A stretch of 64,000 nt of DNA from Lineolata rhizophorae. Taxonomy: Eukaryota > Ascomycota > Dothideomycetes > Lineolatales > Lineolataceae. Both the position numbers and the translations under genes were made by a program. The first letter of the stretch is position 1. Each line of letters opens with the position of its first letter. The DNA lies in the NCBI GenBank assembly GCA_010093515.1, contig MU001672.1, positions 1,190,377-1,254,376 on the forward strand, given 5' to 3'. Below are positions 1 through 64,000 of the stretch, piece after piece. The notes below the pieces were generated by a model that was given only the letters and a program-made list of their open reading frames with translations, did not search any database and had not been told where the DNA came from.

Positions 1-247
1 GCGCGTCGAGGTTGAGTATGTGTTCGATTATCGCCTGCTCTTCTATAGGCGTGAGGTTCTTGCAGTTGGGTTGGCAATCGCGTCGGAAGGATTTTTTAGC
101 GCGTCGGTCGATTAGCGTGGTTCGGGGGACGTTGTAGGCCAGGGCAGCCTCTTGTACTGATTTAATATCGCGTTTCTCGATAGCTTGAAGAGCAAGCTTA
201 ATCCTAGCTTCCTGCGCATTAATATCTTTGCGTGGTTGTTGAGGCAT
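1..247 (-). mobile_element. 5' end of a pogo/Fot1-type DNA transposase, cut by the window edge
   Basis: The minus strand is open from the ATG at 247-245 to the window edge, 82 codons with no stop. It begins MPQQPRKDINAQEARIKLAL and continues with a helix-turn-helix of the Psq/pogo kind (AIEKRDIKSVQEAALAYNVP, then RTTLIDR). The segment FRRDCQPNCKNLTPIEEQAI looks like the start of the CENP-B-type DNA-binding domain. This order is what fungal Tc1/mariner-superfamily (pogo/Fot1) transposases show before their DDE catalytic domain, which would lie left of this window. No break is visible in the part present, so the copy may be recent. Base composition is balanced here, unlike the AT-rich DNA on its right, which suggests the copy has escaped heavy RIP. 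Whether the element is whole cannot be judged. Confidence 0.75.
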
Positions 248-328
248 TATACTGGTTCGTCTGGGATGATGCGGGATCGGTGGGCGCTGTCGGCTCGGTG
301 ATATTGACGACTCGGTGATGAAACACGT
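248..328 (-). repeat. probable terminal inverted repeat and leader of the pogo-type element
   Basis: Upstream of the transposase start, the minus strand from about 328 inward begins ACGTGTTTCATCACCGAGTC. It contains two imperfect 14-base direct repeats, ATCACCGAGTCGTC and ATCACCGAGCCGAC. A TA dinucleotide at 329-330 would fit the TA target duplication of this superfamily. The partner repeat lies outside the window, so the boundary is inferred. Confidence 0.4.
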
Positions 329-330
329 TA

Positions 331-745
331 TTGCTTTTAACTATTTAAGCTACTAAAGCCTTAAATTTCTCTTTTATAGCTAAAAAAGATTCTCTATTAT
401 ATAAAAGGGTTTTTTTTTGCCTAAAATTAAAATAACTATATTATTTTAAACTAGTTATAGAGAATAGAGCATGGTTTAGTAAATAGTAGAAATTGTAAAA
501 GTTCTTAGTAAGCAGTTTTCGCTTAGCGACTGTTTATTTTGCTTTGTGAATCTCTAACTTGATACTTGCCTATTAAAGTCCTAAACCAAGCTATTAACAG
601 CCTTTACTTGTAAGTTTCTATAGATTCTTTCTTTTTGCCGTCAATTATATTTATTAATGCATATTATTCGCAGGAAATCAAGTCGGCTACACTTTTTCCA
701 AAGGTGTTTAAAGTGTGTGAAGCTATATATGCTTTTACAATCAAG
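331..745. other. AT-rich spacer
   Basis: The DNA is strongly AT-rich, with a run of nine T's near 410-418 and no credible long gene. One short stretch, 674-748, is open and bounded by splice-like signals (TTCGCAG before it, GTAAGC after it). It reads EIKSATLFPKVFKVCEAIYA and could be a further 5' exon of the methyltransferase gene on the right; this is unproven. Confidence 0.4.
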
Positions 746-2778
746 ATGGTAAGCCCTTAAATTCTCCTGTTTAATATTTGTATCTTCGGAAAAGCTGGAC
801 TTAATACCTGTTTCAATTGAATTAGAGCCAATCCTACTTCTCACCTGAAGTTGTTTTGCTTGGTTCAAGGCCTAAGACCCAAGTATATATCAGATCAAGA
901 CATGTAAGTTTACCTTAAAGGTTACCAAGATTATACTCCCTATTACCTTTCGCTCTTCTATAATCCGTATAATAATATGCTTTTGCATAGGTTGAACGCG
1001 TTCTATGTCGTCGCCTAGATGAACAAAGGGTAAGTTTTACCGTACAGAATTTTGTCTTCAAATATAGACTAATAGCTATGATCATCTCTAGGGCGAAGAA
1101 TACCTAGTGTTATGGCGTAAACGCTCCATTCCAGACCCTGCCTCTGCGCCTGCATCGTGGCATTCTGTCAATGAACTTTCGCGTTGCCTTCATCTAGTCC
1201 AAGACTACCTTAACAGCTGCCCAAAGTATGTGGTTTAACGCCTTTAGAGACCTAAACCCTTAGGAATTTGGGTGTCTAGCTTTTATATTAAACCACCTAG
1301 CTAATAGTCCATTATTTATCGCCTTGTCTCGTTAGGCCGAGTCGAAAGCGCATCAATGAGAATCGATCGCCGGAGGTTTCAGACCGACGGGTAGCCGCAA
1401 AGGTCCGCGAAACGTCGTCACCGGCGTTAAGCCCCGCTGCGTCTGCCAGCCCCTCAGAGCCCCAACCCGGATCACGTGATATCAAAATATTCAACGGCGT
1501 ACTCCGGGAAATTGGTGGCTATATTGTGGCCGAAAACGTACGAAAACCTTAAACTCACGTTAATTATGTCTCTAATATTCTGACAGTCTTCTAACAACGA
1601 TGTCGTCCTTTTTGACGCCACTACCCTTCCAACTCCGGATATGGTTGAGCGTGCAACCCGCACCGAAGCCACAATTGCCGCCAGCCGTATACGCTACGAA
1701 TTTACACAGCGACTAAGGAACATATCTGGGCCTCCGATCCAGCTCTTAAACACGTTCGACGAGTCTTCACCACCCCTGCGCTTCCAATTCATTGATAAAT
1801 GCGTTATTCGAGATGGGGTCCAACGAGCTGATCCAGCTACGCTCCTTGGGTGTACAAAGTGCCGGCCGGACATGGGCCAGAACATTGGGTGTGAATACAC
1901 CTTAAAGTGTGAGTGCCTGGAGTATGCTGCTGTGGATACTGCACGCCTTAGTGAGGAACAAAGGGAGCGGTATTCGCTTATTCAGGCGAATGGAGGGGAA
2001 GGCGATACCTCTGGAATGCCAAAGCGCTTCCCTTACCATAGCCCCTTCGGCAACCGAGCTGAGTGTCTTGTTCCATTCTACTTGGAATCCCGTCACCCGA
2101 TATACGAGTGCAACGTGAACTGCGGTTGCAAGGGTAACTGCAAGACAATCGTCGTTCAGAAAGGCCGCCAAGTGCGGCTGCAAATCTTTAAGACCCGCGA
2201 TCGCGGTTGGGGTAAGTCGTATACCCTATGGCTTTACAAACAAAGGTACTAATCCTTTAAATTACCTAGGCTTGAAAACGCTCCAGGACCTCAAGGAAGG
2301 CCAGTTCATCGACACCTATCGGGGTGAGATAATTACCGATGCAGAGGCAACCCGGCGTGAAGAAGCGGCTACTTCTCGCAAGGACAGCTACTTCTACAGC
2401 CTCGACAAGTTTGCCGACTCGCAGGGTCTGCAGCCTGAAGACCTTTATGTTATCGACGGAGAATATATGGGAGGGCCAACACGTTTCATGAACCATTCAT
2501 GCGAACCGAACTGTCGCCAATATACCGTCTCCTGGAACAAGAACGATTTCATGATCTATGAAATCGCTTTCTTCGCAATCAGACCGATCCGCGCCGGAGA
2601 AGAATTGACGTTCGATTACCTGGATAAAGACGATATCGACGAGAGCCAAAGTACTAGCAAGTCAGGCCAGGAGAAGAGCAGTGGCGACGGCGGCGGTGCT
2701 GCCAGCACCGACGCCTCTCTGAAACCGGTCGAATGCCGATGTGGTTCGAAGAAGTGCCGCAAATACTTGTGGATCTAA
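746..2778 (+). CDS. dim-5: histone H3 lysine-9 methyltransferase, Clr4/DIM-5 (KMT1) type, with chromodomain
   Basis: Proposed exons: 746-748 (start codon only, uncertain), 826-903, 991-1029, 1092-1225, 1336-1537, 1587-2211 and 2270-2778; 529 residues. Exons 3-4 encode a chromodomain (VERVLCRRLDEQR, then EEYLVLW and SWHSVNELSRC). The large exon holds a pre-SET domain with all nine zinc-cluster cysteines (GCTKC, IGC, KCEC, YECNVNCGCKGNC). The last exon holds the SET domain (GEIITDAEA, RFMNHSCEPNC, ELTFDY) and the post-SET cysteines CRCGSKKC near the C-terminus. The last intron has a clear TACTAAT branch site. The enzyme trimethylates H3K9 and, in Neurospora, directs DNA methylation over RIP-mutated DNA. 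Domains and exons from 991 on are well supported. The first two exons are guesses from splice signals, and the true start may lie further upstream. Confidence 0.88.
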
Positions 2779-3886
2779 ACCGGTATCGGCAGGGTTCATC
2801 GTATCGTCCTTGGTTCACGGAGAGAGGTTTGCGCATGATTGTATGATAACTGTTTTTAGCAAGGTTCGGTCTTTGAAGGTGGAGAGTATTCAGCCCGTTA
2901 GCGCCACTTACGGAGGATGTCCTCGAAGCGTTCGCGTTCTTCCCTTTGTCTTACCCTTGACGATTGTGTCACTTTCCATAAGCCTGGCCGGTCTCTGAGT
3001 TAGTCAAATCGCAAGATGCCAAGCACCCGTTTGTAAGAGTCGATGGTGTTGGCTTTGTTGTAGTTTATGCCCGTCCTGCATTTTCAACAATCTCTTTTTT
3101 AGCACCGTCCCGCACTTTTCTGAATTGATCCTGCGAAGACACCTCAACAACGCATGAAGCTAAAGTTTCTCTTCTGTTGTTCATGGTTCTCTACGTAAAG
3201 TAGTACGCACAAAGTGTAATAGACTTCTAAAGAAGACAATAAATCTTTAGGAACTAAAAGCTCGGTGCATTATTCTGCTGGTAGGTTACCTTTGGGGTTT
3301 GTACAACCAGATCAGCCCTATCAATATTCTTGCGATTGGACCGGGAGTCCTGTAGTTCGATGAACACCAAGTCCTCAATCAAAACTGCTAGGATAGTCGA
3401 TACTACTCTAAACGACCAGTCAAGAATGTCAAAACTCGTTAAACGAAAGCAGGCACCACACGAAACTCAATCCTTTGCTTTCCACCTCGGAAAGTTGCAC
3501 CCGCAAATGCCCGCTACCAGCCCTAACTGCCGTGGCGCCAGGAACCCCACATTACACACGATTGGCTCCTGCCCCACACCCACGCCCTAGGACGCTTTGC
3601 TCTTTGTCGATTATAACATCGCGCCTTCTCGCAGCGGTTTAGACCTGCCGCGCCTATATTTAAAATATACAAGCACCTCATTTCAACCTCGAGATTCACG
3701 ACCTACCAAATAATACCAAAGCCAATCGAAACGAAAAAAAAAAAGGGCTCGAAATAAAAGGTTTTTGAACTTATCAATCTTCTCTCCACTTTTTACCCCC
3801 GGTGTTTCTCTTGGCCCCATTGAGATTACCGGCCATTTCGATCAGGGACGACGAAAAGGGCAACTTAAAAAAAATAAAGCAAAAAC
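2779..3886. other. intergenic region, methyltransferase 3' side and esterase promoter
   Basis: No convincing gene. Short open stretches here lack family motifs and biased codon use. An A-rich run at about 3733-3744 and another AT-rich run shortly before 3887 precede the esterase start and probably belong to its promoter or leader. Confidence 0.5.
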
Positions 3887-5899
3887 ATGGCTCCGACAAT
3901 CAAGCACGCGTCGTTAAATGCGGTGCTCAAAGGAGTTTCGGCCGCGGCTCCGGGCCTGCTCGCGTTTCGCGGCATTCGATATGGACGCGTCAAGGCCCGG
4001 TTCGCCGCGCCGGAGCCAGTCGACGACTGGAACGGCGCGGAAATTGACTGCCAGCAATATGGGTGCGTGGTCGGCTTTCCCGTCTTTTGTTACCTCTCAG
4101 CAGTGCTGCCGCAGCAGTGGCAAGACCAAAAAAAAATTTTTCAAAGCAACAGAAAACAAAAATCAGTCGCGTTGTGCTAGCAGAGAGGAGAAGGATATTG
4201 CTATGGTTGGAGCACACATGGCTAACGTGAAATTTTCTATTCCCTTGCACAACGACGAACAGGCCCCGATGTCCGCAGATTCCTGTCGGCGTGGGTCACT
4301 TGCTGCGGATACCCGAAGATCACGTCTTCGCCCACGAGCCCGAGGACGAGTTCGAGTGTCTAAATCTAGACGTCGTCGTGCCGAAAGAAGCCGCTGGCGA
4401 CGGTTCTAAGGAGGCCAATTTACCTGTCTTGATCTGGGTGCATGGTGCGTGTTGCATTCGTGTTTTCTCGTCGCTGCTGCTGGAGCTGCACCGACAGGGA
4501 CTGACCAATGGCTAAATCTAAAACGCAATCAACAAGGCGGCTCGCAGGTCATGACGTTTGGTAGCGCCGCGTCCAAGGTCGGAGGTGAGTGGTTCAAGAC
4601 CGGTTATTTGGATTACTTGCAAATAAGCCGCAATTAGATATTAACTCAAAGAAACCAGACCCGACGAAAATAGTGGCGGACTCGGTGTCCATGGGAAAGC
4701 CAATTATTGTTGTTTCGATCCAATACAGGCTTAATGTGTTCGCCTATGGTGACGGCAAGGGTGAGAGAAATCTCGCCTTACAAGACCAGAGGCTCGCGAT
4801 TGATTGGGTGGTAAAGCACATCGCTGGGTTTGGTGGTGATGGTGTAGGACCGCACACTCCCATGACTCGGGGTCTCTGTGGCTAATAGAACTGACAGAAA
4901 AACATTACTTTGATGGGAGAAAGTGCGGGTGGAATATACGCCCATGCACAAGTAGTACTAAATGCGCCCATTAAACGGGTCATTCTGATGTCCGGCTCAC
5001 TCTATCTGTCCTTCCCGTTACCGTCAGCACGAGGACAGGCCATGCTAGATGCAGTGGAAAAGAAACTAAAAGAGAAAGGCTATGCTTCATTGAAAGAAGC
5101 TCCAGCAGAAGCGCTGGTACAAGCTCAGGCAGAAGCAAACGTGGTGTCACTATGGCTACAGGACGGCCCAGAATTCCAGGATTGGACGCAGAGGATAGGA
5201 CAGGTTGAGGAGCTTCTGGTCGGAGACGTTGAGTATGAAGTAAGTGAGCCCAAAATCTATAATTAAGACCAGCTATTGTGCAGAGTAATAATCCCAAGAG
5301 AATCGCAGTCCGTCCTGTGGAGAAACGGCATCGAACAGATGACGCCTGAAGCCATTGTGCAAGCCTTTGAACAGGCCGGCGACGCTGCCAAGGACCTGCG
5401 CAAGCTGTACCATGCTGGCACGCGGCCGACGCCCACGAAGCTGGCGGCCTTGGACTTTGTTAACGATTGGAAGTTTGCGCTCCCGGTCCGACTGCTGGAA
5501 AGGCTCTGGAAGACGTCCGGCAAGACAGCCTATAGGTACACGTTTGATCAGCCGAACCCGTGGCAGCGGTCGGCCCGCGCGCACCACGCGCTCGATCTGG
5601 TCCTGCTTTTCGGTGGCTTGGACGCCGACTACCTGGCCGAGCTGGACCCGGGCGCGGCCGCCGTGGGCGCGGAGATGCGCGCGCGCTGGGTGCGCTTCGT
5701 CAACGGCATGGCGCCGTGGTCGCCGGCCAGCACCGCCTTCGCGTTCGGGCCGCTAGGGCAGTGCGGCGAGATAGACGCGGGCGGTTTAGCCGCCAGACGA
5801 AGGGAGCGGCACCTGGAGTTCCTGGAAAAGGTGGAACCGGCGAAGCTCAACGCGGCGCTGGGCGGCCTGGTGGCCGGGAGGATAAGCCTGCTGAATTAG
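3887..5899 (+). CDS. type-B carboxylesterase / lipase, alpha/beta hydrolase
   Basis: Six exons: 3887-4062, 4263-4444, 4537-4584, 4659-4843, 4898-5239, 5309-5899; 507 residues, normal for the family. Conserved landmarks appear in order. FRGIRYG near residue 28 is followed by the GPRCPQIP turn made by joining exons 1 and 2. The oxyanion-hole HGG near residue 119 spans the exon 2-3 junction. GFGGDGKNITLMGESAGG carries the nucleophile Ser206, and ARAHHALDLVLLFGG carries the expected catalytic His about residue 403. No signal peptide is apparent at the N-terminus, so an intracellular enzyme is likely. The substrate cannot be predicted; relatives hydrolyse carboxylic esters including mycotoxin and xenobiotic esters. 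The C-terminal exon is markedly more GC-rich than the first exons. Intron 4 uses a weak GTAGGA donor. Confidence 0.85.
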
Positions 5900-8263
5900 A
5901 ATGGAAGGGGAGGAACTGGGCTTTTGGCGGCCATTGTTGCGGTTGGAGCTCATGCTGTACGAGATGCCACGTCTGCTTTGTACCCCAGAGTTGTACGACA
6001 GAAAGGACGGCTGTTCGCTGCCGGGGTTCGGCTGTCCGACGTAGATGCAAAGCGAGCGAAGCTCTCACGATAGAGGGATTGGAAGGGGCATGTGAGGGGC
6101 TGCCCGCCCTTCTTTTCGTTTTTCGGCAGCTTTGCCTACCCCGGTAGCAGCCAAGCCCCGGTAGCAGCCAAGGAGCCGGGGGGAGGGAGTGGTGGAAGCT
6201 TCCGAATGGCGCAGAGACTCACTAGAGCAGCTTCCTTTTCGAAAGCTGCCTAGTGGGCGCCTATTTTTGGTCTGGAAACCAGAGGAACTCATGGCAGGTC
6301 GTAGTCCGCTGCGCGCAAATAAAGTGGTACGAGTTCGGTCTGCTACGCCTTCTGGGCGCAAACCTGGTCACATTGTGACGATAGCTGGACCAGGGGGAGG
6401 GGGGTTTGGGAAGGCGTGAGGTGCGCGGAATAAGAGAGAATGGAAGGCGCCGTCGGAGCGGCGGAAAAGCAAGCTGGCAGCCGGCGCGGCGGCAATGCAC
6501 CGGCAGGAGCCCCTCGGCCGCGGCTGCGAGCGGCGGGCCGCAATGGACGCACGGTAAAATAATCATTACAGTGCTTACTACCGAGCTATTGGACACAGCG
6601 GAAGTACACGTGGGGCGCAATTGGACGAGCCCACGGAGGTTGAGCCAGTATGACTCCCCGCGAGCCGCGATTGCGCGCAGCACTAATAGCTAGCCATGTA
6701 CTCCGTACCTAGCTATGTAGCTAGCAATTTGCTGAGGAAAGCGGAGACCGGGCAACGTGGGTTGCCAACGCGGTCGTGACGTGATGGAGAACAGTTGCAG
6801 GCTCGACTGCTGTGATAGCTCCTTCCGCCGAGTGCGCAGGCGGGAGGAGCGGAGTTGTCGGGTGAACATGGAGCAGTGACCTGGACGGCACAAGCAGCAA
6901 AATAACGCGGCAGCACCTAACGGCTAGGCAGCTAGGGGCAGTTCCGGGTGGTGGGAAGGCGCGGCCCGCCGGCGCAGAGGGAAAGCTCGGGTGAGGGTGC
7001 TAGCGGGTGCTTACCTATTACCACGGCGCGACCAGCGCTCACTTTTCGGCCAGCAATTTTTGCGCGCGACCCCCCGAGCCGCGGCGGCAGGCGGTGCCCG
7101 GCCGTTGGTGTTGGCGCCGTGCCCACCTCATCACCCTCCGCGAGACTTTTCTTTTGACCTCCACCGCACCCTTCGCCGCTCCTCTTCCCTCCGCACCCGC
7201 CCTCCAGCCCGGCTCTGCAGCTGCCTCGCAGGCGTTGCCCTCGGCTCCCGCCTCCTTCCTCTGGGCTCTGACGTCCCCGTGGTTCCCGCATCTGTCCGTC
7301 GCCGCCTCGGGGCCGCATCGTGCACGAGTCCGCGGCTCTCTCGTCGCCTTGCCTGTTCGTGTGCCCGCTCGCACGCCTCCCACGACCCTAAAATCCTCCA
7401 CCACCCTCGCCGAAAACCCGCCCCTCCGCCTTTCTCTCCGCGCGTCTGGCCCGGGCTCGCCGCGATACCTCTATCCTTCGTCTCCGCTGTCGGTCCGCGC
7501 CGCCCGCTTCAAAGGTGTGTTTCGTTCGATTGTGGCCCGCCTCGCGCACTCGGTCGGCTCGGCTCGCCGCACAAGATTCTTTGCGGCCGACAGCGCAGAG
7601 CTCGCGCCGCGGACCCTCCCTCTCCTTCTACTCATCATCCACAACCGCTCGCAGCGGAGACCGCCATCGCTGCTTCGGCCGACTCCCTTGGTGGGGCGAA
7701 TTCTGCGCGTTTGGCCGGTGCGTTCGCGATCTCTGCTTAGCTCATACAAAACCTCCCCCCTCGACAATCCATCTCCACCACGCTACGGTCATTTCCTACT
7801 TGTTTGGTCCACCTGCACGTGTGATTGGGCACGGGCGTACTGCAATTACCCTCAAAACATTTTATGCTAACCGCGGTCGGCCTTTGCAGGTTCCCTCCGC
7901 GCACTATTGAAACCCGCACTGTTCTAAGCATCACCGTGCGGACAGCGTCTGCTAGTTCCGGGAACCTACGAAAAATTCCCCCGTCTGGACTCGGTCGAAA
8001 AGCGCCCTCTTTATTCTTTTCATCATAACTCCAGCTCTCGACATCCTATTACGCGGCTACCCGCACGCCTTATTCTGGTCCCTTCGAATAAGTCAAAAAT
8101 CTAGCACAGAAGACGACTGGGGTAATTTGGAATCGGAGCCCTCGTACGGAGAGGTTCGTCTGTGTACCTCTCCGGACACTTCCAGAAGACCTGTGGCGGA
8201 GGTGGTTCTGCGGAGAACTTTCTTCGCTGTCGAAGGCTTTGTCTGGCGTGCTTTAGATTAGCG
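5900..8263. other. GC-rich intergenic region and long pyrimidine-rich leader of the La-protein gene
   Basis: No gene recognised. From about 7100 to 7500 the plus strand is rich in C and T with many CTTCC, CCTCC and CGCC blocks. This keeps two overlapping frames open for 250-290 codons, but both give low-complexity Ser/Pro/Arg products without a domain. The position, just upstream of the LARP1-type gene, suits a promoter and long 5' untranslated region. Several short upstream ATGs are present. Confidence 0.5.
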
Positions 8264-11200
8264 ATGGCGTCCTTGCCGCGGAAGACTGGTGGAGAGCCAG
8301 CGCAAGTCTTCTCCTATGCGCAGGCCGCCAAGGGCTTGAGCTCTAAAGCGTCTGACGCGTCTGCATCGCAGTCACAATCCACCAAGCCCTCCCCCGGAGG
8401 AGCGGTGACACCTTCAAAAGATATCGGAGCGATTCCTAGCCTTCCTTCCGGGATGAGTTGGTCCGAGGACGCTGAGTCGAACTCGGCGCCCACAGGAACT
8501 GGCTCTGACGACACCGTAACCGATAAACCGCAAGTCAACGGAACATCGCCGCAACAAGGCTCAAAAGACGCGCCGATCCAGTCTGCCCCCAACGCTTCGA
8601 GTCCAGCCTCCCCCGATCTTGCCGGCACGTCCTCATCTTCTACGGTTGCTAAAGAAGATGACATCTCATCGCTGCCCAATGCGTCATCCGAATCGACATG
8701 GGAGAACAAGTCGCAGGTCTCGAATACAATGGACAAGCCGGCTGATCAACCAGAGAGCGCTGGGGACAAGGCCAAGTCTGATGAAAAGAAGGAAAAGCCT
8801 GCTGTAAAGGCTTTCCAACCAGCACCTGTTCCTCCGGTGAACATATGGAAGCAACGTGCGGAAGAAGCGAAAGCTAGGGCTGCTACCCAGACAAACGTTA
8901 AGGCACCAACGCCAGCCGAGGCAAAACAAGCGCCCATCCCCGTGAAGCAAACGGAGAGTGGAAAGGGCGACTCTCACAAGCGAGGGCCGACTAGCCAACC
9001 GAATAAGAAGTCCACAGCCGAGGCGAGTAAAGCTGAAAAAGTTGAGGACGCGCGAAGAGGCTCAAAAACAGGTGCTGATGTCGAGAAGACTAAGAAAGGT
9101 AGCGCGCAAAAGAATGAGCAGGAGGACAAACCCAATGAAATGCCCCCCCCTCCGCCAACGAAAGACCAGGAAGCATGGCCAACACCGGAGAATGCCCAGG
9201 ACGAAAAGAAGCGCGTGCAAGACAAGGGCGACAAGGCGGATAAGGAAACAAAGCTAGCGGTTCCATCCAAATCTCAGGGCAAGAGCGAGTGGAAGCCGGT
9301 CCCTTTTACGCCAACTGTGATATTCAATACCCCTTTACCGAATACGAACTCGCGACGGGGTGGCCGCGGCGGTGGGAGAGGTGGGCGAGAGGCTGGAGGT
9401 CGAGGTGGCTCCTACAATTCGGGCGGCAATGTTGGCAGCGAGAAAGGACCTTCGCCTTTGCCGAACGCGGCGAATGGAGATTCGCGGCGAAGTAGAATGG
9501 ATTCAGCAAGTGTGGAAGAGCAAGCGGCAAAAAATAAGAGGACCTCGAGTGCTGGAACGAACCCTCCAAAAGAGATGCGGCAAGGAGTTGCCCAAATCAG
9601 TGACCGTACTACCAAGACGTTTGCACATGCAGATGCAAAAGATTCGACTGCTCAACCTTCTCGCCGCCCGAACCTTGACGAGCCGGCATCCCTTAACTCT
9701 ACTCCGCAACCTAGCCATTCCGTACGTTCGACGCCGGGCGGCCGCCACAAGCAGTCGCGCAGGTTCGACAGTGGAGCAAATACAACCGATCGGCGTAAGG
9801 ACGTCGAACCGGCCTATTTGCGCAACCAGAGCTCGTCTCCAACGGGCATGCGGCGCGCGTCTATTGCTACTAGCCAAACGGAGGAAACTATGGATCGGAG
9901 GGCAAGTGTTGTGAGCGATGCGATTGGCGGGCATAATTCTAGAGGAGGCCCCAGTGATCGACGGGGTGGACCTTTCGGTTCACTTCCTAGCCGGGATCGA
10001 GGAGAGCCTCGAGCTAGGGGCAGCATGCGCGGTGGTCGTGGCGCCCATTCGTACCAAGGCTCTCATAACTCAACCAGCCATACGTTCTCCAGCAGCCAGA
10101 GCACGCACCTTCCGCCTTTGCAAACATCGACGCCCTACAACTTGCCTCGCTCCCCTCAAGTTTTCACGCCTGAACAAAATTCTTTCTTCGCCCCTCCTGC
10201 ATCGTCGACACAGCGTGGATATCGCGGCCCGGCTCCTCGCTCCCAGACCTTGACAAACGACAACGTGTATGGTCGTCAGCCTGCTCCTTACTCTGCAGGT
10301 CCGCATGGGATGCCACAATACCCCATGTACATGGGCGGCATGTATGACTACAACATGCAACCCATGAGCGCACATCCGTTCAATGCAGTGACGGACCCGT
10401 GGAGCCTTTGTTCTTTGGTCACCTTGCAACTGTGAGTCCTCTGTATGTGGCTGATATAAGAGTTAGATCCTAATGGAATGCAGTGAATATTACTTCTCCG
10501 TCGACAATCTCTGCAAGGATATGTTCCTGCGGAGCCACATGGACTCGCAGGGCTTTGTTTTCTTGAGCCTGGTGGCTGATTTTAATCGAATCAAAAACCT
10601 CACCGTGGATCTAGAGCTGATCAAATACGTCTGTTACAATTCTCGGTATATCGAGTACCGTATTGGGTTAGACGGCCGCGACAGGATACGGAAGCACGAG
10701 GGTTGGGAGCAGTTTGTGCTTCCAAAGCAGAGGCGAGACCCCTCGGTTCAAAACGAAGGTCCTTCCGAGCTTCAATATCCTCCAACTCCGCATCCGCAAA
10801 CGTTCGAGGTTCCGTACGGAATGCAGCACCCCATGTCGCCGGTTGGCGGCCCGACCAGCCCCACTAGCATGCCTCAGGAGCAATATAATTCTCTCAATGG
10901 CATGGCATCTGTGCCGACCAGCGTTGCACCTATTGTCAATGACATGCCTCCTCCGTCTGCACATCAGGTGGACTCCAAGTCGACCACTGGAGGCCCTACG
11001 GCTACGCCATTCGTCCCAGCTGCGGCACACCAGTTTCCGAACGAGCCTAATTCAACGGAGCGTGATTCCTTTTCAGACGAGCGCATTGAGAACTTAGGCG
11101 TAGTAGTTCGATATCAAGATCCGGCTGTCGTTCAGGGTCCAAATCTTCCAAGTGCATCGAGAACGTTCTCAAATGGTTCGATCGACAGCCACGGCATTGC

Positions 11201-11874
11201 GGACGAGGCGAACAAGGTCGATGGGCATCCGAATGATCCGCAAGTTAATGGGTACGGCATCGACAGCGTGGATTCCCGCTCGAGTGCTGACAGAAACTAG
11301 GACAAACAGTCATGCCACACAGGATCAAGCTCCAACTACGGCGCTTACTTCGCCTACATCTCAGACGCCGTCAGGAAATCAGGTTCAGCTTTATTGGGTT
11401 AAAGATCACGAGCAGCCTACTGAGACAGTGCCGGCGGGCTCTTCATACGAGCTATACACACATCTCCGAGTCAAAGCCCTTGAACAACGCCAAAACTCCC
11501 CTCACGGAACTTGTCCTTATGACATGGATGTCTTGTATCAGTTTTGGTCTCATTTCCTAATCCGCAATTTCAACATGCGCATGTACGAGGAGTTCCGTCG
11601 TCTCGCGTTTGAGGATATGAACCATCGGATGTCCGATATTGGTATGCACAACTTGATCAAGTACTACGGCAAGGCTCTCTTAAGCGACAATCCGATCCGC
11701 GACCGTGTCGCTCAACATTATGTGGAGCTGGTCAAGACTGAGAATCCCGAGCCGCCTCGACCTGCTTTCAAGCAACTACGCTCGGCCTGGAGGAACGGTG
11801 CGTTGAACTTGATGAATCGCAAGAAGATCATCACGTTCGTCGACAATGATCTCAAGGCGGCTCTCGAGCAGTAG
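8264..11874 (+). CDS. La-domain RNA-binding protein of the LARP1 / Slf1-Sro9 group
   Basis: Exons 8264-10431, 10484-11251 and 11301-11874 give 1169 residues. The start is the first ATG of the open frame (MASLPRKTGG). The first exon is a long, disordered, Ser/Lys/Pro-rich region with the FSYAQAAKG motif near the N-terminus. It also has two RGG boxes (RRGGRGGGRGGREAGGRGG near residue 365 and a shorter one near 585). The La helix-turn-helix module begins at the exon 1-2 junction (QLEYYFSVDNLCKDMFLR, then GFVFLSLVADFNRIK, about residues 720-800). The C-terminus from about 1053 (LYQFWSHFLIRNFNMRMYEE) resembles the DM15 repeats by which LARP1 binds mRNA caps and TOP leaders. The protein is expected in the cytoplasm, regulating mRNA stability or translation. 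Intron 2 is 49 bases (donor GTACGG). Confidence 0.88.
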
Positions 11875-13653
11875 GCCACCGTTCACGCTTTTTCTTCGCG
11901 GTCTGGCATTATTGTTGCTCATCGGCAAAGGCTCCGATTGTCCTGTTTCCGCAGATACGTCTGGTTTTCAAGTCTTGTGTGAATAGCAAGGTGGACTTTT
12001 TCTAGACTGACTATTCTTCCTCTACTTGCGGGCGTCTATTTGCCTGCGTAATTATTTTTACTAAGGCTAGGAGTGGGAAAGTACTCTGAGCGACATCACC
12101 CCCTTCCCACAAACTGACTCGACCAATCACCTTGGGCGTTTGCTTGTCTCATCGGCTAGGCTTTTGCATGTTTCCTGTTTCCATTCCTCTCATCACATCC
12201 GAAAATAGAGGCTTCGATGGAGAAGGGGCACACTTTTTTTTCCTCATTCCTTTCTCATACCCACCGCCACTGCACTGCATCGCAACAGGAAGATCCCTCG
12301 GATCGGCGATGCGTTCGGACTTGACGAGTTTCATTTTGGTTGGAAAGCTCTGGCGGCTTTAGCTGTCGACTTCCCTCTTCCTTATTTGTACCACAGTCTC
12401 GGCAATTATATTCTGTGCAAAGACGCCTGGGCACACGGGCTGAGAGACTGTCTACTGAACGGATGGGGGAAGCAATTCTTTGCTGCCATGGAGCGATTCG
12501 TCGTGGGACGGGTCGAACTTAAGGTTCAAGGCTCTCCTAGAAGGTTCTATCTGCTGGCGCATTACTCCTCTTTCTTTTTTTTTTTTTTTTTTTTCAACAC
12601 TGCTGAGTCTCGTCCGCTTCAAGCACAGAACCACCCCGCTGTCTCTTGTACTCGGAAATATCTTAACCCCGTTCCGAAGCCTGTCACCCCACCCCTGTCC
12701 TCAATTACCGGCTTTTAGTCGACGCTCTTGTTCTCTGCATAGCGGCATTGTTTGTATCTTTGCTTTGAGGCTTAGTCTTTCTTGCCTCCGTTTCTAGTTT
12801 TCTTACTTCTATTCCATTCGTGTTTTGCGTCCAGAGTCAGATACTATCTTCCACCCACCACCGTCAATCTCCTCTCCTCTTCCTTTTGGGTCCTCATTGC
12901 TGGTCTGCTTTCTTGGCCGGGTCGGCATGGAGGGATTGGTATGTCATGGACGTGGAAGATTTGTTTTTATGGTGCTTTCTGCAATGGTCGGAGCAGTTGT
13001 GGGGGTTATGAGAGTAGAAAGAGCGAAAACGATTAGTGTGGTAGGAGTGCGGACTGTTGAAAAAGTGTTGCTTGAAAATTTTCCCATTTCTCTCTTCACC
13101 CTTTTTTGCTTCCTTTTCCCTTCCTTGCTCTGTAGGTAGCCAATGGCCTGGGTTCATGTTTGTGTCTTTCGTGTGGCGGAGACTGGAGAGCGATATGGTT
13201 GTGTCTCTGCTGCGCCTAGGTCTTTAGATAGGCAAATGGACACAAAAAATTCCATTAAACATCAACTAATAATGTATCTCCAAAGAGATATGGAAGTGAA
13301 CTGTCTTTTACCTTTGGATAATGTCACCGAAAGTTGCTGTTTTTTGGTAAGCGAACTGCAACATAGCGAGAGCGCGGTGTCAATTCCGGGTATCAGACTA
13401 CAGATTTGATTGAGCAGCTCAACTAGCAGGTCAATATACAGACGTCTGGGAAGAGAAGTATTTTATTGGAGGATCTACTTAGAATAAGCTTGAACAAGTC
13501 AGTCCAACCTACTAGTGTAGGTGGCCTATGCCAAAATTTCGCCATTTGTTTTAACAAATTAACAAATGACACGGGAACCGGCTGCAGGCTTTGACTGCAT
13601 CAGTCAAATTCAGCTGCCATTCCGATTGCCGCGCAATGCCCAAAGGCGCAGAC
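11875..13653. other. 3' untranslated and intergenic region
   Basis: T-rich sequence downstream of the La-protein gene, with a run of 20 T's at 12575-12594. Open stretches are short and low-complexity. Nothing else is recognised. Confidence 0.5.
12575..12594 (+). repeat. poly-T tract
   Basis: Twenty consecutive T's, preceded by TTTC, in non-coding DNA after the La-protein gene. It could be a simple-sequence expansion or the trace of a poly-A tail inserted on the minus strand. No flanking retroelement was recognised. Confidence 0.8.
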
Positions 13654-14252
13654 TCAAGTCCTGGCTCGGCGGATGTAAATCTTGGGATATTTCCCACCAT
13701 TGTCCTGGTGGCACTCTTGCACGAAGTCTTGGATAGCCTGGAACTCCTCCATCCTCCAGATTGGGAAATGAACACAGCGGGTTTCAAATTCATCTCGCAT
13801 TGGCCCAGGAGGAAGGTCTGCGAGGGCAAAGGCCAGAAATATAATGATGTGTGACTGATTTATTTTATAGAACCAGTCGGGGTGATCTTCGAAGTCGTGC
13901 CGCTCAGTGTTGTAATGAGCTTCATTGCGGAAATCTTGCCATTCCTCCAAGCCGAATACCTTAAGTGCAATTTCAGTCATATCTTGGCGCAAGTCCTGAA
14001 CTATTTCGTGCTGGGTGCAATCCAACATCCACCATGCGGCGGCGAAGTTCTGCCCCATATAGTACCGAGAGTCTTCTTCGGAAGCAATGTGGTACCGGAG
14101 TCCAACTTCGAAATCAGGCTACAATAGTTAGCTCCATTTCTATTTTTAAATGTACGGAACCCTGTCCTTACAATAGTTCCAGCACCTTCTAAGCGTGGCA
14201 CGGACAAAACCGACCAACCCTCACCCCCGCCCACTTCTCCTGACGCGCTCAT
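13654..14252 (-). CDS. small hypothetical protein, 181 residues
   Basis: Two exons on the minus strand: 14252-14172 (MSASGEVGGGEGWSVLSVPR...) and 14118-13654. They are joined in phase across a 53-base intron with donor GTAAGG and acceptor TTGTAG. The product is acidic and aromatic-rich (YYMGQNFAAAWWMLDC, DHPDWFYKINQSHIIIFLAF, FPIWRMEEFQAIQDF). A short hydrophobic stretch IIIFLAFALADLPPG lies in the middle, but it is not a clear membrane helix. No signal peptide and no family are recognised. The two-exon structure, the consistent phase and the unbiased residue mix argue for a real gene. It lies between a house-keeping gene and an AT-rich island, a usual place for lineage-specific genes. Confidence 0.6.
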
Positions 14253-14959
14253 AGTGTAGACCTAACTTTTGTTAATCTGCGTGCTTGTACAGGTACAAAG
14301 TTTCGTTGTTGGTGGGAAAAAAGAAGATATCTTCTGTGCAGGAAAAGCAATAAAGAAGGATCTTCTTAGGTATAAATAGGCGGTAGCCCAAGAGAACTAT
14401 GAGCAATCTCCCTTAAACCGCACAATTGAATTTAATCCTTTGCTACTTGAGTAGTGACAAACAGCAGTAGTCATTTATATTCACCCAACCAGGTAAGTTA
14501 AATATCGGGCAATCCAATAACTGTTGCACGCTACAGCTTTCTGCTGTTCATAGCTTATAATTAGGGTTACTCTGGATATTCGTGTCCCCGGTGTGATCAA
14601 ACACTCTAGGCTTTCTTATGGGTAGAGTAACTGGTACTCGTTAGATATGTAGCCAGCATGTCTATGGATAACTTGCACAACTCTTAAAGAAAACCTCCAT
14701 AATTTTGGTTCTTCATTTCGCTACCTAACAGTACCACAGTCATAGTAGATTCAAATGTACCAGTCATTACGTATTGTCATACCCGATCAATTCATTGTGT
14801 ATTATGCTTTGAATAGGTTAATATATATGTTAGGTGAATAGTCACTTGCCTACTTATACTTCGTTGTTCTTTGTAAACGCATCCGTGACTGTTTTCTCCC
14901 ACTCTTCTCATATCCCTCCAATTTTACACTTTGTTACCCCGCAGAATCGTAGCCGCAAG
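14253..14959. other. AT-rich island, left part, with an orphan promoter-like signal
   Basis: The sequence is AT-rich and lacks any long open frame. On the plus strand a TATAAATA box at 14371-14378 is followed about 115 bases later by CAACCAG and a GTAAGT splice donor at 14493. No ATG-initiated frame follows. This looks like a promoter and first non-coding exon whose gene has decayed, or a non-coding transcript. Confidence 0.35.
14371..14378 (+). promoter_or_regulatory. TATA box without an obvious downstream gene
   Basis: TATAAATA followed by GGCGG. A leader-like stretch runs to 14492 and ends in a consensus splice donor at 14493. It points away from the small minus-strand gene at 13654-14252, so it would serve a rightward transcript. 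Confidence 0.35.
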
Positions 14960-15560
14960 GCTTTAGTGTATACTGAGCATGCGTTTTAGCGCCTTGATAT
15001 TGGCCAGGCTCCTCCACATCAACGCAGGAGTCCGTAGGCTACCGCTCTGGAAATAGTTAGAGCTCCCTGGATACCTCATGGACACTACCACCAGCCCTAG
15101 GAACTTCATAGCCGCGTCTCTCGGCCGGAATATAGCCGTGGGTATCATAGATAGCAGCAGTAGCACGTGAGTTTGGGGACACATGATGCCGGCCCAGGCT
15201 TCGCTCTGTGTTAGCGTACATAGATCGCGGAGTAGAGCTTACACCTCTCTCTGCAACCTCATCAATACATTCTGTTTGACACCACACACTCTGTGACGCT
15301 CGACAAATATAAAACAGAGGGAGACTGCGGTAGAAGTTCTCAAAGCTTTCCCGAGAATGCGCTGGGAGCATATAGCTGTACGCGAGTAGATACGTAGACA
15401 TTGCTGGCGTGATGTAACAGTTGTCGAACGGCGCCGGGTCTCAGTGACGCGCGGGCCAATATTTCCTCAGCATGAGTCAAAACACCCTCCCACTCATACT
15501 GGCTGGACGCGTTTTGGGCATGTCGTAAAATCATATCCCTCACTTCCCTTTACTCGCCCC
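14960..15560 (-). pseudogene. decayed protein-coding region of unknown family
   Basis: Three minus-strand frames are open in succession: about 15543-15340 (MRDMILRHAQNASSQYEWEG...), 15401-15057 (MSTYLLAYSYMLPAHSRESF...) and 15184-14963. Base composition here is less AT-rich than on either side, and residue use is protein-like. No frame holds a recognisable domain, and the open stretches do not join through obvious introns. The best reading is the remnant of a host gene broken by shifts or mutation inside a RIP-affected island. A multi-intron gene of unknown family is possible. Confidence 0.3.
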
Positions 15561-16764
15561 GAGATTCTGTATGGAGATAAGCTAACGCCATAATATCAGA
15601 AAGGTAGAATGGAAACGTCATAGTGAGCTATCCCAAATATATCCCTCTATAAAGCGCCACAGTAGTTAAACGCATTATTTAGTCCACGAAACATACCATC
15701 ATAACCTACTGTAAGGCTATTCCGAGGGGTAATAAGGGCTTCCCTAAGGAATGCTGAACTCATTTTGTTGTAGGTTGTAGCTAGATAGATACTCACTCTG
15801 GGCTGGAAAAGTTTGAATCAGAAAAAGGAGAATAAACAAGCTGCGACTTCGGTATTTGATCAAGCGTTCGAAGTACGTGTAGGCTGGCGTTAATATTCAA
15901 ATGTGCAGTTATGCACTGTGCTTATTTATATATAAGACCCCTGCACGAGCGATAATTATGCAACCTTATGCAGGCAGTGAGGATACTGAGGTACCAATGC
16001 CGAGCTTGTTTGAAGTTTTCAATTCAACATTGTCGCCCACTCTAACTCTCTTCTAGAACGGGAGATGCCGAGGAACGTAGAACTCCACTTTTGTAGTCCT
16101 TAGGTTTATTAGTGCGACTAATAGCAATTTAGAAACCTAGAGCTCGTAGCATATAGGATAGGTAAAGATTTATTTTAAAGGCCAAATTGTTGGATAGAAA
16201 GCGCTCTTGAATTTGCGCTGTATTTAGCTCGGAAAACTTACATGGTGAATATATGATGGAGGTCTCCTCTAAAATTATTTACTATTATAAGCTGGTACTC
16301 TTAGTGTAATTGGTCTTTTGAACGGGCTTGACATATTCACTATTCAACTTAGTGATAAGGTAGAAAGTAGTAATGGTAAGTTTTCACGTTCTACGTGGGA
16401 AATACTTCTTCCCATAGCGTAAGTAACTGTGAGCTTAATCTTTTGTAAAATTGTTGTAGAAAGTTTAGCCACAAAATTTTATATTCCCGCGTCTTTAAGC
16501 TCTTACCTTGGAAGACCAATCCGGAGTTGATGCCACTTATTTTGAAGCCTTGAAGCTTGGCCCGGCACGTACTACGTAACTCAAATCAGTGATGGGTTGC
16601 CCCATTTGGCTAGCGCTTGCACCTTTGCCGGACATTCTCCGCCACTATGTATCGCCGGGGCCTCGGGCCTCGCAACATCCACTCCCGCCTCACTCTATAA
16701 TAGTCATTCTCGCCTCACCATTAACTACCACGTATCGTACACATCCACCGCCGCACTTCACGAT
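15561..16764. other. AT-rich island, right part, and promoter of the G-patch gene
   Basis: AT-rich DNA with frequent TA steps and no open frame of note up to about 16560, then an abrupt change to GC-rich DNA just before the G-patch gene. No repeat ends were recognised. Confidence 0.45.
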
Positions 16765-17535
16765 ATGCCTGCCAGCAGTGATGATGAAACTTATACGATT
16801 CCGCTGAAAGACCAGCGTGCCTTCGGCGCCGGTATCAAGCGCAAACGCATTGCCTTCGTTCCGGCTAGCGACCCGACTAGCGCCGCCGGCGCGCCTCGAG
16901 ACATCGACGGCGCCTCCGTCGCGGACCGTTACTTGGAGATTGTGCTCGGCAAGAGTGCTGCGAAGGAAGTGTCGGCCCTGCCCGCGGCGCCAGGGGAAGC
17001 TACAGCCGCAGAGAGCGAGCGAAGGACAAACGTGCAAGCGGATGGGGGTGCTGGCGCGGAGTTGAGGCGCCCGTCAAGTGCGCCGGTAGCTGCCGCTGCA
17101 GAATGCGATATTTGCAAATTACCGATTACGTCTGTCGCCGCCGGCACTATCCCTCATGAGGCCACGTTGGCACATCAAGTCTGTTTGGAGCATTCGTATC
17201 CTCCTTCCGCTATCGATCGTAATCGCAAAGGCCTCGCGGTGTTGCGCGCGCAGGGTTGGGACCCAGATGCACGGGCGGGACTAGGTGTAGGTGGCGAAGG
17301 GATTTTGCATCCGATTAAGGTAGTGGAGAAGAATGATACGGTTGGATTGGGAGTGGATATGAAGAAAGAGAAAGATGGAGCCGCGGCAGTGGCGGCAGCA
17401 AAGAAAAAACCCAAGAAGCTGGATGCAGGACAGGTAAGGGCAAAAGAAAAGGAAGATAGGGTAAGGATGGAGAAGCTGAGGAGGGCATTCTACCAGAGTG
17501 ACGATGTCACAAAGTATTTAGAGGAAATGGGGTGA
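16765..17535 (+). CDS. G-patch domain protein
   Basis: Single exon, 256 residues from the ATG at 16765 (MPASSDDETYTIPLKDQRAF). The frame is open further upstream, but that part is Ser/Thr-rich and reads as leader. The N-terminal KDQRAFGAGIKRKRIAFVPA segment and a CDICKLPI...HQVCLEH cysteine/histidine pair suggest a small zinc-binding motif at about residues 113-140. A G-patch follows (LRAQGWDPDARAGLGVGGEG, ending KNDTVGLGV). The C-terminus is a Lys/Glu-rich helix (KEKEDRVRMEKLRRAFYQSD). G-patch proteins usually activate DEAH helicases in splicing or ribosome biogenesis, so a nuclear RNA role is likely; the partner is unknown. Confidence 0.75.
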   Translation: MPASSDDETYTIPLKDQRAFGAGIKRKRIAFVPASDPTSAAGAPRDIDGASVADRYLEIVLGKSAAKEVSALPAAPGEATAAESERRTNVQADGGAGAELRRPSSAPVAAAAECDICKLPITSVAAGTIPHEATLAHQVCLEHSYPPSAIDRNRKGLAVLRAQGWDPDARAGLGVGGEGILHPIKVVEKNDTVGLGVDMKKEKDGAAAVAAAKKKPKKLDAGQVRAKEKEDRVRMEKLRRAFYQSDDVTKYLEEMG

Positions 17536-18168
17536 AGAGAATGTGGTGTAGACCTTGAAAATCGCCTTACAACCGAAGAGATAGACGCTATGGCCTTGTG
17601 AGGGGCTACTACGATGTGGTTTTGGCCTTAATACTGACGTAAGTCCGCTTCAAGATCGCCCTATGCAGAAATTCCATGTGCATCTGTGCAAACATCTGTC
17701 GTAGGACTTGCTGGTGTGTACGCTCTGAAAAGACGGAAGCATGCATGCACTTATTGGCCACGGCTTTTTTTTCCTATTTTGGGCTTGTTGATAGTGAATG
17801 CCTAGGAAATGAAGACAGTTGTGCCGGTGAGGCGTGTTAGAATGGGTTTACGTTTCTATGGTTCAAACTTGAGTTGTTCGACATGTATCTATAACTGAGT
17901 AAATACACCGAATATGCAATTGTATTTAGGTTTCACCATCTACAGATCTATCGTTAACCGGTAGTTGGCATACACGTAGTTTCGAGTCCCGAGACACATT
18001 AGTATACCATGTAGCGTATCAAAAACCGAAAACCCGATTGCGCATATATACGCCCTTTACCCGATCCACAAAATAGATACTGCGCCCTACATCAATCACC
18101 TCGAAGCATCGATTGGGAAGAGAAACGCCGATTTGAAATCGATCAAGCTGTGCTCTCCGGAAAAACTC
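17536..18168. other. intergenic region between convergent genes
   Basis: Moderately AT-rich, shared 3' region of the G-patch gene and the minus-strand SDR gene. No gene or RNA recognised. Confidence 0.5.
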
Positions 18169-19673
18169 TCATTCGGCTTTCCGGCTCCTCCTTGACCCTG
18201 GCTTTTTATGTGCCGCTCCCGACGATCTTGCCGCCGCGCCATCCTCTTCTTCCTTACTGGCCTCCTCACTCCCAGCCTTCTTCTTCTCTTTCGCTCTTTT
18301 CATCGCTCCTTCCTTCTCTAGCATCTCGACTGTCTTCTCACTCGCCTGCCACAGCGCCTTTTGCGCTTGCTCACTCGTAATCTCCTCCCGCATAAACCGC
18401 ACCACCCTACACTCCTTTACAAACTTAACATCCATATCCAGGCCCGACCCTTCACTCGGTCCGGCCACCTCCCCCACTTTACCTTCATCCTGGCTTTCGA
18501 CGACCATGGCGCCCAAGCCCCCCGCGCGGAGCGATCCTTCCATCGCAGCCCACAGGAACCCTTGCGCGCCTTGCTCGGAACTCTTGAGTACGAGCCACCA
18601 TAGCGGCCACGTTAGCAGGTAGGCTAGCAAGCCCCAGAGAGAGCCGAACGTGAGCCAGCGCCGCATGCCGGGCGTGCGCGACCAGCCCGGATCGACGACC
18701 AGGACGCGTGCGTTGCAGGGCGCTTTGTCGGGTCGGGCGTACGAGGAAAGGTGCTTCTGAAAGGCGGCAGCGAAGGTCATCAAGGCGAGGTAAGAGGCGG
18801 AGTGGGCGGAAGACGGAGAGATGGGTGGTGTGGGAGACGAAGAGCTAGCGTCGGGTTTTTCCGTCATCTTTGACCTGGACTTTTCCGTGGAGCCGGACGA
18901 CGGGGCGGCCTCGAGCTCTGGTAGCTTCCCGCCCATGTACGAGCTACACGACCCGAATATCACCCTGACGTCTCGATCCGGCGGCTGCGCCCGCAGCGCC
19001 GGGCTTAGGATGCTAAGCAGGTGGAAGTTGGCAATGTAGTTGAGTCCCCAACTCGTCTCGAGACCGTCCTTCGTGGTGGTTAGCTTGCCGCCCGGAGGGG
19101 TGAAGGTGTTCGCGCAGAGGATGAGCATATCGAGACGGCGCGGCGGCGCGTTGTCGACCCATTTGGTTGCGAAGACACGTATGCTCTGTAGCGAGGAGAG
19201 GTCAACGTGCTCGGCTGTAATGAGCTGATTTTTGGTTTGGGCGCGGAGGTCCATGATGTAGTCGACGAGAAAAGGGTCGGAGAGAGGGTGCTGGGTAAGG
19301 AGGACGATTTGGGCACCGCGAGACGCGAGCGTTTTGGCAACAGCAGCGCCGATGCCTGATGTTGCGCCCTGTGTGGCGATGTTAGGTTCGCAATTGAATG
19401 AGGAATATGGAGATGTCTGTAAAATGGGACTTTGGGAGAACCGCGGAGGGTATAGTGGAAGCAAATTAAAACTGAGAGATGTACCGTCATCATAATCACT
19501 TTCCCATGCATTAGCCGCTCCGAATTATTCCTTGCGCCCCCAAAATACCATTTCAGGAGGGCAAGAAGTGCGATCCATGGCACCGTGATGAGCGCCGTGT
19601 TGAGCGCCGTGACTAAGTACGGTATGCTCTCGACACCCTCGGACAGGGCATGTTTTATGATATAAACAGGCAT
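18169..19673 (-). CDS. membrane-anchored short-chain dehydrogenase/reductase-fold protein lacking the YxxxK motif
   Basis: Two exons: 19673-19485 and 19368-18169; 462 residues. Residues 1-63 hold an N-terminal membrane segment (TALITVPWIALLALLKWYFG). The Rossmann glycine motif TGATSGIG is formed across the intron. An SDR core follows, with RRLDMLILCANTF in place of the usual NNAG, GLETSWGLNYIANFHLL, and VRVIFGSCSSYMGG carrying the catalytic-type serine. Where the family shows YxxSKLALM, this protein has HSASYLALM, so both catalytic Tyr and Lys appear replaced. A second hydrophobic segment (GLLAYLLTWPLWWLVL) and a Lys/Glu-rich tail close the protein. Fungal relatives are ER or lipid-droplet oxidoreductases. 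The altered motif suggests weak activity or a non-catalytic role. Confidence 0.82.
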
Positions 19674-20396
19674 GGCTGCCCGGTAAGCTCGCGGCGAGCT
19701 TGGCGGCTCAATGAGGTCGCGTTCTGAGTCCGGGTTCGCATGCGTGCAGTCGAAGCTCAGTTGAGCCGCACAGGGGCAGACGCAACATCGTGCTTGGTGC
19801 GCAGCCGCGGGGCGGGCCGATTGGTGGCGCGCCGCCTTCGCCCTGCGGGGGCCGGAACAACCACGATCCGCATATTTAATGCTACATAGTACATCCACAA
19901 CCAAGCCTGCATCATGGTACTTTAACCTAAATAACTTCGCACGCACATAAGATGGAAGGAATCTGACACCAGCCTTGAAATTTACGAACTTAGCTCTAAC
20001 TGAAGAAACTACGATAAGCCGACAGCAAATTGCTGATGGAGCAAACTGGGGAATAAAGATCGCAGCCTCTTAACTGACTGAGCGATCAAAAATAAGTAAA
20101 ATCGTAAATAGGCACTATTTGTGCTCTGGTTTCATATATTCAATTTCTTTCTTTTCATTTTTTTCCCCTCTAGCTATTGCTGTTATTGAGATATCGTAGG
20201 TCTTGGTTCTCCTGAAGCCAACCTATGGCGGGGACGTTCGAGAGCGCCAAGCCGGGGCGGAGAAGTCCCCGCCCGGAGGTCCCAGCATTCTCTGGTGTCT
20301 TGCGATCGCAAACCAACCCTCGTCCGCAGTTCGCCATCGACCACCAAATCGCACCACACTCTTTCACGTCCCGCCTACAAACTGAATAGTCATAAT
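19674..20396. other. divergent promoter region, SDR gene and TAF10 gene
   Basis: Region between divergently transcribed genes. It has AT-rich stretches near 20080-20170 and CA-rich leader sequence just before the TAF10 start. No gene recognised. Confidence 0.5.
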
Positions 20397-21236
20397 ATGG
20401 CGGACATGTCGCGACCGCCGCCGGCCGATGATACTGGCGGCCCGGAGATCAAGGAGGAAGAGCTAGACGCGTCTCTCGAGGCCGACATCACTCGCGACAA
20501 CGAGGGCGGCGCCGCCACCGCCGCGGTCGACCAGCCGGACCCCATGAACCTAGACGGCGGGAACGACGTGGCGACGGCGGCGGCGGCCAACGGCATCAAC
20601 GCCGAGCCCGTCCCGCTCGAGTCGCGCATCCCGGCCAAGAAAGATGTGACGCTGCGCGAGTTCCTGAGCAAGATGGACGACTACGCGCCGATTGTACGCC
20701 ACCGAGTTCTCTCGACACCAGCGGCTCCTGAGCCAAGGCGCAGAAGCCCCGGGGTCGCAACGTGCCTTGTAACGAGCTCTGCTGACGCTTGATGCCCCTA
20801 GATCCCCGACGCCGTGACAAACTACTACCTCACGCTGGCCGGCCTGCCCCCTCCGCCGCAAACGTCGCCCCACCTCGCCCGCCTGCTCGCCCTCGCGACC
20901 CAGAAGTTCGTCGCCGACATCGCCGCCGACGCCTACCAGCACGCGCGCATCCGCTCCTCCAACACCACGTCGAACAACCCTATGGGGGGCCTCGGCGCCG
21001 TCGCCGGCTTCGGCACCACGGGCGGGCCGCAGGGCCCTGCGGGCGCGGGCGGCCCCGCGGGCGCGGGCAAGGATGGGCAGCAGGGCAAGGGCACCAACTT
21101 GGGCGTGCCGAGGGCTGGCTTCGGCGGCGGTGGCCAGGGTGGCAGTCAGGGGAGGACGGTGCTGACTCTGGAGGATCTGGGCGTGAGTGCGGGAGAGTAC
21201 GGCATTTCTCTTAAGCGTAGCGAGTATTACCGGTAA
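20397..21236 (+). CDS. TAF10: transcription initiation factor TFIID subunit 10 (TAF10)
   Basis: Two exons, 20397-20693 and 20802-21236, 243 residues. The N-terminal 80 residues are acidic and Ala/Gly-rich. The conserved histone-fold region spans the intron: [15 protein letters not shown] joins [15 protein letters not shown], then [20 protein letters not shown]. The family [17 protein letters not shown] ending follows a Gly/Gln-rich insert of about 70 residues ([20 protein letters not shown] and more). This insert stretches the second histone-fold helix pair apart, as in other fungal TAF10 proteins. TAF10 is shared by TFIID and SAGA and is needed for their assembly in the nucleus. Confidence 0.93.
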
Positions 21237-21619
21237 GGGGTTGGGGTTTCCACGGTTCCTTGGGGATATGGTACGGGCTTTTGGGATCAGAAGGGACGCA
21301 CTTGTGCAGACTTGCGGAGTGGGACGCGGATGTACGAGTGGGAAGCTTGCATTTAGACGGTGTTTCCGGCGTTGGGATGTATTTGGAGAGAATCATTGCG
21401 AAGCCTCTCAAGTCACGAGACCATTTCTCATCATTACGGGAGCGATGGGCATGATGCGCTTTGTACACAGAGGTGTCCTGAGAATGGGCCCTCATCTTAA
21501 GTCGTACACTACAATACAGCACGAAATACCCTGATCGTGAACGCCATCTAGGAACCAGCTATGCAACAATCCATCCCACACACACCATGATCAACAACTA
21601 CTTCTGGGACCCCCGACGC
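21237..21619. other. short intergenic region between convergent genes
   Basis: Shared 3' flank of TAF10 and the mitochondrial S19 gene. No gene recognised. Confidence 0.5.
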
Positions 21620-22191
21620 TCATCTGTTCTTGGTCTGGGTGTACTTGAACCTCTTTCTCGTCCTGGGCATGACGGCGACCATCAGTCTACAGAGTCTCCA
21701 GTCTTCGTCTCTCCCCCCGTAAAAAGACACATGGCTCGAGCCTCGGCTGGCGTCAAGTTGAAAACGGAGCACTTACGGCGCAAACTCGCCCAACTTGTGC
21801 CCGACCATCTCCTCCGTGATCGTGATGTCGTGGTACACGATGCCGTTGTGGACCTGGAACCGCAGGCCGACGAAGCTGGGCAGGATCGTCGCCGAGCGCT
21901 GCTGCGTCTTGACGGGCGTCGCGCGCTCGCCGGGCTTGGGCCGCGCGATGTGGAGCCTGTTTTTTTCGTTTGGTTCCGCGCGGGAGAGGCCCGGGTCAGC
22001 AAATGAGAGGCCGGAAAGGGAGTTTTGCGACGGCCTCGGGTTGACGGAGAGACGCGGTTGCGTTGCGACAACTTACGGGACGATGTGAGGACCTGGAGAT
22101 GTCGGCCTTAGTGTCAATTGCAATGGACTTGGTATGCCAGTAACGTACCTTTCCACACCGAGCGGTGGAACAGAATTCGTGTAGGCTGCAT
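21620..22191 (-). CDS. RSM19: mitochondrial small-subunit ribosomal protein uS19m (Rsm19)
   Basis: Four exons on the minus strand: 22191-22149, 22092-22077, 21956-21777 and 21662-21620, 93 residues, matching the size of yeast Rsm19. Exon 1 reads [15 protein letters not shown]. The 16-base exon 2 supplies GPHIVP, and exon 3 carries [20 protein letters not shown], then [15 protein letters not shown]. Exon 4 ends [13 protein letters not shown]. This is the bacterial-type S19 signature ([19 protein letters not shown]), so it is the organellar rather than the cytosolic protein. It binds 16S-type rRNA in the head of the mitochondrial small subunit. The gene has no long open frame, so automatic annotation may miss it. 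All junctions use GTAAGT or GTACGT donors and AG acceptors in consistent phase. Confidence 0.92.
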
Positions 22192-22787
22192 CGTGCCGGG
22201 GCGATTGACGTTCGGCGGCGAGGTGGTGAGTTCTCAGCGCGATGGCTCCGCAAAAACGGGACCCATCCTGCGGCGCCGGCGATGGCTGAGTCAGCACATC
22301 TTCAGTGGACGGCAGACATGATCACCTGACTAAGTTAAGCACCTACTTCAGTTCAGCAGTTTGGCATCCAAAGCCGGAGTTTTCATAAAATGATACATAA
22401 TTTTCTTTCTTTAGTGTGAGTATTAATTGTACAGAGAACAATCTAGGGTACTACGGTTTCGCATCCAAAAGACCGCAGAATCTGACAAAAGGCAATGAAG
22501 CAAGCCATAGAGTTTGAGAGAACCGCTATGTGGCCTGTTCCAAGTCAGTATTTTACCCACTTCTTCCCTTAATTCTATAAAAGCCTACTAGCTTACAAGC
22601 CCCAAGGCCAATGCTCTACACTCGAATCCACTTTCTAACCGCAGGGAAATTCGCACACCAACGCCCCAATTACCTTTCTTTTTATCCCCGGCCCTTTACC
22701 CACGCCATGCTATAAAAACACCCACTCCCCACTACTCCACCACACTCCCTCCCCATCCCCATCCCCATCCTCACGCCCCACAACCCT
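22192..22787. other. intergenic region with CA/CCCAT simple repeats
   Basis: Upstream of the S19 gene and downstream of RRP42. The sequence is AT-rich near 22380-22440 and then C-rich, with three CCCCAT units at about 22751-22768. No gene recognised. Confidence 0.5.
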
Positions 22788-24382
22788 CTACCCACCCCCA
22801 CCCTCCCTCCCCGCCCTCGCCAACGCTTCCATAACCTCCTCCCCCACCCCCCCCTCCGCAACAACCATCCTCATAACCCTCGCCACCGTCGCCCTCCTAA
22901 CCCCGCCCCTCGGCGGCCTCCACGTGTTCTCCGCGGCCTTCTCCGGCGCGTCGGCGCCGGCGCTCGCCCCCGTCAGCGCGACCCCGCCGGCGCCGACGTC
23001 CGCCACGGTGGCGCCGGGCGCGGCGGGCCCCCCCGGCAGCGTGAGCCGCGACGGCGGGTCCACCATCCGGAGCGAGACGATGCGGAGGGGGCCCTTTCCG
23101 TGGGCGGGGGCCGTGGCGTGCTGTTGGTTGTGGGCGAGCGAGACGGCGAGGACGGCGTCGGCGACGGCGAGTTCTTCGGCCGAGGGGTCGAAGACGAGGT
23201 TGTCGGCTACGGCCACTACTAGGAGGGTGACGGGAGGCCGGGCCGAAGGGGAGGAGGAGGCGTTGGTGGGGTATAGTGGGGTGGCGGCGGCCCAATCGTC
23301 GTTGAATAAAGGGTCGTCGCCGGGATCGGAAGTTAGTGCGGGGAGGCACGTGGAGAGGAGGGCGAGGTGCGTTGTTAGGGAAAGGAGGGGTAAGGGATAT
23401 GACAGGGGAGGGGAGAGGAGAAGGATCTGTTGGACAAAGGGTGCTATGTTAGCCGAAATTTGTTTTCTGGAATGCAATTGAGATGAATGGGAAGGGTAGG
23501 TAGTCTAGATGGTTCGGGAAACGCGAAGCCCTCGCATAGATGAGCGCTATTACGCAGTAGATGATAAAGGAGGCCCATGGCCTCGCGATGACCGCAGGCA
23601 CGTGCGCCAGCGACATATTACAACTTTCTAACCTGCGCGCTGTCTACGCGAATTTCCTACAGAACGCGCGATTCATCACGTGCTGGGCATCGCGAACACA
23701 ACTTCCGCTAACGGAACGACAGAACAAAAACAGCAGCAAATCATGTGATCCCCGAACGACGGTTCTGGACGACCACCCCGGACGAGCAAAGTCCCGACCG
23801 TCCGGACTCAAACAGAGTTGAAGGTAGAAGAGGGCAAATGAAAGGCAGAAGGAAGTTTCCGACCAAACTCACATCAATGTACAACTTCCAGTGCCACCGC
23901 GAATTGATCCGCAGCCTGCTCTGCAACGCCCCGCCGGCCAGCAGGGCCTCGGTGAGCATCTGCGCCACAAAGGTCGGCAGCGCGTCGTCGTCTCGAAACC
24001 CCGGCATGTCGACGCTCATTTCGACCCAGGCGTCCTCGCCCCTCGCCTTCGCCTCCTCCTCGTCCTCGGCCCCCTGTCCATGCATTTCCCACCCGGCCAT
24101 CACGCTCCCCGCCGTCGTCGCCTCGCCACCGCCCGCCGCGGCGCCCATGACCGCGCCCTCGACCTCGGCCTTGACGCCAACGACGGCTTCGGTCCCGTCT
24201 GCGAAGCAGACGCGCGCGCTGCCGTTTGCGCTCGGCAGGACGTCCGTCTCGGCGACGAGGGGCCGGAACTGGGTCGGGGAGCGGCCATCGGGGCGGAGCG
24301 GCGGGGAGAGGGCGAGCGAGGAGCGCAGGTAGGCGAGCTCGGCTGGGGAGAGGAGGAGCTGCTGGGCCGATGGGGGGGGCAT
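22788..24382 (-). CDS. RRP42: exosome complex core subunit Rrp42 (RNase PH family, EXOSC7)
   Basis: Two exons, 24382-23873 and 23426-22788, 382 residues. Family landmarks: LSPAELAYLRSSLALSPPLR, then PDGRSPTQFRPL. The strand SARVCFADGTEAVVGVKAEV belongs to the first half of the RNase PH fold. RINSRWHWKLYID meets ILLLSPPLSYPLPLLSLTTH at the splice, followed by VTLLVVAVADNLVFDPSAEE of the second half. Rrp42 is a catalytically silent ring subunit of the RNA exosome, acting in the nucleus and cytoplasm in 3'-5' RNA processing. The intron is long (446 bases) for this genome. The C-terminus is an unusually Gly/Ala-rich extension and its DNA is a C-rich simple-sequence tract. Confidence 0.88.
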
Positions 24383-27300
24383 GGCGAGCTTCTGGGGACG
24401 TGCTGATGGGAAGTGGTCGGAGGGTGCGAGGGGTGCGGGAGGACCGCGGTTTGGAGGGAGGTGTGGTCGTGAGGCCGCGCGCGATGCTCGGGGAGAGGGA
24501 TGCTGTCGTGGGAGCCGCGCTGATACCTCAGCCGGTGGACTGGGTAGATGCCTTAGGCGGGAGGGATTCGAACACCCCGAGAGGTACGGTCTAGGTCGGA
24601 ATCGTAGGGACTAGGGAGTGGGAGATGGACGGCGTGGTCTGATTGCCGTCTCCGCGCAATCTCGATCGCGAGGTGAAGCCCAGATGCAACCTCGTCCTCC
24701 CCGGTAGAAGGTCCAACTTCGGCCAAACGCCGAAACCCCAGTTGTCCACGCAAGCAAGCCCAAGCCGCGCCCAACTCTTTCGCGAGAGCAACAACACCGC
24801 CCCTTCTCGACTAGCACCTTCCGGTTTGGATGGCCCGATCGCGCCGGCCGAGGCGACGGCGAGTCCTGGCAACCTGAGATAGGCAAAAGGTAGGATGGCG
24901 CCAAGAGCGTCTGCTCCGTCGGCGAGGGCGACGACGGCGCCTCCGAAGCGTGCAGCCGCAGCGCTGAGCAGCCTCGCGAGGCCTGGGCCAGCTAGCCGCG
25001 GACGGGCGCCGGCGACGACGCGCAGTCAGGGGACCGCGGTGCGCGGCCCACGTGCCGCGGCGGCGGGACTCGGGAGCCGCTGCCGCGGCAAGCCGGGCGG
25101 TCGTGCGGCGAGGCCGAAGGAGACGCGCAGCGCGGGCGACTGAGGCGGAGGCGGAGCTCTTCTGGGGGCGGCGGGCGTCTGGAGGGTGTTGGGGACGCTC
25201 GCGCTGCTCGGGGCGGTGACGTCGTCGGCGGCACCCCAAGCGCAGGCGGCGTGCCGAGCGTCGTCGCACGGGGTCGCCGAAACTGGCGGCAGCCAGGCGC
25301 GGCTGGGTGTGTATGCCCAGCGGGCGCGGCTGCGCGTGATTCCCTGCGGCGAGGGTCTCCGCACCGAGGCCGGCGGCACGGGAGTCGTCTGTAGCGCGGC
25401 CTGGAGGGAAGAGCGACCTTGCCGGGGCTACCTGGTCGCTGCTCGGCCTGTTCCGGCCGTGCCGAGGCAGCGACGACGCAGTGGCTGGAGCGGAAAGGCG
25501 AGGCGCAGCAGCAAGTCGCCTGGGGCCTCTACCGCGGGAGGTTGGTTTGTTTGACGCGCGCCGTGGGCAAGCAAGCGGCCGTCAAAACTTCCTCCCCGGG
25601 GATCGGCGCCAGGACGCGCTCGCTCGCCAGGGCCTCGCGCGGATTGCGGGGAGCCCTCCGCCGCGGTTGGCCGGGGCCAACCACCGGCCCCTGCCAAGGC
25701 CGTCACATGCGGATCGCCCGCCGAGGGACTCAAGCCGATCACGATGGACGGCGGACGTCCACCCGACAACGTGGGAGCGCCCGCGGCGACTCCGTCCGGT
25801 CCAGGAATGCCCAAGCTTCTGCGTCCCAAGAGGGCCGGACTCGCGTCGGAGATTTTGCCCGGCGAGCCGTTGGTCTGTCCCCCAGCCCTGTACCGGCCGT
25901 TAGTAGGGCTACGGGCTGCTGTACCTTCCGCTCCGCTCCCTGCTCGACCATGCCCTGGCCTCAGCTCTGTTCTGCCAAGTCAAAACTGGGGCTTGATAAT
26001 CACACCAGCCTGGCCGTGGCTCTGTGGCGCATGCGGACAGAGACCGAGCGGAGCGTGGACATACGATATATACTCGAGTCGGACTGCTAGCTACATATTC
26101 TTGCTACAGACTTAGCCTATAACAGTTAATACTCTGTTAGGGTTAGCCCGCACCTATCTACAAACCTACCGTAACCTACCTAGAGGCCTAATCCAAGTTT
26201 ACCTACCTTGGACGTTGATCTCGCGGCATCGCCAATCTTGATCTATTGCTGCCGGAGCAAACTAACCCATACAAGTCACACCTCCGACTGGTAGAGACGC
26301 CTAACCTCCCCCCGTCCATCCAGTTCCCTCGATGTCAAAAGTCATTCGACTTTTGCTCCTCCCTCACCACCCTCCTCCGTACGACGGCGTCGAAATTGCA
26401 GTGCCATCCAATCGCCTCATGACCGGCGAGCCGGAGCCGCCATCACCTGTCGCCATCTCGACCGGGGTTGGTCCTGATCATCGACCTACCCGGAGGCCCT
26501 AACGCGAGTCCGCCGTTGGAATCCCGCAGAAACAGAGCCCATCTGCGACTTGCTCAGCCCAGACCACCGGGCGAGCCAGCCAGCCCCTCCTCCGCCGCGT
26601 CTGCGCCGGGCTGGCGCCCCGAACCACGACATCGCACAAGTACCTGCGCAGGAGCGCAGCACGGCAGCATTCGACATGCAACGTCCTGGATGGTCCGCCA
26701 CCCTGCCGGCACAACTTGCGCGCGTCCGGCCGCCTTACCAACGGCTCTGACGGCCGCCCAGCCTGGCCTGGCGGCGCCGAGCTAGGAGTTTGGCGCTTGT
26801 AACCTGCGCCCAACGGACGTCTGTATTCAGGGCCCTCCTGCCTCTTCCGGGCCGCTTCTTTAGCCCCCTCTCTAACACCCGCCTGCCCGCCCAATGCGGG
26901 CCAGACCAGAATGTTCCGGATTCCCAGGTCTGCATCGCCCAATACCTGCCTTGAGTTGCGGCAACTAGCATGGCTGTCGGACCCGCCCTCGTACACGCGC
27001 GACGAATACCGCGGCCGTGACTGCCCCCCCATCTAGGAGCGAGTAGTAAGAAGCGCGCAGCATGCCTAAGGGGAGTCCAGATCTCGGCACGCGCGGCGTC
27101 GGGCTCCCATGGTAGTCGCCACTGAAGTCGTCGTCATCGTCATTTGCTGATGGTTCGGCACCGCTGCACGGCAGGGCTGGGCGCAAGATGCGTGATGACG
27201 AGGCCGCAACGCTGGAAGGGCGGCCGCCAGCTAGTAGAAAAGCCGCTAGGAAGAGGGGACAGAGAGTGCGGGAACCAGCCCGGACCACCTGATCCATCGC

Positions 27301-30300
27301 ACCCTGCCTTGTCCGTGCTATACCCTCCTTGGTTTAGCTAGCCGACTGCAAGGTCTCTGGGCCCGACTTGGAGCCATGTATGTCTCGGGTCGCTACTAGG
27401 TTACGATACTCTTCGTAGAGTGCGTATACCGGGGTGGGCCAGATCCAAAAGGCGCCGTAGGGGAACGGAGCTACGTACTAGTAAGCGCTGTCCAGCTTCC
27501 GGTTCCAATCGCGACGAAACGTCAGGAATCAAACGCATTATTTCGTCCATCGCCGCTCTGGCAACGGACCAATGCGTGAGGGTTGAAGGAAGGGTGCAAC
27601 GCCCGTTGCCCGTCAGTGCCGCAGGCTAGCCCCTGACGCCGGAGGTGTACAGAAGACGCCCCCGATGGCGCGGCTCTTCTGACGAGAGATCTAGGTGTTT
27701 CAGAGTGATCAGAAAGGCGACGCGAACGGAACACCTGCGCGGAAACATGGGGCAGAAGTTGTGCCTGTTGGCGGCCATATGTTGCGTGGTCAGCTCAAGC
27801 TGTGCAGCTGTCTAGAAAACATATGCAGGCATGTATAGACGTGCCTGCGGTTAGATTGACAACAACATGAGAGAGGTACCAGACCTAGGTACCTAAGAAC
27901 GTCAGCTCCTGGCAGGGCGGGTAACTGGCGACTTGGTAACCAACAATTATCTCTGGATGGTCTACCTTTAGGAGAGCCAGCCGGCACGGCCGTTGCTGCA
28001 ACCGATCGGTATGCAAATGATCGTCTGCGCACGGTTGCTTCCCAGCGGTCCGCGCCTGCCCGCCGCCAAGAATATGGAATGCTGGACCCATAGCTCGCGA
28101 CTAAGCTTGCGCGCCACGCGCGACGCTGGTAGCATTGGCGTGCATTCCAGCCCAGCAATCGGTAAACACGCACCCAGAGCAACGCGTACCTGGCGATCAA
28201 GCCGCATTCGCAGAGCGGCGAAAGTTCGCAGTGCTTCGAACTGCCTTCCGGGAATTCTCGTGCCTGCGCCAGACCAGGCCACTAATTTCCAGGACACTGC
28301 CCGGAAGCAGCCGACGTTACCTATGGCGAGGTTGAGTGGCGTCAACCAGGGGAAAAGGACGACGTCTTTAGGCTTGAGTGCCGTTCTAATGGTGGGCGGG
28401 CTTGCCCGTTTGTTGGTCGTTTGATTGGCATGTTGTCCGGCCTGGGCCTGCGAGATGGCGGGCGGAGCAAAGGCGGATTGGCTCTGGTGCGGGACGACCG
28501 GACGGTGCTGGGTGCACAAGACCGCAGCGTCGGGAAGGGCCGTCCGCAAGATGTAGTGGACTAGCTGTTGTATGGCCGGGTTTGCCAGCCTGGGTTAGCG
28601 GCCGACTCAGACATAGTGGATGAGAAAGTTCGGACGCGTTACTGCTAGATTTCACCTTGGGGCATTTTACTTGCCCTGCAAACTTGCTGTCCGCAGACGC
28701 CATGCATTTTCGCCCGTTCTGGCAATGTTTTTACCAGCCTAGAAGCACGCTGACTGATTGAGATGCCAAATGACGTGCATACCACCGGGCACGGACATGC
28801 GCTGCTCAGGCCGGGCCCGGCTACGAGCGCATGCCCTATTTCCTGTGGTTATACGGTAGCAACCGTCGCTCGCGGCCTAGTGCTGAGGCCAGGCTGATCC
28901 TTGCACGTTCCAGTGAGACAGCAGCCGCGTCCCAGCGGACAGTTTGAAAACAGAGCCTCCAGGTCCGTCCAGACTCCAGGAAGGACAAGGGGACGATGGA
29001 TACTTGGGAGCTTGTAGAGTTCCGGGCCGCCGGCCGCGGTGCCGGCCGCAAGGCCAATGCAGGTGCCCGCTGTAATCTGGTGTATCTTAGCCATGCCGTG
29101 GTGCGCGCTCCCGTCTTTCTGCGCCTGCCCGAGAGACATCCTGAAATTCGGGCCAAGCAATTTGCTTCTTAGCATGAAACAATTGGCGGAGCCAAAAAAA
29201 TCACGGTTCCGGGAAAGCGCATTGCGCAGAAAACTCGCCGTTCTAGAGTAGGGAACTAGGCGGGGGAGGCCGCCAGCCTCCTCCGGGCCGGATGGTATGC
29301 GAGGTCCCTCGAGAGCCTTTGTGTAACGCAACCATTCTTCAAGACCGGGCAGCTCGACCATGGCTCCTGCAAGAGGCTCGGCTGGGCAGTCGAACCATCT
29401 GACCGGCTGCAGCGCAGGCCTGCGTTTCGTAGGAAGAACTGGTAGGACCAAAGGGATCTACAGCCACATGCATTTGGAATTCGGTGGGTGTCTTCCTGCG
29501 GCGGCAAGCCCGTAGCAACGTGCCCTACATTTGGTATAAACAGTTCCACGATTCGTGGAGGTGGCGTCGTCGGGCATGCTTTCTTGGATTAGTGGAGAGG
29601 CATGGCCGTTTTCGAGCTCCTAAAGGTACCAACTTTCGGTGCCCGCTGCCCCCCAATGACACGCTGGAGTCTGTGGAATTGTAGACGGCCGCTTGGCCTG
29701 CCGGCCACGTCGTCAGCGTGATCCGTTCCAAAAGCAGCCACAGCTACCCAGATGTGGCGGTTGGTTGGGTCTTGCACGGATGCGGCCAGCGCTGTCCGTC
29801 TTCAGCGCATCGCTTCGCCTGTCGACCTACGTCCGCAGTCAGCGTCGACCTCTTCCTCGTCGCTACAAATACCCACCTAGGGTGCTCGTGGGCTCTCAGA
29901 CAAAGAAGGTCTTCCAGTCGCTGTCCGGCAATTTGCCCCATCTTCCGCCTCCAGCGATTTCTGGCTGTTCTTCCATGACAAAGAACGCGATTGAAACAAC
30001 TTCCTTCCCAGAGACACCAAACGTGCTGAGGTCAACCAGATCTTGCATTGCACTAAATCCGATTGCTGCGGAGCACGGAAGACGTTTTGAGCGTACGGTA
30101 CGTGCTGTGCTCGTGCGGGATCCAGCAGCTATCCGCGACAGGTTCGTCTCAGCCCTTTCAGCAACCCCGGAAACAAAAACACAACCGGGACAGCAAACCG
30201 CGTCTGGTAAAAACTCGGCGCATGCACGAGCTAACACATATGTCTAGACAACAACTGGGAAAACCAACGCACGGATTTCGTCTAAAGAGTTCTTCTGGAA

Positions 30301-30656
30301 AGCTTCTGGATAAAGCTCCTGCCATCCACGGCCAAACCTGACATCTACAAAGTCGCATGCCAGCGACGTCATATTGCCTGGCCCTAGAAAAGGAACCAAA
30401 TTGGAACCGAGGAGGATTGCACCAGGTTGTTTCAACCGTTAGAAGCGTTGGAAGCCCTTCATCCGCTTGCGCTTAAAGCCGATCTAACGCTCGTCGATCA
30501 AACCAACGCTTCAGCGGTAGCTTTGTTTCCCGATACGCGAAACCTGGCGACTGTAATCTGAAGGACCTTAGACAGTAGAAGTTGGTCGACCTTAACGAAA
30601 GAATCCATTGCGGTTGGCCAACGGCCACCGTATCCAACGTAAGAAGCAGGCGGGCG
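24383..30656. other. large gene-poor region upstream of the HMG-box gene
   Basis: About 6.3 kb. From 24400 to 26050 it is very GC-rich, so all six frames show chance open stretches of 100-220 codons rich in Arg, Ala, Gly and Pro. From 26100 to 30600 the composition is balanced and frames stay short. No domain, splice-consistent gene or tRNA was found. ACCTACC-type motifs occur near 26159-26205 and CCTAGGTACCTA near 27884. A single TTAGGGTTAG lies at 26138. The region may hold the regulatory DNA and long leader of the HMG-box gene, non-coding transcripts, or a gene of a family not recognised. Confidence 0.45.
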
Positions 30657-32421
30657 ATGTTGAGAACGGCTGCAATGGCCCACCAACAACCTCCCACGCC
30701 TCCTCCTGGCAGCCACGAATTGCAGTACAATCTGCACCATGTTGCGCACCATAATGCTACCACGTCTTTCAACCAAGATGGAGAAGACCATGAACGAATC
30801 CCTCATTCAGGCCGGCCTTCGGGATTCCGCTCGCCGGTACATACAATGCACGGCTTGGGAAATCATCCGTCAAACGATCAGTACATGGGCCATTACACGG
30901 CTAGCCCGTATCCGGATCTCCAGAGCCAAGAAATCGGTCTGGGGATTGAACTCGTACGTTCAATAAGAAAGCGATGCAAGAAAAGAGCTGACCAACATTG
31001 AAGCAGAATGCTTATGGAAGCCCTGACATGGGATATTACCCAAATGAACGTCAGGCGTTCAATATGCCAGTACGAAGATGAGCAAACTAGAAAATAACAG
31101 GATGTATTTGCTAATACATCGACAGTATGTGCCACATGGCGTTCACTCGAATTCGCCGCCAACACCTCGTTCACCTACCAACAGTGAAAGTGGTAGACGC
31201 ACAAGGAGTGGTCGGTCCGCTGCGCGTACTGCATCACCAGCAGTAGAGAATAAGACGCGACCGTCTCGACCCAAGAAGACTAAGACTGGAAAGGACAAAC
31301 CGAAGACGCCAAAGTTAACGGCACCATTGAGCGAGTTGACGAAAGGCCTCACCCACATACCTGTCCGGGACATGAAAGCGTGGGTCAACCGGTCGGCCGA
31401 AGTCCGTAGACAAGAAGTCGAAAAGCGCAACGGATACATTACTAGGCCCATGAACTCCTTCATGTTGTACCGCTCCGCGTTCGCCGAACGCACGAAAGAA
31501 TGGTGTCTTCAAAACAACCACCAGATCGTCTCGTCGGTCTCGGGAGAGAGCTGGCCAATGGAACCTCCGGAGGTTCGTGAAATGTACAATGAACTGGCAA
31601 AGATCGAGAGGCTCAACCACCAAGCTGCCCATCCCGATTACAAGTTCTCGCCTAGCAAAGCGGCTACCCCAAGCAAGAAGAGGAAAGGCCTGTATTCTGA
31701 CGAGGAAGACGATGATTTGCTGAGCGACGCCGACGATGCCGATGGGGAATGGGGGCCCCCTAGTTCGCGGAGGTCCAAGGCGAAGCAAAATAAGCGGAAT
31801 GGTAGAGTGCCAGAATTCAGCCATAATGGCGTTTTGCCGTATTATCCAAGCAACCCCCATTTCGGGCCCAATATCGGGATCAACAAGTCTTCCTGGGAAG
31901 CCACCAACGAGGGCCGACCGCTTCCTCCGGCGATCGGTGAACATGAGCTTGCTCACCAGTACTACGAGACGACTGTCCACCAATCAGCTCCGGGAGTGGA
32001 AGACCTGAAGGTTCGCAAAATGGCGCATCCTGGCATGTATGAACCCAGCCCATCGCTCATCGGCATCCCTGGAGGTCAGCATCATGACCTCCTTCAGATG
32101 TATCCTTCTCACGAAGGCACGCCATTGCATTATGACTCGCATTATGACTCGCAGGTTGATCCGTTGCTCCTCAGCGGACTGGGAGGAAGCCAGTACATGC
32201 CAGGAGCTCATCCGGGTGAATTCATGGGCCACGAGAACCATGCTGTTTTCGATCGACCGACATCTAGTCTGGATCATGGGGTAGCTGCGATCAACCATTT
32301 TCATGGCAATGGCGTTCCCAATACAGACTACCATCCTGGTGACACCTGGCATCCGGATCCCTCTGTCGGCAACATAGACCAGGGTTCGGAGTTCGACAAA
32401 TGGGCGGATGACGGCCTTTGA
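30657..32421 (+). CDS. HMG-box transcription factor, MATA-type
   Basis: Three exons: 30657-30953, 31007-31069 and 31126-32421, 551 residues from the first ATG (a second in-frame ATG at 30675 starts MAHQQPPTPPPG). The first two exons are His/Pro/Tyr-rich and disordered. The third holds a basic stretch (TRPSRPKKTKTGKDKPK) and then the HMG box at about residues 223-300. The box includes GYITRPMNSFMLYRSAFAER, TKEWCLQNNHQIVSSVSGES and WPMEPPEVREMYNELAKIER; NHQAAHPDYKFSPSK closes it. This is the MATA_HMG class, which includes mating-type HMG proteins and their upstream regulators. An acidic patch (SDEEDDDLLSDADD) and a nuclear-signal-like KAKQNKRNGR follow. A nuclear regulator of sexual development is likely, by family only. 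It is not flanked by APN2 or SLA2, so it is not the mating-type locus itself. Confidence 0.87.
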
Positions 32422-33396
32422 GCAGTGTGCAATATTTCCACGTTTCTTAATACTTTTAGAGGGGCCAGAATTTGAATGATATGGTACCGTCCCTGGACCG
32501 TCCTAATATAGAGCTTTCCCTATTGTAATTGGGGAAAGGCGCGGAACTAAGCATCGGGAAGGCGTTCTGTGTTATCTTGTTGCCACATCTCTATTAATTA
32601 ACCTACTTGGATTAAGGTCAATACCCTAAACGGAGAACAGGTTGGGAACTGGACACTGACAGGACCTGGTCGGGATGATATAGCTCACACGGGACCTCAT
32701 CTATTGCTTCGGAATGAATGACATTTTGTAAAATTGCGCTTTGTGAACAAGAGGTTGCTTCTTGCTCGGCATCACCAGATCTGGACAGCAAACAGACGAT
32801 GTTTTGTGCGACGAGCCATGTGGCTCAGGGACAATCGCATTGTTCGGGTAGGTCCAACAGTTGCGAGACAAATGCGGGCCGTAGTATCGGGAGTAGGGAG
32901 CAGCACTGCTGCCAAAACTAAAGTATACGGTAATACGTCGGAGAGGCCGAAAGGGCAAAAATGACTCTTGAACGTACTCAGTATGGTGAGGTTGATGCTG
33001 AAGGTTGACGTCCGGAGCGACGAGAGAAACGTTGAGTTGTCGAGTCCATCAAGGGACCTCGGCACAGCCAGGGAGCCGGGATTCTTGTCTAAGCTCCTCC
33101 GATTGGTTCAAAGTTCCGTAAATTTCTGCAGATTCGCTTACGAATGCCTGCTGTCTAAGATTCATGCCGATTTCACAGCCTGATACACGCGCTAGGATTT
33201 AGAACGCGGGAGCTAGCGAAAGCGAAGTTGTTCAGTCAAATATCCCTACAGCCAAGGGGATCTCCCTAGCATACAGAATCTAGATCGCGTCTACAACATC
33301 ACGCGTGACGCTGTGCAGTCGCGCCAACACTGCAACAATCTCTTTTCTCCAAAAACACTGCTTTACTGCTAGGATACTTTTATAATTGCCTCAACC
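32422..33396. other. intergenic region
   Basis: 3' flank of the HMG-box gene and promoter of PSF1. No gene or RNA recognised; short open stretches are without motifs. Confidence 0.5.
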
Positions 33397-33800
33397 ATGT
33401 ACGGCGAATTAGGCAACAAACTAGTAAGAAAAAGGCCCTTCTCCACAAACACCGTCCCAACCCCACGTGTGTCTCACCAACCCCTCTCAACGTCCACGCC
33501 CTTAGGTCCAACACGCGAAGCGGACGCAATCGCTCGCGCACCTGCCGCCGTACCAGACGGAGCTCGTCCGAGCCGTGACGCGCGAGGTGCGCGACCTGGG
33601 CAAGGACGTGGCGCGGACGCTGGAGCCGTTCGGGTCGGCCTTTAACCCGGCCGCGGAGCCGGCGACGGTGTGCGCCCTGCTCGTCAACCACCTGAGCATG
33701 CGCCGCAACAAGCGCTGCTTGCTCGCGTACCACAAGGTGCGCTCGGACAAGCTGGAGGAGATGTGCTGGGCCGGGGTCGACGTGCTCGAGCGCCAGCGCG

Positions 33801-33836
<36 letters not shown>

Positions 33837-34231
33837 TGGACGCGCAGGGGCAAGGGCAGGGCCACGCGGGAGCGGCCGGCTTGGCGGCGGATACGGGGAG
33901 CTCGAGCAGCTTGAGCGCCGAGGAGGAGGAGTACGTGCGGCAGTATAGCGATTTGCTGGCGGCGTACAAGGGTCAGTGGACCGACATCGACCTCACGGGG
34001 AGCCTGGAGCCGCCCAAGGACCTTTTCATCGACGTGCGCGTATTGAAAGACGCAGGCGAGATTCAGACGGAATACGGGTGCGTCTCCCCATTTTGGCTCT
34101 CACAATTTGAATGTTATTGACTTCGAGCTTGTCGCAGGGCCATTACCCTGAGCAAGAACAGCCAATTCTACGTGCGGCAAGGCGATGTCGAACGCCTCAT
34201 CGCGCAAGGATACTTGCAGCGGCTCAGCTGA
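33397..34231 (+). CDS. PSF1: GINS complex subunit Psf1
   Basis: Three exons: 33397-33423, 33506-34077 and 34138-34231, 230 residues. The first exon encodes only MYGELGNKL. Exon 2 continues VQHAKRTQSLAHLPPYQTEL, VRAVTREVRDLGKDVARTLE and LLVNHLSMRRNKRCLLAYHK. It ends with the family block YKGQWTDIDLTGSLEPPKDL, then FIDVRVLKDAGEIQTEYG. Exon 3 adds the C-terminal SKNSQFYVRQGDVERLIAQG. GINS joins Mcm2-7 and Cdc45 as the replicative helicase. A linker of about 45 residues carries a CAG/CAA run (poly-Gln at about 33801-33836) followed by Gly/Ala/Ser-rich sequence, making the protein somewhat longer than the usual 200-odd residues. Confidence 0.93.
33801..33836 (+). repeat. CAG/CAA trinucleotide repeat inside PSF1
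   Basis: An imperfect run of CAG and CAA codons giving about eleven glutamines in a non-conserved loop of Psf1. Mixed CAG/CAA codons interrupt the pure repeat. Confidence 0.9.
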
Positions 34232-36058
34232 GGTCTCGCGAATGAAACGAGGGGTGACGCGGTCAAGGTCTTGCTTAGTCTGAGAAGAATGGGGCATCCC
34301 ATGATTGCACAGGAACGTTTTCACCGTGTTGGCTCGCAATTGGTTGCGTTGGTTGCGGTGATTTGCCATATTCTATGCCTAACAACATTTGTTGGGAAAG
34401 CAGCATTGCGAGCCGACTTCATGCTGTTCAGGCTCTCAGGCAGCGCGAGTCAGGGGTGGAAGGAAATCGTCGCCCACGTGCTGCTCTGGGGCGCGGAAGA
34501 CCACCCTCCGAGGACTTTTGTTGGCCTGTCCAAGTGTGGTGCCCTGGAGCTCGTCCGCCGGCGTGCAGAGATGCTCGTTCCGCCGCATTCGTGTGCGGAG
34601 AAGTTGCAGCAGTCCGTGAGCGATGTATAGGTATGTATGCGTCGCGGGCACGGTCCTCTCTTCCGGAGGGTCTGCACGGAACTGGCCCGCTGAGAAGTGG
34701 AGCGGGCCTTTGGAGGGTTCAGATCCGCCATCGGATCCGTTGCCGTGGGACCTGGCTGGCGCAAGTCGTTGCATGTGATGTGCGGAGACTGGTCGCGAGC
34801 TGCGCGGATGCGCAAGTGGAGCCGCGGGAGCTCCAAGAGGACTAGGCTTCGGATCGAAGAACGGTTCTGCCCCTAGAAGCGCCCTAAGAACGTGGGGCCG
34901 GCGAGGAGGGACTAGGTACTTGCTACGGGAGACGAGGCGTGCGTACGGCCGTGTGGCGATTCTGCACGTAGCAATTGGATAGAAAGATTTTTGCTTGCGC
35001 AGAGGACCCGACCGTCCGGGTATTTGGGATGGCGCCGGAAGCGGCTGGGCCAAAAGAGAATAATAGCTACTAATTGTTTCGCACTGAGATGCGGGGGCCC
35101 GCCAGAAAAGTCCGCGTTTTGACGGACGCTTGCTGTCATGCTCCACTCCACTCGGGTCCTCACGTCCTCCTAGTCCGGACCAAAGATGATGCAGGTCCGA
35201 AATAGGTTTGTGCGGGCCCGGCCAAGACGGCCAGGACCTGAGGTTCTCGAGCGCGCACCAAGCCCAGGAAGGCACTTCCGTCATCAATGGCGGAAAGAAT
35301 TTTTGCTTTCCTTTCTACGTACATGTCCGAGCACACCCGTGCATAACCAGGCCCGAGAGGCAAAGGCCGCGGACACGACCGCGGCTTTCGTCATGGCACC
35401 TGCGCGTCTCGCCAGCGTAAAATCGAGATAAGGGAGCTGCCTGGCTGGGCGTGCAGGCGGCCGGCAGGGGTTCGCGCAAAACTAGCACGCTCATGGGCCG
35501 GCCGAGCAGCTGCAGTCGCCGCATCGCGGCATTGCAACGGCGGGGTGGGTCGAGCAGCCAATGGGAACGGACCGGCCGGGGTGCTCCGCTCGGGGCATCA
35601 CGCTCAGCGACCGCGGGCCCTAAAATCTCTGACGGGCGACGAGTGCCTGCGTGCTTCATTTGCAGCCATGGCTCTAGCGGCCTCGGGGCAATGCCATGCG
35701 TTACCTATCCGCCCGCTGCTGCCATCCCGGCTCGCATCTTCCCCTTCACGAAATACCAGATCCGTTCCGGCGGCCTCAATGGCGGCGTCCCCACCTCTGC
35801 AGTGACAGACGTCGAGAGCTTGCGCGCGTTGCGGGGAAGCTAACCTAGCTGCGCGCGCCGTACCGTCCGTCTTCGCCGTCCCATCCCATCCCGTCCCCTC
35901 CTATCTGCACCCTGGTTCCTCGGGGGGCTGCCCTCTACTGACCTAGACATTGCTGTCACTGCCTTTCCCTTCTTGTTTTCAGCGCGTTCGTTTTTGATAT
36001 AACCTGTACCCTTCCGTTCCCCGCGCGAGAGCTGCGTAGCAGCCGCCCCGCCGGTCTC
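34232..36058. other. intergenic region and promoter of the SulP-type transporter
   Basis: GC-rich, with scattered open frames on both strands but no recognisable protein. A C-rich tract (CCCATCCCATCCCGTCCCC) lies near 35880-35900, about 160 bases upstream of the transporter start. Confidence 0.5.
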
Positions 36059-39000
36059 ATGTCTGGCAGACTGTCACGGCCATCCGGCCAACCAGGCCTC
36101 GGATCCAGCCCCCAGAGGCAGGAACCTCTCCCTCCGGCGGCGAGCGATACCTTTCTGTCACCTAGCCCATCGACAGAAGAAGACGCGTCGCAGCCGCGGC
36201 CAATCCGTACCCACTCGGCCACAGGTTACTATACGCTCGCCTCGTCGTATGGCAACCGCGCTCCAGGACGCTCGTTTTCCCAGTTCGCCACTCACGGCTC
36301 GCTCGGTAAGTTGGGTGAATGGCGCAATTCGGCACTCGCATGATACGAGATGCTCCCAATTGCTCGTGTTGAGAGGTACAATACTCACTTGCACTGGCGC
36401 TTTCCAGACCAGGTGCGCTACGCTTCTCCCGGCGTCCGCGAGACGACGCAAGAAATCGCCTCAATGGCTCTTGCCGACCCGACCTCTTTCCGTCCGAGCC
36501 CCTCCTCGCGACTAAACCTCGCCTCGGACTCGGATACAACTTCGAGAGCCCCGAGCTCGTCTACCGGACATACGAGACCACCTCGCGATTCGCTAGAGTC
36601 CGGTCGCGAAGAGGCCATTGAAGAAGTCTCGGAGCCGGTGTCGCCCGAGGACGAACATGGGCCAGGTCCTCATGCCCAGAAGACACCGCCGCAGACATCC
36701 ATCTTGTCAGATCTAATCCGGAAGTCGCCGCCCGATGAACGAAAAGGAAGCAGCGGGCAACATCCATCGAGCTCCAGCGGCCACGCGCAGCATCGTCGAC
36801 CTGATGTGGTTGTTGAAGATACAGATCAGACACCACTGCTGTCCAGGCCTAGGTCAGGTGACATGACTCCCAATTCATCTAGCCGTACATCCTACGGCAC
36901 CAACGAGAGCGTGTTGCAGGGCGAGACCTTCTTCAAGCAAGACCGAGGACGTGGCAATAAGGGCTTTGCGAAGCTGAGACACTCTTTCGCCCAGTCGTGG
37001 GAAAGAGGACGTGCCACTATGCGAGTTGTTCGCGACCCGAAATCTTGGAATGCACGGTCAATATTAAAATACTGCGTGATTAAGCCCGCAAAGCCTCTAC
37101 CTGCAGTGTTTGTGGGACTGCTACTTAATATCTTGGATGGTCTTTCGTACGGTAAGATGCCATTCCTTAGTCTAAAATGCAGAGTGTCGGCATTCTCCCC
37201 GATTGAGTGGCTACCTCCGAATTGCCTACTACTCCTCATTGGCTGCTTGACTATAAGACTTCCTAAAATACGCTTGATTTGCTTGCTTCCCAGAGGCACA
37301 ATAAGTGTTGCTGTGTTCTACGGCCTCTGACGGCCTTTAACTCTACCATGTGGGGAATAACGTAACACAAACTACCGCGAGCTGCCCATTGGAAGTGGAG
37401 GTCACTTAGTCCGCAGTGACCCATGACTGGATTCAGATCGCGCTTCGAATCATCTCCGGCCATGCTGCCGATTTGGTAATAGAAAAATGCTAACTGTTTA
37501 GGTCTGATCCTTTTCCCAACGGCATACCCCATTTTCGCGAAGACTGCGCCTGATGGGATATCGATTTTCTTCGTCAGCTGCATTGTTTCCCAATTGATCT
37601 ACTCTCTTGGTGGTTCAATCTTCAAGGGCGCGGTCGGCTCCGAAATGGTAAGTCGACAAGCGCGAGATCCGTGGAAGATTTAGCTAAAGGGCCATTTTAG
37701 ATTGAAGTAGTTCCATTTTTTCATAAAATGGCTATTCTGATTATGAACCAGATGGGCGAGGATCATCCCGCAGCCATTTTGTCGACTGTAATAACGTCCT
37801 ACGCCATTAGTTCCATAATCACGGGTGCCATTTTCTTCGTCCTAGGAATCTTGAAGCTTGGCAATCTGGTTAATTTCTTTCCGCGGAGCATCACTGCCGG
37901 CTGCATTGGTGGCGTTGGTTTATTCCTCATTCTTACAGGCATCGAGGTCTCCGCACAACTCGAGGGCGATTTCGAATTCTCAAAAGAGACGTTTCAGGAA
38001 CTATTCCAGGGGGAGACGATCGCCCAATGGATCATTCCGATTGCTCTGGCCGTTCTCTTGATAGTCATCCGGGCTAGATGGCACTCGACGTTCGTGCTCC
38101 CAGCATACATAATCGCTGTCATCGCTATCTTTTACATCATATTCATGGGGATCGTCCACCGAGACATGACCGCACTGCGCGAGACCACTTGGGTGTTCCA
38201 AAAGCCGGAAACCGGGGTTCCTTTTTACAACTTCTATTCCTATTACCGTACGTTGAAAATTGCGCGGCAGCATCAATGCTACATGCTAACTAGAAGCAGG
38301 ATTTGATCTTGTGGGTTGGGGAGCCATTGCGAAGACGTTGCCGACCATGTTTGCCTTGTCCTTCTTTGGCATCATCCATGTCCCCATCAATGTCCCTGCA
38401 CTGGGAATGTTCACGCGGGAAGATGACGTCGATCTCAATCGGGAGTTTATTGCCCATGGCGTTTCCAACGCTCTTTCGGGCGCGGTTGGAAGTATCCAGG
38501 TATGTTTGACAGTTCGGTTAGCATGTTCAGTTGCCTTTGATTAACGCAGCGGCGCAGAATTATTTGGTCTACGCCAACAGCGTCCTTTTCATTGAAAATG
38601 GAGGCAACAGCCGACTTGCTGGGATTGAGCTTGCTATTGCTACTACGGCGATTTGGATGGTTGGGCCTGGCCCAATTGGGTACATCCCAGTCATGGTAGT
38701 CGGCATTCTGATTTACATGCTCGGAATCGAACTTATGAGCGAGGCTTTGTGGGATACGTTTGGGAAGGTGCACAAATTGGAATACCTTATGGTTAGTCTC
38801 ACGAAAAACGCAGCTAGACGATGGATGTGCTAACAGAGTCTAGATCGTCATCGTTGTTTTCGTTATGGGCATTTATGACTTCGTCGTGGGTATCGCTGTC
38901 GGTATCATCCTTGCCTGTGCTATCTACGTCGTGCAAACAGCCCAGAAGTCGGCCATCCGGGGAAGCTATTCTGGAGAGATTGCCGAGTCGACGGTTCGAC

Positions 39001-40149
39001 GACATCCCGTGCACAGGCAGTTTCTTCACCAGGCTGGACGACAAATATACCTTACGAAGCTCGCAGGGTATCTGTTCTTCGGCAGCGTTGTTGCAGTTGA
39101 GAACAGGATCCGTCAGTTGATCGACGAGAAGTCGTTCTCCAGCCGGCCGATCCGGTATCTCATTTTTGACTTCTCCCATGTCACGGGCATCGACTACTCC
39201 GCGGCTGAAAGCTTCAATACCATGAATCGTATCCTCAGACGCAAGGATGTGGAAATGGTTCTCTCTAGCGTCGCGACCAGCGATGACATCGGAAGAAGCT
39301 TCACAATGGTTGGGTTGCTGGATGAAGAGACTGGCGGGAATGAGGCTCCTCCTCCAAAGGTGTTTGAGGATCTTAACGGCGCGCTTGAGCACTGCGAGAA
39401 TGAACTCTTGATGGCTGCCAAGATGAGGGCCGATATGGCGGCACACAAGGAGCAACAGAGTCAACCTCACAACATTCGTATGACAACACAATGCTCCATC
39501 GATTTTCGATTGGTTAATTTCTAACTTGTTCATTGTAGCCACGTCCAACCAGAACGGGCAACCCTTCAACTTCGACGGCTCCTTTAATTCACCTCGCCGT
39601 CAGCTCATCCACCAAGCTGCAACGCACACCTTCAACCAGCCCGGCACCACATTCAACGAGCACAATATCATCACGCCCACGGGCTGGCGCTCGCTCCCGC
39701 AGCCACTCCTCCTGATCCTACAGACCTTCCGCGGCCTGTCCGACAAGGACCTCGACTTCTGGTCGCGCGTGGTGCCCTTCTTCGAGAAGCGCACGCTCAA
39801 GGCGGGCGACGTGCTGTACCGGCGGGGCGACGTGCCGGACGGCTTCTACCTGCTCGAGAGCGGGCTAATCCATGTCGAGTACGAGCTGGAGCAGGGCCAC
39901 TACTACGAGACCATTGTGCCAGGCACCACATTCGGCGAGTTGCCCTTCTTCGGCGACACGGACCGCACCGGCACCGTCGCGTGTGAGCGCGACTGCGTCG
40001 TGTGGTGCCTGACGCGCGAGCGGTGGGGGGGCCTGCAGCGCGACGAGCGCACCGCGGACGTCGCGCTCGAGCTACTCAAGATTGGCTTCAAGCTCACGAG
40101 CGAACGCATGAACGCTATCACTTCGTATGTCTTGCTTGCCCTTGCGTAG
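36059..40149 (+). CDS. SulP-family transporter with STAS and cyclic-nucleotide-binding-like domains (yeast Vsb1/YGR125W type)
   Basis: Eight exons: 36059-36305, 36408-37151, 37502-37647, 37701-38247, 38300-38499, 38558-38791, 38844-39477 and 39539-40149; 1038 residues. A disordered Ser/Pro-rich N-terminus of about 225 residues precedes the membrane core, which starts [20 protein letters not shown] and continues with the SulP repeats ([40 protein letters not shown]). A STAS domain follows ([20 protein letters not shown], about 720-760). A cNMP-type beta-barrel closes the protein ([20 protein letters not shown], then [18 protein letters not shown], about 915-985). The same order occurs in yeast Vsb1, reported to be needed for vacuolar storage of basic amino acids, so a vacuolar membrane site is likely. 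An alternative ending splices 40124 to 40180 and stops at 40231. Confidence 0.9.
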
Positions 40150-40965
40150 TCCTTATCTCTATGTTTCACTTCTTCGCAGGGCGAAGGACATCAGGCTGAC
40201 TTTGATCCCTTATCTAGGTATGTGCTTGTGACGGCGACCTAATTGGGAAGGCTGGCCGTTGGACGACGTTCACTTCTTGTACAGTCTTACTCCTGCGACA
40301 TTTGTTTCTGCATTTGAAAGTTGGGCGGCTACTTGTGGCTCCTTGTTGACTTGGCTCACGTGGCTCAAAAGCGAATCACTGTAGATATGGACGGAATTAA
40401 GGGAGGGACAAAAAAACTGGCATCAGGGTGGACAACTTCTTTTTGGAACAGCAAAAGTTAGTCTGGTTCAGTTGCATTGTAGGCGTTTAGATTGTTTTGA
40501 AACCAGTCTTCCAATAGTTCTATACTTTGTCTTTCGAGTCCGTGTGGCGATGTTCGACGATCTAGGCGCGGTACCTAGGTCATCTACCGCCGAGTTTTGA
40601 GGCACGAGACATGCTCTCCGGGTCTCTCTTTGTCTCGGGCCGGCCGCCAGGTCGACGACGCCCACAGGTCCTGTGATGCGCTGCGTCATCTGGGTGACGC
40701 CACATCCGCGAACCTCTGCTGCTCTTTTGCCCTCTCTCTCTTTTCCTAGCAGGGCTCCCTGCGCATCCGGTGTCTGCTGTCCGCTCAGAATTTTCTCCTC
40801 CGGGGCCTGGTCCGGAACCCGAGGCACGAAAGGCCTTCGCGTTCCTGTCCGAGCGAGCGTGGCTCGGTACGCGCTCGCGTGCCTGTCCTTTGGCTCCTTC
40901 CTTTCTTCTTTCAAGCCGGCCACCCCCTCCTCCTCCCCCTCCCCTTCGCGTCGTGTCGCTACCAC

Positions 40966-41215
40966 NNNNNNNNNNNNNNNNNNNNNNNNNNNNNNNNNNN
41001 NNNNNNNNNNNNNNNNNNNNNNNNNNNNNNNNNNNNNNNNNNNNNNNNNNNNNNNNNNNNNNNNNNNNNNNNNNNNNNNNNNNNNNNNNNNNNNNNNNNN
41101 NNNNNNNNNNNNNNNNNNNNNNNNNNNNNNNNNNNNNNNNNNNNNNNNNNNNNNNNNNNNNNNNNNNNNNNNNNNNNNNNNNNNNNNNNNNNNNNNNNNN
41201 NNNNNNNNNNNNNNN
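40966..41215. other. assembly gap, 250 N
   Basis: A run of exactly 250 undetermined bases between a CT-rich left flank and a CGCGGCGCAG-rich right flank. Simple-sequence flanks probably stopped the assembly. Confidence 0.99.
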
Positions 41216-41296
41216 CGGTTATGTAGGGTTGGGGAAATCGTGGGGTCGATTTCCCCATCACGCGAGGTCTTGTCACGGCATCGCGGCGCGGCGCAG

Positions 41297-41320
41297 CTCG
41301 GCGCAGCGCAGCGCAGCGCG
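41297..41320 (+). repeat. GCGCA short tandem repeat beside the gap
   Basis: Five-base units of the type CGCAG recur in a row (GGCGCAGCGCAGCGCAGCGC), just right of the assembly gap, in non-coding DNA. Confidence 0.7.
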
Positions 41321-44300
41321 TCATCGTGGAGCTTTTCTTGGGTATGTGGTATGTGCCTATGGAGGATCTAGAAACGGTCCATTTGCAGATCGGGCCGGGG
41401 TTCGCGATGGGTCGTTCGAGCGAGTGACGGGGACGAGCGCGCGTCGTTTCCTCGGCTCGGAGGGGCAGCAATGTGCGGGTTTAATGGGGCACCCTGGACC
41501 TACTACATACGTATTTTATTTCCGTCCAATTGTGACCGTTGGAACGCCCGGGTGCCCGCGTAGGTAGGTACCTAGACATTATGGAGGCTCCAAAGGTACT
41601 CGCAGGATTTCACTTTCGCAGCATTACGTTCGCGAAGTGGTAAAACCTCTCCCGGAACGGCTCTTCCGCAGACGTGGCCGGTGCTCTCTGCTTTCAGGGG
41701 GAGTTCCCTCTCGGGCCTTACCTACCTATAAGACCAAACCAGACCAGATCAGTTTGACCTGAGCCGTGTCGCCCCGAGTGTGGGGCACTCGACCGACAAA
41801 GGACATGAGACGAGCGCTCGCGAGCACCAACCACCAAACGGCCGCCCAACAGGAGCGCCCGTGTCGGATATGTCCCAGGGCGACCGGGCGGCCGGGCAGG
41901 CATTGGTTATAGCTCTCCTCCGCCTCGCGCCGCCCTGCAGCTCGCAACCGCGACTGCAAGCGGTGCTGCGAACTCACGGTCCGTGGCCGCCCGGGCGTGC
42001 AGGAACACCGGAAGTCAGCGGCGCCCGGCAAAGGCAGGAAATGGCGAACGGATTGCGAAAAGGCCCAATAGCGAGGGCTTTTGAGCACGATCCTGCGGGT
42101 TACTAAGGAAGCCGGGTGCACGTTGACGGGACGGAGAAAGCCGTCAGACGGCGCTACGTTGGAGCGCGCGCTGTCGAGATTCCTGCAAAGGATGAGGAGG
42201 AGCAAGGGCAGCGTGGAGGGGCTTGCGTACGCAACCGAACGCTCATTCATGCGCGCACGTGCCGGGGCGAAAGACGCCTAAAGCCTCTACTACGTAAAAA
42301 GGTACGGTCGGCTTCATCAAATAGGCTAGAACGCCAGGGAGAGTTTGAACGTATCGTAGCTGGGTCGAGTTTTGAGGACCAGAGCGTTTGACAACCTAGA
42401 GAACAACTCCCGGAGACGAACACGAGCCTGCGTCACAGCAGAGCCCTTCTCGCAAGTTGCTCAGACCGACCAGAGGCACCACTCGAGGACCTACTACGTA
42501 CGCGGAAGGGGATGGGCCCACCACTCGCGATACGGATGCTTGAACGTTACAGATGCGCGGCGCGACCTGTGAAAATCACGACGATCCCAACTGCAAAGTT
42601 CCAACGGCTCAACGGTTTGACCGGAAGAAGAGGGAAGAAGGTGCTCCGATGATCTGAGATCAATATATGTCACGTGATGGGCGCCGAGAGATACGCCCTC
42701 ACCGAACTTTTGAGGCGCGCAAGGGTAAAGACCGGGCTTCATCAAACCCTTGTGAAGCTCCACAGAAGCGAAGGCAGATTATAGGAGAGTGAAGTTGCAC
42801 GGTCAACGGGATGCTGACATAGTCGCCACAGCCGACTACCTATGTACGAACGCCTTCGAAAATTCAGTTCTCCGAGAATCCACTTGTTGTACTCGGCATC
42901 AGGTGTGAGGCTGTAGATCGCGAATCTCCTTTCGCAACTCCCAGTCCCAATCAGGAAGCATTAACAAGGGACCCCGAAACTTGAAATTTCCCTAACGGCA
43001 TTTTAGCACACTAAAAGGATTGTCAAATAGCGACGGGAAGTAGTAGGGCGCGGGCTAGTTAGAGTAGCGTTACGCGCGGTCTCGAGGGAGCGAATGGGCG
43101 ACCTTCTCTCTCGCGAAAAAAAGGACCAATCCGCAAGAGAGGGCCTACAGCGTGCGCGGTCTAGGTTCCCGGTCCTCCTCTGGGTCTCTCGTCTGGAGAC
43201 CGCGGCAGAGCGCACGGAGGCTCATCTCGCGGCTGGAAGTGGGAATTGGACGCACTTGTTTCAGGCTTCGCCAAGAGAGTCCGGCCGGTCCGGTCTGACA
43301 CGGGCGATACCGTAGCCAACGGGGAGGGGAGTCAAGTCAGGCCGGCAAGAGGAAGCGTTGGACGAGCTCTGACCGGTGTACGACGGGGAGTACGACGGGG
43401 CGCCCTCTTTTGGAAGTGCCGTTCTTCATCAAACTTGAGCTTCTCGAGAAGGGCCGGTCGCAGGCGCTGGTCCGTGGCAGTTTGAACGACGAAGAGTGCC
43501 TAGGTACATACCCAACGAAAAGGAGCGCAGGTGGAGCACCTCTCTCGCCATTAGAACTGCGGAGGCTGGCAAGGGACCGACGAAGAAGCTTCAGCGCGCG
43601 GTGCGAATCGCTTCATCTTCTTCGCGCCGCGACAGGCGGGACCGGGGATTGCGAGGGAGCGCCGGCCATCTGCCTTGCCCCTGCACACCTAGCTGGTGGA
43701 TGCGTGTGGCGTCCACTATTGGAGCTCTGGGGCCCGAGGGGGGGCGCCCACACGGGCCCCATCGTGCCTCCGGCGGCAAAACGGGGACGCGGGCGACGCG
43801 CGCAACCTCAACGCCATGTGGGCCCGCGACCCCGACAAGCCGCCATTGCCAGGACCCTGCCGCCGGGCGTTCTCTTGTGAAGGAGAAAGCGGACGAAGGA
43901 AAAAAGAATTCTTCTTGCCCTGAGCGGTTCATCTCGCGTTGCTCAGGGCAGCGAAGGGCCAAGCAGCCCCCGGCTGCTCCCGCCATCGCCGAAGCTTGCC
44001 GCTGACGGCCGCTCTTCTGCTCCCCTCACCGCTTCCAAGTTCCAGTTCGCCTCCCCGTCCTGGGGCCTTGCTTCGCCGTGGTGCTAGAGCCTGTTCGGAT
44101 GCTTGTACGGCGTACTGTACGAGAGTTGGGGAGCTTCGTCGCCGCGTAGTCGGCTGCGGCAGCCCTAAGTGGCCCGCGCACTACGCACGGCAGCACGCAC
44201 TTGCGCACCCCTTCCCGCCGGGCCCCTCCCTCCCCCTCGCGCCCCAGACCCCGTCGGCCGCGGCCGCGGCGGCTTGGCGCCGGTCCTAATTAACGGGCCA

Positions 44301-45967
44301 CGGCCACGCCTGTGCTCTGCAGCCGTGGTGCAGCGGCCAGCGCCAGCGCCGGTTGCTTGACACACAGCTTGCTGCTGAGTCCCCTCTCCCTCGCTCCCCG
44401 TCGGCCAGAAAAGTAAAATGTGCGGCCGCTGCAGCAGCCAGCAACGGCACCCGACGGCGTCCCCGCCGCCGTGCAGATGGCGGAGGTCCGCGCCCTGCCA
44501 AGGCAGAGCGTCTCGTGTGCGCACGCCCTCAGCCTACATACCTGCTGCAGGCTGATGCTATGGAATCAGAGAGTGGGAGGGGGTGGCTAGCGGGGTGTAC
44601 ATACGTATGTAGTAGGTATGTGAGAGGCACCGCGCCCTTCCTGCCCAGGAGGCCGGCCAGTCAGCGGAGCTTTCGGGGGGTGTGCCCGTGGTGTTTTGTC
44701 CCCAGTCGGTGATGCAGCGCCTGCAAGGCGGGCAGGAAAAAAAAAGGTCCAGGCGTGCGACCATGCCACCCGGGGCTCGGGGGAGGAGGTCTCGCAGCAG
44801 GGCTGGGCGCAGCTCGGCCAAGCAGCGGCGCTGGATTGGCGGCGGGGCCAGCTCTAGAGCCTGGCAGAGCGCGGCCACGGGCAAGCATGTGACGGGCTGC
44901 GCTGCCAGTGGGCCGGCCGGCCGGTGGAGCAGTCCGGGTGCAGTGGTGGAGGTCGCAGGCAGCGGTGGTGATGGTGGGCGGCGCGTCTCCGCTGCGGATG
45001 CGCAGGCCGTTGGCGCTGCTGCTCCTGCTGCAGGCCGCGGCGGCCGTGGCAACCTACCTCGCTGCACCCCGGGGGATGCGGGCGCCGCTACGCTGGGCAG
45101 CGCTCATCAATTGTCCAACCCGCCGCACCTCATGAGATGCCGATATCGCGATTCGCCGTCGCTGCCGGGGGCGGTCATGCGACCTCGAGATATGCCCACC
45201 CCGTAAGGTTTCGCCATCAGCAGCTCTTAGGCGCACAGCCTGCGGCGTCCCGCCTATCGCGCGGAGCCCCCCCACGATACGCTTCGCAGCCTTGCGGCCA
45301 TGTATACTCTACAGGACTGCGTGTGTAGTGTAGCAAGTGTAGCAAACGGCGATGGGTGAACGGGGCCAAAAAAGGGTCGAAAGCGAACGGGCCCGGATGC
45401 GGCGACGGGCGCGTGCACTGGCACCCGCCGCTCGGTGCATAAAAATTTATGATACGTCCGTGTGAATCACGTTTATTGCCAGCCGCGGATCGAGAAGGGT
45501 ATCGGTAGACTCGTCGTCCCTCCAGCGAAAGCGTAATTTCCTGGCTTAGCGCCAACCCGAAATCTCATACAAACCGCCCGGCTGGCCCACCCCCCCCTGG
45601 TGCTCGCTCCCTCTTCTTCTTCCCTTTTCTTCCCCAACAAAGCTCTTCTGCTTCTTCCCCCACTCCATTCCTCTTCAAATCCACAACGCCCGCCGCGAGC
45701 GCAGATTTTCAGACAAGCCACACGCCTGCTCCGTCAAGAGGCTTTCTTCGTAACGACCCTACGTTACCTACTACCTCTTTTAATTACTCTCTCCGAGCTC
45801 GTTGCTCTCCCTTTCGCCGCGTACCACCACTGCGCGCCTCATCGCCACACCTGTTTTTCTTTGTCGCTGATACCCCCTTGCGACCATCTTTGCCACGCCT
45901 TTCTTGATACCCTACCGTTCGTCTTTGATTCATTTGTATACCCTCCCCTAAACAACACCTCGCACCC

Positions 45968-48292
45968 ATGTCTTCCGCCGTCGACCAGAAGCCCGTTGTC
46001 GCCGAGCCGGGCTCCGAGAAGCCTGTCGCCGAGTCTTCCTCTGCTCCTGCCGAGCCCAAGCCCGCCGAGGAGCCCATGTCTGAGAAGCCGAAGGAAGAGC
46101 CCAAGGCGGAGACTAAGGAGGAGACCAAGGCTGAGCCTGCGGCCGAGACGCCCGCCGAGGCGAGCACCGAGGCTCCCGTCGCTCCCGCCGAGGAGAGCAA
46201 GCCCGCTGAGGAGCCCAAGAAGAAGACCATCGAGCCCATCACCTCGGGTGCTTTGAGCTACAAGCAACCTGGTTTCCCCAAGTATGACCCGCCTGCTAAC
46301 CAACGTCGGCGATCGAGAACCATGATACTCATCTGAATCCACTCCACAGGAGCCTTACGTTCTCCAAGAAATACTTCTGGTTCCAGGAGGAGCCCATCCC
46401 CACCCAGAACCTCAGCGCCTACCTCGGCAATGAGAAGCCCGAGATTGCCCACCCCGCTGCTGCCTGGTCCAGCCAAACTGGCAAGGGCCTCCTTTACTTC
46501 GTCAAGCATGCGGACCAGAAGACCAACCCCACCGGTGTGCTGCATCTAGTAAGTCGCGATCCAGAAACATAATTTCGGTGTCTGCGCTAACAATTCAACT
46601 AGGCGGACATCTCCGATCTTGTCAAGGATGGCGTGATGGAGTTCACCTTCAAGCTGCACGGCCATAAGCACGGCTTCAAAGCTGCCACTCCCGCCGAGCG
46701 TGACGGTTGGTTCGTTTCCATCGAGAAGGCGGTGGCTGAGGCCAAGGAGACGAAGGAGGGTATGGTCAACAGCGAAGGCTACAAGAGTGTTATGTCGCAG
46801 CTCGGTAAGTTCTCCTCGTACGATGTAGCTTGGGTCGAATGCGACGCGATGTGGGGCCGACTTCGACCGGTCGGATTCTGTCGCTTCGTCCCGTGGGTGG
46901 CATAAGGCTGACATTCCGGCGCTAAGGCAAACCGACCACGCTAGCCGCTCCGGCCGCCAAGACCGAGACCGACGCGAAGAAGAGCACTGATGCTAAGCCG
47001 GCTGAGGGCGATAATGCCTCCAGCAGCTCCGAGGATCGCGATGCCAAGAAGAAGGACAAGACCAAGAGCAAGAGCCGCTCCGTTTCGCGCAAGCGCGGCA
47101 GCATCTTCGGTGCCATTCTGGGCAAGAAGGAGGAGATCGAGCAGAAGGTTGAGGCGAAGAAGGAAGAGAAAAAAGAGGATAAGCCTGAGGATAAGAAGGA
47201 GGAGCCCGCCCCGTCCGCCGCGGCGACTACCGAGCCTGCCGAGGCGTCGGCCGGTGCTGCTGGTAAGCTCATCCGCTTACAAGGATCATTATATGCAGTT
47301 CTAACGATTTCACAGCTACGGAGACCCCAGCTGAGGAGCCTACCAAGGCCGAGGCCGCAGAGACCCCTGCGGCCGCCGAGGGCGAGACCAAGAAGGAGGA
47401 GACGAAGGAGGAGCCGAAGCCAGAGGATAAAAAGGAGGAGAAGAAGGAGACGCTGAAGCCTGTCAAGCGCGGTTCTATCTTCGGCCAGTTCTTTGAGAAG
47501 GTCCGCAGTCCGACCCACGAGAAGAAGGAGTCGGAGGTCGCTCCAGCGCCGCCTGCGAAGGAGGAGGCTAAGGATACTCTGAAGGAGGGTGAGGAGACGG
47601 CTCCGACCACCGAGGCCGAGACGCCGGCTCCCGCTGAGCCTGAAGCCGAATCCAGCCAGAAGGCAGCTGCTCCGGCGGAGCCTGCTTCTCCGCCGAAGGA
47701 GAAGGGCCACTTCTTCGAGAAGTTCTTGGGCAAGAAGGAGCCCAAGTCTCCTGCCGCCGAGACTCCCAAGACTGAGACCAAGACGGAGGAGGCCAAGCCC
47801 GAAGAGGCCAAGCCTGAGGAGAGCAAGCCCGAGGAGACTCCGGCTGCTGAAGCCTCCACTGAGACTCCGGCTCCGGCTGAGTCCAGCGAGGCTCCCAAGA
47901 CGGATGCTCCAGCCACTTCCCCCGAGCCCAAGGAGAAGCGCCGTACCTCTTTCTTCGGCAACTTGACCGGCAGCGTCAAGAAGTCCGAGGGCGAGGAGGG
48001 CGAGCACAAGCACAAGCTTGGCAGCATCTTCCGGAACCCGAGCAAGATGGTTAAGAGCAACAAGGAGGCCAAGAAAGAGGACAAGTCGGCCAAGACTGAG
48101 GAGAACGCCGAGGCCCCTACCGCTGGTGAGGCTGCTCCTGCTGAGGGTGAAGCCAAGACCGAGAACAAGACCGAAGGGGCCAAGCCCGAGGAGAACAAGC
48201 CTGCTCCCAACTCGATTGGCGACGTCGTTCCGGATGCGGTTACCGTAGGGCAGGCTGAAAACAAGCAGACTCCCGTCTCGGCGGCCGCGTAG
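45968..48292 (+). CDS. PH-domain protein, Meu6-like (meiotic expression up-regulated protein 6 family)
   Basis: Five exons: 45968-46281, 46350-46548, 46603-46804, 46927-47262 and 47316-48292; 675 residues. The first 90 residues are a low-complexity Pro/Glu/Lys/Ala stretch. A PH-type domain spans exons 2-3 (SLTFSKKYFWFQEEPIPTQN, TGKGLLYFVKHADQKTNPTG, ADISDLVKDGVMEFTFKLHG, HGFKAATPAERDGWFVSIEK). The rest is again Glu/Lys/Pro-rich. Embedded in it are five spaced copies of a basic-plus-aromatic motif: KRGSIFGAILGKKEE, KRGSIFGQFFEKV, KGHFFEKFLGKKEP, RRTSFFGNLTGSVKK and KLGSIFRNPSKMVKS. A cortical, membrane-associated protein is expected; its precise function is unknown. A pyrimidine-rich leader just upstream suggests strong expression. 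Confidence 0.87.
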
Positions 48293-50452
48293 AGTATGGT
48301 GGGACGCCGCCTACATTGACGAAAGTCATGACGGAACGACGGGAGAGCAGCTTTCCGCGGTTTGAGGATTGAGCGGTCAATTGACTTGATCTCTTTATTC
48401 TTGCTCGGAATATGGAAGTTCGGCATCATCGTCCTTTGCCCAAGGTCGCGGGAATCATACACTTCGAAAAGAAAATCCGGAAAACGCACAAAAAAAAATC
48501 TCCTATAGTGTTTCCTTGGCGGTCCGCCACAATACCCCTACCTTTGTCTCTCGTTCCGGCGGCCGCTGTCTTGCGCAAGTGCATTCGTCAATGGCGTGCA
48601 AGGCCGCTGGAGGCGGGATGCTTATCATCCTCATGTGATACCCATTACCGTGCTTCGGCTCTCATCACCCCTTTTCATCAACTGCCGTCTGCCCTAAGTT
48701 GATACCACTTGCCGCTGGGCAGCGGGTTTTGGCAAGCTCATACACTGCTTTTATTGTTTGCTCTATGGCTCTTGTTTTATGCCCTGTTCTATGTGCGCGC
48801 GAATACCCAGAACCCCCCCTTTAGTGCTTTTTTGTTATGTCTTTCTCAGCTGGAGGCATCAAACACAACTTCCCAAAACTCCCTCACTTCCAAACAAACT
48901 CGACCAACACGCACTGCTTTTTGTTGCTATTGCTGTTGTGTTCTGCTCTTTTTGTAGTAGTCTGCTTTTTGCTTTTTTTGTGCACATTTTTTCGAATACC
49001 CCCCGAATACCCAAATCTCTCCTCCCTGATACCCTGAGTACGGCCTTATTAGGTTTTGTACGAGCGGCCACTAGGGCAAATCACACAGTCCGTAATATCT
49101 AATAGAGTATTGTTTCTTTGAGTCTTCGGGCTTGCGTGAGTTCAAATGTGACGTCGAATGCTAGCGAGCTTTGACCTTAATGATATATGAATACGTACGC
49201 CACGATGGCAAAGAACTTGTCGCTGGAGTGCGGAGTTGCATGTGGAGTGAGATGAGTCTTACGACAACCTCCCCGCATTCACAGACTTCCCAGCTCCTAG
49301 CGCAGGTCCCCAATCCTCCATTGCGCGTTTGCCTTTCTCGGCCTATATTGACGGACCCGGCGCGTAATTGCGTCAAGTAATGGCGGAAGTCCAGGCTTCT
49401 GGGCGCCTTACGTAGACAGATGGTGCCGGTCGCAGCTCCAGATGTTGGTTAGCCATTGAAGAGGCTTGGCCGCCAGCAGGTCTGATGCACGCTTCGTGGC
49501 TTGCTGCATGCAAGGACGGCCGAGGGGCCGAGGGGACGCCTTGGGGCGCGCGGCCGGCCAAGCTCGAAGAAATTTCGAGCTAAAAAGGGTCGCAGGCGGG
49601 CGCTAGACCACGGTTCGACCAGGCCTTGGCGGGCCGATCGTGTTGGGGACCGAGGGCCCTTCCGACCCGATCCTGCTTCCTACTGCTCCAGCTGGCCACG
49701 TCGACATTGCACCTCCGCCCGCGCGAACATATCGCTATCGCTTTTGCCTCCGGTCCTTATCTCTTGCTGGCCGCCGTCGTAGCGAGGCCATCTGCGGTCG
49801 TTACGTGGGATTTAATCTGGAAGCGGGGGAAAAAACGGAATCCTTGTGCTCTGGGCTGATCGACATCGCCGACGCGCAAGGCGAGGTATCCATGTCATAG
49901 CCGAACGGGACCTCTCCCTTCGCGCACGCACGCACCCTTCACCCGAAACGCGCTACATATCGCTATCATCGGACCTCACTCCGCACCTCTTCGCGCTGCC
50001 GCTTCCTGTTCTACATCTGGCAAGTTCCCAGAGAGGAGGCTCTGTCGCTGTCCGCCGAGGCGGGGAATTCGGACACGTGGGCTGGCTGGAGCGGCTGGCT
50101 GCTCTTCGGTGGCTGGGCCCCTGGCCTTTTTTATCCTGGGGACCTCCCGGTCCCTGAAGATCGCACGTGGCGTTCTTGCTGCACACCTACCCACACCGTC
50201 CTTGGTCGCGGCTGCGGTTACAGTTCTCTCGACCTACGGAGAGGCGGTTGCGGCCGCGTTTTCAGAGGTCAACTCTTGTGCGGAGGAATCTGCGGGATTG
50301 GTTGGCGTTGGGAATTGAGTCATGGTGAGTGGGCAATCACCCGAGCGACGAGATGACGCCGCACTGGCCGAACAAAATGATGGACAAAGAAAACCCCCTT
50401 CAAGTCACCATCTCCCTACGATCCTCACCTTACAATCTACTAATCGTGTGCC
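48293..50452. other. intergenic region
   Basis: T- and C-rich 3' flank of the Meu6-like gene, with T-rich stretches at about 48760-49020, then GC-rich DNA up to the ubiquitin-domain gene. No gene recognised. A CACCATC-rich stretch just before 50453 looks like leader sequence. Confidence 0.5.
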
Positions 50453-51751
50453 ATGGATGTCCTGCAGGGCTGCTGCTTCTCCACCGCCCGCAGCGCCGGG
50501 CAATCGCCGTATGACGGCGCCGCCACCGCCACCGGCGACAACGGCGCCGTCACGGTCCCGACTCATAACCCGTTCCAGCCGCCGCACCACCACCACGCGC
50601 CCGCGGGCGACGACTCGTCGCGCGCGCACATCAACGGCCCCGCCGCCCAGCTTCACCCTCACACCACGCACACGACCGAGGAGTCCTCATCGCTGCATCG
50701 CCCCGGCAGCTTCCTCTCGCGCGCGCACTCGGGCATCGACGGCGACGGCGGCAGCAGCGGCGCCGAGACGCCCACAGGCGCCGCCGCGGGGAGCGGCGAG
50801 GTCCTGACGCCATCGTCGACGGCAAACGTGGCGTACGCCGCGCCGTCGCCGCCGCCGCCGAACCAACACCATCACCACCACCAACCGCGGCAGGAGCACC
50901 AGCCCGGGGGGACCCACCGGTCGCGCGCCCACCGCCACTCGGCGTCGCTGGCCGCCCACCAGCAGCAGCAGCAGCAGCAGCAGCCGCTATCGTACCACCC
51001 GAACGCGCCGCTGACGCGGCCCAAGCGCGCGGCGCACACACCGGGGCGGCGGCCGTGGACGCGCGCGCGGGTCCTACGCGAGCGGCGTGACTTCTTCGAC
51101 ACGCGGGTGAGCGGGCGGGCCGAGGTGTGGGCGTCGGTGCGGCTCGTGTGCGAGCTGGTGGAGCAGGGTGACGTGGGCGAGGCGCAGGGCGTGCTGGACG
51201 CGGCCGGGTGCACGTGTCCGAGCGGGGACGTGAGCAAAGGGGTCTTCGACGAGAGGGGCGTGTTTTATCAGGTGCCGGAGTGGGTGGTGGGGTGGCCGGT
51301 GGAGGCGGTGGAGGAGGGTGAGGATGAGGTTGAGGTTGGGAGCGAGAGTGAGAAGGGGGGTCCGGGTGAGGAGGAGGATGGCGAGGCGTTGATTGGGGGG
51401 GAGAGGGAGGAGAAGGGGAAGGGCAGGGCGGTCGAGGTGGATGTGGGGCCGGTGGTGAAGCTGAGGGTGAGGCTGAGCGATAGGGGGACCGATGTGCTGG
51501 TTAGTGTGGGGATGAAGGAGAGCGTGAGGGCGGTGGTGAGGAAGGTGAGGGGCATGGGCGAGGTGAGTTCCTGCTCTATCTTTTGACCCTCTGGTTTGTG
51601 CTAGCTAACTTCATTCTCCCCCAATACTATACAGATGCAGCCACACGTAAAAGTCAAACTCGTTTACATGGGCAGAGTGCTGCGCGAGAACCAGAGCCTG
51701 GAGGAACAGGGCTGGAGGGAAGGGCATACTGTAAATGCCTTCGTTTTCTAG
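50453..51751 (+). CDS. ubiquitin-domain-containing protein, UBTD1/UBTD2 (DC-UbP) type
   Basis: Two exons, 50453-51562 and 51635-51751, 408 residues. The N-terminus MDVLQGCCFSTARSAGQSPY is followed by about 170 residues rich in His, Pro, Gln and Gly, including HHHH runs and eight glutamines. The conserved UBTD N-terminal domain is at about residues 188-285 (RRPWTRARVLRERRDFFDTR, AEVWASVRLVCELVEQGDVG, EAQGVLDAAGCTCPSGDVSK, FYQVPEWVVGWP). After an acidic Glu/Gly linker, a ubiquitin-like fold begins at VVKLRVRLSDRGTDVLVSVG and is completed by exon 2 (VKLVYMGRVLRENQSLEEQG, HTVNAFVF). The Cys pair at positions 7-8 could be a lipidation site. Human UBTD proteins bind ubiquitination enzymes; the fungal role is unclear. 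Confidence 0.87.
50959..50983 (+). repeat. CAG repeat inside the UBTD-like gene
   Basis: Eight pure CAG codons in the disordered N-terminal part of the protein. Confidence 0.9.
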
Positions 51752-52087
51752 CGACCAGGCTCATCGGACGCTGCACCTCGGTTTGTGCACTCATCATTTG
51801 GTTGATCTGTGCCCTGAGCTGTCGCTAGGGTCTCTAGTTTTTTTGGATTTCGAACCGTTCGGGTGGGATTTGATTTAGATACCCCTATTGCTTTCTGCTT
51901 TTGGATCCTTGTCTACCGTTTATAGGTATGATTGCACCTAGCATGGCAGTATTTGTCTAGCTAGTTACATGTTCGTTTAATGGTGTGTACTCAGATATGA
52001 TAATTGAAAAATATACCCCGTACAGTAGGGTCGGCAATTTCGAATCAATTAGTTCCGGAAGTCCAACGCCTGACTAGCCTCGCTGGC

Positions 52088-52107
52088 TAACCCTAACCCT
52101 AACCCTA
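52088..52107 (+). repeat. interstitial telomere-type repeat, TAACCC x 3
   Basis: Three full TAACCC units plus TA, flanked by CTAGCC variants. On the minus strand this is TTAGGG, the telomere repeat of filamentous ascomycetes. It lies far from any visible chromosome end. Confidence 0.85.
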
Positions 52108-52960
52108 GCCTAGCAATGCGTCTCAGTGTTTCGGTAAGCTCTCTACTCACGATTGCCGCGAGACTCGAGCACTCTGCGAGCGCATGTCAGATGGCAACCG
52201 GTGTTCAGCTCCGATGCGGAGCAGAGCCTAGCCGAGGGAAACTTTCAGATGTCGCTCCAGATAGCGCGGGGAACTCAGGCCACGATTTGAGCACGCTATG
52301 AGGTCAAGCTACGAACAAAAGAGAAGCATGATTCTAGTAATAGTGTTTGGGGCAAGGCCTTCCAACATCAACCTCCAACTTGGGATTCCCAGGAGCTTCT
52401 TACTGGCTCTTGTTGGAAGCTAGCAGGGGATGGTCCACGGATATCTTGGCGAGGATAGCGCCTTACCGGCAAAGATACTGCCCCAGCTTGTTGCTAGAGA
52501 TTCCCGAGCGGTGGTTCACGGCCGGCAGGTGGCAGTCAGGGATGGCATAGGGGTCGGTGGCGGAGGATCTGGGCCGGCGCGGGCCGAGGAAGGTTTAGCT
52601 GGGGTAGAGGGTGGAATACGAAAGAGAAGGACCTTATTAGAACTTGCAGGCCCTCTGCCCTTTACATCTGAAGAAGTGTACATGACCTCAAAACATACAG
52701 GGGTTAGAGGGCCTGTCGGGTCCAATGGAGTCCTTCTCCATTTCCTTTACAAATGGCCGCTCCGTACCGGCCAAACCCTCCTCGACCTTAGACTCAACAC
52801 CTACCTAGACCTTGTCATCGCCCTTCAACTCTACACGCGGAGCCGGCCGTTGCCCGATTTGCACCGACGGTCGAGAGGAATCTCTTGATGGTCCTATTAG
52901 AGCCGTCTATCCGAGTCTCTAAAGGGTGGCAGCGAACTCACAGCTAGGTTGTATTAATAG

Positions 52961-53062
52961 TATGCGCAAAGCGAAGAGAAAGCTAGAGCTTAGGAATCGG
53001 AGCTAGGTAAAAAAGGAGGCATTAGTATCGACCTAAGACGGTTACGGGCCCGCAAAAAGCTG
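52961..53062 (+). pseudogene. possible broken C-terminal piece of a DNA-transposon protein
   Basis: The plus strand reads MRKAKRKLELRNRS, then, after a stop and one-base shift, GKKGGISIDLRRLRARKKL and a stop. A basic helix with RLRARKK is the kind of ending seen in several fungal pogo-type transposases. The stretch is short and AT-rich around, so the call is tentative. A chance basic stretch is the main alternative. Confidence 0.2.
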
Positions 53063-53890
53063 TAGGGAACCCCAAGTTGAAGGTTTGATGTTCGAAGAAA
53101 CCAACCATGCTCGCTATTCCTTTTTAAGTTTAGTGTTATAGGTTGGCCTCGCTTTTCAACTTCTTAAATGATGATAGCCTAGTTCCTTGGTCAAACAACA
53201 CAAAGCTATGTGTCTTATGCATTGATCGGTCTTTTTTGGCTAGTCTAAAATACTTTACTTAGGCCACTGGAAAGCGCCGAGCATAGAACAGATAACAATC
53301 TTCTACAAACACAGAGCCTGCATGCAGCAGTACCCACCTACGTAAACACAACAACAGGGTTACAGCAGAATTGTGAACCAACGCGTTATTCATCATCGGA
53401 CACACCTTTACCTCTTTTGCAGAAGCCTATGAGTGTCTGTATCACTACGGAGTTGCCGACGTTCGATAACTGGAGAGCCAGTTCGGGAAATGAACTACAC
53501 CTTAACCGGATCAACAGACATCAAGCTGAACGAGGCTGAGGGTCTCGACTCCAATGTGGCGTCGTCTTCGACTCCAGCCTTACAGCAGTGTGACTCTGCC
53601 CAGCCCACGCCGATAAGATCTTGCAGGTAGGCTATACCTCAGCCTTCTGCTAACTCGTTGTCGCCAATCAATGTCCATTATCCCTTCGTTTTCCGCCTGC
53701 AAAGACATGGACCACTGCAGGCGCCACAGTCAAAAGCAGCAAAGTGGCATGGGCTCCATTGAGACTGCAAACCCGAAAGTGAACCTATTTATAATATCTA
53801 CCCCCACTTTAAATACTAAGACGCAAGCCCCCAAAGGGTGCCCAAGGCTGGAGCTTTCTCATCGGCTCGTCTGCTCGACCCTGAAATACC

Positions 53891-56800
53891 ATGGACTTGT
53901 CGAGGAACCGTTCTGCGGTGTCCCATCATCGCCCAGCCGCTCAAATTCCGTCCGCCTCGTCGGTTATTTCTCGCAGCACGTCGCCTGAGCCAAGTCGCGT
54001 TAACAGAATGTCTTATTCAAGCCTTCGAACTCTTCCCTACTCGAAGACATCTTCCTCTCCTCAGGAGATGCTCTTGCCTCCCTCGCGGACTCCTCCTACT
54101 CCTCCTATGAGCCTTATGCATACATCACATGATCAGGGATTCATATTTCCAGAAATGCGAAGCTCTCAAAGGCCATGCGAAATATGCGGCCTGGGCGACA
54201 AGCAGACCTTTCATTGCGTTAACTGTGACACGGTCTATTGCGGTGTCTGCTGGGATATGCAAGGACCTCACAAACCTGGGAAGGTGGGGCCGGATGGTCT
54301 TCCCCATGAGAAGGCCGACCTCAAAGTTGTCAATCGACTTCGGGAAATCCTAACCCCGTCCAATGACCCGCATATCCAGCAGGCGATGCATATGAGTGAC
54401 GAAGATACGACGTGGTTTGGGGTATCTCGCGATGCCACTGGGTCGCCGATCTTCCAGGATCACGGACGGTACAGTACACTAATGGCCGACAGTGCCAGCT
54501 TTGAACATCGGGTCAGGTACCCACAACTCGTATCATTCATTGGTCAAACTGGCGCTGGAAAGAGCACTTTGGTCAAGATGCTGATCGAGGAACAAAAGAG
54601 TCAAGTCCACCCCTCAAAACGTGTTGCATTTCCATCGCCGGTGGTTGGGTCCGCCCAGAACGACAACGTTCCCACTTCTGGAGATGTCCACCTATACGCC
54701 GACCCTGGTACATCCTTTGGCATTTGCCCCATCCTATATGCCGATTGCGAAGGGCTTGAGGGAGGCGAGAATATACCCATGGGGAACAGACACCGGTCGC
54801 ATAGCCAAGCCGATCCGAAGGATAAACCGGATATGAAACCGGAGACACACTCACCGAGGAAAAGAAACAAGATCTCTCGTTGCTCGTCTCGGGGACTGCT
54901 ATGGGCAACTGAACCAGAGACAAGGAAACGCCAATATGCTGTCACAGAACTCTATCCGAGACTTCTGTTCACGTTCTCGGACGTGATCGTCTTCGTATTA
55001 CGGAATGCAAAGTGAGTTCAATGCCGTGATCGCTTTAGAACTTCCTTGCACATACCACCCCGCTAAAGCCTTACTAATGTAAATATTAAGGGTATTTGAG
55101 TCATCCGTTCTCGGTAAACTTTTGAGATGGGCAGCTGCATCTATTGAGAAATCGGTCAACCAACCCACTCTTCCGCATGCCGTTATTGCTCTAAATGCGA
55201 CCGAAATTGGCATCGATCAGAGAGAATGGGAGGTCGAGTTCTCTACCCGATCCCTCATGGAGACTGTCGCGGACGCAGTCAGAAGGGATCCGAAGTACGC
55301 TGAGTATACAGATTTTTGGACACGTCGTGGTAAAAGCATCCGAACGATGAAGGACCTGCTCGGGTGCTATTTCTCCTCGATCACGGTCGTGCGAATCCCA
55401 AATAGAGGCGGAGGACGGTACATGCTCATCGACGAGCAAGTTGGGAAGCTCAGAAAAGTCATCACAACGAAATGTGAACTGTCCTACTACGCCAAAAGGA
55501 AGGCAAGGATGCTGTCCAGTTCAGAAGAACTGAATGTTTATCTCCAGTGTGCCTTCGACCACTTCGCCAATGACCTCGACACCCCGTTTAATTTCATTGA
55601 AGTCGCGTTCAAAAACAACCCAATTCCCTTAGATTTTGGAGGAAACATTCTGAAGCTTGCCGTAGCGATGCAGCGTGTCAATCAGTATGAAGCGCAACAG
55701 ATCTTTCGGCGACTTGCGGTCATGGTGGCTTCGTGTGTCATGCTTGACTGTGTCAGGCACAGTATCAAAGGTAAAGTGCTTCCGCTAGTTCATCCTGCCC
55801 AGCTTTGAAGCTAATTGACTGGAACTTAGGCGATCCCGGGAAAGTGCTCGAAGAGCAATACCTAGACCATTGTGACAGTGCCTTGATAGATTTCTGCAGC
55901 TTCTTTTTGCAATGTTCGTATGAGAGTCCCAGGGGCGAACGCTGCATTGTATCGCGTGAGGGACACTCTAAAGGTCACCAGAACGAAAAGGGCAAATTCA
56001 TTGGCCACGGGAATTTTTCGTCTCCCTTTTCTTTCGAGAAGTTCCAAGACGAGTGGCTCCAGCACCTCACCGAAAATATCGAAAGGTTCCAACAAAGATT
56101 GCAGGATTCTATGCACAGGAACCACCATGTTCCAGAGATTAAAGTTGCCTCACAGATTCACTTGGATTGGGTGAACGACTTCTTCCGGAGCCTTGGAGAT
56201 CCTCGGAAGTTCGTAAGTCATTCTGCTTGCTTTTGCTGCTTGCGCGAAATGCCCGAGCATCCCCTTCCCTGTGGCCATGTCATATGCCCAGAATGCGCCA
56301 AGGCCTACGCACTTCCGAAGCGAGAATGCAACATCCTACTGGACTCTTGCCCACTCCACTCCAAGGACACATTCCAAGGCCGTTACGCCATCCAGACGAA
56401 ACCGGAACTTGCTGGCGTTCGCGTGTTGACGTTAGATGGGTAAGTCAAACATCATATTTCGCACTCAATCTCCACAATGAAGATTAACTTCTTTGCAGTG
56501 GAGGGGTTCGAGGCGTTGTTGAACTGGAAATCCTTCGCGAGATCGAACGCCAATTGGGGGACAAGATTCCCATTCAAGACTTTTTTGATCTGATCGTTGG
56601 TACGAGGTAAGACTGAAACTTCACTTAGATTGGAGCATTTCCAAAGCAAAGCGTCTGCTAATCTTGCACTGTCCAAGTACTGGGGGAATCATTGCTATGG
56701 GTTTAGGTGTCGAACGATGGTCGGTCAATTCTTGCATCGAGAGATTCACAAAGCTGGTCGATAAGGCTTTCACCCCTAAGTTTGCAAGCTTGCGGCTTAA

Positions 56801-59031
56801 TATCCGGTACAAGACCAGACCTCTCGTTCAGGCCTTGCAACAAAGTTTCAAAAATGAGAATCTATTTGGAGGCCGCCGAGACGGTTACACGAGCTATCAC
56901 GCCAAGGTCGCTCTTACGAGTACCACGGAGACAGGAGATAAGCCTGTCGTCCTCACAAACTACAATAGGCAGGGGGAAATTCAGCGTAAGCGAAACAATC
57001 GTTCTTTGCAACATTTTGAAGCTTGCCGCTAAATGATCCAAAGCAATGTATGAATTCGTACGGCCAGATGACCCAACACATGAACTAAAACTCTGGGAAG
57101 CGTACGTATATGGCATCACCAGGTTTCCATTAATGACGTATTTTGCTCATTCAGCTGCATTATAGTGCCCGAGCAACTTCTGCGGCTCCGACATACTTCA
57201 AACCGTTTGTCAATGACAGGACAAACGAAGGGTATATAGATGGCGCCGCCTACTACAACAACCCGATTCGTGTTGCAGACCATGAACGCAAATTGATATG
57301 GCCTGAACTTGCCAATCAGCACCCTGACATTGTGTTATCTCTTGGAACTGGTCACAACGGCAACAGAACTAGGGGCTTCGTCGATCCTTCGTGTAGATAC
57401 TTTGGCCATGGTTCCGATGAAGATAGTGTGTCGGACACTCGATCCTTTCGCAATGCTGCCACAGGCTGGCGAAAGTGGACTCCACTACTAAATATCATGG
57501 TAAGTAGGGGAGAGAGTTTGTTGGATTCCGAGCGCGAATGGCAAACATTTCGGAACGAAAAGTTCAGTACGAATTCGACACTGGACAGTCGGCGGTATCA
57601 ACGCTTCAATCCCATGTTAAGCTCTCGAACACCGCACCTGGATGAGAAGAGCCAGGTGCCAAATTTGCAGGCTGAAGTTGGGGATCAACTCCGACGAAAG
57701 CCGCCCTATCAAACTAAGATCACACAAGTCGCTCAGAGACTCGTTGCGAGCTGCTTTTACTTTGAGAGACTCACACCAACGAAAGAGTTGGAGGACGGAT
57801 TTGCATGCGGAGGTAAGTACCTCGTAAGAATTTTAGTATTTTGTGGTTAAGCAGCTGACTAAAGAGTAAAATAGGCCGGCTTAGATGCAGATTTCCAGAT
57901 GGCTCACAAAACTTGCGCTATCTTGGGGATTACCTACGCAATCATCAAGATCCTACTTTCCAGCCCTACTTCACCGTCCAGGAGAGATGCTATCAACCAG
58001 TGAAATATGAGATTTCTCCCGATGTCGTGCATAACATGATTGTCAAGGCAACGTTCGACATGGGAATAATGGAAATACGGGTTTCCCTCCAGCAAGGACA
58101 CACATCCATCTCTTTATGCCTGCGGAGGTGGAACAGCCGATCGGTTGAGGAGCATCCTATTAGCGGGTTTCCTCGGTCCCTGGCTTTAGAGGACTTGATC
58201 AAAAATGGTTCGTGCTCCAATCATATATTTCTATTGAGACTATTCTAGCTTTCACCACGAACTAAGAATCTTCTAGTACACTCAGAACCTAAACCGCAAC
58301 CATCTTTGGACCGGCTGAGACAGAACCGACACCGCTCCTTCCGACATCGGCGCGATAATTCCCGTACTGAGATACCTCAATCTCAGCCTGACCCACAGCA
58401 GCAAGAAAATACTTCCCAGAGTTCCGGCTCACCATCCGGACGAAGTCGTAATTCCGATGAGGATAGATGGGGCTTCAATGACTGGATTCTGCGCCGTGAA
58501 CGATCCGGCCGGCCACCGATATTTGGTAACACCTTTCGACGATCGCGTGATCCCCGTCCGGCGCCCACAAATGGAGGATCTACTACTACATCTCCTGTTG
58601 TAGCGCCTGCACCCTCTGTAGCCACTTCAGGTAATACTCCTGAGCCTGGCGCTCCCAGAAATGTCTCTAGCTTTCCGCTGGCGCCTGAGCTAGAAGAGGA
58701 AGATGACCGGCAATTACGCCAAGCTATTGAACGGTCTCTGCTCGAGAGCCAAGAAGCGGCTCGTGAAGAGCGCCGCCACCATCTCGCCGCTAGAAAGGTG
58801 GCAACACTGGCTCCGCCGTATAGCGCGGAGTTACCTGTGCCAGAACCTCCTGTGAACGATCACCAAGAGCAGAGCAGGCCCAGAAGGGAAGAAGCGCCGG
58901 CAGCTCCGATTGGTGTGCAGCAGCGAGCTACTCCGGAACAAGAAGAGTACACAAGACCGAAAAGGACCGGGTCCGGCACAGACCCAGAAGAATTGGAAGA
59001 GGCCCTGAAGAGGTCTATGATTGAGAAGTAA
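53891..59031 (+). CDS. multidomain patatin-like phospholipase: zinc finger, P-loop GTPase-like, RING, patatin, two UIMs
   Basis: Nine exons: 53891-55011, 55091-55770, 55830-56439, 56499-56606, 56678-56985, 57044-57101, 57166-57812, 57875-58207 and 58277-59031; 1539 residues, all phases closing. Order: a Ser/Pro-rich N-terminus; a B-box-like zinc finger from residue 96 (CEICGLG, FHCVNCDTVYCGVCWD, H-rich tail); a P-loop at about 218 (FIGQTGAGKSTLVKMLIEE) with a long alpha/beta region after it; a RING-like finger at about 734-785 (CFCCLREMPEHPLPCGHVIC, PECAKAY). The patatin domain follows from about 802 (LDGGGVRGVVELEIL), with nucleophile Ser840 in GTSTGG and Asp987 in EGYIDGAAYYNNP. The tail is Pro/Gln/Arg-rich and bears two ubiquitin-interacting motifs (EEDDRQLRQAIERSLLES, about 1430, and DPEELEEALKRSMIEK at the very end). 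All key patatin residues are present, so lipid acyl hydrolysis is expected. Its biological role is unknown. Confidence 0.88.
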
Positions 59032-60165
59032 TAGGAACCTGAGAAAAAATGTCAACGCTGATCTAATGACGATTTTTGATTGTGCTGTACTTCTTTCTAG
59101 AATGCCTTATCATTCAATATTTCCGATTTCATAACATGTTTTGCTTTAAGATTTTTATCTAGCAATATTCGTTTTAGATGCTGGCCTGAGCTCGATAGCT
59201 GAGTTACCCGAAGGGGTGACCGATCTGATCACTTCGCGAACCTACTCGGTAGTGCTAGCATTCCAATCCTATTAAAGCATTCAGAATTCCAAGCAGATTC
59301 TAAGTTTTCATTGCCGAAATATTTGTATTAGAAAGCTCAGCGACCGGCTAGGTTTTTATCGGGTTCTTGATTCAGCAGAAACGAGCTCCATGATCGCTCG
59401 TGGAGTTCCAACGTATGGCCACTATACCGGGCACATCTTGACATCCCGCCGGCCCGTGGTAGCTCACGCCGCCAACGAATGTGAGATCTCTTTAGGTTTT
59501 CTCTTTGTCTAGAGGCTCAACTTGCCTCATGCCTGAGAGTCGAACGGCGTTTGTCGCCTGCACCCGGTATTAGAGAGAACCATGGTTCACGCGCCGCAGA
59601 TTAACACCAGCGGTTACATCGTGTGGCGCTGAGATGGCTCATATTCTCTGAATGTCTTACTCGTTTCCAACCCTACTAGCTTCTCAAGCAATCCACGCTG
59701 TCGGTGAGATACGCGAAAGAAATTGTGACTCCGACGCTACGTGTATTCCTGTGTGCTTCGTAACGGGAAGCGTTCTGGAGTGGCGATTCAGCTTAAAGAC
59801 TTTCCCGGCAGAAAGGGAGAGTTTCTACCCTCGAGCCGTTTGGTTGCTTAAAGACTGCGAGAAGACGCTGAGAAGGATGCGCAGCTGAAAAGGTTAGACT
59901 TTCCGGTCACAAGCGCCCGAATGTGAGCATGAAGGAAGTCACGCAGTAGGCAAAGCAAAATCTTTGGGTTCGGGTGAGGATTTTAATACCTTTTCTTCGT
60001 TTGCTAATAGCCGGATAATATTGAGGGGGCAGGATCAAGAAGTAAATCTGCATTATTACGTGACTCACGTATGAAATTCGACGCCTCTTGAAAGTGGATA
60101 TAAGAGATATTTACTGTATTTGACAGTATCTACACAAATATCCAGAATCTTTAGTGGGCACTTTT
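59032..60165. other. intergenic region between convergent genes
   Basis: Shared 3' side of the patatin fusion and the MFS gene, moderately AT-rich. No gene recognised, and short tRNA-like fragments near 59380-59540 do not fold into a tRNA. Confidence 0.5.
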
Positions 60166-62069
60166 CTAAATAACATACTTAAACGTAATCGCCTTATCTC
60201 CCAGCTTGCTCATCTCGTCAAGCTCCGCATCGGTGAGATCGCGCTCCGCGAGCTGGCGCTTGCGGTTCGCATTGATGCGGCGATAAGACATGACTAAGAT
60301 AATGAGGGCCACAATGCCCGCACAGATGAAACCCAGTTCGAGGGCGTGGCCAAGAATATAGCGCGGCGAGTCCTTGGAGCGGTAGAAGTTGGACGCCATG
60401 GCTACGAAGAATGGAACAATTAGTCGATGAACAACCCAAACTAGACGTGCTCACACCGCGAGGGCGCACTTACCGCCTGCCAGATTCCCAACTCCGATTT
60501 GAATCGCCATGCCGCAAGCACGCTTCGAACTGCCTGCCAAGTTGCTCGCCAGCCAGGCGATAATGCCAGGGAAAGCTGGGTAGATGGCGCACGCGGCGAT
60601 GAAGACGCCGGCGTAGACGACGCCGGGCAGCGGCGACGAGATGGACATGATGAAGCCGACGGCCATCACGCAGAGGAAGAACAGGATGAAGGGAGAGCGG
60701 ATACCGGCACGGTCAGCCACGTGCGCCATTCCGATGGCCAGGCAGGCCGCCGTTACGTAGATCGGCACGGTGAGGAGCTGCGCGGTGGCGGATGTATAGC
60801 CCATGTCGTTTATGATGGTAGGGAGGAAGAGGGAGATGCCGTAGAGGGGTGCGACCTATACCGTTGGTTAGGGCTGGCCATCTGCAGTTAATATTAGGTG
60901 GAAACGATGGGAGTCTTACAATGCCCCAGTACACCCAAATGTTGACCCAGATCTGCCAATCCAAAAAGGCGTCTTTAACATAGGTCCACTTGAATTCATC
61001 GGACTGCGCAACCTGCGGCCTCGACTGCTCAGGAGCACCTTCTTCTCCGCCTGCCCCGGCAACGGCCTCTCGCCTCGCCTGCTGCATCGCCTTGTTCGAG
61101 TTGGATCCTTGGTACTTGAGCCTGTATACGACAAAGGCGCGCTCCTCAGGAGTCAAAAAGCTGGCCGTTTCGGGAAAATCAAAAAGTGTAAAGAAGGCAA
61201 TAATGGCGACGAGGACGGTGGCGATGCCTTCGAGGATGAAGATCCAGCGCCAGCCTTCGAGGCCGCCGACGCCGTCCATGAAGGCGATGCCGTAGGCGAG
61301 AAGGCCGGAGAATGCACCAGCGACGCTGGCGGCGCTAAAGAAGAGGGCTTGTCGGTACTGGGCTTCGTGTCGGCAGTACCACATTGTGATGTAGTAGGCA
61401 ACGCCAGGGAAGAGCCCGGATTCTACGCGGAATGAGCAATTGGAAGAGAGAACGTTTGACGGGGTAGAGTGTAGTGGATAGTAGCAAAGATACCACTTTC
61501 ACTTACACTTTCGAGAACTGATTTCTTGACTGATAGGAAAGTTGTTCTCACTTACCAGTGACACCCAAGAAGAACCGTGCTGCCAAAAGACCGCTGTAAC
61601 CTTGTACAATACCCATCAACGTCATGACAGTTCCCCAAGCCACCATGATACTCGGCAGCCAGATTGACGGTCTGAGCTTCTTCAACAACAAGTTGCTCGG
61701 CACTTCGAAGGCCGAATACGAAAAGAAGAAGACCGTTAGTGTCCAATTGAACTCGGGACCGGTCATGTTCAGGTCCTCGACAAGGCCCTCTATCTTGGCG
61801 TTGCCAATGTTGCCGCGGTCGAGGAAAGACAGCAAGTACAAGAGGGCGAGCATTGGAATGAGGCGCATGTCCATTTTGCGCAAGACCTTCTTCTCGTCGA
61901 TGTGGGCGAACGAGGCCATGGTGGTGCCCGGCGCGGTGGCCATGGCATCCACATCGTGGATCTGCTCGGACTTGGACTTGTGCCTTTTGCCCGCATTTTC
62001 CAGGTGGACGTGGGTCGGCTCCTGAATGGAGGAGGATTCAGGCGACTCGGCCTTCTTCTCGCCGTCCAT
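60166..62069 (-). CDS. MFS transporter, allantoate permease (Dal5) / anion:cation symporter family
   Basis: Four exons on the minus strand: 62069-61556, 61422-60920, 60855-60474 and 60401-60166; 544 residues. The cytoplasmic N-terminus of about 65 residues leads to KKVLRKMDMRLIPMLALLYL, then LSFLDRGNIGNAKIEGL, the signature first helix of the Dal5/Tna1 group. The loop 2-3 region (EVPSNLLLKKLRPSIWLPSI) and helix 4-5 motif (ARFFLGVTGESGLFPGVAYY, formed across intron 1) follow. The central loop carries KWTYVKDAFLDWQIWVNIWV. The second half includes VPIYVTAACLAIGMAHVADR and ends with a basic tail. Twelve membrane helices are expected, with plasma-membrane uptake of an organic anion such as a carboxylate, vitamin or ureide; the substrate cannot be read from sequence. 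Confidence 0.9.
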
Positions 62070-64000
62070 GGTGACGACTGACAGTGATACACAGCACTGT
62101 GATCCTCAACTGGAAGTAAGTCGTGACTCAAAGAATGAACCAACAGTCCAGAACTGGCAGAGAGTGAAACACAAGGATTTGGGTAGAAGCTTAACTGCAC
62201 AACAACCCGTGAGCAGAAAGATCAACACCCGAGCAAGCAAGAGCAAAAGCAGGGCCCCGGGAGAGGGGGCATCAGCCCTTCAAATACCGAGCATGGTACC
62301 CTGACTGAGGGCCTGAAGATCGTCAACCAAACAGAACAACCATAAAATCCCCTCGGGGAGATCCCCACGACCTCCGCAACCAGCACGCTAATCACATTCC
62401 CGAAAAGCGTTGGGGCTCGAGAACCCTGGCAACCCACCGCCCATATCTCCGCTGGGGAAGGTATTCCCGTCTGCAGCCCGCTCCACCTACGCACGCTCGG
62501 CCGACGACGTCCTGGCGTTGCCGCACGTACGCAGCTATGCCGGGCGATCTCTCAGGCGCCTCCCCCATTCTCGCGTGCGCCCAACCAGGGCGTGCTTGCA
62601 TCCGACGACGTACGTACGTGGGTCGGTCCCCCGTTTCCCGCGCGGAATCATCCCGAAGAGCGGGTCCACGCACGACGATGGACGGTACATAGGGCCGAAG
62701 CCAAGGTGCCGAGAAAGGCGGGGGGCGGGACCGCATCCGCTCGCCATCGAGGACGCCAAGGCCGAGGGTACACAGCGCAAGCTCTTCGCGGATCGCTACC
62801 CTTGCGCGCGTCTTTGTGCTGTAGCTCCGGGGCGGCGTATCCCGCCGGGGTGGCGGAGGTGGGCTAGGTGTGCAGGACGGAGCCGTGTTTTCTACACATG
62901 GTTGGACACCCCAGAGAGACTGAAGGAAGAGGCGGGGATAAGCGTCCAATACGTAGGGGCGCGCCTTTTTGCTTGGCCGTGGCGAACCTTTGGGGCACCC
63001 CCGGATTTTAAACCTCCATGCGAGGACGTCGGCAGACCTGCCCCCGTTTCTCGCTTCTTCTTGCCCCGGCGCGGCCGCGTTGCCGAGGGCGGGCAGATCT
63101 TGGTGTGAGATGCGCGGCCGCCGTAGACGTCAGCCAATGCTTCCCTCGCAGTCGGCCGCGCGCTGGGCACACGCGACGTTCGGCGTCTTGTCCGGTGCCA
63201 ACGCCGCGGGCCAAGATTTTGCTTTGCTTCCCTGGCGCCGAGAGCGTTCCGAATGGGCCGTTTGTCGTTTGGTCGTTTGTCGTACAGGGTAGGACGCGCG
63301 ATGCCTGCAAAACGTTTCCCTGGACTGGGGACTTTGCGGTCGAGCGGTTACGACTTTCCTAACGGCGTATCCTCGGCTGTACATGGCGTATATCCTTTTC
63401 CCCGACTAATCATGATGCCGCCAACTGATGGGACGATCGGTGGCTCGGGCGGATCCACGCAGGGATCGAACTGGGCCCACGTGCTGCACGTACGGAGGAA
63501 TAATTCGGCACTTGGTTAACGTGTAGTGAAAACGGCCCGTTGAGCAATTGGTGATCTTGAGTTGGATTTGAAATCCGAGGGTTTGCGGGGTAGCGTTCGA
63601 CCCGATGGACACATCTCCGGTGCTGATTTCTGCTGGGTCAAGTGTGTGTTAGTTCGGGTCAACCTTGGCATCTCGCGCGAAAGAAATGAGACCAGTATTT
63701 AAATTCAGTTAGATGATACTGCTTCTCATGTGAGAACTTTGCTGGTTGTACTACCTTCCGGCGGAAATAGGCCAGTGGGCCACTACATGAGCCAAGCTTC
63801 ATTCACTGTATAAGACCACGGGCCGCTAGTATAGAAGAGTGTATGCCGCAATTTTAGCGCGTAGGGCCAAATTCATCCCCTAGCGAGTTAGCCTCGAGGG
63901 TGGCGCTATCTCAGCGAAATCTTTGAAAAGAGCCGTAGAATTGTCAAGACCAACGCAAGTAGTGCAAACAGTACTCTATACTTGAGGTTCAGCTTGTTAC
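62070..64000. other. promoter side of the MFS gene and intergenic region to the window end
   Basis: GC-rich from 62400 to 63500 and then AT-richer. Many overlapping open stretches occur on both strands, but none shows a domain or a splice-consistent gene. The last 400 bases show nothing recognisable. Confidence 0.5.

Follow-up and report, generated by a model that had tools for sequence, protein, structure and literature searches.

A predicted ascomycete protein joining GBP/atlastin-type GTPase, B-box, RING and patatin modules, with repeated loss of the patatin serine among its relatives

RESULTS

One gene of nine exons

The window analysed here is a stretch of 64,000 nucleotides of Lineolata rhizophorae DNA, lying on contig C3 of a 31 Mb assembly. 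Near one end of it, on the forward strand, lies a gene of nine exons (53891-55011, 55091-55770, 55830-56439, 56499-56606, 56678-56985, 57044-57101, 57166-57812, 57875-58207 and 58277-59031). Its eight introns are 58-79 bases long and all have GT-AG ends, and conceptual splicing gives a single open frame that runs to 59031. The spliced product is identical, letter for letter, to its best database match, the L. rhizophorae protein BDY21DRAFT_297819 (P0001). The features of the gene are as follows.

53891..59031, + strand: whole gene, nine exons, 1539 residues (conceptual splicing and database identity)
54167..54307, + strand: B-box-type zinc finger, residues 93-139 (C96, C99, C109, C112, C117, C120, H127, H139)
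54398..56200, + strand: predicted GBP/atlastin-type GTPase and helical region, residues 170-724 approximately, with introns 1 and 2 falling inside it (models of relatives and PDB comparison)
54542..54568, + strand: G1/Walker A, residues 218-226, GQTGAGKST (sequence and alignment)
54743..54754, + strand: G3, residues 285-288, DCEG (D285, E287 and G288 each in 189 of 194 rows, with 5 gaps)
55194..55205, + strand: G4-like NATE, residues 409-412 (N409 in 192 of 194 rows, D or E at 412 in 187 of 194)
55913..55978, + strand: CCHH site, C629, C639, H646 and H650 (each kept in 188-189 of 194 rows)
56228..56359, + strand: putative RING of C3HC3H type, residues 734-777 (ligand spacing and family profiles)
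56426..57355, + strand: patatin domain, residues 800-1025, with introns 3-6 falling inside it (Pfam and CapV/CBASS_lipase matches)
56605-56606 plus 56678, + strand: codon of the nucleophile S840, split by intron 4 (conceptual splicing)
57239..57241, + strand: codon of the catalytic D987 (conceptual splicing and alignment)
58696..58749, + strand: UIM-like motif 1, residues 1429-1446 (motif match; USP_UIM_N at E 0.056, below cut-off)
58981..59028, + strand: UIM-like motif 2, residues 1524-1539 (motif match, with no Pfam match)

An earlier note on this DNA had described one intact fused protein of 1539 residues, and the open frame across nine exons, the identity to P0001 and the order of the domains bear this out. 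The alternative would be an artefact of gene prediction that joined two neighbouring genes. The P0001 record is itself a gene prediction, the gene structure is the one given by conceptual splicing and database identity, and the last intron (intron 8) has an unusual donor, GTTCGT. Set against these points, exon 3 alone holds the complete RING together with the first patatin strand up to the DGGG motif, and the only other copy found in the genome shows the same domain order. In addition, 119 of the 120 rows among the matches listed (the best 120 of 541, P0001 included) span at least 82% of the 1300 residues searched. We regard such an artefact as extremely improbable.

Zinc-binding modules and a GBP/atlastin-type GTPase

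Conservation was judged from 194 relatives, a sample of the nearest ones (the best 120 of 541, of 452 and of 159 matches). The named organisms among them are, we presume, filamentous ascomycetes; P. anserina has no row among the relatives listed. Many of the relatives, and the window's protein as well, carry a precomputed match to PF28431.

The zinc finger named in the earlier note can be specified as a B-box. The piece scored 26.4 bits against the Pfam cut-off of 24.1 when scanned alone, and 19.1 bits, under the cut-off, in the scan of the whole protein. A B-box was found at E ≤0.1 in 8 of 11 family pieces, and the best matches of the family profile among solved structures were the B-boxes of TIF1-beta and Midline-1. 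The CCHH site between the GTPase and the RING is absent from the earlier note.

The Walker A motif GQTGAGKS, which the same note had read, is present at residues 218-225. In the GBP/atlastin group G3 takes the form DxEG or DxQG, which DCEG fits, and G4 is an RD motif. The window family differs from RNF112 (neurolastin), atlastins and GBPs at the latter, having NAT(D/E), or NxxD/E, instead, with G4 placed by sequence and model strand only. In GBPs and atlastins the arginine finger sits in the P-loop, and R195 of RNF112 is placed there too. The available text of PMC12012479 gives R195 as the arginine finger of RNF112. In the window family, by contrast, none of the 194 rows has arginine at residues 219-222, which could mean that self-stimulated GTP hydrolysis is different or lacking.

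AlphaFold models of two relatives, P0053 (from Glonium) and P0123, were compared with the PDB and gave a GBP/atlastin-type fold, in a group that includes atlastin, Sey1 and RNF112. The modelled proteins are relatives and not the 1539-residue protein itself, the structural alignments to this group share 9-14% identity, and the long matches over the helical region have high rmsd. The models support the reading of the window gene's nucleotide domain as a GBP/atlastin-type large GTPase, which sustains the GTPase-like region of the earlier note; a structure model lacking GTPase and RING folds, which that note had named as evidence against itself, did not arise, the RING being judged here by sequence profile. 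Membership of the NLRs was considered and rejected: NACHT reached E 0.2 and 11.9 bits against a cut-off of 26.7, NB-ARC gave no row in the Pfam scan of the window protein, and the fold is placed with GBP/atlastin GTPases, not with STAND NTPases. Nor did that scan find TPR, ankyrin, WD or HEAT repeats towards the C-terminus, or any other repeat family, with E values of up to 5 allowed, and no C-terminal CaaX box was seen, the protein ending in SMIEK.

Residues 734-777 contain eight zinc ligands (C734, C737, C748, H750, C753, C756, C774 and H777) in RING spacing, C-x2-C-x10-C-x-H-x2-C-x2-C-x17-C-x2-H. The eighth is His and not Cys, and the classic Cys occurs as last ligand in only 4 of 194 rows. 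The window's own piece scores weakly with RING models (at best 16.0 bits in Pfam, against a cut-off of 27.3). It is the one exception among 13 family pieces, of which 12 match zf-C3HC4 at E ≤0.1, the best at 1.7e-5. Among solved structures the family profile is closest to the RINGs of TRIM34 (E 2.9e-4) and TRIM5 (E 7e-4). The RING reading is thus supported by ligand spacing and family matches, and the putative RING-like finger of the earlier note stands on the same evidence.

The patatin domain and loss of its serine

When the complete protein is scanned, patatin is the sole Pfam domain to pass its cut-off (residues 800-999, E 5.8e-23, 82.5 bits against 27.7). The oxyanion motif DGGG (D803-G806), the GxSxG serine S840 and the DG dyad residue D987 are all present, so that the patatin core with both dyad residues of the earlier note is confirmed. 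Both S840 and D987 are kept in the window protein and in 96 others of the 194 rows.

The nucleophile site is variable across the 194 aligned relatives: 106 carry Ser, 43 Gly, 27 Asn and 16 Asp, and the remaining two have Arg and a gap. An earlier tree (FastTree, several long branches) left out P0005, P0017, P0031 and P0071, and a second tree and comparison of 184 rows also left out P0241, P0243, P0247, P0271, P0294 and P0296, because the serine column was misread or the sequence was short. On the latter tree, built with FastTree without the trait's own columns and likewise with several long branches, Ser versus non-Ser requires 14 changes; with losses alone allowed, the Ser-less rows fall into 23 separate clades. 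One clade of 27 rows, including those of Zymoseptoria, Cercospora, Fulvia and Zasmidium, is all Gly. P0083, named Quercus suber, falls inside this fungal Gly clade and is probably a fungal sequence in an oak assembly. Some of the single-row losses may be annotation errors, since in the window gene the serine codon is interrupted by intron 4, and a few relatives have splice sites misread at this point.

Among the 84 Ser-less rows of the 184, K224 is present in 80 (with 4 gaps), D285 in 83 and D987 in 53, and the RING ligands C734, C737, C774 and H777 are present in all 84. The oxyanion and elbow glycines G805, G806, G838 and G842 are kept in 83-84 of the 84, so the fold seems to be kept without catalysis. 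Mean pairwise identities of patatin and GTPase are about equal in two Ser clades (0.709 versus 0.702, and 0.775 versus 0.785), whereas in two Ser-less clades the patatin value is lower (0.723 versus 0.804, and 0.773 versus 0.878); these are protein identities, and the four clades were picked after the tree was seen. Taken at the level of sequence, these patterns say that the GTPase and RING would be constrained even without lipase catalysis.

C-terminal tails

Both C-terminal motifs conform to the UIM consensus. The strict UIM pattern occurs in the tails of 16 of the 120 relatives listed, where shuffling the tails would lead one to expect 0.185, and it is absent from the rest of the proteins (145,492 residues); 13 of the 16 rows lie inside the clade of 27 rows to which the window's protein belongs. 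Pfam gave the weak USP_UIM_N match to the first motif and did not report the UIM family itself. Thus, of the two C-terminal UIMs in the earlier note, the match to the pattern stands, while the Pfam evidence is weak and such tails are found in a minority of the relatives listed.

Other tails occur elsewhere in the family. Precomputed Pfam matches place SPRY in five members from lichen fungi, two of them also with ankyrin, and SH3 in one Geoglossum member (P0035, P0039, P0040, P0046, P0060 and P0064 in all). The SPRY forms, with B-box and RING, bring together the main parts of a TRIM protein.

Second copy, surroundings and origin

A second family copy lies in the same genome on contig C27 (112730-116141), with 28-63% identity by matched piece; its finger, GTPase, RING and patatin follow one another as in the window gene. 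Several members of the family occur together in some species, among them Annulohypoxylon maeteangense (P0032, P0080 and P0113).

Upstream of the gene, at window positions 50453-51583 (+ strand), is a gene for a protein with the ubiquitin-binding UBD domain (PF16455, E 2.1e-29), and an HMG-box protein (PF00505, E 1.7e-10) is encoded at 31048-32418 (+ strand). Of the ten window ORFs scanned, eight had a match (Pre-SET, a COesterase below cut-off, La, the HMG box, a sulfate transporter, UBD and two MFS pieces) and two had none; no HET, NLR, mobile-element or other defence domain was found among them. Carriage by a Starship element was rejected, as all 11 DUF3435 matches found sit on contigs other than the window's. 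Three of the 11 are on the contig of the second copy, yet more than 300 kb away from it.

A prokaryotic origin of the GTPase was also rejected: two peptide patterns run against the GTDB species genomes gave 18 pattern matches, none of them a relative. A viral fold library returned mostly patatin matches, together with atlastin-like and GBP-like rows from giant viruses (E 1.4e-5 and 7.3e-5); judged by their names, none of the 50 rows listed is a viral counterpart of the fusion.

DISCUSSION

Relation to known systems

Each part of the protein has known relatives, from which the whole differs in arrangement. In RNF112 the RING is N-terminal to the GTPase, whereas in the window family it is C-terminal, and the family adds patatin and a B-box to what RNF112, atlastins and GBPs have. 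TRIM proteins supply the best matches among solved structures for the RING and B-box profiles; here, however, the B-box comes first and the RING about 600 residues later with the GTPase in between, and TRIM membership was rejected on this order, which in TRIM proteins is RING, then B-box, then coiled coil.

The patatin domain shares its fold and dyad with the bacterial CBASS phospholipases CapV and CapE. In a sequence comparison with the PDB, CapV ranks first (E 6.1e-18), and the NCBIfam model CBASS_lipase (NF041079) matches at E 2.6e-30, but its 105.7 bits fall below the cut-off of 200, so the window protein is not a member of the CBASS CapV lipases. Unlike these, the patatin here is part of a eukaryotic protein of 1539 residues. 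The PLP-1 type of NLR (patatin-NB-ARC-TPR) likewise belongs to filamentous fungi and joins patatin to a nucleotide-binding domain in one chain. The window protein differs in having a GBP/atlastin-type GTPase rather than NB-ARC, a patatin in the C-terminal half, a RING and a B-box, and no repeat family that we could find. The ToxhAT patatin gene was rejected as an example of the same architecture, being of the patatin-TPR NLR type in the available text of PMC6737239.

A GTP-driven assembly and its rivals

We think it somewhat likely that the gene belongs to a filamentous-ascomycete family which combines B-box, GBP/atlastin-type GTPase, RING and iPLA2/CapV-type patatin modules, and which works as a GTP-driven assembly. 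Judging from the fold, GTP binding would cause the GTPase module to dimerise or polymerise, probably on a membrane. The RINGs brought together in this way may then ubiquitylate the protein itself or a target on the same membrane, for which RNF112 offers a precedent. With an intact Ser-Asp dyad, as here, clustering may also activate phospholipid hydrolysis, by comparison with CapV and CapE, whose PDB entries were solved as ligand-bound filaments. The filaments are the active form of both enzymes. Clustering is a common way of activating RING domains and CapV-type lipases alike, so ubiquitylation and, in the window protein, lipid hydrolysis could be turned on when GTP drives assembly. The UIM-like motifs, where present, could keep the protein on ubiquitylated material. 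Speaking against the ubiquitylation step, the available text of PMC12012479 reports the E3 and GTPase activities of RNF112 to be unrelated to each other. The missing P-loop arginine, the weak RING scores of the window's own piece, the lack of a CaaX box and the use of relatives for the models also weigh against the assembly reading. A switch ending in membrane lipid attack, as the earlier note proposed, fits the window protein; it does not fit the whole family, since the 84 relatives without the serine keep GTPase and RING.

It is also conceivable, though we judge it unlikely, that the patatin is the true output, in a GTPase-gated phospholipase that kills cells in heterokaryon incompatibility as PLP-1 does, with the RING only controlling the protein level. 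The dyad kept in about half of the rows would agree with this, as would the similar conservation of patatin and GTPase in two Ser clades. In the available text of PMC12881547, PLP-1 kills cells in allorecognition and requires its patatin activity. The available text of PMC3689799 reports patatin genes as enriched among those up-regulated in Podospora incompatibility (6 of 9). Apart from this reading, that of PMC4835503 reports five of nine non-NLR patatin genes of Podospora as up-regulated with each of two bacteria. These PLP-1 and Podospora cases are context, none being tied to the window protein's family. The loss of the serine with GTPase and RING retained, above all throughout the all-Gly clade, tells against a patatin output, as do the grouping of the nucleotide domain away from the STAND NTPases and the window ORFs free of HET and NLR domains. 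Slightly less likely still is a housekeeping E3 for membrane remodelling or organelle quality control, resembling RNF112 and atlastin, in which patatin is a lipid-binding module and only sometimes still an enzyme. The presence of atlastin, Sey1 and RNF112 in the same fold group is in keeping with this, and so are the glycines kept in Ser-less rows. The tails, however, differ between lineages (UIM-like, SPRY, ankyrin, SH3) and several copies exist in some species, features more like those of a recognition family than of a housekeeping gene.

A GTP-driven assembly would be compatible with defence, with incompatibility and with membrane quality control, and a role in cell defence or quality control is a guess that we make by analogy. 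It is possible, but on balance doubtful, that the family is a fungal counterpart, in one chain, of the cell-autonomous defence that GBP, TRIM and RNF213 provide in animals: a GTP-polymerised coat on foreign or damaged membrane which would ubiquitylate and, in some lineages, hydrolyse lipids with a CapV-like domain. If so, the lineages that repeatedly lost the serine but retained the E3 core would be those that traded lysis for ubiquitin tagging.

Significance for the family

No paper on the fusion was found by title or abstract start, which is weak evidence of absence as subscription papers were thinly covered. The available text of two fungal-immunity reviews and one NLR survey names patatin as an NLR effector and does not contain the words 'GTPase' or 'dynamin', and that of a review of GBP conservation (PMC9005921) does not contain 'yeast', 'fungus' or 'fungal'. 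What emerges is a conserved fungal protein family built from known kinds of domain, with a testable split between a GTPase-E3 core and an optional lipase. The family would add a second, non-NLR architecture in which a nucleotide switch governs both a lipase and the control of ubiquitin, and the repeated loss of the serine is a natural experiment in what goes with the lipase and what stays.
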